This document shows, in pieces, positions 1-44,572 of a stretch of 44,572 nucleotides of DNA. The notes beneath the pieces were generated by a model, which did no database searches, was not told where the DNA came from, and saw nothing but the letters and a program-made list of their open reading frames with translations. The position numbers and the translations under genes were made by a program. Numbering within the stretch: the first letter of the stretch is position 1; each line of letters begins with the position of its first letter. The DNA comes from Candidatus Lindowbacteria bacterium RIFCSPLOWO2_12_FULL_62_27 (GTDB taxonomy: Bacteria > Lindowbacteria > 2-12-FULL-62-27), in the NCBI GenBank assembly GCA_001784175.1, contig MFPR01000027.1:579-45150 (forward strand). Reading direction: 5' to 3'.

Positions 1-575
1 CGTCGCCGTGCCGCTACTGCGGCACGGACGACGCCGAGAGAGACGACGGCGGGAATTCGGGCGGAATGCGGCGTACCGACAGCTGTTTATCTGCTGGCAA
101 GCGGCTCCTGGGATAGCCCCTCCGAAAGTTGTTTTGCGCTCGCCATGAATCTCCACCGGCGTGGGCGAGCGCTTCAATGAGGACCCGTATTTCGTTCCCG
201 GAATCGCACTCGCTGGGCGACCGATTTCGTCCTGCGGCAATTTTTGCCGCAGGGCGACGGCCGCCGAAAAAGCGCTGACGTTGCCTTCACGATCACGGGT
301 TCGCACATTGCCCCTGCCGCCGCGGTTGATCGGGAAGCACAGACGTGGGCGGGTTCGTCCCGGCCGCCGGAGGCGGGCGGGACGAGTGCCGCCGGCGATC
401 GCGTGTTGCGGAGGGAATGGGCACGGGGCAGCGGGATGTGGATGCGGCACGGAATATGCGCTCGTGCGGCACCACGTGTGTCTGCGGCGCATAATCGTAT
501 TCTTTGATCGTTTTTGGTTTCGGATCAAACTACATACGTTCGATACTCATCAATTGGTTACGGACTAAAAATCTT
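1..575. other. left flank without a supported gene
   Basis: GC-rich up to about 480, then AT-rich to about 620. Open frames here are short, overlapping and lack ribosome-binding sites, so no gene is called. Two inverted repeats are visible: one at about 1-33 (CCGTGCCGC / GCGGCACGG core) and one at about 136-172 (GCGCTCGCC / GGCGAGCGC). Neither is followed by a T-run, so they are not clear terminators. The element may continue to the left of the window. Confidence 0.5.
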
Positions 576-581
576 TTTTGC

Positions 582-609
582 TTGACTTTTTAAAATAAAA
601 GTCGATAAT
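582..609 (+). promoter_or_regulatory. sigma-70-type promoter upstream of the 62-aa gene
   Basis: -35 TTGACT at 582-587 and -10 GATAAT at 604-609, 16-nt spacer, in an AT-rich stretch. A GCGGGC/GCCCGC hairpin at about 622-637 lies in the leader just before the ribosome-binding site of the gene at 660 and could modulate its expression. Confidence 0.6.
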
Positions 610-659
610 CCGAACAAAAGCAGCGGGCGTTGCCCGCAAAATGTTTTGGGGAGACAACT

Positions 660-848
660 ATGGTTCGAGTAACCCTGAGAGAAAGTCTTAAATCCAATCA
701 GCAACCATTATGCCTATGGGCCGCGATGTGCTCACGGACGGGGATTTATTTGCCCAGTGAGACAACCGTCAACCATATATCGCAGGCGGCCTTTAATAGT
801 GCTGATAGGAATCTCATAGACGCTCTCGGGAATAGGGTGCATACATGA
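660..848 (+). CDS. 62-aa protein of unknown function
   Basis: A small gene with its own expression signals: promoter at 582-609, purine-rich GGGGAG before the ATG at 660, and a strong intrinsic terminator at 881-917. An in-frame ATG at 630 exists but has no ribosome-binding site, so 660 is preferred. The product begins MVRVTLRESLKSNQQ and has two cysteines (near residues 18 and 24) and no obvious membrane segment. I do not recognise the family. It is the only gene between the left flank and the tRNA array, so a role in the element (regulator or small toxin/antitoxin) is possible but unsupported by motif. Confidence 0.5.
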   Translation: MVRVTLRESLKSNQQPLCLWAAMCSRTGIYLPSETTVNHISQAAFNSADRNLIDALGNRVHT

Positions 849-880
849 TCTAGTCGATCCAAGCGTATATTCGAACGCAA

Positions 881-917
881 AACCCCGAGAGCCTTTCAAA
901 GGCTTTCGGGGTTTTTT
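881..917 (+). terminator. intrinsic terminator before the tRNA array
   Basis: Perfect hairpin: CCCCGAGAGCC (883-893) pairs with GGCTTTCGGGG (901-911) around loop TTTCAAA, flanked by AA/TT and followed by six T's (912-917). It ends transcription of the 62-aa gene and separates it from the tRNA array. Confidence 0.9.
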
Positions 918-951
918 GTTTTTTCTGGGGGTTTCGACATAGATCAGTTCT

Positions 952-980
952 TTGACAAGTGAATACGGTGTTGTTTTTTC
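952..980 (+). promoter_or_regulatory. possible promoter of the tRNA array
   Basis: A consensus -35 TTGACA is at 952-957, 28 nt before the first tRNA. The -10 region about 17 nt further on (TTTTTC at 975-980) is T-rich but a poor match. It is the only good -35 between the terminator at 881-917 and the first tRNA gene. Confidence 0.35.
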
Positions 981-984
981 GTTT

Positions 985-1058
985 TGGAGAGTCGTCCAAA
1001 GGTAGGACCGCAGATTCTGGATCTGCGTATGCAGGTTCGATTCCTGCCTCTCCAGCCA
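985..1058 (+). tRNA. tRNA-Gln(CTG)
   Basis: Acceptor TGGAGAG/CTCTCCA with the U1-A72 pair typical of tRNA-Gln; anticodon loop TTCTGGA gives CTG; T-loop TTCGATT is canonical. Encoded CCA at 1056-1058. First gene of the array. Confidence 0.93.
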
Positions 1059-1080
1059 ATTTTGTTTCGGGCAGTTTGGT

Positions 1081-1152
1081 GTGGTCGGAGCATGGCGGTC
1101 TGTGCGGCCGGTTGTGGCCCGGCATGCCTGGGTTCGACTCCCAGCGATCACC
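1081..1152 (+). tRNA. tRNA-His(GTG), array copy
   Basis: Acceptor GTGGTCG/CGATCAC, anticodon loop TTGTGGC (GTG), T arm CTGGG-TTCGACT-CCCAG. Discriminator C73 fits His, but the base before position 1 is T rather than the G-1 normally needed by HisRS. No encoded CCA. A second, more canonical tRNA-His lies at 4646. Confidence 0.85.
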
Positions 1153-1167
1153 CCCGACTGCCTGGAT

Positions 1168-1252
1168 GGGCGTGTGGCAGAGCGGCGATTGCACCTGACT
1201 GTAGATCAGGCGGGCCTCTGGCCCTTCGGTGGTTCGAGTCCATCCACGCCCA
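1168..1252 (+). tRNA. tRNA-Tyr(GTA)
   Basis: Acceptor GGGCGTG/CACGCCC, anticodon stem CCTGA/TCAGG with loop CTGTAGA (GTA), long variable arm normal for bacterial Tyr, T-loop TTCGAGT, discriminator A. Confidence 0.93.
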
Positions 1253-1257
1253 TTTTT

Positions 1258-1331
1258 CCCGGTCGGAAGGAGATGGTCTCCTTGCCGCTCTCATAAGGCG
1301 GACATTCCGGGCTCGATACCCGGGGCCGGGA
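1258..1331 (+). tRNA. tRNA with CAT anticodon, probably elongator Met
   Basis: Acceptor CCCGGTC/GGCCGGG, anticodon stem CCGCT/GGCGG with loop CTCATAA, T arm CCGGG-CTCGATA-CCCGG (T54 replaced by C). The D arm is an unusually strong hairpin (AAGGAG/CTCCTT). It could be Ile(CAU), but the array has its own Ile(TAT), so elongator Met is more likely. Confidence 0.8.
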
Positions 1332-1359
1332 CAAATTCTCAAGAAGGAGGTCGGAGAAA

Positions 1360-1587
1360 ATGGAGACGTACGTTTTGAAGTACACGGTGCGGTTCGTGAC
1401 GATTGACGATCCCACGGCGCGTCAGACTACTCAGCGGATTTTGACGACAGTTGGGGAATGTCTGAAAGACACACTCTCCGACCTGCCCTTGGTGGCGGAC
1501 ACGTTGGAGACGGAGGCGCGGTGTGTTCGTCACGGAGATCGGACTAACCGCGATATTCTGACTGGAAAATCTTCCGCATCAACATAA
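1360..1587 (+). CDS. 75-aa protein of unknown function inside the tRNA array
   Basis: The only convincing protein gene within the tRNA block. A near-perfect ribosome-binding site (AAGGAGG, about 1345-1351) precedes the ATG at 1360, and the stop is one base before the next tRNA. The product starts METYVLKYTVRFVTIDDPTA, suggesting a beta strand, a turn and a helix (residues about 5-40), then an acidic stretch and a polar tail; two cysteines. There is no signal peptide or membrane segment and I do not recognise the family. Because it lies between two tRNA genes in the same orientation, it is probably on the tRNA precursor transcript. A tRNA-binding role is a guess from position only. Confidence 0.65.
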   Translation: METYVLKYTVRFVTIDDPTARQTTQRILTTVGECLKDTLSDLPLVADTLETEARCVRHGDRTNRDILTGKSSAST

Positions 1588-1588
1588 C

Positions 1589-1667
1589 TGCGGAGGGGAG
1601 GTGGACGGCGGAGCCGTCTTCGAGGGCCCATAACCCTCTTAAGCCGGTGCGACTCCGGCCTCCGCTA
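1589..1667 (+). tRNA. divergent initiator-like tRNA-Met(CAT)
   Basis: Anticodon stem GAGGG/CCCTC with loop CCCATAA has the three stacked G-C pairs that mark initiator tRNAs. The acceptor pairs over GCGGAG/CTCCGC, leaving a T1-T72 mismatch, which parallels the unpaired 1-72 of bacterial initiators. The D region is about 26 nt instead of about 19 and holds a strong GACGGC/GCCGTC hairpin. T-loop is TGCGACT. Identity is inferred from these hallmarks; the D region makes it clearly unusual. Confidence 0.6.
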
Positions 1668-1668
1668 T

Positions 1669-1753
1669 GGACTCGTCGCCTAATTGGAATGGCCCCAGAC
1701 TCTTAATCTGGCGGGCGTTACGCCCATTGGGAGTTCGAGTCTCCCCGGGTCCA
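1669..1753 (+). tRNA. tRNA-Lys(CTT) with long variable arm
   Basis: Acceptor GGACTCG/CGGGTCC, anticodon stem CCAGA/TCTGG with loop CTCTTAA (CTT), T arm GGGAG-TTCGAGT-CTCCC. The variable region is 17 nt (1712-1728) with a GGGCG/CGCCC hairpin. Bacterial tRNA-Lys normally has about 5 nt there; long arms belong to Leu, Ser and Tyr. Confidence 0.88.
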
Positions 1754-1760
1754 TTTGTAT

Positions 1761-1843
1761 TCCGAGGTCGCCTAATTGGTCGGGCAGCGCACTGTTAATG
1801 CGCCGCGGATTTCGCACTGTGGGTTCGAATCCCACCCTCGGAG
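1761..1843 (+). tRNA. tRNA-Asn(GTT) with long variable arm
   Basis: Acceptor TCCGAGG/CCTCGGA, anticodon stem GCGCA/TGCGC with loop CTGTTAA (GTT), T arm GTGGG-TTCGAAT-CCCAC, discriminator G. The variable region is 15 nt (1804-1818) with a GCG/CGC hairpin, again a long-arm shape with a non-class-II anticodon. Confidence 0.88.
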
Positions 1844-1909
1844 TTTTTTCAAACGGTTTGAAGGAGGTGATGGAATTGAAATCGGACAAAGACGGTAAAG
1901 GGTAGTGAT

Positions 1910-1982
1910 GGGCTTGTAACTCAATTGGCTGAGTACCGGACTTTTAATCCGGGAGATGTGGGTTCGAGTCCCACCGGGCCCA
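1910..1982 (+). tRNA. tRNA-Lys(TTT)
   Basis: Acceptor GGGCTTG/CGGGCCC, anticodon stem CCGGA/TCCGG with loop CTTTTAA (TTT), ordinary 5-nt variable loop, T-loop TTCGAGT, discriminator A. The 66-nt gap before it (1844-1909) has an AAGGAGG sequence but only an 11-codon frame. Confidence 0.93.
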
Positions 1983-1988
1983 AGATAC

Positions 1989-2073
1989 GGCGCAGTGGTG
2001 GAACTGGGATACACGCGAGTCTCAGAAACTCGTGCTCTATTCGAGCGTGAGAGTTCGAATCTCTCCTGCGCCA
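1989..2073 (+). tRNA. tRNA-Leu(CAG)
   Basis: Acceptor GGCGCAG/CTGCGCC, anticodon stem CGAGT/ACTCG with loop CTCAGAA (CAG), normal long variable arm for Leu, T arm GAGAG-TTCGAAT-CTCTC, discriminator A. Confidence 0.93.
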
Positions 2074-2078
2074 TTTTT

Positions 2079-2149
2079 GCGGCATTCGTATAGGGGCAAT
2101 ACATCACGTTGCCAACGTGAAGACACGAGTTCAATTCTCGTATGCCGCT
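2079..2149 (+). tRNA. tRNA-Gly(GCC)
   Basis: Acceptor GCGGCAT/ATGCCGC, anticodon stem TCACG/CGTGA with loop TTGCCAA (GCC), T arm ACGAG-TTCAATT-CTCGT, discriminator T. Confidence 0.93.
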
Positions 2150-2155
2150 CCAAGT

Positions 2156-2295
2156 GGAGGGTGAATCGATCGGGGATCGGCGCTGTGTGCTACACAGTTG
2201 GTCCGCCATGCGCGGATAGGGGTCGGCCGTTCGCGACATCCGTGTCGCTCGGCGGCACTTCCTCCGTCCATGGAGGTCGGGACCTTCGCCCTCCG
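2156..2295 (+). tRNA. tRNA-Ser(GCT) interrupted by a 54-nt T-loop insertion
   Basis: Acceptor GGAGGGT (2156-2162) pairs with GCCCTCC (2288-2294). Anticodon stem GCTGT/ACAGT with loop GTGCTAC (GCT); variable arm TCCGC/GCGGA. The gene is 140 nt because a 54-nt block sits in the T-loop. Removing one copy of the flanking GGTCGG repeat restores a 7-nt T-loop, GTCGGGA (2276-2282), closed by a short T stem ending CCTTC. The loop resembles ATCGAGA of the uninterrupted tRNA-Ser(TGA) next to it. Confidence 0.8.
2222..2275 (+). repeat. 54-nt T-loop insertion, copy 1
   Basis: Block inside tRNA-Ser(GCT), bounded by direct repeats GGTCGG (2221-2226 and 2275-2280). It contains two hairpins: GCGACA/TGTCGC at 2233-2248 and CCTCC/GGAGG at 2261-2276. 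It matches copy 2 (2612-2665) at 52 of 54 positions, though the host tRNA bodies differ. Far too short for a group I or II intron. It may be a spliced intron of unknown type, a retained T-arm extension, or a tiny mobile sequence with a 6-nt target duplication. Confidence 0.75.
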
Positions 2296-2299
2296 TTAC

Positions 2300-2384
2300 G
2301 GAGAGTCAACCTCGCAGGGCGAGGCACTGGTTTGAAACCAGAGGGTCCGCGAAAGTGGATGAGGATCGAGACCTCGGCTCTCCG
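2300..2384 (+). tRNA. tRNA-Ser(TGA)
   Basis: Acceptor GGAGAGT/GCTCTCC, anticodon loop TTTGAAA (TGA) on a CTGG/CCAG stem, normal Ser long variable arm, T-loop ATCGAGA (T54 replaced by A). Uninterrupted; it provides the template for reading the two interrupted Ser genes. Confidence 0.9.
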
Positions 2385-2390
2385 CAAGAT

Positions 2391-2463
2391 GCGGGCGTGG
2401 TGTTCAACAGCAGCATGACAGTCTTCCAAACTGTCGGTGCCGGTGCAATTCCGGTCGCCCGCT
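2391..2463 (+). tRNA. tRNA-Gly(TCC)
   Basis: Acceptor GCGGGCG/CGCCCGC, anticodon stem ACAGT/ACTGT with loop CTTCCAA (TCC), T-loop TGCAATT (position 55 is G instead of T), discriminator T. Confidence 0.9.
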
Positions 2464-2469
2464 CAAAAC

Positions 2470-2543
2470 AGCCTCGTCGTCCAACTGGACAGGACACCTC
2501 TTTGCGAAGGAGGAGATTGCGCGTTCAAGTCGCGCCGAGGCTA
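2470..2543 (+). tRNA. tRNA-Arg(GCG)
   Basis: Acceptor AGCCTCG/CGAGGCT, anticodon stem CCTCT/GGAGG with loop TTGCGAA (GCG at 2504-2506), T arm GCGCG-TTCAAGT-CGCGC, discriminator A. Most bacteria read CGU/CGC with ACG edited to inosine by TadA; this gene reads them without editing. Confidence 0.9.
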
Positions 2544-2546
2544 TAG

Positions 2547-2685
2547 GGAAGGTGAACCTCGCGGGCGGGGCGCTGTTTGGAAGACAGTCGGTCCGCTTAA
2601 AGCGGATGCGGGTCGGCCGTTCGCGACATCCCTGTCGCTCTGCGGCACTTCCTCCGTCCATGGAGGTCGGGACCGCCGCCTTCCG
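2547..2685 (+). tRNA. tRNA-Ser(GGA) interrupted by a 54-nt T-loop insertion
   Basis: Acceptor GGAAGGT (2547-2553) pairs with GCCTTCC (2678-2684). Anticodon stem GCTGT/ACAGT with loop TTGGAAG (GGA); variable arm TCCGC/GCGGA. Same architecture as tRNA-Ser(GCT): removing 54 nt leaves T-loop GTCGGGA (2666-2672) on a GCGG/CCGC stem. Stem bases differ from the other gene but covary to keep pairing, which supports the fold. Confidence 0.8.
2612..2665 (+). repeat. 54-nt T-loop insertion, copy 2
   Basis: Block inside tRNA-Ser(GGA), bounded by GGTCGG at 2611-2616 and 2665-2670. It differs from copy 1 at two positions, one in the first hairpin's tetraloop (G to C) and one in the linker (G to T); both hairpin stems are intact. 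Confidence 0.75.
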
Positions 2686-2689
2686 TTGT

Positions 2690-2775
2690 GGAGAGTGAAA
2701 CCGGGAAGCCCGATCGCCGTTCCGAAGACGGATGGCCCCGCCATGCGGGGTGGGGTGCGATACCTCCGCTCTCCG
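2690..2775 (+). tRNA. tRNA-Ser(CGA)
   Basis: Acceptor GGAGAGT/GCTCTCC, variable arm CCCCGC/GCGGGG, anticodon loop TCCGAAG (CGA at 2723-2725) on a CCGT/ACGG stem. Position 33 is C, not the near-universal U. T-loop TGCGATA. No insertion. Confidence 0.83.
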
Positions 2776-2779
2776 AAAT

Positions 2780-2851
2780 AGGCCGGTAGTATCAACAGTA
2801 GAACGTCGGTCTCCAAAACCGAAGGTCTCGGGGCAGAACCGAGCCGGCCTG
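2780..2851 (+). tRNA. tRNA-Trp(CCA)
   Basis: Acceptor AGGCCGG/CCGGCCT, anticodon stem TCGGT/ACCGA with loop CTCCAAA (CCA), discriminator G. T arm CTCGG-GGCAGAA-CCGAG has a non-canonical loop shared in pattern with the Cys and Asp genes here. Confidence 0.88.
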
Positions 2852-2865
2852 TGACTGAAAGGAAT

Positions 2866-2898
2866 CCCCGAGGTACTCGCCCGAAGGGCGGGTCGGGG
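2866..2898 (+). other. hairpin between tRNA-Trp and tRNA-Phe
   Basis: Outer stem CCCCGA/TCGGGG and inner stem CGCCC/GGGCG with loop GAA in a 52-nt gap between tRNAs. It is not a tRNA and has no T-run. It could be a processing or stability element of the precursor transcript. Confidence 0.5.
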
Positions 2899-2903
2899 AC
2901 CAT

Positions 2904-2976
2904 GGGCACTGAGCAGGCGTAGTCGTTGCGTCCGGCTGAAGACCGGAAGAGCGTGGTGCGATCCCACGAGTGCCCA
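2904..2976 (+). tRNA. tRNA-Phe(GAA)
   Basis: Acceptor GGGCACT/AGTGCCC, anticodon stem TCCGG/CCGGA with loop CTGAAGA (GAA), T arm CGTGG-TGCGATC-CCACG (55 is G), discriminator A. Confidence 0.9.
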
Positions 2977-2979
2977 CTT

Positions 2980-3049
2980 CGCGGCGAGCAGAGAAGCTCT
3001 GGGATGGTCTGCAAAACCATCAAAGTCGGGGCGGTACCGACCGCCGTGT
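2980..3049 (+). tRNA. tRNA-Cys(GCA)
   Basis: Acceptor CGCGGCG/CGCCGTG, anticodon stem ATGGT/ACCAT with loop CTGCAAA (GCA), T arm GTCGG-GGCGGTA-CCGAC. The T-loop follows the GGCRGNA pattern rather than TTCRANN. Discriminator T, typical of Cys. Confidence 0.87.
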
Positions 3050-3052
3050 CAC

Positions 3053-3123
3053 GCCCGATTAGGTCAGTGGCAGACCAACCGTCTTGTAAGCGGTGAACGT
3101 CGGCTCGATTCCGACATCGGGCT
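3053..3123 (+). tRNA. tRNA-Thr(TGT)
   Basis: Acceptor GCCCGAT/ATCGGGC, anticodon stem ACCGT/GCGGT with loop CTTGTAA (TGT), T arm GTCGG-CTCGATT-CCGAC, discriminator T. Confidence 0.92.
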
Positions 3124-3130
3124 TACCTGC

Positions 3131-3203
3131 GCCCTCCTAATTCAATTGGACAGAAACGGGAGTTTCTACCTCTCGGATGCGTGTTCGAGTCACGCGGAGG
3201 GCA
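3131..3203 (+). tRNA. tRNA-Arg(TCT)
   Basis: Acceptor GCCCTCC/GGAGGGC, six-pair anticodon stem CGGGAG/CTCTCG with loop TTTCTAC (TCT), T arm GCGTG-TTCGAGT-CACGC, discriminator A. Confidence 0.92.
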
Positions 3204-3209
3204 ATTCTC

Positions 3210-3280
3210 GCCGCCATAGTTCAGTGGCAGAACAGAAAACTCGTAATTTTCAGACCTGCGTTCGATTCGCAGTGGCGGCT
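3210..3280 (+). tRNA. tRNA-Thr(CGT), array copy
   Basis: Acceptor GCCGCCA/TGGCGGC, AT-rich anticodon stem GAAAA/TTTTC with loop CTCGTAA (CGT), T arm CTGCG-TTCGATT-CGCAG. Same anticodon as the chromosomal tRNA-Thr at 10825 but a different body. Confidence 0.92.
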
Positions 3281-3284
3281 TTTC

Positions 3285-3356
3285 GGGGGCGTAGTGAGAA
3301 CGATAACACGGCTGGTCTGCACCCAGCAGATGAGAGTTTGAATCTCTCCGCCTCCA
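3285..3356 (+). tRNA. tRNA-Ala(TGC)
   Basis: Acceptor GGGGGCG/CGCCTCC, anticodon stem GCTGG/CCAGC with loop TCTGCAC (TGC at 3318-3320), T arm GAGAG-TTTGAAT-CTCTC. Position 33 is C rather than U. The G3-U70 pair (third acceptor pair) is present, the main AlaRS identity element, which supports Ala. Confidence 0.87.
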
Positions 3357-3361
3357 CTTTT

Positions 3362-3447
3362 CGGCGTGTGGCTGAACGGTAAAAGCGCCGTCCTGATAAG
3401 GCGGTGGGCTGAAGTAGTCCGCGTGCGTTCGACTCGCACCGCGCCGA
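3362..3447 (+). tRNA. tRNA-Ile(GAT) with long variable arm
   Basis: Acceptor CGGCGTG/CGCGCCG, anticodon stem CCGTC/GGCGG with loop CTGATAA (GAT), T arm GTGCG-TTCGACT-CGCAC, discriminator A. The variable region is 18 nt (3405-3422) with a GGGCT/AGTCC hairpin; normal Ile tRNAs have about 5 nt. Confidence 0.87.
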
Positions 3448-3455
3448 GCATTTAC

Positions 3456-3548
3456 CCACGGGTAGCATAGCGGCCAATGCAGCAGGCCTATAACCTGCGT
3501 TAGCTCCGGACTGGGGCGAGATCGTGGGTTCGAGTCCCACCCCGTGGA
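3456..3548 (+). tRNA. tRNA-Ile(TAT) with long variable arm
   Basis: Acceptor CCACGGG/CCCGTGG, anticodon stem GCAGG/CCTGC with loop CCTATAA (TAT at 3489-3491), T arm GTGGG-TTCGAGT-CCCAC. Variable region 25 nt (3499-3523) with a GCTCC/GGGGC hairpin. Bacteria usually read AUA with CAU carrying lysidine made by TilS; a genomically encoded UAU is uncommon. Confidence 0.88.
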
Positions 3549-3569
3549 TTTGATGTGTGAGGTACATAC

Positions 3570-3644
3570 GGCTCGGTGGTGTAGCAGCCTGCACACGGCT
3601 CTGTCACAGCCGAGGTACGAGGGCAGCACTCGTCCGAGCCGCCA
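3570..3644 (+). tRNA. tRNA-Asp(GTC)
   Basis: Acceptor GGCTCGG/CCGAGCC, anticodon stem CGGCT/AGCCG with loop CTGTCAC (GTC), T arm ACGAG-GGCAGCA-CTCGT with the GGCRGNA-type T-loop, discriminator G, encoded CCA at 3642-3644. One base separates it from the next tRNA. Confidence 0.88.
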
Positions 3645-3645
3645 T

Positions 3646-3721
3646 CAGGGAATGGGATAATCTGGTAGTCCGCCGCACTTGGGACGCGGTCGTCCGAGTT
3701 CAAATCTCGGTTCCCTGACCA
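3646..3721 (+). tRNA. tRNA-Pro(TGG)
   Basis: Acceptor CAGGGAA/TTCCCTG, anticodon loop CTTGGGA (TGG) on a CCGC/GCGG stem, T arm CCGAG-TTCAAAT-CTCGG, discriminator A and encoded CCA. Confidence 0.9.
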
Positions 3722-3733
3722 AACTTCAAGTAC

Positions 3734-3808
3734 GGGCGCGTGGTCCAGCAGCGAAGACATCAGTCCTACAAACTGAAAACCTCGGTGCAAGTCCGAGCGT
3801 GCCCACCA
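3734..3808 (+). tRNA. tRNA-Val(TAC)
   Basis: Acceptor GGGCGCG/CGTGCCC, anticodon stem TCAGT/ACTGA with loop CCTACAA (TAC), T arm CTCGG-TGCAAGT-CCGAG (55 is G), discriminator A and encoded CCA. The following 57 nt before tRNA-Arg(CCT) hold no supported gene. Confidence 0.9.
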
Positions 3809-3865
3809 AATCTGACCGACCGGATGGAGGAAATGTCGCGGGCGCCAGGGATGGCGCAGGAGCGA

Positions 3866-3942
3866 CCTCTCGTCGCCCAATTGGAAAAGGCACCGATTTC
3901 CTAAATCGGGGACTGCGCGTTCGAATCGCGCCGAGAGGCCCA
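3866..3942 (+). tRNA. tRNA-Arg(CCT)
   Basis: Acceptor CCTCTCG/CGAGAGG, anticodon stem CCGAT/ATCGG with loop TTCCTAA (CCT), T arm GCGCG-TTCGAAT-CGCGC, discriminator C and encoded CCA. Confidence 0.91.
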
Positions 3943-3955
3943 GTAAGACCAATGA

Positions 3956-4028
3956 CCGCTCGTAGTGAAACTGGATATCACGCGACGCTTCGAACGTCGT
4001 AATGAGGGTTCGAATCCTTCCGAGCGGA
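3956..4028 (+). tRNA. tRNA-Arg(TCG)
   Basis: Acceptor CCGCTCG/CGAGCGG, anticodon stem CGACG/CGTCG with loop CTTCGAA (TCG), T arm GAGGG-TTCGAAT-CCTTC, discriminator A. It would read CGA and CGG. Confidence 0.92.
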
Positions 4029-4033
4029 TTTGT

Positions 4034-4116
4034 GGCGATGTGGCGGAACGGAATACGCGGCTGTTTCAAGAACAGTTGATCGTAAGATCGTGAGAGTTCG
4101 ACTCTCTCCATCGCCA
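4034..4116 (+). tRNA. tRNA-Leu(CAA)
   Basis: Acceptor GGCGATG/CATCGCC, anticodon loop TTCAAGA (CAA), long variable arm with GATCG/CGATC-type pairing, T arm GAGAG-TTCGACT-CTCTC, discriminator A. Confidence 0.92.
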
Positions 4117-4121
4117 ATTTT

Positions 4122-4205
4122 GCGGGCGTGGCGGAATGGGATACGCGGCGGATTTAAGACCCGCTGGGGCAGAGCCCCGTGCAGGTTCAAGTCCTGTCAC
4201 CCGCA
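4122..4205 (+). tRNA. tRNA-Leu(TAA)
   Basis: Acceptor GCGGGCG/CACCCGC with one C-A mismatch, anticodon loop TTTAAGA (TAA) on a GCGG/CCGC stem, long variable arm GGGGC/GCCCC, T arm GCAGG-TTCAAGT-CCTGT, discriminator A. Confidence 0.9.
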
Positions 4206-4208
4206 TTC

Positions 4209-4295
4209 GGCCGAGTGGTGGAACTGGAATACACGCGCGGTTGAGGTCCTCGTGGACGAAAGTAGTCCTTGCGAGTTCGAGTCTCGCCTCGGCCA
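4209..4295 (+). tRNA. tRNA-Leu(GAG)
   Basis: Acceptor GGCCGAG/CTCGGCC, anticodon loop TTGAGGT (GAG), stem with one C-T mismatch, long variable arm, T arm GCGAG-TTCGAGT-CTCGC, discriminator A. Confidence 0.88.
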
Positions 4296-4300
4296 GTTTT

Positions 4301-4373
4301 GGGGCGGTAGGCGAATGGTAGAGCCGCCGGCCTTTCAAGCCGGAGTCTGTGGGTTCAAGTCCCATCCGCCCTG
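4301..4373 (+). tRNA. tRNA-Glu(TTC)
   Basis: Acceptor GGGGCGG/CCGCCCT (G1-U72 wobble), anticodon stem CCGGC/GCCGG with loop CTTTCAA (TTC), T arm TGTGGG-TTCAAGT-CCCAT, discriminator G. Confidence 0.92.
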
Positions 4374-4377
4374 TTGT

Positions 4378-4450
4378 GGGGGTATCGGCTAATCGGCAGG
4401 CCGCCGTGTTCTCAGCGCGGAAACCGCGGGTTCGAATCCCCGTACCCCTG
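4378..4450 (+). tRNA. tRNA-Glu(CTC)
   Basis: Acceptor GGGGGTA/TACCCCT, anticodon stem CCGTG/CGCGG with loop TTCTCAG (CTC), T-loop TTCGAAT, discriminator G. The T stem pairs firmly over only three positions (GGG/CCC). Confidence 0.87.
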
Positions 4451-4455
4451 GTCAT

Positions 4456-4530
4456 TGGGGAGTCGTCTAATAGGTAGGACGCGAGACTTTGGATCTCGCT
4501 ATGCAGGATCGAAGCCTGCCTCCCCAGCCA
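4456..4530 (+). tRNA. tRNA-Gln(TTG)
   Basis: Acceptor TGGGGAG/CTCCCCA, anticodon stem CGAGA/TCTCG with loop CTTTGGA (TTG), T arm GCAGG-ATCGAAG-CCTGC, discriminator G and encoded CCA. Closely resembles the first gene of the array, tRNA-Gln(CTG), and ends the dense block. Confidence 0.92.
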
Positions 4531-4645
4531 TTTTCGAACAAATACGAACGTTGGCGCGGGCACGCCAGCGGCGCACAGGTGACCAAGTATCTTGGATTTC
4601 ATTTGTGCGTTCCGCCAATGGATTCTAAACGTGCCCGGAGCCAGA

Positions 4646-4718
4646 CGTTGGTTAGCTCAGCAGGCAGAGCATCAGGCTGTGAACCTGAGAGTCGCGGGTT
4701 CGAATCCCGCACCAACTT
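4646..4718 (+). tRNA. tRNA-His(GTG), canonical type
   Basis: Anticodon stem TCAGG/CCTGA with loop CTGTGAA (GTG), D arm starting TAGCTCAG, T arm GCGGG-TTCGAAT-CCCGC, acceptor GTTGGT/ACCAAC. The core is much closer to a standard chromosomal tRNA than the array members, and it lies 115 nt beyond them. The first acceptor pair is unclear (C opposite T). It duplicates the array's His anticodon. Confidence 0.85.
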
Positions 4719-4734
4719 CGGGTGGAAACACCCG
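4719..4734 (+). other. hairpin after tRNA-His
   Basis: CGGGTG/CACCCG with a GAAA tetraloop immediately after the tRNA. No T-run follows, so it is more likely a 3' processing or stability hairpin than a terminator. Confidence 0.5.
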
Positions 4735-5055
4735 CCAGTGGAAAACCGCGCAAGCGGGCTCAGAACGCGTCCGATGGAGACGAACGCTCGATCAACTGGC
4801 CGACGCGCGGATAATGGCCGCACCGGAAGTACGCGCCGGCGTCTGTCGGAGGCAACACAAATACGCCGCCCTGCAGCTCGCAGATACCGCATCGCCGACC
4901 GTGGCAACCTCCGACGGATTTCATACTCGTCGGAAAACCCATGCGAGCGATGCTCAAGCGACGCTCCGCGGATGATGTGCAGTTGGACTTGCCGTTCGTC
5001 TCCTGAGGGCCTTATTTCAACACATATCGAGAAAGGCGAAATCAAAAATCAGAAA
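4735..5055. other. intergenic stretch without a supported gene
   Basis: About 320 nt between the last tRNA hairpin and the SPFH gene. Open frames run through it in several phases, but the longest includes translated tRNA sequence and none has a ribosome-binding site. I see no tRNA, clear promoter or terminator. Confidence 0.5.
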
Positions 5056-5070
5056 GGGAGGTGAATCGCC

Positions 5071-6177
5071 ATGTTCTTGATTGGATACCGGAAGATTCGT
5101 TCCTACGAGAGGGGCCTGTACTTCTACGATGGGGAGTTCCGGAAAATTCTGGCCACAGGCCGACATTGGTTCGTGGATCCTCTGAACCGCATCCGGATCG
5201 ATGTTGTGTCCCAGCGCGACCCCTGGCTGGACCATGACAAGCTCGACATCATCGTCAAGTCCGGTGTCCTCAAGGACGAGGCGGTGGTACTGGACCTGAA
5301 GGACTATGAGCGCGCGCTCGTGTGGATCGACGGCCGGTTCAGCCGCGTGCTGGATGCAGGTCTCTACGCGATGTGGTCCAAGTTCCGCGACATCAAGACG
5401 GAGATCGTTGACGCGCGGGCCGTGCTGTTCGAGCACAAGAGCATCGACGTCATCCTGAAGTCGGGGGGTGTCGATGCAGTGCTCAATGTCTTCAACGTCG
5501 AGGAGGGTCACGCCGGCGTCTATTTCAAGGACGGTGAATACGTCAAGACACTGGCTCCGGGCAAGTATGCGACGTGGAAGAACGTCGGCAAGGTCAAGTT
5601 CTACCACCTCGACGTGCGCGAGACGGTACTCGACGTGGCCGGCCAGGAGATCATGACGGCCGACAAGGTCACGCTCCGGATGAACGCGATCGTGACCTAT
5701 CGCATCGTTGATGCCCGCAAGTCCGTCGAAACGGTCGGAGACGTGGCGCAGGCGCTGTATCGTGAGGCGCAGCTGGCGCTTCGTGCCGCAGTCGGCACAC
5801 GAGAGCTTGAGCCGCTTCTGGTCGACAAGACCGACGTTGCGAAGGAACTCGAGTCCGTCATTCGCCGACGCGCGAGCGAGTTCGGCATTCACGTGATCGG
5901 TCTTGGCATTCGAGACATCATCCTGCCGGGCGACATGAAGACGTTGCTCAACAAGGTGCTCGAGGCCAAGAAGGCGTCCGAGGCGAACGTGATTCTGCGA
6001 CGCGAGGAGACGGCAGCCATGCGCAGCCAGCTCAACACGGCGAAGCTCATGGAGGACAATGCGGTTCTGATGCGCCTCAAGGAACTGGAGGTGCTGGAGA
6101 AGGTCGCGGGCGCGTCTAAGCTGAGCGTCGTGCTGGGTGAGAAGGGATTGGCCGAGCGTGTGGTCAATCTGCTGTGA
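5071..6177 (+). CDS. SPFH/Band-7 (slipin-like) protein with three N-terminal repeats
   Basis: A 368-aa SPFH-domain protein. Residues about 190-300 form the Band-7 core (LDVAGQEIMTADKVTLRMNA, then VGTREL and GLGIRDIILPGDMK), followed by a helical tail (300-350) for oligomerisation. The first 190 residues contain three copies of a module with consensus ER-hydrophobic-DG-x-F-x3-L-x-x-G-x-Y/H-x-x-W/F (about 11-35, 79-103, 145-170). There is no clear N-terminal membrane anchor, unlike typical stomatins. Start chosen for the strong GGGAGGTGA site before the ATG. SPFH/slipin genes have been noted beside RNA-repair genes such as rtcB; no rtcB is visible here, so a link to the tRNA array is inference from position. 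Confidence 0.88.
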   Translation: MFLIGYRKIRSYERGLYFYDGEFRKILATGRHWFVDPLNRIRIDVVSQRDPWLDHDKLDIIVKSGVLKDEAVVLDLKDYERALVWIDGRFSRVLDAGLYAMWSKFRDIKTEIVDARAVLFEHKSIDVILKSGGVDAVLNVFNVEEGHAGVYFKDGEYVKTLAPGKYATWKNVGKVKFYHLDVRETVLDVAGQEIMTADKVTLRMNAIVTYRIVDARKSVETVGDVAQALYREAQLALRAAVGTRELEPLLVDKTDVAKELESVIRRRASEFGIHVIGLGIRDIILPGDMKTLLNKVLEAKKASEANVILRREETAAMRSQLNTAKLMEDNAVLMRLKELEVLEKVAGASKLSVVLGEKGLAERVVNLL

Positions 6178-6193
6178 GCAGTAAGGAGGAACG

Positions 6194-6346
6194 ATGTTTA
6201 CGGTAGACGAGTTTGAAAGCGGCGGAGGGGGGCCGGATCAAAAACGCAGCGGCGGCCCCCCTCCTTGGAGCCGGGTGATCCGAACAAACAGGCAACACCG
6301 TATTCAACGCCCGCATGGTGTGAGTGGCAGCACGTCGCCGGGGTAA
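6194..6346 (+). CDS. possible 50-aa Gly/Pro-rich small protein
   Basis: A near-ideal ribosome-binding site (AAGGAGGA) precedes ATG 6194, 17 nt after the SPFH stop. The frame begins MFTVDEFESGGGGP and is rich in Gly, Pro and Arg. It runs into the tRNA-Thr gene at 6309, so gene and tRNA overlap. A very stable inverted repeat (GGAGGGGGGCC / GGCCCCCCTCC, about 6222-6262) lies within it and may be the real functional feature. No family recognised; it could be translated or just an RNA leader. Confidence 0.4.
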   Translation: MFTVDEFESGGGGPDQKRSGGPPPWSRVIRTNRQHRIQRPHGVSGSTSPG

Positions 6347-6380
6347 GGCGGAGGTCTCGGATCAAAACCGAGTGCGGGCT
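6309..6380 (+). tRNA. outlying tRNA-Thr(GGT)
   Basis: Acceptor GCCCGCA/TGCGGGC, anticodon stem TCGCC/GGCGG with loop GGGGTAA (GGT at 6342-6344), T arm CTCGG-ATCAAAA-CCGAG, discriminator T. Position 33 is G instead of U. It lies between the SPFH and HNH genes and supplies the one Thr anticodon class missing from the main array. Confidence 0.8.
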
Positions 6381-6407
6381 TGATCAATTATGTTCAGGAG
6401 GAATGAT

Positions 6408-7061
6408 GTGACTGGTGTACTGGTTCAACCAACGTTGCTTTTGAATTCCAGTTTTCTGCCGGTGTCGGTCATCCGTGTGATGGAGGCAATCTGTCTGCTC
6501 GTTACTTCCAAAGCCGATCTAATAGACGGTGACGAGAGGGAACCGATCCGTTCGCAAAGATTGTCGATCCCTCTGCCGAGGGTCGTACGCCTGTTGAATT
6601 TCAACGGGATTCCGTCGAACCCGGCCTGGTCAAGATTGAAGGTGATTTACCGGGACGACATGACCTGCGCCTGGTGCGGCAAGCGCGGCCGTATGGAGGA
6701 ACTGGACTGCGACCACATCATTCCCCGATCACGGTGGCACGTTTGTCCGCCGAATCTTCGCCGAGCATACGAAGTTCCACGAGTGAAACTCCAGAACATT
6801 GCAGCCCCTTGGAATTCGTGGATGAACACCCTCGCGGCCTGTCGAAAATGCAACGCCGCCAAGGGAAATCTCTATCCATGGGAGATGGGCCACCGCCCCC
6901 TCTGGTCGCCGTACGAGCCGGAATACGTCCCATCCATCATTGTCAGCTTCGAGCGAGCAAAAAATCTTGGCTGGCTGGATTATCTGCTCACGCGCCGCGG
7001 GACGCTCGTCTATCCGTCGGGAGTGCGTGCCGTGGGTGTGCCCTCCAGAAAACGGATATAG
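6408..7061 (+). CDS. HNH endonuclease
   Basis: A 217-aa protein of the HNH nuclease superfamily. The metal-binding frame is visible: CAWC (residues 87-90), the catalytic LDCDHIIPRS segment with D102-H103, and the closing NTLAACRKCNAAKGN (140-154) with the second Cys pair and conserved Asn. The N-terminal QPTLLLNSSFLPVSVIRVM is typical of a widespread bacterial HNH subfamily found in phages and mobile elements. The GTG at 6408, six bases after AGGAGG (6396-6401), is preferred over ATG 6390, which lies upstream of that site. HNH genes recur in mobile elements with tRNA arrays; this one may nick DNA during transfer or homing. Confidence 0.9.
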   Translation: MTGVLVQPTLLLNSSFLPVSVIRVMEAICLLVTSKADLIDGDEREPIRSQRLSIPLPRVVRLLNFNGIPSNPAWSRLKVIYRDDMTCAWCGKRGRMEELDCDHIIPRSRWHVCPPNLRRAYEVPRVKLQNIAAPWNSWMNTLAACRKCNAAKGNLYPWEMGHRPLWSPYEPEYVPSIIVSFERAKNLGWLDYLLTRRGTLVYPSGVRAVGVPSRKRI

Positions 7062-7075
7062 TATTTAATACTAAT
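7059..7075. promoter_or_regulatory. palindromic operator, site 1
   Basis: TAGTATTTAATACTAAT, with a 7-nt inverted repeat around a central T, overlapping the HNH stop codon and lying just upstream of the leader of the excisionase-like gene at 7155. The same 17 nt recur at 9111-9127 in the rep promoter. Confidence 0.7.
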
Positions 7076-7154
7076 TTATTGACTACTGGACAAATCACTG
7101 GTACATGCAGTATAGACACTGTAAGACCGAATAAACTGATGGGGGTGGTCCATT

Positions 7155-7433
7155 GTGACGGTTCCAGAAACAGAATCGAACGAGGCACAGAAAACCGAAG
7201 AAATCTGTAAGCGTAAACCCGGGATTCCGGACGTGCCCATTCCATCTGGCCCGTACCTGAATTCTGTAGAAGCCGCCTGTTATTTGCGCTTGTCGCTCGG
7301 CACAATCGCCAACCTTGTATCCGAGGGGAAGATTCCTTTTGCAAAAGCGGGCCGCCGGCGCGTCTTCCGTAGGACCGACCTCGATGAATATGTCGAGAAG
7401 TCGTACAAGCCGGCAGTCCACAACTCGTTTTAG
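7155..7433 (+). CDS. excisionase-like helix-turn-helix DNA-binding protein
   Basis: A 92-aa protein whose residues about 34-83 match the HTH_17/MerR-like excisionase fold: YLNSVEAACYLRLSLGTIAN (helix-turn-helix) followed by the wing GKIPFAKAGRRRVFRRTDLDEYVE. Such small proteins act as recombination directionality factors or regulators of plasmid and integrative elements. Start is GTG 7155, preceded by GGGGGTGG. The operator at 7059-7075 lies upstream, with a possible promoter (TGGACA, then TATAGA near 7111). The gene converges on the unknown gene at 7430 and their stop codons overlap by 4 nt. It could autoregulate through the palindrome shared with rep. Confidence 0.8.
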   Translation: MTVPETESNEAQKTEEICKRKPGIPDVPIPSGPYLNSVEAACYLRLSLGTIANLVSEGKIPFAKAGRRRVFRRTDLDEYVEKSYKPAVHNSF

Positions 7434-7945
7434 GCCGGCTCTTCAGGGAAATCCTTCCTGGGAAAAGGAATAATTTTGTTCTGCCCAAGATCTTTCTTCA
7501 CGGCAGATTCCTCGAAGCCTGGCAACGGTGCTTGTGGCGGAGTTTCCTTGCGAGTTTCCGTCCGGTAGATTTCCTCTTTGTTTTTCATTCGAAAGTGTCG
7601 CACCAAATCTTCGACGCCCCGCTGCTGACCATCCTTTAAGTCCTCGATCCCGATCAAAGATCCTCGGGACCATTTTGTGGTCAGGATGCCATCCCCGGGC
7701 AGTTTCTGATGGGCGCCTATATCTTGGCCGAGAACATAGAGCGCCTGCTGATAAGGGATGACATTTGGTGTTCCCGATGATGAGAGGATCTTCAAATACT
7801 GATCCAAGGTCGGCACCGCGCGCCCAGTGAGAATCTTTCGGAATTCAGGAGCCTTCAGGAATGGCAGATCAAGATGACGGGTGATTCGACGTAAGAAGAC
7901 ATGTAGCCTCAGTGGCTTCTTCAACGGGGTCGTGGGCTCGTTCAA
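7430..7945 (-). CDS. 171-aa protein of unknown function
   Basis: An open frame starting with TTG at 7945 directly after an in-frame TAA, without a good ribosome-binding site; the true start may be further in. The product is basic at the N-terminus (KKPLRLHVFLRRITRHLDLP), has a middle part with KILTGRAVPTLDQYLKIL that could be helical and DNA-binding, and a polar tail ending in acidic and basic residues. I do not recognise the family. It is transcribed like rep, lies downstream of the origin-like region and overlaps the convergent excisionase-like gene by 4 nt. Possibly a truncated plasmid gene. Confidence 0.5.
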   Translation of the reverse strand: MNEPTTPLKKPLRLHVFLRRITRHLDLPFLKAPEFRKILTGRAVPTLDQYLKILSSSGTPNVIPYQQALYVLGQDIGAHQKLPGDGILTTKWSRGSLIGIEDLKDGQQRGVEDLVRHFRMKNKEEIYRTETRKETPPQAPLPGFEESAVKKDLGQNKIIPFPRKDFPEEPA

Positions 7946-8149
7946 TTACCACAGGAATGCTGCTTCGACTTCGACTGCGTTCGGTTCATCGTCGGCCTCC
8001 TCGATATGAATATCCCCCTCAGAATTCCGGTGATTCGGGAGGCGACGGGGTTTTCCTGAACGACGTTGATCAAGTATCGCGACAGATCACTGATCAGTCA
8101 AAATCAGATTTTCTCTGGCTGAATCTTTTTGTTTGGAGGATTGATTGGC

Positions 8150-8330
8150 GGCAGATTTTCCACAATCGCGCGGCGGATACTACAAGTTTCTAAAAGGGAT
8201 ACTACCAGTACAGCGTGACAAGATGCACAGGCCGGACGTGACAGCATATCGTGCGTTTCTCTCGGACGGCCGTGTGACAAGATACCGTGCACAATTCCCA
8301 GAATCCACACGGAAGTGTGGACAACTATTG
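8150..8330. other. origin-like region downstream of rep
   Basis: Contains a DnaA-box-like TTTTCCACA (8156-8164), three GTGACA-led repeats (8215, 8238, 8274; two continue into CGTGC), and an inverted TTGTCCACA (8316-8324), all just beyond the rep stop codon. Repeats plus DnaA boxes next to a RepA gene suggest a plasmid origin. The stretch 7946-8150 shows only an ACTGATCAGT palindrome near 8087. Spacing between repeats is uneven (23 and 36 nt), so the iteron reading is tentative. Confidence 0.45.
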
Positions 8331-9095
8331 TGGAACCGACGGCGGGGATGGCCTCAAGATCAGATGTCGAGCTTCGAGTTCGACTTTCGCATCCGGATAG
8401 ACTGCGAGTACCCGGATGAGATTTTCACGCAACGCGCGTTTAAAAAAGCGCAGCCGGGAATAATCGGCTCCAAACTGACAGAACAGGGCACATAGGGGAA
8501 TAGCCGTTGCGGTACGGAGATAACTGAAGCGGTAGGTGAGCCAGGCATAGAGATCGATCGCCAGAGATGAGCGTTTCAAGGTGCAGATGGCATCCGGTCG
8601 CAATGGAATCGACGATTGCACCGCATGAAGATAAAACTCCGCCGTTACGCGGATCTCTGTTTGAAAGAGGGATCGTTCATACGGTCGCTTGGGGTCCCAC
8701 CAGAGTTCAAACTCCACGGCGACTCTCATTTGCTCGATCACGCCGGACATTCGACCGAATGCGATGGTTGACGCCAGAAGCCGGCTGACTTGGTCGTAGA
8801 ATCGCCGGCGCGTGTGGCCGTCCGGACTCAAGCCAAGCCCTGCTAGAAACGAATGGTAGGACTCGTCGAGTTCTATTCGCCGTTGCCCTGTGATCAAAAT
8901 CTGCCTGGTGAGCCACATGAGAAACAGCCGGGGGTAACTCGCGTAGGGCAGACCCAGATTCGGGTTGGCCCGAACATTGAGGACATAGTCATTGGCGCGG
9001 CGGGTCCAGATGGTTTCACCGGCGCGGTCGGAATGGGGGAGGTTCGCCACAACGAAGGACTTCGGAAGATAGACGGGGTTGGTCTTGGCATTCAT
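8325..9095 (-). CDS. RepA-type plasmid replication initiator
   Basis: A 256-aa protein resembling the RepA_C family of plasmid initiators. Recognisable segments are NLGLPYASYPRLFLMWLTRQ (about residue 45), the LAGLGLSPDGHTRRRFYDQVSRLLAS core (about 85-110), WWDPKRP, and IDLYAWLTYRFSYL (about 178-191). Such proteins bind origin repeats and recruit DnaA and helicase. ATG 9095 has no ribosome-binding site, but the promoter (TTGACA at 9127-9132 on this strand, 17-nt spacer) would start RNA almost at the ATG, so the message may be leaderless. The palindromic operator fills the promoter spacer, implying repression. Its presence marks the region as an integrated or integrative plasmid. Confidence 0.82.
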   Translation of the reverse strand: MNAKTNPVYLPKSFVVANLPHSDRAGETIWTRRANDYVLNVRANPNLGLPYASYPRLFLMWLTRQILITGQRRIELDESYHSFLAGLGLSPDGHTRRRFYDQVSRLLASTIAFGRMSGVIEQMRVAVEFELWWDPKRPYERSLFQTEIRVTAEFYLHAVQSSIPLRPDAICTLKRSSLAIDLYAWLTYRFSYLRTATAIPLCALFCQFGADYSRLRFFKRALRENLIRVLAVYPDAKVELEARHLILRPSPPSVPQ

Positions 9096-9103
9096 GTGGC
9101 CGC

Positions 9104-9132
9104 AAGGTATTAGTATTTAATACTAATGTCAA
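9104..9132 (-). promoter_or_regulatory. rep promoter with embedded operator
   Basis: Minus-strand -35 TTGACA (9132-9127), 17-nt spacer, weak -10 TACCTT (9109-9104). The 19-nt perfect palindrome ATTAGTATTTAATACTAAT (9109-9127) occupies the spacer, an ideal place for a repressor. It contains the 17 nt also found at 7059-7075. Confidence 0.6.
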
Positions 9133-9147
9133 TGTGTTTGGGGCAAT

Positions 9148-9176
9148 TTGTCCACAATACCAACAGGCTATCCACA
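9148..9176 (+). promoter_or_regulatory. two DnaA-box-like 9-mers
   Basis: TTGTCCACA (9148-9156) and CTATCCACA (9168-9176), each one mismatch from TTATCCACA. The first is identical to the inverted copy at 8316-8324. They lie in the divergent rep/regulator promoter region. Confidence 0.5.
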
Positions 9177-9180
9177 AACC

Positions 9181-9209
9181 TTGACATGACCGGTCGCGGC
9201 TGGGATAAT
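9181..9209 (+). promoter_or_regulatory. promoter of the 9238 regulator and integrase
   Basis: Consensus -35 TTGACA (9181-9186), 17-nt spacer, -10 GATAAT (9204-9209), then AAGGGGG before ATG 9238. Probably drives the regulator and integrase as one unit. Confidence 0.75.
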
Positions 9210-9237
9210 TCGCGCACTACCGCAAAGGGGGCCATCC

Positions 9238-9669
9238 ATGGAGCAAGGTGAAAGGATATACGAGATATTCCGCAAGCGCGCCAAGGCGCGAGAGCTGACC
9301 GTTCAAGAAATCGTCAACGGGCTCGGCAAGAAGGATACAACCCACTACAGCCTTTATCAGTTCTCCATCGGCAAGAGCATGCCGCCGATTCACAAGCTCG
9401 CCGCGTATTTCGAATCCGTGGGCATGCGCCTCCTTCTTGAGGCGGATGGAAACGTCTATGCGCTTGAGTTCAAGGACCGGGTCCAGCCGAAGCGGGAGGG
9501 CGACCGGATGATGGTCGGCGAGCGCGTCAGTGTCGGAGGCGAGTACGCGGATCTCACGCCGGACCAGATCAGCGCCGTCGAAGCCCTGGTTGCGTCGTTC
9601 CGAGCCACAAACAAGCGCGTGAAACGATCCCGGGTCGAAACAGCGGCCAAGGTCAGACGGGCCGCGTAG
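9238..9669 (+). CDS. small HTH (XRE-like) regulator
   Basis: A 143-aa protein. Residues about 18-62 (ELTVQEIVNGLGKKDTTHYS to MPPIHKLAAYFESVGMRLLL) fit an XRE-like helix-turn-helix; a middle region follows, then DLTPDQISAVEALVASF and a basic tail. It is preceded by a good promoter and ribosome-binding site and followed after 12 nt by the integrase gene, so the two are likely cotranscribed. A role as regulator of integration or replication, perhaps the repressor acting on the shared palindrome, is plausible but not shown by sequence. The tail is rich in Arg and Lys. Confidence 0.7.
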   Translation: MEQGERIYEIFRKRAKARELTVQEIVNGLGKKDTTHYSLYQFSIGKSMPPIHKLAAYFESVGMRLLLEADGNVYALEFKDRVQPKREGDRMMVGERVSVGGEYADLTPDQISAVEALVASFRATNKRVKRSRVETAAKVRRAA

Positions 9670-9681
9670 GGGACAAATCCC

Positions 9682-10788
9682 ATGGGCGTTCGAGCGATCA
9701 CGCGATTACCGAGTGGCGAATATCGCGTCAATTTCTATTACTGGAATCAGATCGGCATGAAGCATCGCGGGCGGAAGAAATTCCGTACGCTGCGGCTTGC
9801 AGAGACGTTCTATGCCGAGAGGATTCGTGAATTTGAAGCGAAGGTGCATGTTGGCTCGAAGGAGCGAGGGTCGATCACGGTGAAGCAATTCCTGGACCAG
9901 CATTATTATCCATGGGCGCAGAAGGCCAAGAAATCTTATCCCGTGGAAAGAGTGTTCATGAGGAATACCGAAGTGCGATGGGGCGAACGCCGACTCTCGT
10001 CAATCACTGTGTTTGATATTGAAAAGTGGCGGATTGAAATGAAGCAGAAGGTCTGCCCGGCGACCGTCAGCCGCCGACTGGCGTATCTTCGGTCCTTCTT
10101 CAAATTCGCGCATGCCGGCATGACGGACGAGGATGGCCACACGGTCGGCGGCGGATTCATCGGCGACAATCCGATGCGGCATGTTCGAAGCCCGAAAACG
10201 AAGCTGCCTCTTCGACCGCCGACGATTCTGGCGCCGGATGAAATTGCGAGGCTCAAGCCCGATGGGACGCGCGGGATGGATCTCGTTTTATTCTGCATTT
10301 ATTCGGGGATGCGCCGGGGCGAGATATTCCGGATGCGGTACGAGGACATAGATCGCGTGGCCGGCGTCATCCGGATCCCCGTCACGAAAAACGACGAGCC
10401 GCGGATCATTCCGTTGACGAAACAGCTTGCCGGTATTATTGACAGACAACCGGTGGACGATTCGGGATTTGTTTTTTCATGGAAGGGAAGGCAAACTAGG
10501 GACTGTCGTAGCGCGATCAATCAGGCGCTCTGGCGCGTGGGGATCACACGGCGGGTCCGGATGCATGACCTTCGCCACACGTTCGGCTCGTACCTGGCCA
10601 TGAACGGGGTAGACTTGGACGAAAGGATGGCTCTGATGGGGCACAAGACAATCACAGCGGCGCGGATTTATACCCATTATTATACGAAACGCCTGTCGGA
10701 GTCGATGGAGAGGCTGATGGAGGCCTATGAGACGGCCGAGGAGAAAACAAAAGGGCACAAAAAGGGCACTGAGGCGATTGCCGTATGA
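9682..10788 (+). CDS. tyrosine recombinase / integrase
   Basis: A 368-aa phage-type integrase. An N-terminal arm-binding domain (about 1-55) and a SAM-like core-binding domain (about 60-150) precede the catalytic domain. Catalytic residues are visible: Arg in SGMRRGE (about 211), Lys in VTKNDEPR (about 236), HDLRHT (H295, R298), GHK (H321) and the nucleophile in IYTHY (Y330). It probably inserted the element at the tRNA-Thr gene 36 nt downstream. The orientation is unusual, because the tRNA's 5' end, not its 3' end, faces the integrase. The regulator upstream shares its operon. Confidence 0.92.
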   Translation: MGVRAITRLPSGEYRVNFYYWNQIGMKHRGRKKFRTLRLAETFYAERIREFEAKVHVGSKERGSITVKQFLDQHYYPWAQKAKKSYPVERVFMRNTEVRWGERRLSSITVFDIEKWRIEMKQKVCPATVSRRLAYLRSFFKFAHAGMTDEDGHTVGGGFIGDNPMRHVRSPKTKLPLRPPTILAPDEIARLKPDGTRGMDLVLFCIYSGMRRGEIFRMRYEDIDRVAGVIRIPVTKNDEPRIIPLTKQLAGIIDRQPVDDSGFVFSWKGRQTRDCRSAINQALWRVGITRRVRMHDLRHTFGSYLAMNGVDLDERMALMGHKTITAARIYTHYYTKRLSESMERLMEAYETAEEKTKGHKKGTEAIAV

Positions 10789-10804
10789 GGCGTACTTTTA
10801 TAAT
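10778..10804 (+). promoter_or_regulatory. promoter of tRNA-Thr(CGT)
   Basis: Perfect -10 TATAAT at 10799-10804, 20 nt upstream of the tRNA. The best -35 (TTGCCG, 10778-10783, 15-nt spacer) lies inside the last codons of the integrase, so tRNA transcription appears to depend on element DNA. Confidence 0.55.
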
Positions 10805-10824
10805 TCTCTCTTGTAGTTATGGTT

Positions 10825-10897
10825 GCCAACGTAGCTCAGACGGTAGAGCAACGCACTCGTAATGCGTAGGTCGGCGGTTCGATTCCGCCCGTTGGCT
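10825..10897 (+). tRNA. tRNA-Thr(CGT), chromosomal, probable integration site
   Basis: Acceptor GCCAACG/CGTTGGC, D arm TAGCTCAG, anticodon loop CTCGTAA (CGT), T arm GGCGG-TTCGATT-CCGCC, discriminator T, followed by a T-run. Canonical features set it apart from the array. It marks the junction between element and chromosome. No second copy of a tRNA fragment is visible in the window, so the other attachment site is probably further left. Confidence 0.95.
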
Positions 10898-10944
10898 TTT
10901 TTTGTGAGTGGGTCGCAGGCCAGAGTGCGCGGGAGATTTGATGG

Positions 10945-11190
10945 TTACTTGATCTGCTCCTGCAGCGCCGCGATTTTTTGGGACGCCTCCCGGAACTGCT
11001 TCAGGGTGAGCACGCAGAGGTACCAAGTATAGGGAATCATGACGATCGTGAGAAGGATTTTTGACCGTTTGCCGAAATTGGGACTTTGATAAAGGATCGG
11101 CAGGCCAAAGGGTCCCAGCACGAAAAACAACAAGAAAAGAATCATCCATGGCCTTTGATGCCATAGAATTTTCGCAGCATCGTTCTCCAC
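10945..11190 (-). CDS. small two-helix membrane protein, unknown function
   Basis: About 81 residues with two predicted membrane segments (WMILFLLFFVLGPFGLPILY and ILLTIVMIPYTWYLCVLTL) separated by a short basic loop, and a C-terminal helix ending in KIAALQEQIK. I know no function for this type. GTG 11190 is chosen because GGAGG lies 8 nt before it; ATG 11196 sits too close to that site and TTG 11205 has none. It is the first gene on the chromosomal side of the tRNA-Thr junction. Confidence 0.7.
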   Translation of the reverse strand: MENDAAKILWHQRPWMILFLLFFVLGPFGLPILYQSPNFGKRSKILLTIVMIPYTWYLCVLTLKQFREASQKIAALQEQIK

Positions 11191-11250
11191 GATCATCACC
11201 TCCAAGGGGTGGCAGAAGCCACGGCACCGTGGGCGTTCCGCCGACGCGTT

Positions 11251-11523
11251 TCAGCGAAAGCGATAGTGTTTCCGGACCGCCTTCGACACCACCCACGTGC
11301 ACGAGAGACCTTTTGGAAACGAGACATAATCGCCGGGACCGAAACTCACCTCGCCCGCCGGTGTCCGGACCGTGACCTGCCCTTCGAGGATGCAGCAGTC
11401 CTCGTCGTCATCGTAATGCCAGTCGAACGTGCTCGGATCGCATGTCCAGATCGGCCATGCTTCGACGCCGAGCTTCTTCCTTTCCTCTTCGGATAATTTC
11501 CGGATTTCGACTTCGTTTTTCAT
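11251..11523 (-). CDS. cupin (DUF861-type) protein
   Basis: A 90-aa single-domain cupin of the Cupin_3/DUF861 type. The pattern is complete: FDWHYDDDEDCCILEGQVTV in the first motif and GPGDYVSFPKGLSCTWVV in the second, ending in VRKHY. Such proteins form small beta-barrels, often binding metal or small ligands; the family includes ureidoglycine aminohydrolase relatives, but most members have no known role. ATG 11523 is used instead of an upstream TTG. It follows the nucleotidase-domain gene by 15 nt on the same strand and is probably the last gene of that operon. Confidence 0.85.
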   Translation of the reverse strand: MKNEVEIRKLSEEERKKLGVEAWPIWTCDPSTFDWHYDDDEDCCILEGQVTVRTPAGEVSFGPGDYVSFPKGLSCTWVVSKAVRKHYRFR

Positions 11524-11538
11524 GGGCAAAGTCTGCCG

Positions 11539-14325
11539 TCAGCGCAGGCGCTCGACGACGCGCGGGGCGCGGTCGGCCGCGACCGGGGATTTTTTCCGGA
11601 TGTATTCGATGAGGGCTTCGCGGACGGATTTGCCGTCGTCGTCCCTTTGGGTGGCAAGCGCGGTTTTGGGATAGCCGGCACGTTTTTCGGCGAAATAGGA
11701 CGGCATCGCGACGCGGTAGACGGCGTCCTTGGAGAAAACTTTTCCCGCGCCCAAATTGACCGTGACCTCCAGCGATTTCGGGCCGCTGTCGACTTCCAGA
11801 AACATGCCGGACGGGTAGGTGAACTTGCCGGCCGCGAACGCGTCTTTCAGGAAACCCTGCATATCCGCGCCCTTGAGATGGAGGACAATGAGATCGTTGT
11901 CGAAGGGCAGGATGTGCTCGATGAGTTCCTTGTTGACCGGGCCCGCCGGGAGATTGCCGCGGAGTCCCAGCGTGTTGTGGACGGCGACGTCCGCGCCGCT
12001 GACCGAACGCATCGCGTCCGTCACGAGATTGCCGAGGCCATTGGTGGCCCACGGATAGGTCCAATACAGATTGTCCGCGGCGACGCCGTACGTTTCGGCG
12101 CGCTCGTTTCCGAGCAACACGTCGTACTCGACGAGACCCGCGCCGATTCCACCGGAATAGAATTGCGCTTTCAACACGCCCCGCCAGTCATGCGCCAGAA
12201 ACGTGAGCGACGAATGCGCCGGCGTGCGCACGTACATCCACTGTCCGCCCCAGGGGGACGTGGGGAAGGTGTCGATGAGGAGGGTCTGAAGCATCTGTTT
12301 GATGGAGGGCTGGTCCTCGAAATTGGCGATCCGGAGTTTCGCGCGGACTTCCGTCAGCCATTCGACGGCGGCCTTGCCGGATTCGGTTTGCGCCGTGAAG
12401 AGGTCGCCCATGACGCCGCCCCAGTCCCGGACCGGGATGCTGGCCGGCATTCCGGCGATGTCGCCGACGACCCGGCGGACTTCGACGAACTCCGGCGGCG
12501 GTCCGGCCGGATTGAGGCTGATGACCTGGACATGGTCGTAGGCCGAGACGCGGCGGCTCGAGAAGACGTTGCCGACCGCGAACCGGACCGAGAGGTCGTA
12601 GGTCTCGCCGGTTTCGATTCCCTCGCCGTGAATGACGAGGTCGCCGCGCCGCAATTTGATCGTTTCGTATCCTTTCGCGCCGTGAGTCGTGATGCTGGCC
12701 TCCTCGATTTTCCGGAGGTAGGTCGCGTGCAGGTGTTCGGGCGCCGGCGCGAACGGCGAGACGGTGAGCGTTTCGCCCGCGACGGCGCCGACCGCCCACA
12801 GTCCGCCCACGCGCGCGGCCCAGAAGACCTCGTGAATCCCGATCTCCCACTCCGCCGGCACTCGCCATTTGCCGTCCGCGAACATCTGCCCGGCCGCCGG
12901 CTTAACTTCCGGACGCCACACGACCATTTTGCCGCTCGGCTGTTCGACGAGGCCGACGATGTCGTCGACCGGCCGGCGGAACGAGAGCTTCAACGATTCG
13001 TTGGGCATGGCCGCGAAAAGATCGCCGCGATCGCTCCTCTGAAAGTCGTCCATGTCCGGCCAGTCGATGACGAGGAACTGGAACGGCTCCGAAACGGCGT
13101 CGACCACTTTGAGCGTCACCTGGGCGCTTCCCCGGGACAATTCCGCCGGCACTTTGAACATCAGCAGGTCCTGGATCCATCCCTGCCAGGCCTGAACGCT
13201 TCGATCCACCGGCCATTCCTGTCCGGCCTGGGAGAAAACGGCGGTGACGGTCCACTCCTGTATCTTCGCTTTGTCCTTTTCCGTCACATGCACCGCCTGG
13301 TTGCGGCCCGCCTGAAGGCCGACGGAATTAATCTGCATCCAGCCGCCCGGAACCGCGCGGTCGGGAGAAACGGACTGGATCCGGGCCGGCGCCGGGGTTG
13401 AGGTGATCCGGATATCGAACTGTCCGAGTTTGGGCACGACGATGCCGGCGCCGCCCGGATGGAGTTCCGGCGGCACGCCAAGCACGGCGGACCCGCGATA
13501 CAATCCGCTGCTTCTGTCTTTGTGCCCCATGGCGCGGCGATGCACCACCGGGAAGGTTTTCCGATCCTGGACGAACGTCACACCCCGCCAGTTCGGTTCG
13601 ACCGGACCGCCGCCCTCGAAAAGAATTTCCTGGCCCGGCGCCGCTTCCGGACTTCGTAATACCCACGAATCAATCTGCCGGTCGCGCCGGACGCGCGTCA
13701 TGGTTTCACGGATGACCGGTTGAAGAAGCTGGAGGATGGAGCGCTGCGTGTCGTCCACGGGCTCGAAGGGGATTCTGAATCCCGCCTCGCGAAACGGCGG
13801 GACCGACGATTGCCACCAGCGCGTCACCAGCCGCTCGACCACGAGCGGATTTTGCATGAGTTCCAGAAGGCGCGCCGCAGGTTTTTCGGCGCCGCGATCC
13901 AACTCGTTGAGGCAGACGACTTCGAGGAACCGCCGTTCCCCCTCATCGAATGTCTGCCCCGCCCGATTCGTCGCCTGCATGGCTTCCTCAAATCTGTTGG
14001 CCTGCATGAGGAGCGCCACGAGATGCCGCCAGCCATCGGAATGCGGCGGGATCGGCAGTTTTTCCACGGGTTGCTCCTCGTCCAGAATTTGCAGGAGGGA
14101 CTGATAGGCCCACGTCCGCACGGCGAGTTTCGCGTACGCGGCCGACGAAACCTCCTCGTCCTGCCGGGCCAGCGTGAGGAGCGTCTCGTAGATGCGCGCG
14201 CCGAGCCGGGCGAGATCCTTGTCGGAGTATTGAGACGTTCGAATGCGGGCCGCCGCCGGCGCGGAAAGGGCAAAGACGCCGACTGCGATCACGAACATGC
14301 GAAGCAGACGGCGGCGGATCACCAT
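11539..14325 (-). CDS. large secreted protein with 5'-nucleotidase C-terminal domain
   Basis: A 928-aa protein with an N-terminal signal peptide ([20 protein letters not shown]). The last about 200 residues match the 5'-nucleotidase C-terminal (UshA-like) domain: [20 protein letters not shown], then [16 protein letters not shown] and [20 protein letters not shown]. The usual N-terminal metallophosphatase domain and its metal motifs are not recognisable; the first about 700 residues are a helical region followed by beta-rich segments I cannot assign. Substrate-binding without hydrolysis, or a new catalytic partner, are both possible. It overlaps the upstream DUF255 gene by 7 nt (ATGGTGA), indicating translational coupling. 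Confidence 0.78.
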
Positions 14326-16376
14326 TTCAAAGGCTTGACATCAGACACTTGTTTGAGAAGCTCCGCGGGGTCGCCCGTCGGATTCTTGCACAGGCCTCTT
14401 TCGCAGACATACGCGTGCGGGCCAGCCGTTTTCCCCTCGAGCAGCAACAGCCTGCCCGCCGGGGTTTTCCCGTCCGACACAGCCACCACCTTGTTCGGCA
14501 AAAACGCGCGGCGGACCGTTTTGAGCATCTCCTGGACTTTCGAATCGCCGGCGCCGCCCACGATCGCGATTTCCTTCGACCGGTCAAGCGCATAATCGAG
14601 CGCGATGAGCATCTGGGGGCACGCGTCCGGCGCGCGGTCCAGCCAGCCGGCCGCCGCGCGCAGAATCCGCTCCGCGCGCGACCGGCCGTCCTGCTCATAG
14701 GTGAAATCGGCGAGCCGCAAGAGGTTCAGGGCCGCGACGGAATTGCCGGAAGGGACAGCCATGTCTTCGAATTCCCTGGACCGAACGAGCAGCGTGGGAT
14801 CTTTTGCGTCATCCAGAAAATACGCGCCGCCCTTTTCATCCCAGAACAACGCGTCCTGCATGGACTGCAGGCCGACCGCCCAGTCCATCCACGCCGGGTC
14901 GAAATCGGACTGGTACAGTTCGATGAGGCCGTGGATGAGAAATGCGTAATCGTCGACAAGCCCCCGATGCGCGGCGGCGCCGTCACGCCAGCGGTGCAGG
15001 AGGCCTCCCTGGGCGTCGGTCATATGGCTGCGAATAAACGTAGCAGCCTTCTGCGCGGCCTTCAAATACTTTTCGTCTCCCAGCGCCTGATGCCCGCGGG
15101 CCATCGCCGCGATCGTGAGGCCGTTCCAGTCGGCCAGGACCTTGTCGTCGAGCCGGGGGCGCTTGCGTTTGGCGCGGGCCCTCAGAAGCTTTTCCTTGAC
15201 GGAACGAAAAACCGGATCGCTGTCGTCCGGGACCGGCGCGGCGTCCGGCACGTGAAAGACGTTGCGGTCGCCTTCGAAATTTCCGTATTTTGATATTTGA
15301 AATATTTTTTCGGCATATTGAAATTCCTCTTTGGAAAGGATGCTCGAAAGCTCATCCCACGTCCACGCGTAATAGTCGCCCTCTTCGCCGAAATCGCCCG
15401 CGTCCTGCGCCGAGTAGAAGCCCCCGGCGGGATCGGCCATCTCGGCCAGCGTCCAGTCCAGCGTCTTCCGCGCGACCGCGGCGAACTCGGGATCGCCCGT
15501 GGCCTGCCATGCTTCCAGCGAGGTGACCGCGATCCCCGCGTTGTCGTAGAGCATCTTCTCAAAATGCGGGATGTCCCATTCCGCGTCGACGCTGTACCGA
15601 TGAAATCCGCCGGCCAGAATATCGTGAATCCCACCGCGCGACATCGCCTTGAGGGTCCGCGTGACCATCCGCAGGGCATCGCCTTCTCCGGACCGCCGGT
15701 GTACGCGGAGGAGGGCCGAGTGGAGGTGCGGGCGCGGGAATTTGTTGCCGCCGCCGAATCCCGCATGGGTTTCGTCAAAATACTCCCGAAGCCGCGTGAA
15801 AAATCCGCCGAACGCTTTTTCGCCGGAGGCGCTGACCCGGCCGGCGTCGCCCGGCGGCGACGACGCATTCAAGGCGCGCGCGAGGTGGTCCGCGATTTCC
15901 TCGCCGCTCCGGCGGATGCGCGCCTCGTCGGTTTTCCATGTTTTGGCGATTTCCTTCAGAAGCGGGATAAAATTATCGTGCGGGATGGTGCTTGCGCCGT
16001 AAAACGGCCGGCCCTCGGGTGTCAGAAACATGGACATCGGCCAGCCGCCGGCGCCCGTCATCGAGACGAGGGCCGTCATGTACACATGGTCGACGTCCGG
16101 GCGCTCTTCGCGGTCGACTTTGATGGAGATGAAATGCGCGTTCAGGACGTCCGCCACATCCTGTTTTTCGAATGAGTCCTTTTCCATGAAATGGCACCAG
16201 TAACAGGAGGAATAGCCGATGGACAGAAAGACCGGCTTGTTCTCGCGCTTCGCCGCCTCAAGCGCCTCCGGACCCCAGGGACGCCACCAGATCGGGTTGT
16301 GGGCGTGCTGCAGGAGATAGGGACTTTTTTCGGCGCCGAGCCGGTTGGAGGTCTCAGCGGTTGCCACGGCCCTCAT
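14319..16376 (-). CDS. DUF255 thioredoxin-fold protein (YyaL/SPATA20 family)
   Basis: A 685-aa protein of the YyaL/SPATA20 family. It opens with a thioredoxin-like domain ([20 protein letters not shown], then [17 protein letters not shown] with a CxxC at about residue 58) and continues as an alpha/alpha toroid resembling sugar epimerases ([40 protein letters not shown]). Length is normal for the family. Biochemical function is not established; redox or carbohydrate-linked roles are proposed. The start ATG overlaps the stop of the TlpA-like gene (ATGA), and its own stop overlaps the next gene, so the genes form a tight operon. Confidence 0.93.
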
Positions 16377-17614
16377 CCCCCGGCGCCTCGAGAATTCGCC
16401 AAGTCCGACAGGACGGCGTCATACTTTCGCCTGAGATCGTTACGCGTCTGCTCGAGGGTGGGCCACATGGGGAATCCGACGAACGCGTGGCGAATCGCGC
16501 CGCCGGCGTCGATGAAATAGGTCGCCGGAAACGCCGTCACGCCGAAGGAACGGAGAATTTTTTTGTCCGGGAGAAGATAGACCGGCACCGTGTATCCGTT
16601 GTCCTCCAGATACGCGCGGACCGTCCGGCCGTCTTCCGGCGTGAGAAGAAAAAACGCGACGCGGCCGCCGTGTTTCCCGTAGAGGTCCTGAAGGACCGGC
16701 CACTCGATGCGGCACGGGCCGCACCACGTGGCCCAGAAATTGATGATCGCCGGCCGGCCGCGAACATCGCTCAACGACACCGCCGACCCATCCAGTTTCC
16801 GCATCGTTCCGGCGGGAACACGCTTTCCAACCAGCCAGCGGTGGTCGGCGCCCAGGGCCAGCATGATCTCGCGGCTCTCCAGCGTATCGGCGCCTTGCGG
16901 AAGAGAAAACGCCGGCAGCGGCGCAGGCGGGGATTTCGAGTAATCCCAGGACAATCGCGCAATCGCGAGCCCGGCGGCGTTCAGCATACGGAGCTCGGAA
17001 ATCCGGCCGGTCCGCCGGGACGCGCGAATCTGCAGAAGATCGGGCGTCAGCGAGTAGACGATTTCCGACCCCGCGCCGGACTGGAGGGTTACCCACGACC
17101 ACAGAAAATTCTGGTAGTCAGCGCCCGGCCGATACGCGCGCCATTCGTCGTCCGGTCCAGACTGCTCCGGAGACGCCGACCCGGACTGCGCGTCCGGGAC
17201 GTAATGGCGATCGATCCCTTTCCGAAGCCGGTCCGGCGGGAGAAACGGAACGCCCAGCGGCCCGAGCGCCAGCCGGAGCCGGTCATATTCGGTGTCCGTC
17301 AAATCCTGCGGCGTCACATGAAACGCCATCTTGCCGATGAGGAGCCATGCGTCGCGTCCCGTCTGACTGAAATCGATCCGAAACTCGTCGTTGGACAAAA
17401 CGTACCGGACCCGGTCGGGGCCGATGGACTCATAGAATCCTTTGAGCGGCTTGTCCGACAGAAATTCATGCTCGAGCGTGACCTCGGCCGTGACCGCCTT
17501 CGGTCCGCTTTCCTTCGCGTCCGACAGGCTGGACGCGTCTCCCCCGCAGGAACCGATCCAGACCGAAAGCGCGGCCGTTGCGAACCCCGCGACCGTCCTC
17601 CGTCGATGGTTCAT
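16373..17614 (-). CDS. TlpA/ResA-like thioredoxin-domain lipoprotein
   Basis: A 413-aa lipoprotein: signal sequence ending in the lipobox-like WIGSCGG (Cys about residue 23). The last about 150 residues form a TlpA/ResA thioredoxin domain with [19 protein letters not shown], the cis-Pro region [12 protein letters not shown] and a typical C-terminal helix. The first part (about 25-250) is a separate beta-rich domain of the kind found in DUF-type lipoproteins. Likely a periplasmic, membrane-attached thiol-disulfide reductase. It is coupled to the DUF255 thioredoxin-like gene by a 4-nt overlap, suggesting both serve extracytoplasmic redox or protein maturation. ATG 17614 is used instead of upstream TTG. 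Confidence 0.9.
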
Positions 17615-17616
17615 AT

Positions 17617-18876
17617 TCAAGAACTGAACGTATACCGCCGGCCGATGGCGGTTTTGACGATATCGGGAACCGTGGGATTGTTGAAGAGTTTTTCCATGAT
17701 GTCCTTCTTGCTTGACATGTCATGGATCAGCCACGCGATGCTGGGCGGCTCGATGGCCGGGCTGGCGGCGACGTCGAGGAGTTCGCCGACCGAGCTGAGT
17801 TTGTGTTTCGTCGCGACCTTGTCGACGTCCTCGAGTCCCGCGACCTGAAACGCGAGGTCTTCCAGGGAGACATCCTCGGACATGTCCGCCGGCGCGTCCA
17901 TCTCGGCCGCCGGGAGGTCGCGGCGTTCGAGGAGGGAGAAGTTCTGGGTATAGAATTCGCCGAGGCGGACCACCGCCGACTCGAGCTGTTCGGGGGACGC
18001 AAAGGAGCCGTACTGGTGCTCGATTTCGGACAGTTCGGTTTCGAGGTGGGACTGCGCGACGGGAATTTTTTCGTGGAGTTCCGCGAGGAATTTCTGCGCA
18101 GCCGTTTTTTCGAATTCGAACTCCCGTTTCAGGATGCTGTCCGTCATCTGCCGGAGCTTGACCTCGAGCGGCTCCCGGGGCGCCGCCGGGCCGACGTAAT
18201 GGACGTCCGATTCGAAATGGAACGTCAGGAGCCGGATGATGAACCGGACGAACTTGTCGAAGAACGACGCGAACTGGTAGTCGATTTCGTCGATGGCGGC
18301 GGCGCACATTTTCCGCCGGGCGTGTTTCTCATCGACCGTCAGCGGCGCTTCGTGGAGGATGGTCAGGGCCTTGTTGAAATTCTTTTTGGCCACGTAATAA
18401 TTGTCGATCACCCCGCGCTCGCCGCGCCTGTACCGGAACACGCCCGTGTTGATGTACGCGTCGGCCGACGCGGCCTTGAGGGCCTCGGCGAAGAACTGGT
18501 CGGCGGCGGAATCGTTTCCCGACTGGTTGTAGACCGCGCCGAGGAACTGGAAATCGTCCGGGATGAGGAAGGTGGTATTGATGTCGTTGATGACGAAGAG
18601 CGGGGTTTCACAGATGAAGTGCAGCGGGTGGCATTCCGGCCGGGACCGGTACTTCTGCCAGATCGGTTTGGTCAGTTTCTCGTATTTATGGATGAGGACG
18701 GCGTCCTTTTCGCCTCTGATGGTCTCCAGGAGCCTCGGCGTCTGGCCTTCCTCAACGACTTTCTTATCGAGATACCACTTCGGCGCCAGGACCACCGACA
18801 GGGTGTCCTTCTTCTTGTCCGGCTCGGCCGAAAGGATCTGCGCAAGTTCCGTACCGACTTCTTCGGGTGTTGCCAT
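17617..18876 (-). CDS. 419-aa protein of unknown function
   Basis: Unrecognised cytoplasmic protein without signal peptide or membrane helices. The middle (about 105-175) looks like tetratricopeptide-type helices: FLGAVYNQSGNDSAADQFFA, then FRYRRGERGVIDNYYVAKKN. A long, partly coiled-coil, charged region follows (about 230-310), then a small C-terminal helical domain with LFNNPTVPDIVKTAIGRRYT. Its stop lies 2 nt before the ATG of the TlpA-like gene, so it heads that operon. The 5' side (18877-18956) leads to the ftsZ terminator. A scaffold or adaptor role is only inferred from the helical repeats. Confidence 0.8.
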   Translation of the reverse strand: MATPEEVGTELAQILSAEPDKKKDTLSVVLAPKWYLDKKVVEEGQTPRLLETIRGEKDAVLIHKYEKLTKPIWQKYRSRPECHPLHFICETPLFVINDINTTFLIPDDFQFLGAVYNQSGNDSAADQFFAEALKAASADAYINTGVFRYRRGERGVIDNYYVAKKNFNKALTILHEAPLTVDEKHARRKMCAAAIDEIDYQFASFFDKFVRFIIRLLTFHFESDVHYVGPAAPREPLEVKLRQMTDSILKREFEFEKTAAQKFLAELHEKIPVAQSHLETELSEIEHQYGSFASPEQLESAVVRLGEFYTQNFSLLERRDLPAAEMDAPADMSEDVSLEDLAFQVAGLEDVDKVATKHKLSSVGELLDVAASPAIEPPSIAWLIHDMSSKKDIMEKLFNNPTVPDIVKTAIGRRYTFSS

Positions 18877-18943
18877 GAGCCCCCAATATTAAAGGAAACG
18901 GCCCAATTCGCAAGGGTCACGGTTTCAGAATCGTCGGCCGCGT

Positions 18944-19010
18944 GTTAAGAAAATAACCGTGCGGCGGCGGTGTCTAACTGAGGGGTGGTTGTAGGACCGC
19001 CGCCGCACGG
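18944..19010 (-). terminator. hairpin terminator downstream of ftsZ
   Basis: A 15-nt perfect inverted repeat, CCGTGCGGCGGCGGT (18957-18971) and its complement (18996-19010), with a 24-nt loop. On the minus strand the stem is followed by TTATTTTCTT, so it fits the end of the division-cluster transcript 50 nt after ftsZ. Confidence 0.75.
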
Positions 19011-19062
19011 ATTGCGGATGATTCTGCTTCGCGCCTCCGGAGTCGGATTCCGCGAGGGATAA

Positions 19063-20295
19063 TTATTGACCCTGGGCCCTCCTCAAGAAACTCGGTATTT
19101 CCAGCTCGTCCTCCGACGGACGCTCTTTGGCTCCCTCCACTTGGACCTTCTGGCCGGCCACGACGGCCTGCCGGACGAATTGGGACGGCGCGGCCGGCGC
19201 CGCGGCGGCCTGCGCCGCCTGCGCGGTCGATCGCGCGCCGCTCTGGGCGGTCCGGAGCGCCGCCTGCTGCTGCACGGGCAGGCCGGCGGCGATGAGGACC
19301 ACCTGGATGTGATCGACGAGCGACTGGTCGATGCCGTAGCCGGCGATGATGTTGGTTTTTCCGCCGGCCTCCTCCTGGACGGTGCGGCAGATGGTGCCGA
19401 ACTCGCGCATCTCAAAATCGACGCCGCCCCGGATCCACAAGAGGACCGAGGTCGCGCCGGAGATGGTGAAACTCTCCGTCAACGGATTGCGCATGGCCTG
19501 CGTGACCGCATCGAGCGCGCGGTTCTCGCCCGCGGCCAGCCCGATTCCCATGAGCGCGTCGCCGCGGTCGCACATGACGGTTTTCACGTCCGCGAAGTCG
19601 ACGTTGATGACGCCCTCGTCGACGATGATCGACGATACGCCCTGGACGGCCTGCCGGAGCGTGTCGTCGGCGCGCGCGAACGCGTCATTGATGAAGAGCT
19701 TCTCGGCGGACGCTTCGAGAATCTTGTCGTTGGGGATCGTGATGAGGGTATCGACGTGTTCCTTGAGCTGCTGGATACCCTCTTCCGCGTTCTTGGTCCG
19801 CGCGGGCCCCTCGAACACGAAGGGTTTGGTCACAATTCCGACCGTCAGAATGCCGAGTTCCTTGGAAAGCTCCGCGACCACCGGCGCGGCGCCGGTGCCG
19901 GTGCCGCCGCCCATGCCGGCGGTGATGAAGACCATCTTGGCGCCCTGGAGCGCGTTGAGAATTCCGTCGCGCTCCTCGTTCGCCGCCTTTCTCCCGATTT
20001 CCGGTTTCCCGCCGGCGCCCAGCCCTCCGGTCAGGTTCTGCCCCAGCAGCAACCGGTACCGCGCGCGGCAGTTCCGGAGCACCTGGGAGTCGGTGTTCAT
20101 GGCGACGAACTCCACACCGTTGAGACCAATTTCAATCATGCGATTGACGGCATTGCCGCCGGCCCCGCCGATCCCGAGAACTTTCAGGATCGTCTCGGGC
20201 GCCTCCGGCGACTTCGGCCGAATTTTCAAATCTTCGTGTTCCTCATAATTCACCACGTTTGGGTTCCCTCCTCTTGGTTTTCCCTGCTTGCTCAT
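19063..20295 (-). CDS. ftsZ: cell division protein FtsZ
   Basis: A 410-aa bacterial tubulin homologue that polymerises with GTP into the Z-ring. Visible are the nucleotide-binding start GIGGAGGNAVNRMI, VAMNTDSQ, the tubulin signature GGGTGTGAAPVVAEL, the synergy-loop region NVDFADVKTVM, and the C-terminal tail motif DELEIPSFLRRAQGQ, which binds FtsA and other partners. A Gln/Ala-rich linker of about 50 residues joins core and tail. Good ribosome-binding site (AGAGGAGA) before the ATG. It is the last gene of the cluster, 11 nt after ftsA, followed by a strong terminator. Confidence 0.99.
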   Translation of the reverse strand: MSKQGKPRGGNPNVVNYEEHEDLKIRPKSPEAPETILKVLGIGGAGGNAVNRMIEIGLNGVEFVAMNTDSQVLRNCRARYRLLLGQNLTGGLGAGGKPEIGRKAANEERDGILNALQGAKMVFITAGMGGGTGTGAAPVVAELSKELGILTVGIVTKPFVFEGPARTKNAEEGIQQLKEHVDTLITIPNDKILEASAEKLFINDAFARADDTLRQAVQGVSSIIVDEGVINVDFADVKTVMCDRGDALMGIGLAAGENRALDAVTQAMRNPLTESFTISGATSVLLWIRGGVDFEMREFGTICRTVQEEAGGKTNIIAGYGIDQSLVDHIQVVLIAAGLPVQQQAALRTAQSGARSTAQAAQAAAAPAAPSQFVRQAVVAGQKVQVEGAKERPSEDELEIPSFLRRAQGQ

Positions 20296-20306
20296 CTATT
20301 CTCCTC

Positions 20307-21542
20307 TTAACTCCGGATGAATTCCCGGAACCAGTCCTTCATGCTGCGGGCGACGCTCCGAAACATCGCGCCGTCCAGCAGTTTGGCTCCCGGCGCCATC
20401 TGGCCGGTTTCCCGCGCGTAGATCAGAAGACCCACGGCGGTCGAATATCGCGGGCTGTCCACCATGTCGGCGATGCCTTTGACGCCGGACGGTTTTCCGA
20501 CCCGCGCCGGCATCTGCAGAATCTGTTCGGCCAGCCGGTCCACGCCGGGCGTGGCGGCGACGCCGCCGGTGAGGACGACGCCGCCGGAAATGAGCGGCCC
20601 CAGCCCGGTCTTCTTGATTTCGTTGCCCAGGATGATGAACAGCTCCTCGAGCCTCGGCCCGATGATTTCAACGAGCTTTCGGCGCGGAATCATTTCGGCA
20701 GGTCGGCTGCCCACCGTCGGGACCTCCACCGTCTCGTCCGGCTCGACCATTTCGGCGATGGCCGCGCCGGCTTTGACTTTGACCTTCTCGGCCGCCGCGA
20801 GCGGCGCGCGAAGCCCGACCGAAAGGTCCTTGGTGACGTTTTCGCCTCCGACGAGGATGACGTCGGTATGCCAGAGGTTGCCGTCGATGAAGATCGCGAT
20901 GTCGGTGGTGCCGCCGCCGATGTCGACCAGGATGCAGCCCATGTCCTTTTCGTCGTCGGTCAGCACCGCCAGCGCGGAGGCGAGCGGTTCGAGGACGATG
21001 TCCTCGACGCGGAGACCCGCCTTGTTGACGCTGTGGATGATGTTCTGCGCGCTCGTGACCGCGCCGGTCACGATATGGACCTCCGCCTCCAGCCGGATGC
21101 CGGACATCCCGACCGGGTCGCGGATGCCGTCCTGGCCGTCGACGATGAATTCCCTCGGAATGATATGGATGACCTCGCGGTCGGCGGGAATGGAAACGGC
21201 CTTCGCCGCCTCGATGACGCGGTCGACGTCCTTTTCGGAAATCTCCCGGCCGCCGCCGCACGCGACCACGCCGCGGCTGTTCATGCCCTTGATGTGCCCG
21301 CCCGCGATCGACGTGTAGACGCGGTCAATCTGGACGCCCGACATCAGCTCCGCGTCGCGGAGGGCGCGTTCGATCGACTCGACGGTCTTGTCGACGTTGA
21401 CGACCACGCCCTTGCGGAGGCCGAGCGAGTCGGCCTCGCCGATGCCGTCGACCCGGAGGTCCCCGGTGTCGGAAACGCCTCCGATCACGGCCACGACCTT
21501 GGAGGTGCCGATGTCAAGCCCGCAAATCTTGTTCATGCCCAT
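20307..21542 (-). CDS. ftsA: cell division protein FtsA
   Basis: An actin-like ATPase (411 aa) that anchors FtsZ filaments to the membrane. Actin-fold motifs are visible: CGLDIGTSKVVAVIG (phosphate 1), GCILVDIGGGTTDIAIF (phosphate 2) and SGGVVLTGGVAATPGVD (adenosine). The SHS2/1C subdomain lies between about 85 and 160. The C-terminus MKDWFREFIRS is a short amphipathic membrane-targeting helix. ATG 21542 with GAAGG upstream is used; a GTG at 21554 overlapping the ftsQ stop is an alternative. Lies between ftsQ and ftsZ as in most dcw clusters. Confidence 0.98.
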   Translation of the reverse strand: MGMNKICGLDIGTSKVVAVIGGVSDTGDLRVDGIGEADSLGLRKGVVVNVDKTVESIERALRDAELMSGVQIDRVYTSIAGGHIKGMNSRGVVACGGGREISEKDVDRVIEAAKAVSIPADREVIHIIPREFIVDGQDGIRDPVGMSGIRLEAEVHIVTGAVTSAQNIIHSVNKAGLRVEDIVLEPLASALAVLTDDEKDMGCILVDIGGGTTDIAIFIDGNLWHTDVILVGGENVTKDLSVGLRAPLAAAEKVKVKAGAAIAEMVEPDETVEVPTVGSRPAEMIPRRKLVEIIGPRLEELFIILGNEIKKTGLGPLISGGVVLTGGVAATPGVDRLAEQILQMPARVGKPSGVKGIADMVDSPRYSTAVGLLIYARETGQMAPGAKLLDGAMFRSVARSMKDWFREFIRS

Positions 21543-21550
21543 TCTGGCCT

Positions 21551-22426
21551 TCACCTGCCTTGCTTTCCGCGTTCCTGCGGCGTCTCCGGTTTGTAGGCGA
21601 TGACGTCCTGCTCAAACCGCACATCTATGTAAGACACCGGCCGCGCGACCTTGAAAAGTATTTTTTGGAGCCGATCGGCCTTGTCCGGAAAATTGACCGG
21701 ATCGGCCTTGACCACCACGCCGGAGAAAAACTCGAGCTCGTAATAATCGGCCCGGACGATCCGCACGGATTTCAGATGAGCCGGAGACGGCAGGGAAAGG
21801 ACCACGCGCAGGAGGCCGGCCCCGGAGGGATGCTCAAAAAGATTCCGGCCCGGCGCGATGGTCGAACCGGCCAGGCCCGTCACTTCCGCGAGCCGCGTCC
21901 GGGACGGATCGTCCGCCGGGTACAGGACGCCCTCGCGATCGACTTCAAGCCTTCCCATGGAAGATCGAATGACGGCCACTCCAGTCCGTTCCACCACTGC
22001 AACGGTCATGACGCCCCTCCCGATGTTTTTCGTAACCGTGACCGACCGGATGGCCGGAATTCGCTGCGTCAAATATTCCGACAGTTCGGCCAGGTCCACC
22101 TCAATTAGATTTTCGGCATTTGCAGTCCGTAACTTGCGGAAAATTTCCGATCGAACCTGTTCCACCGGAACCCGCTTCGATCCGGTCACCTGGACGGAAT
22201 CCCGGGAGGCGGGGATCGTCCCGAACGAATAGGTCACAAAATCGAACAGGATCCAGAGGGCCGGCAGGGCGAGGAGGATGCGTGAAAGGAGCCTGGGCCT
22301 TCTTCTGAACATGTCCGCGACTTTTTTCCACGCCGACTGAAAGGATTGGCGGACCGTGGAACCGCCCGCCGCCTTGCCCCGGCGCCGGGCGGCGAAGACC
22401 TTGGCGATCGTTTCAGGATTTTTCAT
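21551..22426 (-). CDS. ftsQ: cell division protein FtsQ
   Basis: A 291-aa bitopic membrane protein. A basic cytoplasmic N-terminus (about 1-48) is followed by one membrane helix (RILLALPALWILFDFVTYSF), then a POTRA domain (VQVTGSKRVPVEQVRSEIFR) and the FtsQ/DivIB beta domain (about 145-275). It connects early and late division proteins and binds FtsL/FtsB. Its start overlaps the end of ddl by 14 nt and its stop is near the ftsA start, so it is translationally coupled on both sides. The order ddl-ftsQ-ftsA-ftsZ is the classic arrangement. Confidence 0.95.
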   Translation of the reverse strand: MKNPETIAKVFAARRRGKAAGGSTVRQSFQSAWKKVADMFRRRPRLLSRILLALPALWILFDFVTYSFGTIPASRDSVQVTGSKRVPVEQVRSEIFRKLRTANAENLIEVDLAELSEYLTQRIPAIRSVTVTKNIGRGVMTVAVVERTGVAVIRSSMGRLEVDREGVLYPADDPSRTRLAEVTGLAGSTIAPGRNLFEHPSGAGLLRVVLSLPSPAHLKSVRIVRADYYELEFFSGVVVKADPVNFPDKADRLQKILFKVARPVSYIDVRFEQDVIAYKPETPQERGKQGR

Positions 22427-23405
22427 CGGCCCGCGCTCCTTTGGCCATGTCGATCAGTTTGCGAATCAGCTCTGGAAATTCGATCCCTGCGGCTTTGGCG
22501 GACATTGGCAGGAGGCTGGTGGCCGTCATGCCGGGGATCGTGTTGATTTCCAGAAAGTACGGTTGTCCATCCGGCGGGATGTTGCGCGGCATGCCGGGCA
22601 GCGGCGGTTTTTCCGTCGCCGACTGCGGCCCGGCCAGCATGACGTCGATCCGGGACATGTGGCGGAGTCCCAGGGCGCCCGCAATCCGCATGGCGTGGCC
22701 GTTCAACGTCTCGCGCAATTCCGCAGAGATGTCCGCCGGGCAGATGTAGTCGGTCATGCCGTTCGTGTATTTCGCGTCGAAATCGAAAAAGCCGGCTTTC
22801 GGCCGGATCTCGATGACCGGCAGAAGTTCGATCGGGCGGCCGAAGACCGGCAGCGTCAGTTCCCGGCCGACGATGCGCTCTTCCACAAGGAGCGGCATGT
22901 TTCGTTTTTCGGCCAGGGCGACGAGGTCCACTGCGGTTTTCACAAATGCGACGCCGACGCTGGACCCTTCCGTCAGAGGTTTGACCACGACCGGAAACGG
23001 CGGCAGAGACCGCTCCGGCGTGGCAAGTTTTTCCTCGAGGTCCGCCGCCGACTCGACCAGCGCCCAGCGCGGCGTCGGAATGGCCAGCGCCTCAAACGCC
23101 CATTTCGTGTAGAGCTTGTTCATGCAAATCGCGCTGGCCGCCACGCCGGACCCCACGTACGGAATGCCGGCCGATTCCAGAAATCCCTGGATGCAGCCGT
23201 CCTCCCCGCCGGGCCCGTGCAGCGCCGGGAACGCGACGTCGGGCCGGAAGGCCATGAGGGCCGCCGGCATGCCGGCGTCCGCGGGATCGAATTTTTCGTA
23301 CGACACGTTCATCGTCTGCAGCACTTCAGCGACCGCCTTTGCGCTCTTAAATGAAATTTCCCTCTCCGCTGATCTTCCACCGGCGAGGAGAGCGATCTTC
23401 AACAC
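22413..23405 (-). CDS. ddl: D-alanine--D-alanine ligase
   Basis: An ATP-grasp enzyme (330 aa) making D-Ala-D-Ala for the peptidoglycan stem peptide. Visible motifs: LAGGRSAEREISFKSA at the N-terminus, FPALHGPGGEDGCIQG, the ATP-binding VVVKPLTEGSSVGVAFV, EERIVGRELTLPV and the metal/substrate loop FLEINTIPGMTATSLLP. The open frame continues 53 codons further 5' but that part is basic and not Ddl-like; GTG 23405, just before LKIALLAGG, fits the family start, though no clear ribosome-binding site precedes it. It overlaps murB by about 59 nt, suggesting coupled translation. Confidence 0.96.
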   Translation of the reverse strand: MLKIALLAGGRSAEREISFKSAKAVAEVLQTMNVSYEKFDPADAGMPAALMAFRPDVAFPALHGPGGEDGCIQGFLESAGIPYVGSGVAASAICMNKLYTKWAFEALAIPTPRWALVESAADLEEKLATPERSLPPFPVVVKPLTEGSSVGVAFVKTAVDLVALAEKRNMPLLVEERIVGRELTLPVFGRPIELLPVIEIRPKAGFFDFDAKYTNGMTDYICPADISAELRETLNGHAMRIAGALGLRHMSRIDVMLAGPQSATEKPPLPGMPRNIPPDGQPYFLEINTIPGMTATSLLPMSAKAAGIEFPELIRKLIDMAKGARADEKS

Positions 23406-24390
23406 GTTCGCGCGGGGTGTCCGCGCCCCGGGTCGACCCGTGGGGCGCGCCGCCTTCGACGTTCGCCGACGTCGGATTCGCTCTGACAATTTCCACCTCC
23501 AGTTCAAGAATGACTCCAAATTTCTTTTGGACTTCCGACCGGACCAGCGCCACGAGTTCCTCAAAATCCTTGAAGGTGGCCCGGCCGTCGTTCAGGAAAA
23601 AATTCCCGTGCAGGTCGGACACGACCAGCCCGCCGACCCGCCGGCCTTTCAGTCCGGCCTGGTCGATCCATTGCCCCGCGGACGCGCCTTCGGCGTTCTT
23701 GAAAATGCACCCGATGCTGCGCCCGGTCGGCTGGGTCACGCCGCGGTGTTTCATCCGCGCGTTGACCTCCGCCATGATGGCTTCGCGGGAATCGGGCTTG
23801 AGATCGAGCTCGGCCGAGAGGATGACCGCCCGCAGGTTCTTGAAGCAGCTCGTGCGGTAGCCGAACTGAAGTTCCGGCCCGCGGATCGTCCGGATTTTTT
23901 TCTGCGCCGCGTCCAGGAACGTCACCGACGCGACCGCGCAGCCGATCTCGTAATCCCGGGCGCCGCTGTTCTGGTAGATCGCGCCGCCGAGCGTGCCCGG
24001 AATCCCGGCCAGTTTCTCAAGGCCGGAAAGACCGAGTTCCATGCTCCGGGTGATAAGTGCGGTCAGGTGGACCGCCGCGCCGGCGCGGAGGCCAGACCCG
24101 GACGTTTGCGTCCGGGCCTCGATTTTTTTGAAGTTCTCTCCCAGCCGGACCAGGAGGCCGTCGAATCCGTCGTCGGTGAAGACGACGTTGGTGCCGCCGC
24201 CGAGCATTTTGACGACGATCCCAAGCGATTCGGCCGTGCGCCATATTTTTTCGAGCGCCTGTTCCGATTCGGCCGTCAGGGCGCCGGCGGCGAATCCGCC
24301 GATGCCGAGCGAGCTGTATCTGCGCAGGGCCACGTCGCGGGCGATGGCAAGTTGGGTGGCCGATTCGAACGCCTGCCACTTATTTTCCAT
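23347..24390 (-). CDS. murB: UDP-N-acetylenolpyruvoylglucosamine reductase MurB
   Basis: The FAD/NADPH enzyme that finishes UDP-MurNAc synthesis (347 aa). FAD-binding motifs are visible: SLGIGGFAAGALTA, LGGGTNVVFTDDGFDGL and GIPGTLGGAIYQNSGA; the substrate-binding YRTSCFKN with the conserved Tyr suggests the type I or type II variant boundary; catalytic NFFLNDG region and GRSIGCIFKN near the C-terminus. The last about 35 residues (from GGAPHGSTRG) extend past the normal fold and coincide with the ddl overlap. Start overlaps the murC stop by 11 nt. Confidence 0.97.
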   Translation of the reverse strand: MENKWQAFESATQLAIARDVALRRYSSLGIGGFAAGALTAESEQALEKIWRTAESLGIVVKMLGGGTNVVFTDDGFDGLLVRLGENFKKIEARTQTSGSGLRAGAAVHLTALITRSMELGLSGLEKLAGIPGTLGGAIYQNSGARDYEIGCAVASVTFLDAAQKKIRTIRGPELQFGYRTSCFKNLRAVILSAELDLKPDSREAIMAEVNARMKHRGVTQPTGRSIGCIFKNAEGASAGQWIDQAGLKGRRVGGLVVSDLHGNFFLNDGRATFKDFEELVALVRSEVQKKFGVILELEVEIVRANPTSANVEGGAPHGSTRGADTPRERVEDRSPRRWKISGEGNFI

Positions 24391-25783
24391 ATCGAGCCTT
24401 CAGCCCTTCCTCCAGCGCCAACGGCGCCTGGTCGATGTCGCCGGCCCCGAGCGTCAGGATGGTGTCGCCGGGTCTGGCCTGTTTGAGAATTTCCTGAACG
24501 CCACCTCTCCAGTCCTTCACGTACGCCACCGCCGGATGCCCCTTGCGGGCGACGCGCTGGACGATGGTGTCGCCGGTGACGCCGTTGATGGGCATTTCGC
24601 TCGCGGCGTAGATGTCCGTCACGAAGAGGAGGTCGGCCAGCTCGAAGGCGCCGCCGAACTCGTCCGCCAGAAGTTTCGTGCGGGTGAATCGGTGGGGCTG
24701 GAAAAGGACGATGATGCGGCCGGCCGGGTGCGCGATCCGGGCCGTTTCGAGCGTGGCCTTGATTTCGGTCGGATGATGGCCGTAGTCGTCGTAGAGCCGG
24801 ACGCCGCCGACCGACCCGTGCGATTCGAACCGGCGGGCGACCCCGCGAAAGTCGGCGAGGCTGTCGCGGATCACGGCCGCCGGAACGTCCATCTCGCGGC
24901 AGACGGCGATCGTCGCGAGGGCGTTCAGCACGTGGTGCCGGCCGGGCACGGACAGAGTGAACTCCCCATAAGATTCATTTTTGAATCTCGCCGAAAAACG
25001 GCTGCCCGCGCCCGAGAGGGTGACTGATTCGGCCCGGAGGTCCGAGCTGTCGGAGAACCCGTAGGTGATGGTCTTGCGCCGGACCTCCCCGTGGATGCGG
25101 CGAACGTTGGGGTCGTCCCAGCAGACGACGCCGACGCCGTAAAAGGGGACGAGGTTGAGAAAATCCCGGAACGCATTTCGCAGGTTGTCCATCGTGCCGT
25201 AATGGTCCAGATGGTCGGTGTCGATGTTCGTGACGACCGCGAGGGCCGGATGCAATTTCAAAAATGATCCGTCGCTCTCGTCGGACTCGACCACGTAAAG
25301 ATTCCGGCCGGACGCGGCCGACGCGAGTCGGGCGCCCGCCGCCTGTTCGAAATTCTTGACGCGCCCGCCGATGATGACGGTGGGGTCGAGGCCGCCGCCG
25401 GTGGCGACGCACGCGATCATGGACGACGTCGTCGATTTCCCGTGCGAGCCGGCCACCGCGACCGTTTCGCCCATGCGCGTCAGCTCCGCCAGAAGTTCCC
25501 CGCGGCCGACCAGCGGAATGTTCCGTTTTCGGGCCTCGACGATTTCCGGATTGGCGTCGGCCACGGCCGTCGACCGGACCACGACGTCGGCCTGGCCGAC
25601 ATGACCGGCCGAGTGCCCGACTTCGACCGGAATGCCGATCGACCGGAGATGCTCGACGACGGGACCGCCTTTCAGGTCGGAGCCGGTGACGGTGAACCCG
25701 AGCCCCTGCAGAATCTGCGCGAGCCCGCTCATGCCGGACCCCCCGGCGCCGACCATGTGGAATCGTTTGACGTGAAGAAACAT
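24380..25783 (-). CDS. murC: UDP-N-acetylmuramate--L-alanine ligase MurC
   Basis: The first Mur ligase, adding L-Ala to UDP-MurNAc (467 aa). N-terminal Rossmann-like domain with FHMVGAGGSGMSGLAQIL, ATP-binding P-loop AVAGSHGKSTTSSMIA, the DSDESDGSF-like VESDESDGSFLKL, VVTNIDTDHLDHYG, and the C-terminal YDDYGHHPTEIKATLETAR typical of MurC. Normal length. One base separates its ATG from the ftsW stop; in most clusters murG lies between these two genes, but here it is absent. Confidence 0.98.
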   Translation of the reverse strand: MFLHVKRFHMVGAGGSGMSGLAQILQGLGFTVTGSDLKGGPVVEHLRSIGIPVEVGHSAGHVGQADVVVRSTAVADANPEIVEARKRNIPLVGRGELLAELTRMGETVAVAGSHGKSTTSSMIACVATGGGLDPTVIIGGRVKNFEQAAGARLASAASGRNLYVVESDESDGSFLKLHPALAVVTNIDTDHLDHYGTMDNLRNAFRDFLNLVPFYGVGVVCWDDPNVRRIHGEVRRKTITYGFSDSSDLRAESVTLSGAGSRFSARFKNESYGEFTLSVPGRHHVLNALATIAVCREMDVPAAVIRDSLADFRGVARRFESHGSVGGVRLYDDYGHHPTEIKATLETARIAHPAGRIIVLFQPHRFTRTKLLADEFGGAFELADLLFVTDIYAASEMPINGVTGDTIVQRVARKGHPAVAYVKDWRGGVQEILKQARPGDTILTLGAGDIDQAPLALEEGLKARYGK

Positions 25784-25784
25784 G

Positions 25785-26960
25785 TCATTTGCCCGCCGGC
25801 CATACCGGCGGCGTTCCCTGGTCCGGCGGCTGCGCCTCCCGGGAAAAACAGAGCAGACAGCCGATCGCCGCCAGCGTGCTCACGAGGGACGTGCCGCCGG
25901 CCGAGATCATCGGAAGCGGTTCGCCCGTGACCGGCAGAAGCCCCGTGACGACCGACATGTTCAGGAGCGCCTGGAGGGTGATCATGAAGACGATGCCGGC
26001 CGTGGCGAGTTTGAGGAAGAAGTTCGGCATCCGGTGGGCCAGCCGCAGGCCGTAGACGAAAAACGCCAGGAACAGGACCGCGACGGCCGCCGCGCCCAGA
26101 AAGCCGGTCTCCTCCCCGATCACCGCGTAAATGAAATCGGTGTGCGGTTCCGGCAGCATCGAGGTCTTCTGAAGGGAATTGCCGAGCCCCACGCCGTCGA
26201 CGCCGCCCCGGCCGAGCGCAATATACGACTGCAGAATCTGAAACCCGCGCGACGTTGGGTCCTCCAGCGGCTTGAGATAGGCCTTCAGGCGGTTCAGGAT
26301 GTAGCTCTTCGTCGCGAGTCCGTAGGCTGCCATGGCCAAAATCACGGAAAGCGTCACGCCGATCGACGCCCAGGAAATGCCGCCCATGAACAGCATGAGC
26401 AGCGTCAGCATCATGACAAAAATGGCGGCGGAATAGTCAGGCTCCTTGTACACCAGAAACGACACGAGGCCGGACACCATCAATATTTTCAACGTCGCCT
26501 TCCCGCCGATCCAACGGCTCTCCCGGTCGGAAATGAATTTCGCCAGATACAGGACGAGCGCCAGTTTGGCCGGTTCCGCCGGCTGAAACGAAAATCCCGC
26601 CACGCGAATCCACCGGTTGACACCCGCCACGTCCGGGCCGATGCCCGGGACGAAGACGAGCGCCAGACACGCCACGCTTGCGGCCAGAAAAACGCCGCTC
26701 AGGCGCTCGATGTGCTTCCACGATAGGCACGTCGCCGCGTATACCGCGATCACGGTTCCAATGACCCCGGCGAGGATTTGTTTCCTGATGAAGTAGGACG
26801 TCTCGTGCCCGTAGAGCGCCGACCGCTGCGCGAGAAGCGCGCTCGAGCTGTAGACGAAGACGCATCCGACGCCGAGCAGGATCGCGGCCCAGTAAATGAG
26901 TTTGATGTCCGTCTCTCCCAGGCGCTCGAGGCGATGCCGGACCGTCGTCAGTCCAATCAT
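25785..26960 (-). CDS. ftsW: peptidoglycan glycosyltransferase FtsW
   Basis: A SEDS-family polymerase with about ten membrane helices (391 aa). Typical signatures: VNRWIRVAGFSFQPAEPAKL, the KEPDYSAAIFVMML segment (equivalent of the KPDxG region), LGNSLQKTSMLPEPHTDFIY with the catalytic-region PEPHTDFIYAVIGEE, and MSVVTGLLPVTGEPLPMISA. ATG 26960 overlaps the murD stop by 4 nt (ATGA) and is preferred over an upstream GTG. FtsW normally works with the transpeptidase FtsI, whose gene is not in this cluster. Confidence 0.97.
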   Translation of the reverse strand: MIGLTTVRHRLERLGETDIKLIYWAAILLGVGCVFVYSSSALLAQRSALYGHETSYFIRKQILAGVIGTVIAVYAATCLSWKHIERLSGVFLAASVACLALVFVPGIGPDVAGVNRWIRVAGFSFQPAEPAKLALVLYLAKFISDRESRWIGGKATLKILMVSGLVSFLVYKEPDYSAAIFVMMLTLLMLFMGGISWASIGVTLSVILAMAAYGLATKSYILNRLKAYLKPLEDPTSRGFQILQSYIALGRGGVDGVGLGNSLQKTSMLPEPHTDFIYAVIGEETGFLGAAAVAVLFLAFFVYGLRLAHRMPNFFLKLATAGIVFMITLQALLNMSVVTGLLPVTGEPLPMISAGGTSLVSTLAAIGCLLCFSREAQPPDQGTPPVWPAGK

Positions 26961-28327
26961 CGGGACAGTCGATCCACGCACCGGCGAAAATCCTCTCCGC
27001 GCTCCGCGTAGCTCGTATACTGGTCGTAACTCGTGCCGCCGGGAGACAGGAGAACCACGTCGCCCGGTGAGGCCATCTGATGAGACGCCGCAACCGCCTC
27101 CGACACGCGGCCCACGCGGCGGTGCGGAAGGCGGAACCGGTCCGCCAGACAGCTGAACTTTTCGCCGAGGGCGCCGAAAAAAACCAGCGCCTTGAGATTG
27201 CGCCGCCGGGTCAGTTCCCTGAAAAGCGGCGTGAAATCCATGCCCTTGTCCTGTCCGCCCATGAGCGCGACGATCTGTCTCGACGGAAAACTTTCCATCG
27301 CCTTGCGCGCCGCGTCGACGCTCGTGGCCTTCGAGTCGTCATAGTAGGCCACGCCCCCGGCCTCCCGCACAAATTCCAGCCGGTGGGCCGGCAGGCGAAA
27401 CCGCCGCGCGGCCGAGAGGATGGTTTCCGGCCTCACGCCCACCGATGCGGCGGCGCAGGCGGCGGCCAGCAGGTTCGACTGATTGTGTTTGCCCGGCCCA
27501 AGAAGCGTTGCGCCCATCTGAAAGAACACGGAACTTTTTCCGCCGCGCCGCAGGAAGACCGTTGAGCCTTCCAGATGGAGCCCGTCGATCAGCGCGCGCG
27601 GACGCTCCAGGCTGTAACCGAGCACGCGGCCGGCGCGCCTTTCCTGCATGCGCCGCGCCAGCCGGATGCCATACGGATCGTCGAGATTGATGACAGCGGC
27701 GTCGCGGGCGGCGAAATTCCGAAACAAGCGGGCCTTGGCCTCAAAGTACGCGGCCATGGTCTTGTGGCGGTCCAGATGGTTCTGGCTCAGATTCAAAAAT
27801 ATCCCGACCGTCGGCCGGAACCGCTTGGCCAGCTCGAGCTGGAACGAGGAAAGTTCGACAACGTACAGAAGATTTTTTCTCTCGCCGACTTCATCCAAAA
27901 GAGGCGTGCCGATATTTCCAGCGACGATGACTCTTTTTCGGCCAAACTGGGCGCGGAGAAGCGCCGCGAGAAGCTTGGTCGTCGTCGTCTTGCCGTTCGT
28001 GCCCGTCACCGCCAGAAACGTTCCGCCGCGGCGACGCGCAAAGGCGAGGTCGAGATCGCCCGTGACCCTGGCATCGTCGCGCGAAATTCCAAGCGGCGCC
28101 AGCGGGATGCCGGGGCTCACGACAATGGTGTCCGCCTCCCGCGCGCGGGGCGGAAGAAGCCGCCGGTCGGTCACGACCGACTTGAGGTCCCGGCGCAGGC
28201 GGCGCCGGAGGTCCGGGGAGAATCGCTCGAATCCCTCATCGAATCCGACGAGTTCCGCCCGGCCCTTGAATTTCCGGATCGCCGAAAGGCCGGTGAGGCC
28301 GAGGCCCAGAATGAGGACGCGGTCCAT
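26957..28327 (-). CDS. murD: UDP-N-acetylmuramoylalanine--D-glutamate ligase MurD
   Basis: Mur ligase adding D-Glu (456 aa). N-terminal LILGLGLTGLSAIRKF dinucleotide-like fold, P-loop VTGTNGKTTTTKLLAALL, the ATPase segment YVVELSSFQLE, FLNLSQNHLDRHKTM, and the C-terminal YYDDSKATSVDAARKAM and GGQDKGMDFTPL motifs. The same frame is open far upstream into mraY, but only the part from MDRVLILGL is MurD; ATG 28327 shares one base with the mraY stop (TGATG). Confidence 0.98.
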   Translation of the reverse strand: MDRVLILGLGLTGLSAIRKFKGRAELVGFDEGFERFSPDLRRRLRRDLKSVVTDRRLLPPRAREADTIVVSPGIPLAPLGISRDDARVTGDLDLAFARRRGGTFLAVTGTNGKTTTTKLLAALLRAQFGRKRVIVAGNIGTPLLDEVGERKNLLYVVELSSFQLELAKRFRPTVGIFLNLSQNHLDRHKTMAAYFEAKARLFRNFAARDAAVINLDDPYGIRLARRMQERRAGRVLGYSLERPRALIDGLHLEGSTVFLRRGGKSSVFFQMGATLLGPGKHNQSNLLAAACAAASVGVRPETILSAARRFRLPAHRLEFVREAGGVAYYDDSKATSVDAARKAMESFPSRQIVALMGGQDKGMDFTPLFRELTRRRNLKALVFFGALGEKFSCLADRFRLPHRRVGRVSEAVAASHQMASPGDVVLLSPGGTSYDQYTSYAERGEDFRRCVDRLSR

Positions 28328-29478
28328 CAGCGCAATTTCAGGCTGGCCAGCGCGACCAGCGCCGACACGATCCCGAGGATCCAGAACCGGATGACGATTT
28401 TGGATTCGGCCCAGCCCGACAGCTCGAAATGGTGGTGCAGGGGGGACATGCGAAAGACCCGGTGCGTGTTCGCGTATTCTTTCCCCCGCCGCCATTTGTT
28501 CCAGCGATACACGGCGGTCTGGATCAGCACTGAGAGGGTTTCCGCCACGAACATCGATCCGGCCAGCACGAGGAGCAGTTCCTGCTTGATCAGAATCGCG
28601 ACCGCGCCCAGAATGCCGCCGATGGTCAGCGCCCCCGTATCGCCCAGAAAAACTTCGGCCGGCGGGGCATTGAACCAGAGAAATCCCAGGAGGCCACCCA
28701 GCATGCCGGCCAGGACGACCGTGATTTCCCCGGCGCCGATCACGTTGATGACCTGCAGGTACCGGCTGAAGAAAAAATGACCGCTCAGGTACGTCAGCGC
28801 GGCGTAGGCGCCGATCGAAAAGATCGACAGCCCTCCCGCCAGGCCGTCCAGGCCGTCGGTCAGGTTGACCGCATTCGAGGCGCCGACGATCACGATGATC
28901 GCGAGGGGGACGTAAAGAACGCCAAGATCCACAAATATGTTTTTGAAGAACGGCACGGCGAGCTGCGTCTGGAAGCCGGACTGGATCGCCTCCGAATTCC
29001 ACAGCAGGCGGTACTCGATGTTCGACCGGTAGACCCAGGCGACGAGAACGGCGGCGATCACGAATTGACACAGAAGTTTGTACCGGCCGAACAACCCGGC
29101 CTCGTTCCGGAACGATTTCAAATAATCGTCGAGAAACCCCACGGCGCCCAGACCCATGAGGACGACCGTCAGCATCTGGACGAAGGTGTTGTGGAGATTG
29201 CCGCAGAGAAGCGTCGCCACCAGCGTCGCCAGGACGACCACCGCGCCGCCCAGGATGGGCGTGCCGGCCTTCTGCGAATGAAACGGGACGTCCTCCTTGG
29301 TCGCCGCGCGAAAGTTCGACGCCCGGCACCAGCGGATGACCTTCGGCATCCAGTACACGCTGAGCCCAAACCCGAGCACGGCCGAGATCATCGAACGGAA
29401 CGTGATGTACTGGAAGACGCGGATCGCCGTGATGGGACCGGCGGGGTCGTAGAAAGCGTCGAAAATCCACTTTAACAT
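28327..29478 (-). CDS. mraY: phospho-N-acetylmuramoyl-pentapeptide transferase MraY
   Basis: Integral membrane enzyme (383 aa, about ten helices) that makes lipid I from UDP-MurNAc-pentapeptide and undecaprenyl phosphate. Family signatures: HSQKAGTPILGGAVVV, GFLDDYLKSF (DDxxK), GASNAVNLTDGLDGLAGGLS, EVFLGDTGALTIGG and FRMSPLHHHFELSGWAESKI. Start ATG overlaps the murE stop by 7 nt. murF, usually between murE and mraY, is missing. Confidence 0.99.
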   Translation of the reverse strand: MLKWIFDAFYDPAGPITAIRVFQYITFRSMISAVLGFGLSVYWMPKVIRWCRASNFRAATKEDVPFHSQKAGTPILGGAVVVLATLVATLLCGNLHNTFVQMLTVVLMGLGAVGFLDDYLKSFRNEAGLFGRYKLLCQFVIAAVLVAWVYRSNIEYRLLWNSEAIQSGFQTQLAVPFFKNIFVDLGVLYVPLAIIVIVGASNAVNLTDGLDGLAGGLSIFSIGAYAALTYLSGHFFFSRYLQVINVIGAGEITVVLAGMLGGLLGFLWFNAPPAEVFLGDTGALTIGGILGAVAILIKQELLLVLAGSMFVAETLSVLIQTAVYRWNKWRRGKEYANTHRVFRMSPLHHHFELSGWAESKIVIRFWILGIVSALVALASLKLR

Positions 29479-30983
29479 CCCGCGGCCCGAAGAGTTTCCA
29501 GGATCGCCGTCCGGGCGACTTTGCGATCGTCAAACGGAAATTTGGTCGTGCCGATGATCTGATAGGTTTCGTGGCCCTTCCCGGCCATCGCGACGATTTC
29601 TCCCCGGCGCGCCATCCGGCACGCCAGCGCGATCGCCCGGCGCCGGTCCGGCTCGACGACGTAGGTTTGGCCCTCCCGGCCGCGGAATCCCGGCCGGATG
29701 TCGCGGATGATGTCCATCGGATTTTCGGCGCGCGGATTGTCGGAGGTGACGATCGCGAAATCCGCGAGCCGCGTCACGACCCGGGCCATTTTCGGCCGCT
29801 TCGTCCGGTCCCGGTCGCCGCCGCACCCGAACAGGCAGATCAGGCGCCGCGGGTTCAGGCGACGGCAGGCCAGCAGAAGTTTTTCGAGCGCGTCCGGCGT
29901 GTGCGCGTAATCGACCAGCGCCACGAACGCCTGCCCCGCGTCCACGCGCTCCATCCGGCCCGGCGGCGCCGACGCGCCGGCCAAGAGCCGCGCCAGGGTC
30001 GAGACGTTGGCCGGATCGCCGCAGGCCGACAGCGCCGCCGCGGCGTTCGACAGATTGTAATCTCCGATCAACGACAGCCGAAGCGGGATGTCCTTTCCGA
30101 AGGCGTTGAGCCGCGCGCGGGTGCCCCGAAGGTCGCTTCGCGCGGAGAGGATGCGCACCGTCGCCCCGCGCCGGCGGCCGAACGTCACCACGGGCCGGCC
30201 GGCCCTCTCAAGCAACGCGGCGAGACGGCGCCCGTAGGCGTCGTCGATGTTTACCACGGCTTTCTCGTATTCATATTCGACAAACAACTTTTTCTTCGCC
30301 TCAAAATATTTCTCCATCGTACGATGATAATCCAGGTGGTCCTGCGTCAGGTTCGTGAAAACCACCGTGTGAAACCGGATCCCCCATACCCGCCGCTGGT
30401 CCAGCGCGTGCGAGGAAACTTCGCAAACCCCCGCCTCGCAGCCCGCGTCCAGCGCCTGCCGGAAAAACCGGTTCATGTTCACCGCGTCCGGCGTCGTCAG
30501 CGCGGACGGCACCGGCGGCCGGCCCGGAATTTCCTCGTTCACGGTTCCAAGAAGCGCCGTCTTGATCCCCGCGCCCATGAGAAGCCGCCGGATCAGATAC
30601 GTCGTGGTGGTCTTGCCGTTCGTTCCCGTGACGCCATGGATCCGCAGGCGCTCCGTCGGGCGGCCGTAAAATTCGGACGCCAAAATTCCGTAGGCCATGC
30701 CCGCATCCCGCACGCGGATGCGAACGACGCGACGCAGCTCCGCGCCGCGCATCGGCCTGTCCGCCACCACGGCCGCCGCGCCACGCCGCACCGCCTCCGG
30801 CGCGAACTTCAGGCCGTCCATCCGGGTGCCGCGAAGCGCCACAAAGAGACAACCGCGCCGGACCTGCCGGGAATCGGACGTGACGCCGCCGATGCCGGGA
30901 CCGCCGGAGCCGTTTCCCGGAACCGCGACGGAAACGCATACACCCGCCGCACGGAGGGCGCGCACCGCCCTCTCCAGACGCAT
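29472..30983 (-). CDS. murE: UDP-N-acetylmuramoyl-tripeptide synthetase MurE
   Basis: Mur ligase adding the third stem residue (503 aa). Visible: VTSDSRQVRRGCLFVALRG in the UDP-binding domain, P-loop VTGTNGKTTTTYLIRRLL, ALTTPDAV, VCEVSSHALDQRR, FTNLTQDHLDYHRTM with the lysine of EAKKKLF. The motif SDNPRAENP is the DNPR signature for meso-diaminopimelate specificity, so the wall is probably DAP-type. ATG 30983 is used; TTG 30995 is an alternative, and the ribosome-binding site is weak. ftsI is absent between ftsL and this gene. Confidence 0.98.
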   Translation of the reverse strand: MRLERAVRALRAAGVCVSVAVPGNGSGGPGIGGVTSDSRQVRRGCLFVALRGTRMDGLKFAPEAVRRGAAAVVADRPMRGAELRRVVRIRVRDAGMAYGILASEFYGRPTERLRIHGVTGTNGKTTTTYLIRRLLMGAGIKTALLGTVNEEIPGRPPVPSALTTPDAVNMNRFFRQALDAGCEAGVCEVSSHALDQRRVWGIRFHTVVFTNLTQDHLDYHRTMEKYFEAKKKLFVEYEYEKAVVNIDDAYGRRLAALLERAGRPVVTFGRRRGATVRILSARSDLRGTRARLNAFGKDIPLRLSLIGDYNLSNAAAALSACGDPANVSTLARLLAGASAPPGRMERVDAGQAFVALVDYAHTPDALEKLLLACRRLNPRRLICLFGCGGDRDRTKRPKMARVVTRLADFAIVTSDNPRAENPMDIIRDIRPGFRGREGQTYVVEPDRRRAIALACRMARRGEIVAMAGKGHETYQIIGTTKFPFDDRKVARTAILETLRAAGC

Positions 30984-31028
30984 GATCTTCTTCAAATGTG
31001 GGATATCCCCCCCCTCACACTTGAAAGA

Positions 31029-31490
31029 CTATTCTCTTTTTTCTTCCTGCGACTTCTCCTGCGACAAGACTGCGGTCAATCCTATTTCTGACGCGGCCAG
31101 CGACTCGAGCCGCACCGGGCTTTCCAGCACGGTCCGCCTCATGTAGAGCCGCGTGATTTCGCTTTCAATCTCGGCCTTCCGCCGCGTCAGCGTCCAGACG
31201 TTCAGACTTTGTGACTTGGTCTGAACCCTCAGATACACTTCGAAAAAAAGAGCGACACAAAATAAACCCACATACGTCAGGCCCGCGACCAGCTCGCGAT
31301 ACCGAAGGGCCCGCTGCTCGACCGATATGGACCGGCCGGGCCGGACGGCCTTGACCTCCGACGGTTCCCGCAACGCAAACCGGCGGCGAAATAAAAGCGC
31401 CGGCGATAAGGCCGTGCTGACACGATGAACGAGGCCGAAGCCAGTCTTGGGTCGGTATTTTGCCCGGTACAGATTCCGCTTCTTCTGCAT
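31029..31490 (-). CDS. ftsL: FtsL-like division protein
   Basis: A 153-aa bitopic protein in the ftsL position between rsmH and murE. A basic, low-complexity N-terminus (about 1-60) is followed by one membrane helix (LVAGLTYVGLFCVALFFEVY) and a short coiled coil (LNVWTLTRRKAEIESEITRL) reaching the periplasm. FtsL proteins are poorly conserved; topology and position carry the call. It should pair with FtsB and FtsQ to recruit FtsW. The cytoplasmic part is longer than the E. coli protein's. No strong ribosome-binding site is seen at ATG 31490. Confidence 0.8.
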   Translation of the reverse strand: MQKKRNLYRAKYRPKTGFGLVHRVSTALSPALLFRRRFALREPSEVKAVRPGRSISVEQRALRYRELVAGLTYVGLFCVALFFEVYLRVQTKSQSLNVWTLTRRKAEIESEITRLYMRRTVLESPVRLESLAASEIGLTAVLSQEKSQEEKRE

Positions 31491-31547
31491 ATCGTCTGCG
31501 TCTTGTTCTTCTTCATCGGCATCCGCCCCTTCCGATCTGAGCCCGTC

Positions 31548-32507
31548 TCATATTCTTTCGATGACAAAGAGCTTCGCGCTTCGGGCCGACGGATTGCTCC
31601 GAATCTCCGCCGCCGCCGGCCGCACGCCCCTGCGGGTCACCCACCGAAGGAGCGGTTTGCGCCCGCACCGGCACTCCGGGAAATCCGGCGGACAGATGCA
31701 GCCCTTCACCAGCGCGTCTGTTTCGGTTCTCACCAGCCGTTCCTCTTCCCACGTATACGCAAGGATCGCCAGCCGCCCACCCGGTACCAGAACGGCCGCG
31801 GCCGCCGGGATCAGCGCGGCCAGGTCCTTCATCTCGCCGGTCACCGCCTCGCGCAACGCCCGAAAGACCTTGGTCGCCGGATGAGAACCGCTCCGCCCTC
31901 CGCCGATCGCCTTACGCAAAAGATCCGCCAACTCGCTCGTCCGCCGAATGGGGGTTTTCTTGCGTGCATCCACCAGCGCGCGCGCGATCCGCCGGCCCCG
32001 GCGCTCGCCGGCGTCGAGAAACAGCCGGGCGAGGTCCGGCTCCAGCCACCGGTTCACCACATCGGCCGCCGTCGGCCCCTCGACCCCGAGCCTCATGTCC
32101 AGCGGCCCATCGACGAATGAGAAGCCCCATTCGGGTGTGCGGTAATGCCGGGTCGAAACACCCAGATCCGCGAGCACGGCCTTCACCCGGTCATGCCCGA
32201 AAGAAGCGACGATCCGCCCCAGGTCCCGGAAGTTTCCTTCCACCACGACCAATCGGGGGTCCACAAGGCCCAGCGCCGCGAGCATCCGCGGGTCACGCTC
32301 GATGCCGATGAGTTTCCCGGCGGCATCCACGATCCGCAGCCGACGCAGAATTTCGCCCGCGTGGCCGCCCTCCCCGAGCGTCGCATCCACCACGATCCAC
32401 TCGCCCGTTGCTGCCGGTTGCGGCGGCTCGACCAAACCGAGAGCCTCCATACTCAGTTGTAAAAGAACAGGGGTGTGCAATCGGGGTTGGGACTGCGACG
32501 GATTCAT
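31548..32507 (-). CDS. rsmH: 16S rRNA (cytosine-1402-N4)-methyltransferase RsmH
   Basis: SAM-dependent methyltransferase (formerly MraW, 319 aa) acting on C1402 of 16S rRNA. Visible: LHTPVLLQLSMEAL at the N-terminus, the SAM-binding VVDATLGEGGHAGEIL, IGIERDPRML, VLADLGVSTRHYRTPEWGFS with DMRLG, FRALREAVTGEM and the C-terminal KPLLRWVTRR. Frame is open to 32585, but MNPSQSQPRLHTPVLL (ATG 32507, GGAG 10 nt upstream) matches the family start. It follows mraZ as usual in dcw clusters. Confidence 0.97.
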   Translation of the reverse strand: MNPSQSQPRLHTPVLLQLSMEALGLVEPPQPAATGEWIVVDATLGEGGHAGEILRRLRIVDAAGKLIGIERDPRMLAALGLVDPRLVVVEGNFRDLGRIVASFGHDRVKAVLADLGVSTRHYRTPEWGFSFVDGPLDMRLGVEGPTAADVVNRWLEPDLARLFLDAGERRGRRIARALVDARKKTPIRRTSELADLLRKAIGGGRSGSHPATKVFRALREAVTGEMKDLAALIPAAAAVLVPGGRLAILAYTWEEERLVRTETDALVKGCICPPDFPECRCGRKPLLRWVTRRGVRPAAAEIRSNPSARSAKLFVIERI

Positions 32508-32601
32508 CTGCGCGTTACTCCGAGCCAGGTTCCCATATTCCCCCCTCTCGGTGTTTGTTCGTGCGGCGTGCCCGCCCGATTGCACGACCCGATATTTTTT
32601 G

Positions 32602-33084
32602 TCAGACCGCCGCCGCGCCCGCGCGGGATATTTTCTCAGCGATCTCCTCCATCTCGTCCTGCATCTCCCTCGACGCCGCCTGCCATGCCTCCTCTCTCCA
32701 TATTTCTATGTGGTCCATCACGCCCACCACCACGATCCGCCGCGAACCCCGCTTCATCTGCAGGTGCTCCTCCAGAAACGCCTTCGGAATCAACAGCCGG
32801 CCCTGCCGGTCCACCTCCACTTCCTCCGCCTTCCCGGTCAGCATCCGCTTCAATTTTCGTATGTCTTTCGACAGCTCGCTCCGGCTCTCAATCTCTCTTT
32901 TCAGAAATTCCGACCACTGGGATTTCGGAAACAAATACACGCACCGCTCGAATCCCCGGGTCAGCACCAGTTCCCCCGCTTTCCGCGCGCCGCCCGACAC
33001 CTCGTCCAGGCGGACCTTCAGCTTGGCCGGAACCAGAAACCGTCCCTTCCCATCCACCTCCCTCGTATAGGATCCGATGTACAT
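32602..33084 (-). CDS. mraZ: transcriptional regulator MraZ
   Basis: A 160-aa double-AbrB-fold regulator that binds repeats in its own promoter and controls the dcw cluster. Both half-motifs are visible: YTREVDGKGRFLVPAKLKVR (about residue 6) and AEEVEVDRQGRLLIPKAFLE (about residue 85). ATG 33084 is chosen over 33150 because it is preceded by GGAGG and matches the usual MYIGSY-type start. Three GTGG repeats spaced 10-11 nt overlap this ribosome-binding site, and a strong promoter lies at 33122-33150. First gene of the cluster. Confidence 0.97.
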   Translation of the reverse strand: MYIGSYTREVDGKGRFLVPAKLKVRLDEVSGGARKAGELVLTRGFERCVYLFPKSQWSEFLKREIESRSELSKDIRKLKRMLTGKAEEVEVDRQGRLLIPKAFLEEHLQMKRGSRRIVVVGVMDHIEIWREEAWQAASREMQDEMEEIAEKISRAGAAAV

Positions 33085-33085
33085 T

Positions 33086-33110
33086 CCACTTTCCTCCACT
33101 TTCTTACCAC
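33086..33110 (-). promoter_or_regulatory. MraZ operator repeats
   Basis: Minus-strand GTGG motifs at 33110-33107, 33099-33096 and 33089-33086, 11 and 10 nt apart, between promoter and start of mraZ. This matches the known MraZ binding pattern of three or four direct repeats at about 10-nt intervals. Confidence 0.8.
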
Positions 33111-33121
33111 TATGACCGCAG

Positions 33122-33150
33122 ATGCTAAGATGGCGGATGCGGGATGTCAA
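33122..33150 (-). promoter_or_regulatory. dcw cluster promoter
   Basis: Minus-strand -35 TTGACA (33150-33145), 17-nt spacer, -10 TAGCAT (33127-33122), followed by the MraZ repeats and mraZ. Confidence 0.8.
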
Positions 33151-33195
33151 GGGAAATCTTCAGAATTTTGGGGAAACGGGACGCGCCGGGCGCGC

Positions 33196-33513
33196 CTAGA
33201 GGCCGGCCGAACGAGGCGGGGAGATTCTTTCCGTCAGTTCCTTTCCCGGTTTGAATTTGAGGTCGAGGCGGTCCGGCACCCGGATGCGGCCGCCGGTGCG
33301 GAAATCGTAGGCGGGGCGCGGGCGGCGGCGGACGGCCATGAAGGTGCCGAATCCCCGCAGTTCCACGCGCGGGACGGAGATGCATTCATGGACGACCGCG
33401 GAGCAGAAGGCGTCCAGAACCGCCTGCGCGTCTTTGAGAGGGATATCGAGCCTGCGGGAAATTTTTCTTGCGAGGTCGCGCGAAACTATTTCAGTCGGAT
33501 GGACGAAAAGAAT
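33196..33513 (-). CDS. HU/IHF-family DNA-binding protein
   Basis: About 105 residues with the HU/IHF fold: helical dimerisation part TEIVSRDLARKISRRLDIPL, then VELRGFGTFMAVRRRPRPAY (the conserved GFGxF) and the arm/C-terminal part RTGGRIRVPDRLDLKFKPGK. Such proteins bend DNA. The start is unclear: no ATG, GTG or TTG occurs near the expected place, and the nearest ones upstream lie deep inside the overlapping solute-binding-like gene. ATT at 33513 is a formal possibility, as non-AUG starts occur. It overlaps the end of the preceding gene by about 28 nt. Confidence 0.78.
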   Translation of the reverse strand: MLFVHPTEIVSRDLARKISRRLDIPLKDAQAVLDAFCSAVVHECISVPRVELRGFGTFMAVRRRPRPAYDFRTGGRIRVPDRLDLKFKPGKELTERISPPRSAGL

Positions 33514-35672
33514 TTTCCGGGAACGATCGACGGCGTGAATTCCGCGACCCGCGGGCCGAGCGCAAACCGCCGCGTCAGCCAGCAGAGCGGAATCACCGGC
33601 AGTTCCGAGTGCAGGAGGTCCTGCGCGGCGCCCAAGTCCCCGCCCTCCGAGGTCAAGGCGTCCACGATCGAGTTGCGATATCCCCACCGGTTGTTTTTTC
33701 CGGACGACGCGAACTGCTGCTGCATCCACAGCCGGTACGGCGGCCCCGGCGTCAGCGTCACGACGGCGAGATCATAGTCACCTTCGGCCAGCCGGTCCGA
33801 ATACGCGCGCCACGAAAGGCCCGTCGGCTCCGCCGTGAGATACAGCGACGACAGGTCCGACCGGATGCCTTCGGCGATCAGGCCGTAGTGCGGCTCTTCC
33901 ACCGGAAAGATCAGAACCAGGCGGCCCGTGTCGCCGCGGTCCTTCGCCAGGACCTGCGCCGCTACCACGGATTTTTCCGGCAGCTTGACGAGCGGCTGCG
34001 CCACCTCGCGCGCGGACGCAGGGAGGAACCCCTCGGCGGGACTGCCCCGTTGATTCAAGGAAACTTCCAGGACGGTCCGGCGGTCCAGAATCAGCGCCAC
34101 CATTCTGCGGAAATGGACATCCGACATCGGCCGGCGCCGGGCATTGAACGCGAGCGCCACCAGTTCCTCGGCGGAACTCTGGACCGTCCGGACGCCGGAC
34201 GCCGGGCCGAACTTCAGATATTCCTCGTCCGGGATCTCGTGAAGATCGGCCTGCCCTTCCTCAAACCCCTTTGAGCGCTTTTTGGGATCGCGCTCCACGG
34301 TCAGGATCAGCGTGTCCGGCGCCTTCGACCACACATCCTTCATGAAAAAATACGGACGTTTCTCGAGGATCACCGTCCGGACGCCCTTGGAGGCAAGCCG
34401 GTACGGCGAAAGGCCGGTGCCGACCGGATCGTACCGATCGTTGATCAGCCGAAAGACGGGGTCGGACAATCGCTCGCGCACGTCCAGCACCGGCGAATCG
34501 AGCGACAGGCCGATCTCGGTGTCGGACAGGACCGACCACCGGCAGGTCCCGAGGAGCGCCTGGGCCGACGGATCTTCGCTTCGGGCCGTCATGAGGTCGA
34601 CCACCTCGCGCGCGCGCACCGATGAGCCGCCCATGTCGGTCGAAAGATACGGCGGCAGCGTCACACGGACTTTGCCGGGAACTTCTTCGTTCCAATCCAG
34701 CGCGATTTGCGGCAGCGTGACCGACAGAAGTTCCTCCAGCACCGCATCGGCGGGCGTCTTGGCCGGCCGCTCCGCCCGCGCCGTCGTCGACAGAAAAAGG
34801 CGAAGGACGCCTCTCAGCGGATCGACCGGGCCGGACGGCGCAGAAATCGTTGCCGACACCGGCCGCACCTGAGGCGGCGTCCCGGACGGCAACGCAGTAT
34901 AAGCGGCATCCTTGGACGGCGGCGCGAACGCCGCCAGGGTTCTCGCCTCGTACGAGCGCGCGAAGCGCATGTCGCGAAACCCGAGATCAAAGAGCGCGAT
35001 CCCCACGATGATCTGTCCGGGCGCGCCCGGCTTCGGCAAAATCCGGCCGATGAGAAGCACGCCTTCGGTGTCGAACTGGCTCAACGTCGCCGGATACGGA
35101 AGGCCCGACGGGTCGACCTCGTTCGGCGTGAGCGGCGCGTCCGACGTTTTGAGGCCGTTGCGTTTGAGATGATACAGAACGAGGCTGCGGAGGATGCGGC
35201 TGCGGCCGTCCTGTTTGGCGGCGCCGGAACCGTCGTCGACATAAAAGGGCGACACGCGAATTTTCGGAATGTCCAGCTCCACCACGGCCCAGTCGCCACG
35301 CTCCACGGCCGGCTTGGCCGACTCGTCCATCTGGACCCACGCGGTGCGGTCATGCAGCGCGGTCACTTTTCCGCGCCCGGCCTCCACGCTCTCGCGCCCG
35401 AGAATTCTCGGCGGGCTGTCCGGCGACAGGATCGGTGAGCCGTCCCGGAAGAACACGACGTTCTGGCCCGTCCGGACGGCCGTCAGGTCCCCGACCAGAT
35501 AGGCGCGGCCGCCGTCCATGCCGACGTACGCCACCTTGGTCTGTACCGCCAGGAGATTGTCCCGGATTTCTTCGGAAATCTTGGAAGCCAGCCGCTCCAT
35601 CTCCTCCTGCTGGCCCCACGCCATCGGGGCGGTCAGCGCCACAGTGAGCAAAATCCCCAAGACACGCCTCAT
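33486..35672 (-). CDS. secreted family-5 solute-binding-like protein
   Basis: A 728-aa protein with a signal peptide (MRRVLGILLTVALTAPMAWG). The C-terminal half, from about residue 370, resembles family 5 extracellular solute-binding proteins (peptide/oligopeptide ABC type): DPVGTGLSPYRLASKGVRTV, ALAFNARRRPMSDVHFRRMV and the late HSELPVIPLCWLTRRFA. The N-terminal about 350 residues are unlike such proteins: a beta-rich region (VAYVGMDGGRAYLVGDLTAV) and a domain with RSLVLYHLKRNG. No ABC permease genes are nearby, so a sensor or orphan binding role is possible. ATG 35672 is used because the signal peptide begins there. Confidence 0.75.
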   Translation of the reverse strand: MRRVLGILLTVALTAPMAWGQQEEMERLASKISEEIRDNLLAVQTKVAYVGMDGGRAYLVGDLTAVRTGQNVVFFRDGSPILSPDSPPRILGRESVEAGRGKVTALHDRTAWVQMDESAKPAVERGDWAVVELDIPKIRVSPFYVDDGSGAAKQDGRSRILRSLVLYHLKRNGLKTSDAPLTPNEVDPSGLPYPATLSQFDTEGVLLIGRILPKPGAPGQIIVGIALFDLGFRDMRFARSYEARTLAAFAPPSKDAAYTALPSGTPPQVRPVSATISAPSGPVDPLRGVLRLFLSTTARAERPAKTPADAVLEELLSVTLPQIALDWNEEVPGKVRVTLPPYLSTDMGGSSVRAREVVDLMTARSEDPSAQALLGTCRWSVLSDTEIGLSLDSPVLDVRERLSDPVFRLINDRYDPVGTGLSPYRLASKGVRTVILEKRPYFFMKDVWSKAPDTLILTVERDPKKRSKGFEEGQADLHEIPDEEYLKFGPASGVRTVQSSAEELVALAFNARRRPMSDVHFRRMVALILDRRTVLEVSLNQRGSPAEGFLPASAREVAQPLVKLPEKSVVAAQVLAKDRGDTGRLVLIFPVEEPHYGLIAEGIRSDLSSLYLTAEPTGLSWRAYSDRLAEGDYDLAVVTLTPGPPYRLWMQQQFASSGKNNRWGYRNSIVDALTSEGGDLGAAQDLLHSELPVIPLCWLTRRFALGPRVAEFTPSIVPGKFFSSIRLK

Positions 35673-35736
35673 GACCGCGAAGCGTAGCAGGAGACCGGCA
35701 AAAAGGAAAGTTGCGCGCACCGCGCGCACCCCGCGA

Positions 35737-36948
35737 CTACGCACGGACCAGAATCTCGGCCAGCACGGGAGACCCCAGAAAATTGTCCTGAAAAACCCGC
35801 TTCCAGAATTGCAGGAATTTCGCCGAGTGCGTGAAATGCAGTTCCACGAAATGGATCGGATCGAACAGATCCGCCACCGCCGGCGCGCCGGCGCCCGATT
35901 TTCGGGCTCGTACCATCAGCCGGAGACGGAGAGTGGCGTACAGAAAACATAAAATCTGGATGCCGCGGACCCAGCCGAATTCAAAAAAGAAATCTTTTTC
36001 AAATATTTTGTACTGCAGAAATTTTCGAACGATCGGGGACAGAATCGCCTCCGATGGATCGTAATGCGCGCGGCGTAGGCGACGGTAATAGAGCGCGGCC
36101 CCGACCCCTTCCTCGGCCGGACCCCGCTCCAGGCGGTCGACAAACTCCTGCAGATCGTCCCGGCAGGACCGGAGCTGCGGCGTGCCCGCAACGCAAAGGA
36201 CTCTGAGCGCGACGATGCGCCGGATCAGGTGATAGGCGGCGCCGAGATCGGACACGGATTTGTGCTCCATGAAACAAACCGGATGCAGGCTCCGGTCCCG
36301 CAACTTCCGCCGGAGCGCCTCGCCGTCCGGCATGGCCTCCACCGCGCCCAAAAAACGCGCGATGGCGATCAGCGCGTCGTCCAGCGGCACGGTCCGGTTC
36401 AGAAACTCGATCAGAATGCTCTCGACCAGAAAATAGGTGTCCCACCCGAACGGCTTCGGATCGCGGATGGGCGATTCCGGCAGATTCACGGCTTCCGGCG
36501 GAATCGGCATGTCTCCCTCGATCAGAGTAAACGGTTCCGGCCGGCACAGGGTATGGAGAAAGGCGCCGTACGACGAAAAACTCATGCTCATCTCAAATCC
36601 CCTCGGCGTCATCACGCCCAGCCGCGGATAATCGCGGCACACCATACTCTTGAGCATAGGATCGTGCGCGTGCAGATAACAGTGATTGTCCTTGCCCAGG
36701 AAAACACACCGGCCGTCGCCGGTCAGCGTATAGTATTTTTTCCCGCCCTCTTCAAAGTACCACGGCATCTCCGGGTTGGGCCGGGGCGCCGGGGGGTTCT
36801 CCAGAAATGCGCGCGCCCGCTCGAATGAGGGCTCGTCGATCAGAATGCCCCAGAGCCGGCAACAGCCGCCGCACGCGGTACACGAAAAGTTCCCGAGATC
36901 GGCGGGGGCGATGACCTTCAGCGTCGACGCCCGGGCGGAGGTTGTCAA
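35737..36948 (-). CDS. YkgJ-type cysteine-cluster protein
   Basis: A roughly 403-aa protein with the CxxCxxCC cluster (FSCTACGGCCRLWG, about residue 20) plus later Cys residues (GRCVFLGKDNHCYLHAHDP, then VCRDYPRLG) typical of the YkgJ/Fe-S-or-zinc cluster family, function unknown. The long C-terminal part (about 190-400) is helical with hydrophobic stretches such as GIQILCFLYATLRLRLMV. TTG 36948 overlaps the stop of the 56-aa membrane protein (TTGA), and this is chosen although the frame stays open far upstream through other genes. Confidence 0.8.
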   Translation of the reverse strand: MTTSARASTLKVIAPADLGNFSCTACGGCCRLWGILIDEPSFERARAFLENPPAPRPNPEMPWYFEEGGKKYYTLTGDGRCVFLGKDNHCYLHAHDPMLKSMVCRDYPRLGVMTPRGFEMSMSFSSYGAFLHTLCRPEPFTLIEGDMPIPPEAVNLPESPIRDPKPFGWDTYFLVESILIEFLNRTVPLDDALIAIARFLGAVEAMPDGEALRRKLRDRSLHPVCFMEHKSVSDLGAAYHLIRRIVALRVLCVAGTPQLRSCRDDLQEFVDRLERGPAEEGVGAALYYRRLRRAHYDPSEAILSPIVRKFLQYKIFEKDFFFEFGWVRGIQILCFLYATLRLRLMVRARKSGAGAPAVADLFDPIHFVELHFTHSAKFLQFWKRVFQDNFLGSPVLAEILVRA

Positions 36949-37115
36949 CGGATCAGGTCCTCCGGCGTGTAAAATCGGCTTGATGCGCCATACGGCCGCG
37001 CGCTTCGCTTGACATACAGCCACACGAGAAGCCGATGCAGAAGATGTCCCACGGCGGGGATCCGGCCGAAGAGAAAGAGGAAGGCGCGAAACAGGATCAG
37101 CTTGAACGGGCTCAT
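36945..37115 (-). CDS. 56-aa membrane-associated small protein
   Basis: MSPFKLILFRAFLFLFGRIP starts a short hydrophobic protein with one or two membrane-associated helices and a basic, Tyr-containing tail (KRSARPYGASSRFYTPEDLI). Its ATG overlaps the stop of the upstream gene (ATGA), and its stop overlaps the TTG start of the downstream gene, a strong sign of a real coupled gene despite its size. No family recognised. It may anchor or accompany the cysteine-cluster protein. Confidence 0.65.
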   Translation of the reverse strand: MSPFKLILFRAFLFLFGRIPAVGHLLHRLLVWLYVKRSARPYGASSRFYTPEDLIR

Positions 37116-38047
37116 GCAGTCCCTCCGCCGGACAACCAGAGGGCGCTCCGAAGATAATCGGCGGCGTACGGAACCATGTACCGGTCGTCCATCCAGGATG
37201 GTTGCAGAATTTTTTGCTGCGCAGCGCCGCGCGAGATTTTCCCGATCTGGCCGCTCCCGGCCCACGCGAGGGAAAAGGGATAAAAGAATCGCGTGGAACG
37301 CGACTGCCCGCCGTATTCATAAACGCCGTCGGCGCCGAGGTTGGATCCCAGCCGGTCCGCCTCCCGTTTCACCCAGTCGCCGGCGCTCTCGTCGCGGGCG
37401 CGGGCCGCGTAGATCGCCAGCGCCGACAGCGTGATGCTGGCATACCCGAGATCGGATCCGCCATACTCGTTGAAGTATCCGAGCCGCGCGTGTTCCTCGC
37501 GCATCCGTTCGACCCGCCGGCGCGCGGCGCGCAGCAGGGCGTCGCTGCATATTAATATGGAGAGGTTGGCAAGGGCGGCCGCCGAGGCAGCCTGCTGGTT
37601 GGCCGTGTCGTCCGCCTCATGACGGGCCAGCCAGCGGCCGACCGGCGCGAGGTCTGTCACGGGCGGCTCTTTCAAGAGCATGAGGGCCTGCGTTGCGTGC
37701 ATCGCCGAAAAGGCGGTCGCGCAGAACGAGCGTTCCCAAGGGTACGCCTCGTCAAAGCTTCCGTCGCCGCGCCGCATCCGCTCCCAGTACCGGACAGCGG
37801 CCAGCGCCCACTCGCGGATCTTCTCTTTTCCATGGTAAGGATTGGACGCGTGCGAATAGACAAAGGCGCACGCGAGGACTTCCGACACTTCTTGAAAGCG
37901 CGCGTTTGGAAAATCATGCAATTTGTAGTGCCAGAAATACCGCTCGGCGCAGCCGTACGTGGAACTGGGGTTGTCCCGGTCGATCATTCCCAGAATCCTG
38001 GGCACCTGCCCGATGGCTTCGCCGCCGATCTCCTCCGCTTCGTTCAC
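37112..38047 (-). CDS. alpha/alpha-toroid-like protein of unknown function
   Basis: A 311-aa protein that looks like a helical toroid (prenyltransferase/terpene-cyclase or glycosidase-like fold): repeated helix pairs such as DGSFDEAYPWERSFCATAFS, NQQAASAAALANLSILICSD and FNEYGGSDLGYASITLSALA. The start has the segment STYGCAERYFWHYKLHDFPN. GTG 38047 is preceded by AGGAGG, 7 nt away. No catalytic motif I can name. First gene of a three-gene coupled operon with the small membrane protein and the cysteine-cluster protein; divergent from the ATP-grasp gene. Confidence 0.72.
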   Translation of the reverse strand: MNEAEEIGGEAIGQVPRILGMIDRDNPSSTYGCAERYFWHYKLHDFPNARFQEVSEVLACAFVYSHASNPYHGKEKIREWALAAVRYWERMRRGDGSFDEAYPWERSFCATAFSAMHATQALMLLKEPPVTDLAPVGRWLARHEADDTANQQAASAAALANLSILICSDALLRAARRRVERMREEHARLGYFNEYGGSDLGYASITLSALAIYAARARDESAGDWVKREADRLGSNLGADGVYEYGGQSRSTRFFYPFSLAWAGSGQIGKISRGAAQQKILQPSWMDDRYMVPYAADYLRSALWLSGGGTA

Positions 38048-38118
38048 CGCGTGGCCTCCTGTAACCCGAAAAGTCGATTCGGCGCATTCACCCGTTCAAC
38101 TTATCGACCCCTCTCTTT

Positions 38119-38149
38119 CCCCCCTTTACAAGGGGGGATAAAGGGGGGT
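38119..38149. repeat. C/G-run intergenic inverted repeat
   Basis: CCCCCC then TTTACAA, GGGGGG, ATAAA, GGGGGG in the divergent intergenic region 38048-38210. Similar in style to the pair at 42895-42996; such runs are typical of dispersed intergenic repeats. Confidence 0.6.
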
Positions 38150-38210
38150 CTGTTGAAACGGTTGCGGGCGACGCGGCGTCTTGATAAGTGTTCATAAGGG
38201 GGGTGAAGCC

Positions 38211-39728
38211 ATGACGTCAAATCCGCTGGAGAGTTTGTCCAAGCTCAAGCGAGTGTCCCGGGCGGCCGGGTGGTTCAAGGGCGTTCAGCTTGTCTATCAG
38301 GGGTTCGGCCCGCTCGCGGCCCACATGTTCCACCATTTCACGCCGGTCGCCGGTATCGTCGCCAATTTTTACGGCGAGGACGTGCAGACCTACATCGAAA
38401 AGGGGTGGGGCACGCCGGTGTTTTCCTACGAGGCCAAAAAGCGCGTGCGCCACAACTCGGTCAATTTATTCACGGATTTTTTTTACAAGGACTATGGCGA
38501 AGAGATCGCCCGGAGGTTCAACCGGCTCAAGGGCACGGTCTGTTTCGTGCCGTTCAACACGACGCCCGCGCTCCACGATTTCCTCTTTCGCCGCGGCCGG
38601 CACTACCGGCTGTTTCAGAATCCGGTCATCGTCCAGAATTATTTTGACTACAAGGCCCGGCTCGCATGGCGCGCGAAGGACATCGGCATTCCCATTCCAC
38701 CGGCAAGCCAGGTCAAGATGTTTTGCGAGCTGAATTACAAGGAACTGGCCGACACCTACGAGGGGTCGTTCGTCCTCCAGATGCCGCTGTCGACGGCCGG
38801 CAGCGGCACCGATTTCGTCCACTCGCGTGACGATTTCGACGCGATCCTGGACCGCCGCCGGCGGGAACTCGGCGAGGGATTCGACCGGAAGCAGGTCAAA
38901 ATCACCCGGTACATGGGCGGACCCAGCCTGAACTGCACCGCGTGTGTCATCAACGGGGAAGTCGCGTTGTCCCAGCCGGACATCCAGATCGTGGGCGATC
39001 CTGATCTTGTGTCGACGCCCGGCCAGTACATCGGCTCCGATTTTTCCCAGCATGCGATCCCGAAACACATCCGCAAACAGATCCTGGACATCATGCGCAA
39101 GACCGGAACATGGATGGGCGCGAACGGCTATCATGGGAATTTCGGACTTGATTTTCTGACGACCACCGACAAGTCGGGCGTGGTGGACACCCTCTGCGTC
39201 AGCGAGATCAACGCGCGGCTGGTCGGCGAATCGCAGTACATGGCGGATTTTCAAGCCATGAAAAACGTCGTGCCGCTGCCGTTTTTCCATCTCGCCGAGT
39301 TTCTCGAGATCGACATCAAGCCCGAGTGGGTCCGGAAATACAATCAGGCCCTGCCCGAGATCGAGGGGTCGGCGCTCCTGATTTACAACAACCGCAAAGG
39401 CACGTTCCGTGCGCCCGGCAAACTGCGCAGCGGCGTCTTCCGGATCGAGGACGGAAAACTCAACAGACTCCGAGACGGGTACCTCCTGTCCGAAACGAAG
39501 AACAGCGACGAGTTCGTCATCACCAACGGGACTCCCTGGAAGGACCTCGTGATCGGCCATCCGCGATACGGCGACCAGGACGTCTTCCTCTGCTATATCA
39601 TGACGCGGGAAAGCATCGTCGATCCGAAAAACTGGAGGCGTGTGAGCCCGAAGTGGCGAGGGATCGTCGATGTCGTCCGCGACGCCGTCGGGCTTGAACC
39701 CTGCCCGTACCGATCGCTCAGCGAATAA
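38211..39728 (+). CDS. ATP-grasp domain protein (carboxylate-amine ligase type)
   Basis: A 505-aa protein. The ATP-grasp core spans about residues 150-360: KDIGIPIPPASQVKMFCELN (N-terminal lobe), SFVLQMPLSTAGSGTDFVHS (phosphate-binding loop), KITRYMGGPSLNCTACVING, GNFGLDFLTT and SEINARLVGESQYMADF with the metal-binding E and N. ATP-grasp enzymes join a carboxylate to an amine or thiol through an acyl phosphate; the substrates here are unknown. ATG 38211 has AAGGGGGGTGA upstream. The double-hydrolase gene starts 20 nt after it, so the two may build and process one product. Confidence 0.85.
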   Translation: MTSNPLESLSKLKRVSRAAGWFKGVQLVYQGFGPLAAHMFHHFTPVAGIVANFYGEDVQTYIEKGWGTPVFSYEAKKRVRHNSVNLFTDFFYKDYGEEIARRFNRLKGTVCFVPFNTTPALHDFLFRRGRHYRLFQNPVIVQNYFDYKARLAWRAKDIGIPIPPASQVKMFCELNYKELADTYEGSFVLQMPLSTAGSGTDFVHSRDDFDAILDRRRRELGEGFDRKQVKITRYMGGPSLNCTACVINGEVALSQPDIQIVGDPDLVSTPGQYIGSDFSQHAIPKHIRKQILDIMRKTGTWMGANGYHGNFGLDFLTTTDKSGVVDTLCVSEINARLVGESQYMADFQAMKNVVPLPFFHLAEFLEIDIKPEWVRKYNQALPEIEGSALLIYNNRKGTFRAPGKLRSGVFRIEDGKLNRLRDGYLLSETKNSDEFVITNGTPWKDLVIGHPRYGDQDVFLCYIMTRESIVDPKNWRRVSPKWRGIVDVVRDAVGLEPCPYRSLSE

Positions 39729-39748
39729 TTTTTCAGGAGCGCCGAAAC

Positions 39749-41665
39749 GTGCCGGAAACCTTGTATGAAACGCGGCCGGTGGAACACTGGGTCGGCCCGC
39801 ACCGCCTGTACGTCGAAGGCCGCGAGCCGGTGGGGGCGCCGGCCGACCGGCCGGCGATTCTCTTCACGGGCGGGGCCTTCGATGGGAGCTGGATTTTCCG
39901 GAGAGAAATCGAGTATCTTTCCGCCCGCGGCTGGCGCGTCTTCGCGCTGAACCTGCGCGGATACTTCAAGAGCCTCTGGCAGGATGTCGCGTCTCTGACC
40001 GTCGAGGATTATCTAAACGACATTTTGACCGTCCGGCAGAGTTTGAATCTGGAGCAGGTGATCCTGTCCGGATTCAGCATGGGCGGGCTCCTCGCCGCCA
40101 AACACGCCGAGCAGCACGGCGCGGCGGCGATGATCCTGTACGACAGCGACGCATCCCGCGAAATCTGGGAGGCACTCGGCCTCAAGCGCAACGCGCACCA
40201 CGTCCAGCCGGTGGCGCGGTTCTGGCCGGCGCCGGAGATTGTGCGGGAAATGTGGGGCGGTTGGGTCAGCAAGGCGCGGTACCGGGAATTTCTGGAATTG
40301 TTCAAACAGACATCGATGTCGGGCCGGGCGTTCGAGGTCACGGAATACGGCGGGCTCAGCGTCGACGCCGAAAAAATTCATTGTCCCGCGCTCCTCATCG
40401 GCATCCGCCGCGACGCGCGCGTCCAGGAGGAATGGTTCCGCCGGCTGCACGCGACATGGCTCGTGTTTGAGGGAAACTCGCACGGCAGCATTCTCGTCGG
40501 CCCTCGGTCCCTCACGATCACAGAAGAGGTCACCCGGTGGCTGGACTCGGGATTCAGCCCGCGCGGCAAAAAAATATTCCCGCCGCTCGGCGTTCTGCCC
40601 GGACAACCGGACTGGTTCCGGATGAGGCTCTTTTATTTTTCGGGCTGGAAAAATCCGGAGGTCGAAATTCAACCGCCCAACCGCCGGCCGGCCATCCGGG
40701 TGAAAATGGAGCGCGCGGGGAATGGCCGGAACGAAAGCGAGAGCCTGCATGAAGCCACGCTGGTGCTGAACCGGCGCGGGGGATTCTTCATCCGCGAGGG
40801 CGAGACGCATGACCGGCCGCTGGGCCGCGGCCTCTATCGGCCGCTCGCGCGCGAAGGCTGGCTGGCGGACGGGGAGTTCTTCCATGAATGGCCGCCGGCC
40901 GGCCGATCCGGCCCCGAATACATCAATCTTGAAGTTGAATCCAACGATCTGCGCCACAAATTCCGCGTGCATCTGCTGCTGCCGAGAAACTACCGACGTG
41001 AAACACAGCCGTATCCGGTCTGCGTTTTGAACGACGGCCAGAACCAGTGGAAAAACCAGGGCGCGTTCGGCGGGTGGCACACCGATGCCATCACGAGCGA
41101 ACTCGCAAAAAAGGGACGATGCCGCGACGTCGTGCTCGTCGGTGTCGAGTCCACACGCCTGCACCGCAGCAAGTATTATCTCACGCCACCCATCGGCCGG
41201 GCCGATCTCTATGTGAACTTCCTCGCCGACGTTCTGCTCCCGCGCCTCCGCCGGGATTTCCATCTCTCGGCCCGCTCCGATGAGATCGGCATCGTCGGCG
41301 CCTCCTACGGCGCCAATTGCGCCGTTTACGCGGGAATGAAACGCCCGGACGTGTTCGGCCTTGTCGGAAGCCTGTCCTACACGCCGCTGAAAGGCCGCCC
41401 GCTCCGGAGCTGGATGGAACGCCTGCCGAGGCTGCCCTTCCGACGCCTCTACATCGACTGCGGCACCCGCTGGACACCCGAGCAAAAAGGTTCCCGGACC
41501 GACAACACACAAACCTCCAAGGATCTCGCGCGCGTCGCGCAGGCCAAGGGCATGACGCCGGGGAGAAATCTCATGTTCCTCGTCGCCCAGGGACACTGCC
41601 ACCGCGAACCCTTCTGGCGCAAACGCGTCGGCGGCTGCATCGAGTTTCTGTTTACGCTTGTTTGA
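39749..41665 (+). CDS. fused alpha/beta hydrolase and esterase-D-like protein
   Basis: A 638-aa fusion of two alpha/beta-hydrolase units. Unit 1 (about 1-270) has the nucleophile elbow ILSGFSMGGLLAAKHA and a lid region. A linker (about 270-400) holds beta strands. Unit 2 (about 400-638) resembles esterase D/enterochelin-esterase proteins: YPVCVLNDGQNQWKNQGAFG, ARSDEIGIVGASYGANCAVY (GASYG elbow) and a C-terminal CHREPFWRKR with a His. No signal peptide is seen. Start GTG 39749 follows AGGAG at a slightly long spacing. The gene pairs with the ATP-grasp gene, 20 nt upstream on the same strand. Confidence 0.83.
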   Translation: MPETLYETRPVEHWVGPHRLYVEGREPVGAPADRPAILFTGGAFDGSWIFRREIEYLSARGWRVFALNLRGYFKSLWQDVASLTVEDYLNDILTVRQSLNLEQVILSGFSMGGLLAAKHAEQHGAAAMILYDSDASREIWEALGLKRNAHHVQPVARFWPAPEIVREMWGGWVSKARYREFLELFKQTSMSGRAFEVTEYGGLSVDAEKIHCPALLIGIRRDARVQEEWFRRLHATWLVFEGNSHGSILVGPRSLTITEEVTRWLDSGFSPRGKKIFPPLGVLPGQPDWFRMRLFYFSGWKNPEVEIQPPNRRPAIRVKMERAGNGRNESESLHEATLVLNRRGGFFIREGETHDRPLGRGLYRPLAREGWLADGEFFHEWPPAGRSGPEYINLEVESNDLRHKFRVHLLLPRNYRRETQPYPVCVLNDGQNQWKNQGAFGGWHTDAITSELAKKGRCRDVVLVGVESTRLHRSKYYLTPPIGRADLYVNFLADVLLPRLRRDFHLSARSDEIGIVGASYGANCAVYAGMKRPDVFGLVGSLSYTPLKGRPLRSWMERLPRLPFRRLYIDCGTRWTPEQKGSRTDNTQTSKDLARVAQAKGMTPGRNLMFLVAQGHCHREPFWRKRVGGCIEFLFTLV

Positions 41666-41681
41666 TATCCGGCTGAGACAT

Positions 41682-42875
41682 TCAGTCCGAACGGGTGCTG
41701 AGCGCCTCCGCCAATCGAAGAATCTCCCCCGGCGGCATCTCCGCATAGCAGGGCACGAACACCCAGCCGGCCCGGATACGTTCCACACCCGCCGCCCGGA
41801 GTTCGGAACGACCGGCGGGGGAATCCACCACGACCATGCTGTCCCCCTGCGTCGCGTCGAATCCAAGCCGGCGAAGTTTTCCAATGGTGGCTGCGGAGTC
41901 GGACGTCCACACAGGGAACACCCAAAAGGTATGATCCGCCGCGCGGCCGCCCGGACACATCAGAGGGGGCTGCAGTCGTTCCATGAGCATCGTGCCGTTC
42001 TCTCGACGCACGGCCATTCGAGCCGCATTCGGCCGGCCCAAGCGTCGGGCCATCACCGCCAGAAGCGCGGCGCAGGGCTGACGGCGGATCTGATCGAAGA
42101 AATCGGCGCCGGCAAATCCTTTCACCGCCGCATTGATGCGCCCATCGTAATCGACGCCGAACAGACGGCAGACCCCGACGACCCGGCCATACGCGAACCG
42201 GCAAGACAAAGCCTTCAAAACGGCGTATTTCATCAGCCGCCGAAGATAGGCCCATCGAGATTGTTCCGGATAGGCGGCTTGCCGCTCGCGCATTCGAGCC
42301 AGGACCCCGGGCGATCGAACCATCGCCATGGCGCCGCCGAGCGCGGAGGCGGTTTTGATCGGACCAAAACTGAAAAGCGACACGTCCGCATGCGGCGATC
42401 CCCGGTAAGAATCCGCAGTGTACGCTTGAGCGGCGTCCTCGATCAGCAGGATCCCCTTTTCCTTCGCGATCCTGGCGATGGGTTCCAACGAATTCCGCCC
42501 GCCGAAATACTGGGCGACGACGATGGCGCGGCACGCGGGCGTGATGGCGCTTCGCAGGTGTTTGGGGTCCGGCGCAAGGTCAAGGCAGTTGAGATCGATT
42601 GGCACGGCCACCAAGCCATGGTGTTCGATGATTCCGACCATGTCTCTCACCGTCAGCGCCGTGATCAGAATTTCGCTTCGAGGCGGAAAATCCAAGACGC
42701 CAAGCAGGAGGTCAAACCCGGTTCGGACGGACAGCGTCGACAGGCACGCTCCACGCGGAGACCAAACGGCTTCAACACGCGTCTGCCAGGCATCGCGTTT
42801 GACGCCAATGACAGATTGAACCATTCCGTAAAAAATGTCCGCCCAGCCGATGTCCAGCCGGAGCCTTGCCCACAT
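41682..42875 (-). CDS. DegT/DnrJ/EryC1-type PLP aminotransferase
   Basis: A 397-aa protein of the DegT/DnrJ/EryC1/StrS family of PLP enzymes, which aminate nucleotide-linked keto sugars or act on related compounds. Visible: ILITALTVRDMVGIIEHHGL, LAPDPKHLRSAITPACRAIV, the PLP-binding Asp in ILLIEDAAQAYTADSYRG and the Schiff-base lysine in SLFSFGPIKTASALGGAMAM. The N-terminal part is slightly longer than usual. ATG 42875 is used; AGGAGG lies about 15 nt upstream, a little far. It converges on the double-hydrolase gene with a 16-nt gap. Substrate unknown. Confidence 0.88.
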   Translation of the reverse strand: MWARLRLDIGWADIFYGMVQSVIGVKRDAWQTRVEAVWSPRGACLSTLSVRTGFDLLLGVLDFPPRSEILITALTVRDMVGIIEHHGLVAVPIDLNCLDLAPDPKHLRSAITPACRAIVVAQYFGGRNSLEPIARIAKEKGILLIEDAAQAYTADSYRGSPHADVSLFSFGPIKTASALGGAMAMVRSPGVLARMRERQAAYPEQSRWAYLRRLMKYAVLKALSCRFAYGRVVGVCRLFGVDYDGRINAAVKGFAGADFFDQIRRQPCAALLAVMARRLGRPNAARMAVRRENGTMLMERLQPPLMCPGGRAADHTFWVFPVWTSDSAATIGKLRRLGFDATQGDSMVVVDSPAGRSELRAAGVERIRAGWVFVPCYAEMPPGEILRLAEALSTRSD

Positions 42876-42894
42876 GGTCGGGTCTATTCACCTC

Positions 42895-42996
42895 CTCTCC
42901 CCCCGCAAGGGGGGAGAGGAATGAGGTGAGGGGGGTTGATGTGCCGGCGATGGGCCACCCTCACCCCGACCCTCTCCCGCCAATGGCGGGAGAGGG
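42895..42996. repeat. paired intergenic inverted repeats
   Basis: Two strong hairpins: CTCTCCCCCC-GCAA-GGGGGGAGAG (42895-42918) and CCCTCTCCCGCC-AAT-GGCGGGAGAGGG (42970-42996), with partly complementary GAGGTGAGGGGG / CCCTCACC sequence between them. They look like dispersed REP-type repeats and fill the gap between the response regulator and aminotransferase genes. They could also act as a transcription barrier. Confidence 0.7.
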
Positions 42997-43011
42997 GGGA
43001 TACCTGAATAG

Positions 43012-44325
43012 TCACGAAAAATCTCTTGGCGTGATCGTGAGTTTCTTGAGTTTCAGTTGAAGACCCCGTCTCGTGAGGCCCAGTCGGGTCGCGGCGCGGG
43101 TCACGTTGCCCTTTTCGATCTGGAGCGCCTCGCGGATCGCGGCGAGTTCGGCTTCCTGTCTCCTGCCGGACAAATCCGAAGGCGGGAGGCCAGCGGAATC
43201 ATCCCGGACGGCGTCGGGACCGATGGCGTCGGTTTCGGCGAAAATAGCGGCGCTTTCCACCACGTTTTGCAATTCTCGAATATTGCCCGGCCAGGAGCGC
43301 CGCTCCAGAACATCAAGGGCTTCTCCGGTCCATGTCAGTTTCCGGCGCAGCTTTGCGGCATGCTGTTTCAGAAAATTGTCGGCGAGGAGCCGAATGTCCG
43401 CGGCGCGATCGCGAAGCGGGGGGATCGACAGCGTGACGGCGCTCAACCGATAGTACAAATCCTCTCGAAACCTGCCTGACGACATTTCCTGCTTCAAGTC
43501 CCGGTGCGTCGCCACGACCAGCCGAAGATCCACGGGACGTTCGGAGACGGCGCCCAGCCGCGTGATTTTTCGTTCCTGTACTGCGCGCAGGAGCTTCGCC
43601 TGCGCCGGCGCCGGTAGTTCCGCCACCTCGTCCAGAAACAACGTGCCGCCGGCCGCCACCTCGAATTTGCCCGGGCGAGCCGTCGTCGCGCCCGTGAATG
43701 CGCCCTTTTCGTGGCCGAACAGCTCGCTTTCCACGAGCGTCTCCGGCAGGGCCGCGCAGTTCACCGCAACGAACGGGCCCGCCGGCCTCTTGGAAGTCTC
43801 ATGGATCGCCCGCGCGGCCAGCTCCTTGCCGGTCCCGGTTTCACCGACGATCAGCACCGTGGCGTCCGTCGGGCCGACCTTGCGGATATCGGCGATGAGT
43901 TTCCGAATCGCCGGGCTCTCGCCGAGAATGCCGCCGGGCGTCGGCCGCGCGTCACCCTCGGACGCGCGCGATTGCGCGAGCGCTTTTTGCACGACCGATT
44001 TCATTTGTTCGGCATCGAAGGGCTTTTCAAGAAAATCGAACGCCCCGAGTTTCATCGACTCGACGGCGTCGGACACCGTGCCGTGCGCCGTCAGCACGAC
44101 AACCGTCGATGGAAGCCGGCCGCCGTATTCGCGCAGGAGCGCCATCCCGTCTTTTTCGGGCATGTTCAGATCCAGGAGGACCAGCTCCGGCTGGTCCGCA
44201 TCCATGCACGATTTGGCCTCGACGCCATTTTTGGCCTGCAACACCTCCAGCCCCATGTCCGCAAGAAGTTTGCCCACGACGGTCCGGATGCCGGATTCGT
44301 CGTCCACGACCAGCGCCGTGATCAT
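43012..44325 (-). CDS. sigma-54-dependent response regulator (NtrC family)
   Basis: A 437-aa regulator. Receiver domain 1-120 with D8/D9, phosphorylation site D52 (LVLLDLNMP), T79 and K101. AAA+ domain about 140-375: Walker A VGETGTGKELAAR, the sigma-54 contact loop EKGAFTGATT, Walker B GGTLFLDEVAELP and the arginine region. C-terminal FIS-type helix-turn-helix (AAIREALQIEKGNVTRAATR, then LGLTRRGLQ). It activates sigma-54 promoters when phosphorylated, presumably by the kinase whose stop overlaps its ATG (ATGA). Target genes are not evident. Confidence 0.96.
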   Translation of the reverse strand: MITALVVDDESGIRTVVGKLLADMGLEVLQAKNGVEAKSCMDADQPELVLLDLNMPEKDGMALLREYGGRLPSTVVVLTAHGTVSDAVESMKLGAFDFLEKPFDAEQMKSVVQKALAQSRASEGDARPTPGGILGESPAIRKLIADIRKVGPTDATVLIVGETGTGKELAARAIHETSKRPAGPFVAVNCAALPETLVESELFGHEKGAFTGATTARPGKFEVAAGGTLFLDEVAELPAPAQAKLLRAVQERKITRLGAVSERPVDLRLVVATHRDLKQEMSSGRFREDLYYRLSAVTLSIPPLRDRAADIRLLADNFLKQHAAKLRRKLTWTGEALDVLERRSWPGNIRELQNVVESAAIFAETDAIGPDAVRDDSAGLPPSDLSGRRQEAELAAIREALQIEKGNVTRAATRLGLTRRGLQLKLKKLTITPRDFS

Positions 44326-44572
44326 GCTTCGGACCGCCCCAGGCGAAACTCGACTGTCGTGCCGTCCGGGCCGCTCGCGGCCGAGATGTCGCCGCCGTGC
44401 GCGTCGACGATCCGCTTGCAGATCGCCAGACCCAGCCCGGTGCCGCCGGATTTGCCTGTGACAAAGGGTTCAAACAGCCGATCCCGGATGGCTGGGTCGA
44501 TTCCGGGGCCTCTGTCGCGGATCTGGACCACCGGCACGCCGCCGGCGAGTTTGACGTGGACGGCCACCGGCG
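44322..44572 (-). CDS. sensor histidine kinase, C-terminal part (cut by window end)
   Basis: Only the end of the ATPase domain is present: IRDRGPGIDPAIRDRLFEPF (G1 and F boxes), then GGTGLGLAICKRIVDAHGG (G2 box). The gene continues beyond 44572. Its stop overlaps the start of the NtrC-type response regulator by 4 nt, so the two form a two-component system. Input domain and membrane topology cannot be seen. Confidence 0.93.
   Translation of the reverse strand, partial: PVAVHVKLAGGVPVVQIRDRGPGIDPAIRDRLFEPFVTGKSGGTGLGLAICKRIVDAHGGDISAASGPDGTTVEFRLGRSEA

Follow-up and report, generated by a model that had tools for sequence, protein, structure and literature searches.

Two tRNA-Ser genes of a bacterial tRNA array carry nearly identical 54-nt blocks inside their T-loops, which raises the question of whether such a block is a new kind of tRNA intron, a retained T-arm extension or a tiny mobile sequence, the three readings that a first-pass annotation of the locus had left side by side. 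The window, that is, the whole 44,572-nt stretch of DNA analysed here, corresponds to positions 579-45150 of contig C27 of G000, a 4.39-Mb MAG (94% complete, 1.1% contaminated), and was compared with two further genomes of the same family, G001 and G002 (the latter being the public MAG NC_groundwater_1274_Ag_S-0.2um_61_68); all three are MAGs. Judged from its sequence, the block is very likely not an intron but one copy of a dispersed palindromic element that is non-autonomous and usually 54 bp net.

The tRNA island

The interrupted genes belong to a tRNA array on an integrase-bearing island, in which the array is followed by a Band 7 gene, tRNA-Thr(GGT), an HNH endonuclease gene and an integrase gene with tRNA-Thr(CGT), and then by the chromosomal genes ftsZ, ftsA and a Mur ligase gene.

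985-4719, + strand: tRNA array with a nearly complete isotype set (ARAGORN/Rfam)
5071-6177, + strand: Band 7/SPFH protein gene; a homologue adjoins a viral tRNA array
6309-6380, + strand: tRNA-Thr(GGT), an empty site for the element (island alignment with the G002 orthologue L024)
6390-7061, + strand: HNH endonuclease gene
9682-10788, + strand: tyrosine integrase gene, adjoining tRNA-Thr(CGT) at 10825-10897

On the viral contig L013 (IMGVR_UViG_3300007072_000340), an array of 36 tRNAs immediately precedes a Band 7 gene that is 66% identical to that of the window, which suggests a phage origin for the module of array and Band 7 gene; in a BLAST search of phage records, the region showed tRNA-Gly similarity only. 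Relative to tRNA-Thr(CGT), the integrase gene is on the 5' side; tRNA-targeting integrases usually lie downstream of the 3' end. Just before the window start, contig C27 has an assembly gap (a run of N, L012 540-600) with identical sequence on both sides, so the left end of the island may be incomplete. A second, unrelated short palindromic repeat, GGAATCCCCGAGGTACTCGCCCGAAGGGCGGGTCGGGGACC, is found between tRNA-Trp and tRNA-Phe (2850-2898), with copies 88-90% identical in four G002 contigs.

Interrupted and uninterrupted tRNA-Ser genes

The array has four divergent tRNA-Ser genes, of which two (GCT and GGA) are interrupted and two (TGA and CGA) are not.

2156-2295, + strand: tRNA-Ser(GCT), T-loop interrupted (acceptor GGAGGGT/GCCCTCC, anticodon loop GTGCTAC, variable arm TCCGC/GCGGA, discriminator G)
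2222-2275, + strand: 54-nt element copy 1, two hairpins, in the Ser(GCT) T-loop (R1/R2 covariance model match 2225-2280)
2300-2384, + strand: tRNA-Ser(TGA), uninterrupted (T-loop ATCGAGA)
2547-2685, + strand: tRNA-Ser(GGA), T-loop interrupted (acceptor GGAAGGT/GCCTTCC, anticodon loop TTGGAAG)
2612-2665, + strand: 54-nt element copy 2, in the Ser(GGA) T-loop (R1/R2 covariance model match 2615-2670)
2690-2775, + strand: tRNA-Ser(CGA), uninterrupted (T-loop TGCGATA)

Both blocks are present as first described: they differ at two positions (52/54 identical) within tRNA bodies that are 73% identical, and each is bounded by the GGTCGG direct repeats already noticed, which make the register ambiguous and allow the block to slide by 6 nt. 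Excision leaves each gene with an acceptor stem of 7 bp and with anticodon, variable and T stems; the anticodons are GCT and GGA, the discriminator is G in both, and the enforced cloverleaf is 0.2-1.8 kcal/mol above the minimum-energy fold. The claim of perfect serine tRNA pairing after removal of the block stands for the stems but has to be relaxed at pair 49-65, which is a T/C mismatch in both genes. Likewise, Ser(TGA) between them is uninterrupted as stated, but its loop is not the canonical TTCRANN that had been expected.

Recovery by covariance models, by which the proposed fold was to be judged, turned out to be uninformative. ARAGORN and Rfam RF00005 miss all four array tRNA-Ser genes, interrupted or not, on account of their short D-arms and non-canonical T-loops, and since the uninterrupted genes are missed too, the silence of the models says nothing for or against the block. 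The T-loops of array Trp, Asp and Cys, read directly from the sequence, are GGCAGAA, GGCAGCA and GGCGGTA, that is, of the GGCRGNA type, so the excised loop GTCGGGA fits a T-loop class of the array. Its missing A58 was considered as an argument against an intact ancestor and rejected, as array Trp, Asp and Cys also have G54/G58 loops. Non-canonical T-loops, of the G54/G58 type GGCRGNA or similar, are found in array Ser (2156-2775), Cys (2978-3050), Asp (3560-3645) and Trp (2780-2851); the host's own tRNAs are unlike these, and array Ser genes also have very short D-arms.

Dispersed copies and an empty site

The 26-nt core of the block was matched twice, against zero matches by chance in dinucleotide shuffles. 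The search for other contexts that had been proposed earlier, run as a pattern search of 60 genomes, found three further exact core matches, all in G002 and none in tRNA-Ser. Two of them keep the reading frame of the genes that hold them, an OppD-like ABC ATPase and an AsmA-like ORF, and the third sits immediately at the 3' end of tRNA-Thr(GGT) (L024). Near matches in G005, G027 and G050 were rejected as chance coding matches, and the exact block patterns had zero matches in viral contigs.

The copy at tRNA-Thr(GGT) is decisive for a dispersed element. The G002 island (Band 7, tRNA-Thr, HNH) is 88.7% identical over 2 kb to positions 5084-7055 of the window, and the sole large indel is the element, which is absent from the window tRNA-Thr(GGT) and present at the orthologous G002 site. 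The locus is thus an orthologous pair of empty and filled sites. An orthologue of the tRNA-Ser array, sought in G001 and G002 for an empty tRNA-Ser site, was not found there.

Structure and distribution of the element family

Two covariance models were used: R1, built from five copies, which found diverged subfamilies, many of them in G001, and R2, built from 22 copies. R2 counts are lower bounds, part of the candidates having been scored, and amount to at least 6 copies in G000, at least 22 in G001 and at least 8 in G002 (at least 36 in total), with only one other positive genome among 145. One of the window copies is a third, diverged member of the family:

3812-3867, − strand: element copy between tRNA-Val(TAC) and tRNA-Arg(CCT) (R2, 60.9 bits, E 2.3e-10)

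The only copies known inside tRNAs are the two in the tRNA-Ser T-loops. The consensus reads GGYCG-[hairpin, ATCC loop]-CGRC-ACTTCC-[hairpin, TCC loop]-TCGG. Nearly all full-length matches span 56 model bases and a few 62; if one terminal GG is counted as target, the net length is 54 (18 codons) or 60, both multiples of three. The two conserved hairpins that had been predicted from the blocks are supported by covariation, with 98.9% of cells paired and 17 both-side changes in 11 copies (0 of 500 shuffles as high), and 94.4% and 45, respectively, in 22 copies. A degenerate core pattern was matched 12 times in G000, 21 times in G001 and 10 times in G002 (reversed control: 1, 0 and 0). In G001, one copy (L033) is nested within an older one, with a net gain of 54 nt as read from the sequences.

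The R2-positive genome outside the family represents a different phylum-level group; of 39 genomes of that group, 10 contain matches. These are weaker (best 57 bits), and in one genome of this other phylum, G182, a related-looking 56-nt two-hairpin repeat is present in at least 17 mostly near-identical copies on many contigs (L147, L156). Common descent of the other-phylum copies with the window element appears likely from their sequences. At a further locus (L089, G120:C185:6097-6198), two related-looking elements stand in tandem within a single open reading frame.

Insertions in protein genes and mobility

In-frame copies are found in PepA, OppD, HsdR, GFO/IDH and other proteins. All ten scanned ORFs with an embedded copy have Pfam domains; the domain alignment itself spans the element in four of them (PepA, OppD C-terminal domain, HSDR_N and GFO_IDH_MocA_C), and in others it falls between domains. 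PepA homologues in the PDB align with a clean gap of 19 residues exactly at the element. The element is stop-free in most frames, and the peptides that it encodes come from either strand. The dispersed copies, the orthologous empty site, the nested copy and the in-frame copies in protein genes support the last of the three original readings, the ‘tiny mobile sequence’.

We propose that the element duplicates little or none of its target on insertion and survives where it is tolerated: in frame in proteins, in intergenic regions, within other copies and in the T-loops of redundant phage-type tRNA-Ser genes. Genes would tolerate it because it is short, folds on itself, keeps the frame and has no stop codon in most frames. 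A tract of 65 bases is common to the two tRNA copies, and blocks so alike in bodies only 73% identical point to recent local spread; the second copy is probably a product of local gene conversion from the first, or else of a very recent second insertion into a like target. That a transposition machinery moves the element we infer. Y1 transposase genes of RAYT size are present in all three family genomes (24 Y1_Tnp matches); an R1 search found no element copies near eight tested Y1_Tnp (RAYT-like) loci, so that no transposase linked to the element was found at these loci, and no target-site duplication was provable.

Fate of the interrupted tRNAs

The host chromosome has intact tRNA-Ser genes for GCT, TGA, GGA and CGA (L129, L132), and with all four anticodons covered the interrupted array genes are redundant and their loss is affordable. 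The block is probably retained at the RNA level, as a T-arm extension that folds on its own, splicing being neither needed nor indicated, and the interrupted tRNAs are most likely impaired or inactive, to go by their sequences; the host would tolerate such impairment thanks to its intact chromosomal Ser(GCT) and Ser(GGA).

Less probable, yet to be taken seriously, is that the extension is functional, with the element RNA retained in a mature tRNA that still decodes serine codons. With the block kept, the enforced Ser(GGA) cloverleaf (-67.3 kcal/mol) is only 1.5 kcal/mol above the minimum (-68.8 kcal/mol), and the genes for tmRNA and RNase P RNA that harbour RPEs (Rickettsia palindromic elements) presumably still work (PMC2229807). 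The Ser(GCT) cloverleaf, however, is 8.4 kcal/mol above its minimum (-65.8 against -74.2 kcal/mol), and the insertion disrupts a T-loop that contacts the D-loop and the ribosome; that all stems are intact would favour function, but is a weak argument because the insertion is recent. We consider it improbable that the interrupted genes are expressed as charged tRNAs that are put to use with two hairpins extending from the T-loop as an extra domain; if this were true, a selfish repeat would have given a phage tRNA set a new tRNA architecture, perhaps one that resists host tRNA-targeting defences.

A new kind of tRNA intron, in which the 54 nt would be cut from the precursor and the T-loop rejoined, is very improbable. 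The excised genes fold as cloverleaves, their T-loop GTCGGGA resembles the GGCRGNA loops of array Trp, Asp and Cys, and Lak megaphage tRNAs carry unexplained introns (PMC6784885). Against this, protein genes keep the same sequence as codons, and the tRNA-splicing endonuclease domain (PF01974, tRNA_int_endo) has zero matches in the three family genomes, control archaea being positive. The first-pass annotation had rightly held 54 nt to be too short for a self-splicing intron, and a search for group I/II introns gave only tRNA matches in the window at the Rfam gathering score. Moreover, the similarity of the two tRNA copies far exceeds that of their host genes, which fits recent spread better than an old intron. 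An ancient T-arm extension inherited by the array tRNA-Ser family would explain the same position of both copies in paralogous genes, but is refuted by the dispersed copies, the same block being found elsewhere in the sister genome G002, and sits badly with array Ser(TGA) and Ser(CGA), which have no block, and with blocks that are 96% identical in bodies that are 73% identical.

Comparison with known systems

A 2014 review lists group I/II introns only as structural diversity of bacterial tRNA genes (PMC4033280), and an element of the present kind in a tRNA T-loop is unreported in the literature searched, the original RPE papers lying outside that search; this is seemingly the first case inside tRNA T-loops. 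The element extends RPE/REP-like selfish DNA inside genes beyond Rickettsia to uncultured bacterial lineages, as a compact unit that usually has a net length divisible by three and persists in many protein genes. The interrupted tRNA-Ser genes provide a natural test of how far a tRNA tolerates insertion, and they call for caution, as what looks like an intron in a phage or MAG tRNA can be a mobile repeat. The Lak megaphage tRNA introns are similar in being short inserts in a phage-type tRNA set, but a link to a dispersed repeat is unreported for them in the part of the Lak report consulted. Bacterial MITEs share the small, non-autonomous, structured and dispersed character of the element, which differs from them in having neither long terminal inverted repeats nor a proven target-site duplication.

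By their described features, RPEs and REPs are the closest known kinds, with RPEs the closer of the two. REPs are short palindromic repeats that can be intragenic (PMC3733652), and the element resembles the REP/RAYT system in this, in showing no clear target duplication and in the Y1-transposase genes of the same genomes. It is unlike REPs in being a two-hairpin unit of constant length and in ending in GGYCG and TCGG, with GTAG/CGTC at neither end. RPEs are palindromic selfish DNA of many families, inserted in frame in conserved proteins and also in tmRNA and RNase P RNA genes (PMC2229807, PMC10969869). The window element is likewise dispersed, palindromic and in frame in conserved protein genes, and also enters structural RNA genes, here tRNA-Ser(GCT) and tRNA-Ser(GGA). 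In contrast to the Rickettsia elements, which are 105-146 bp long (about 100-150 bp being the length expected of the class), it is G+C-rich, usually 54 bp net and made up of two short hairpins; it belongs to an unrelated deep bacterial lineage and also occupies tRNA genes.
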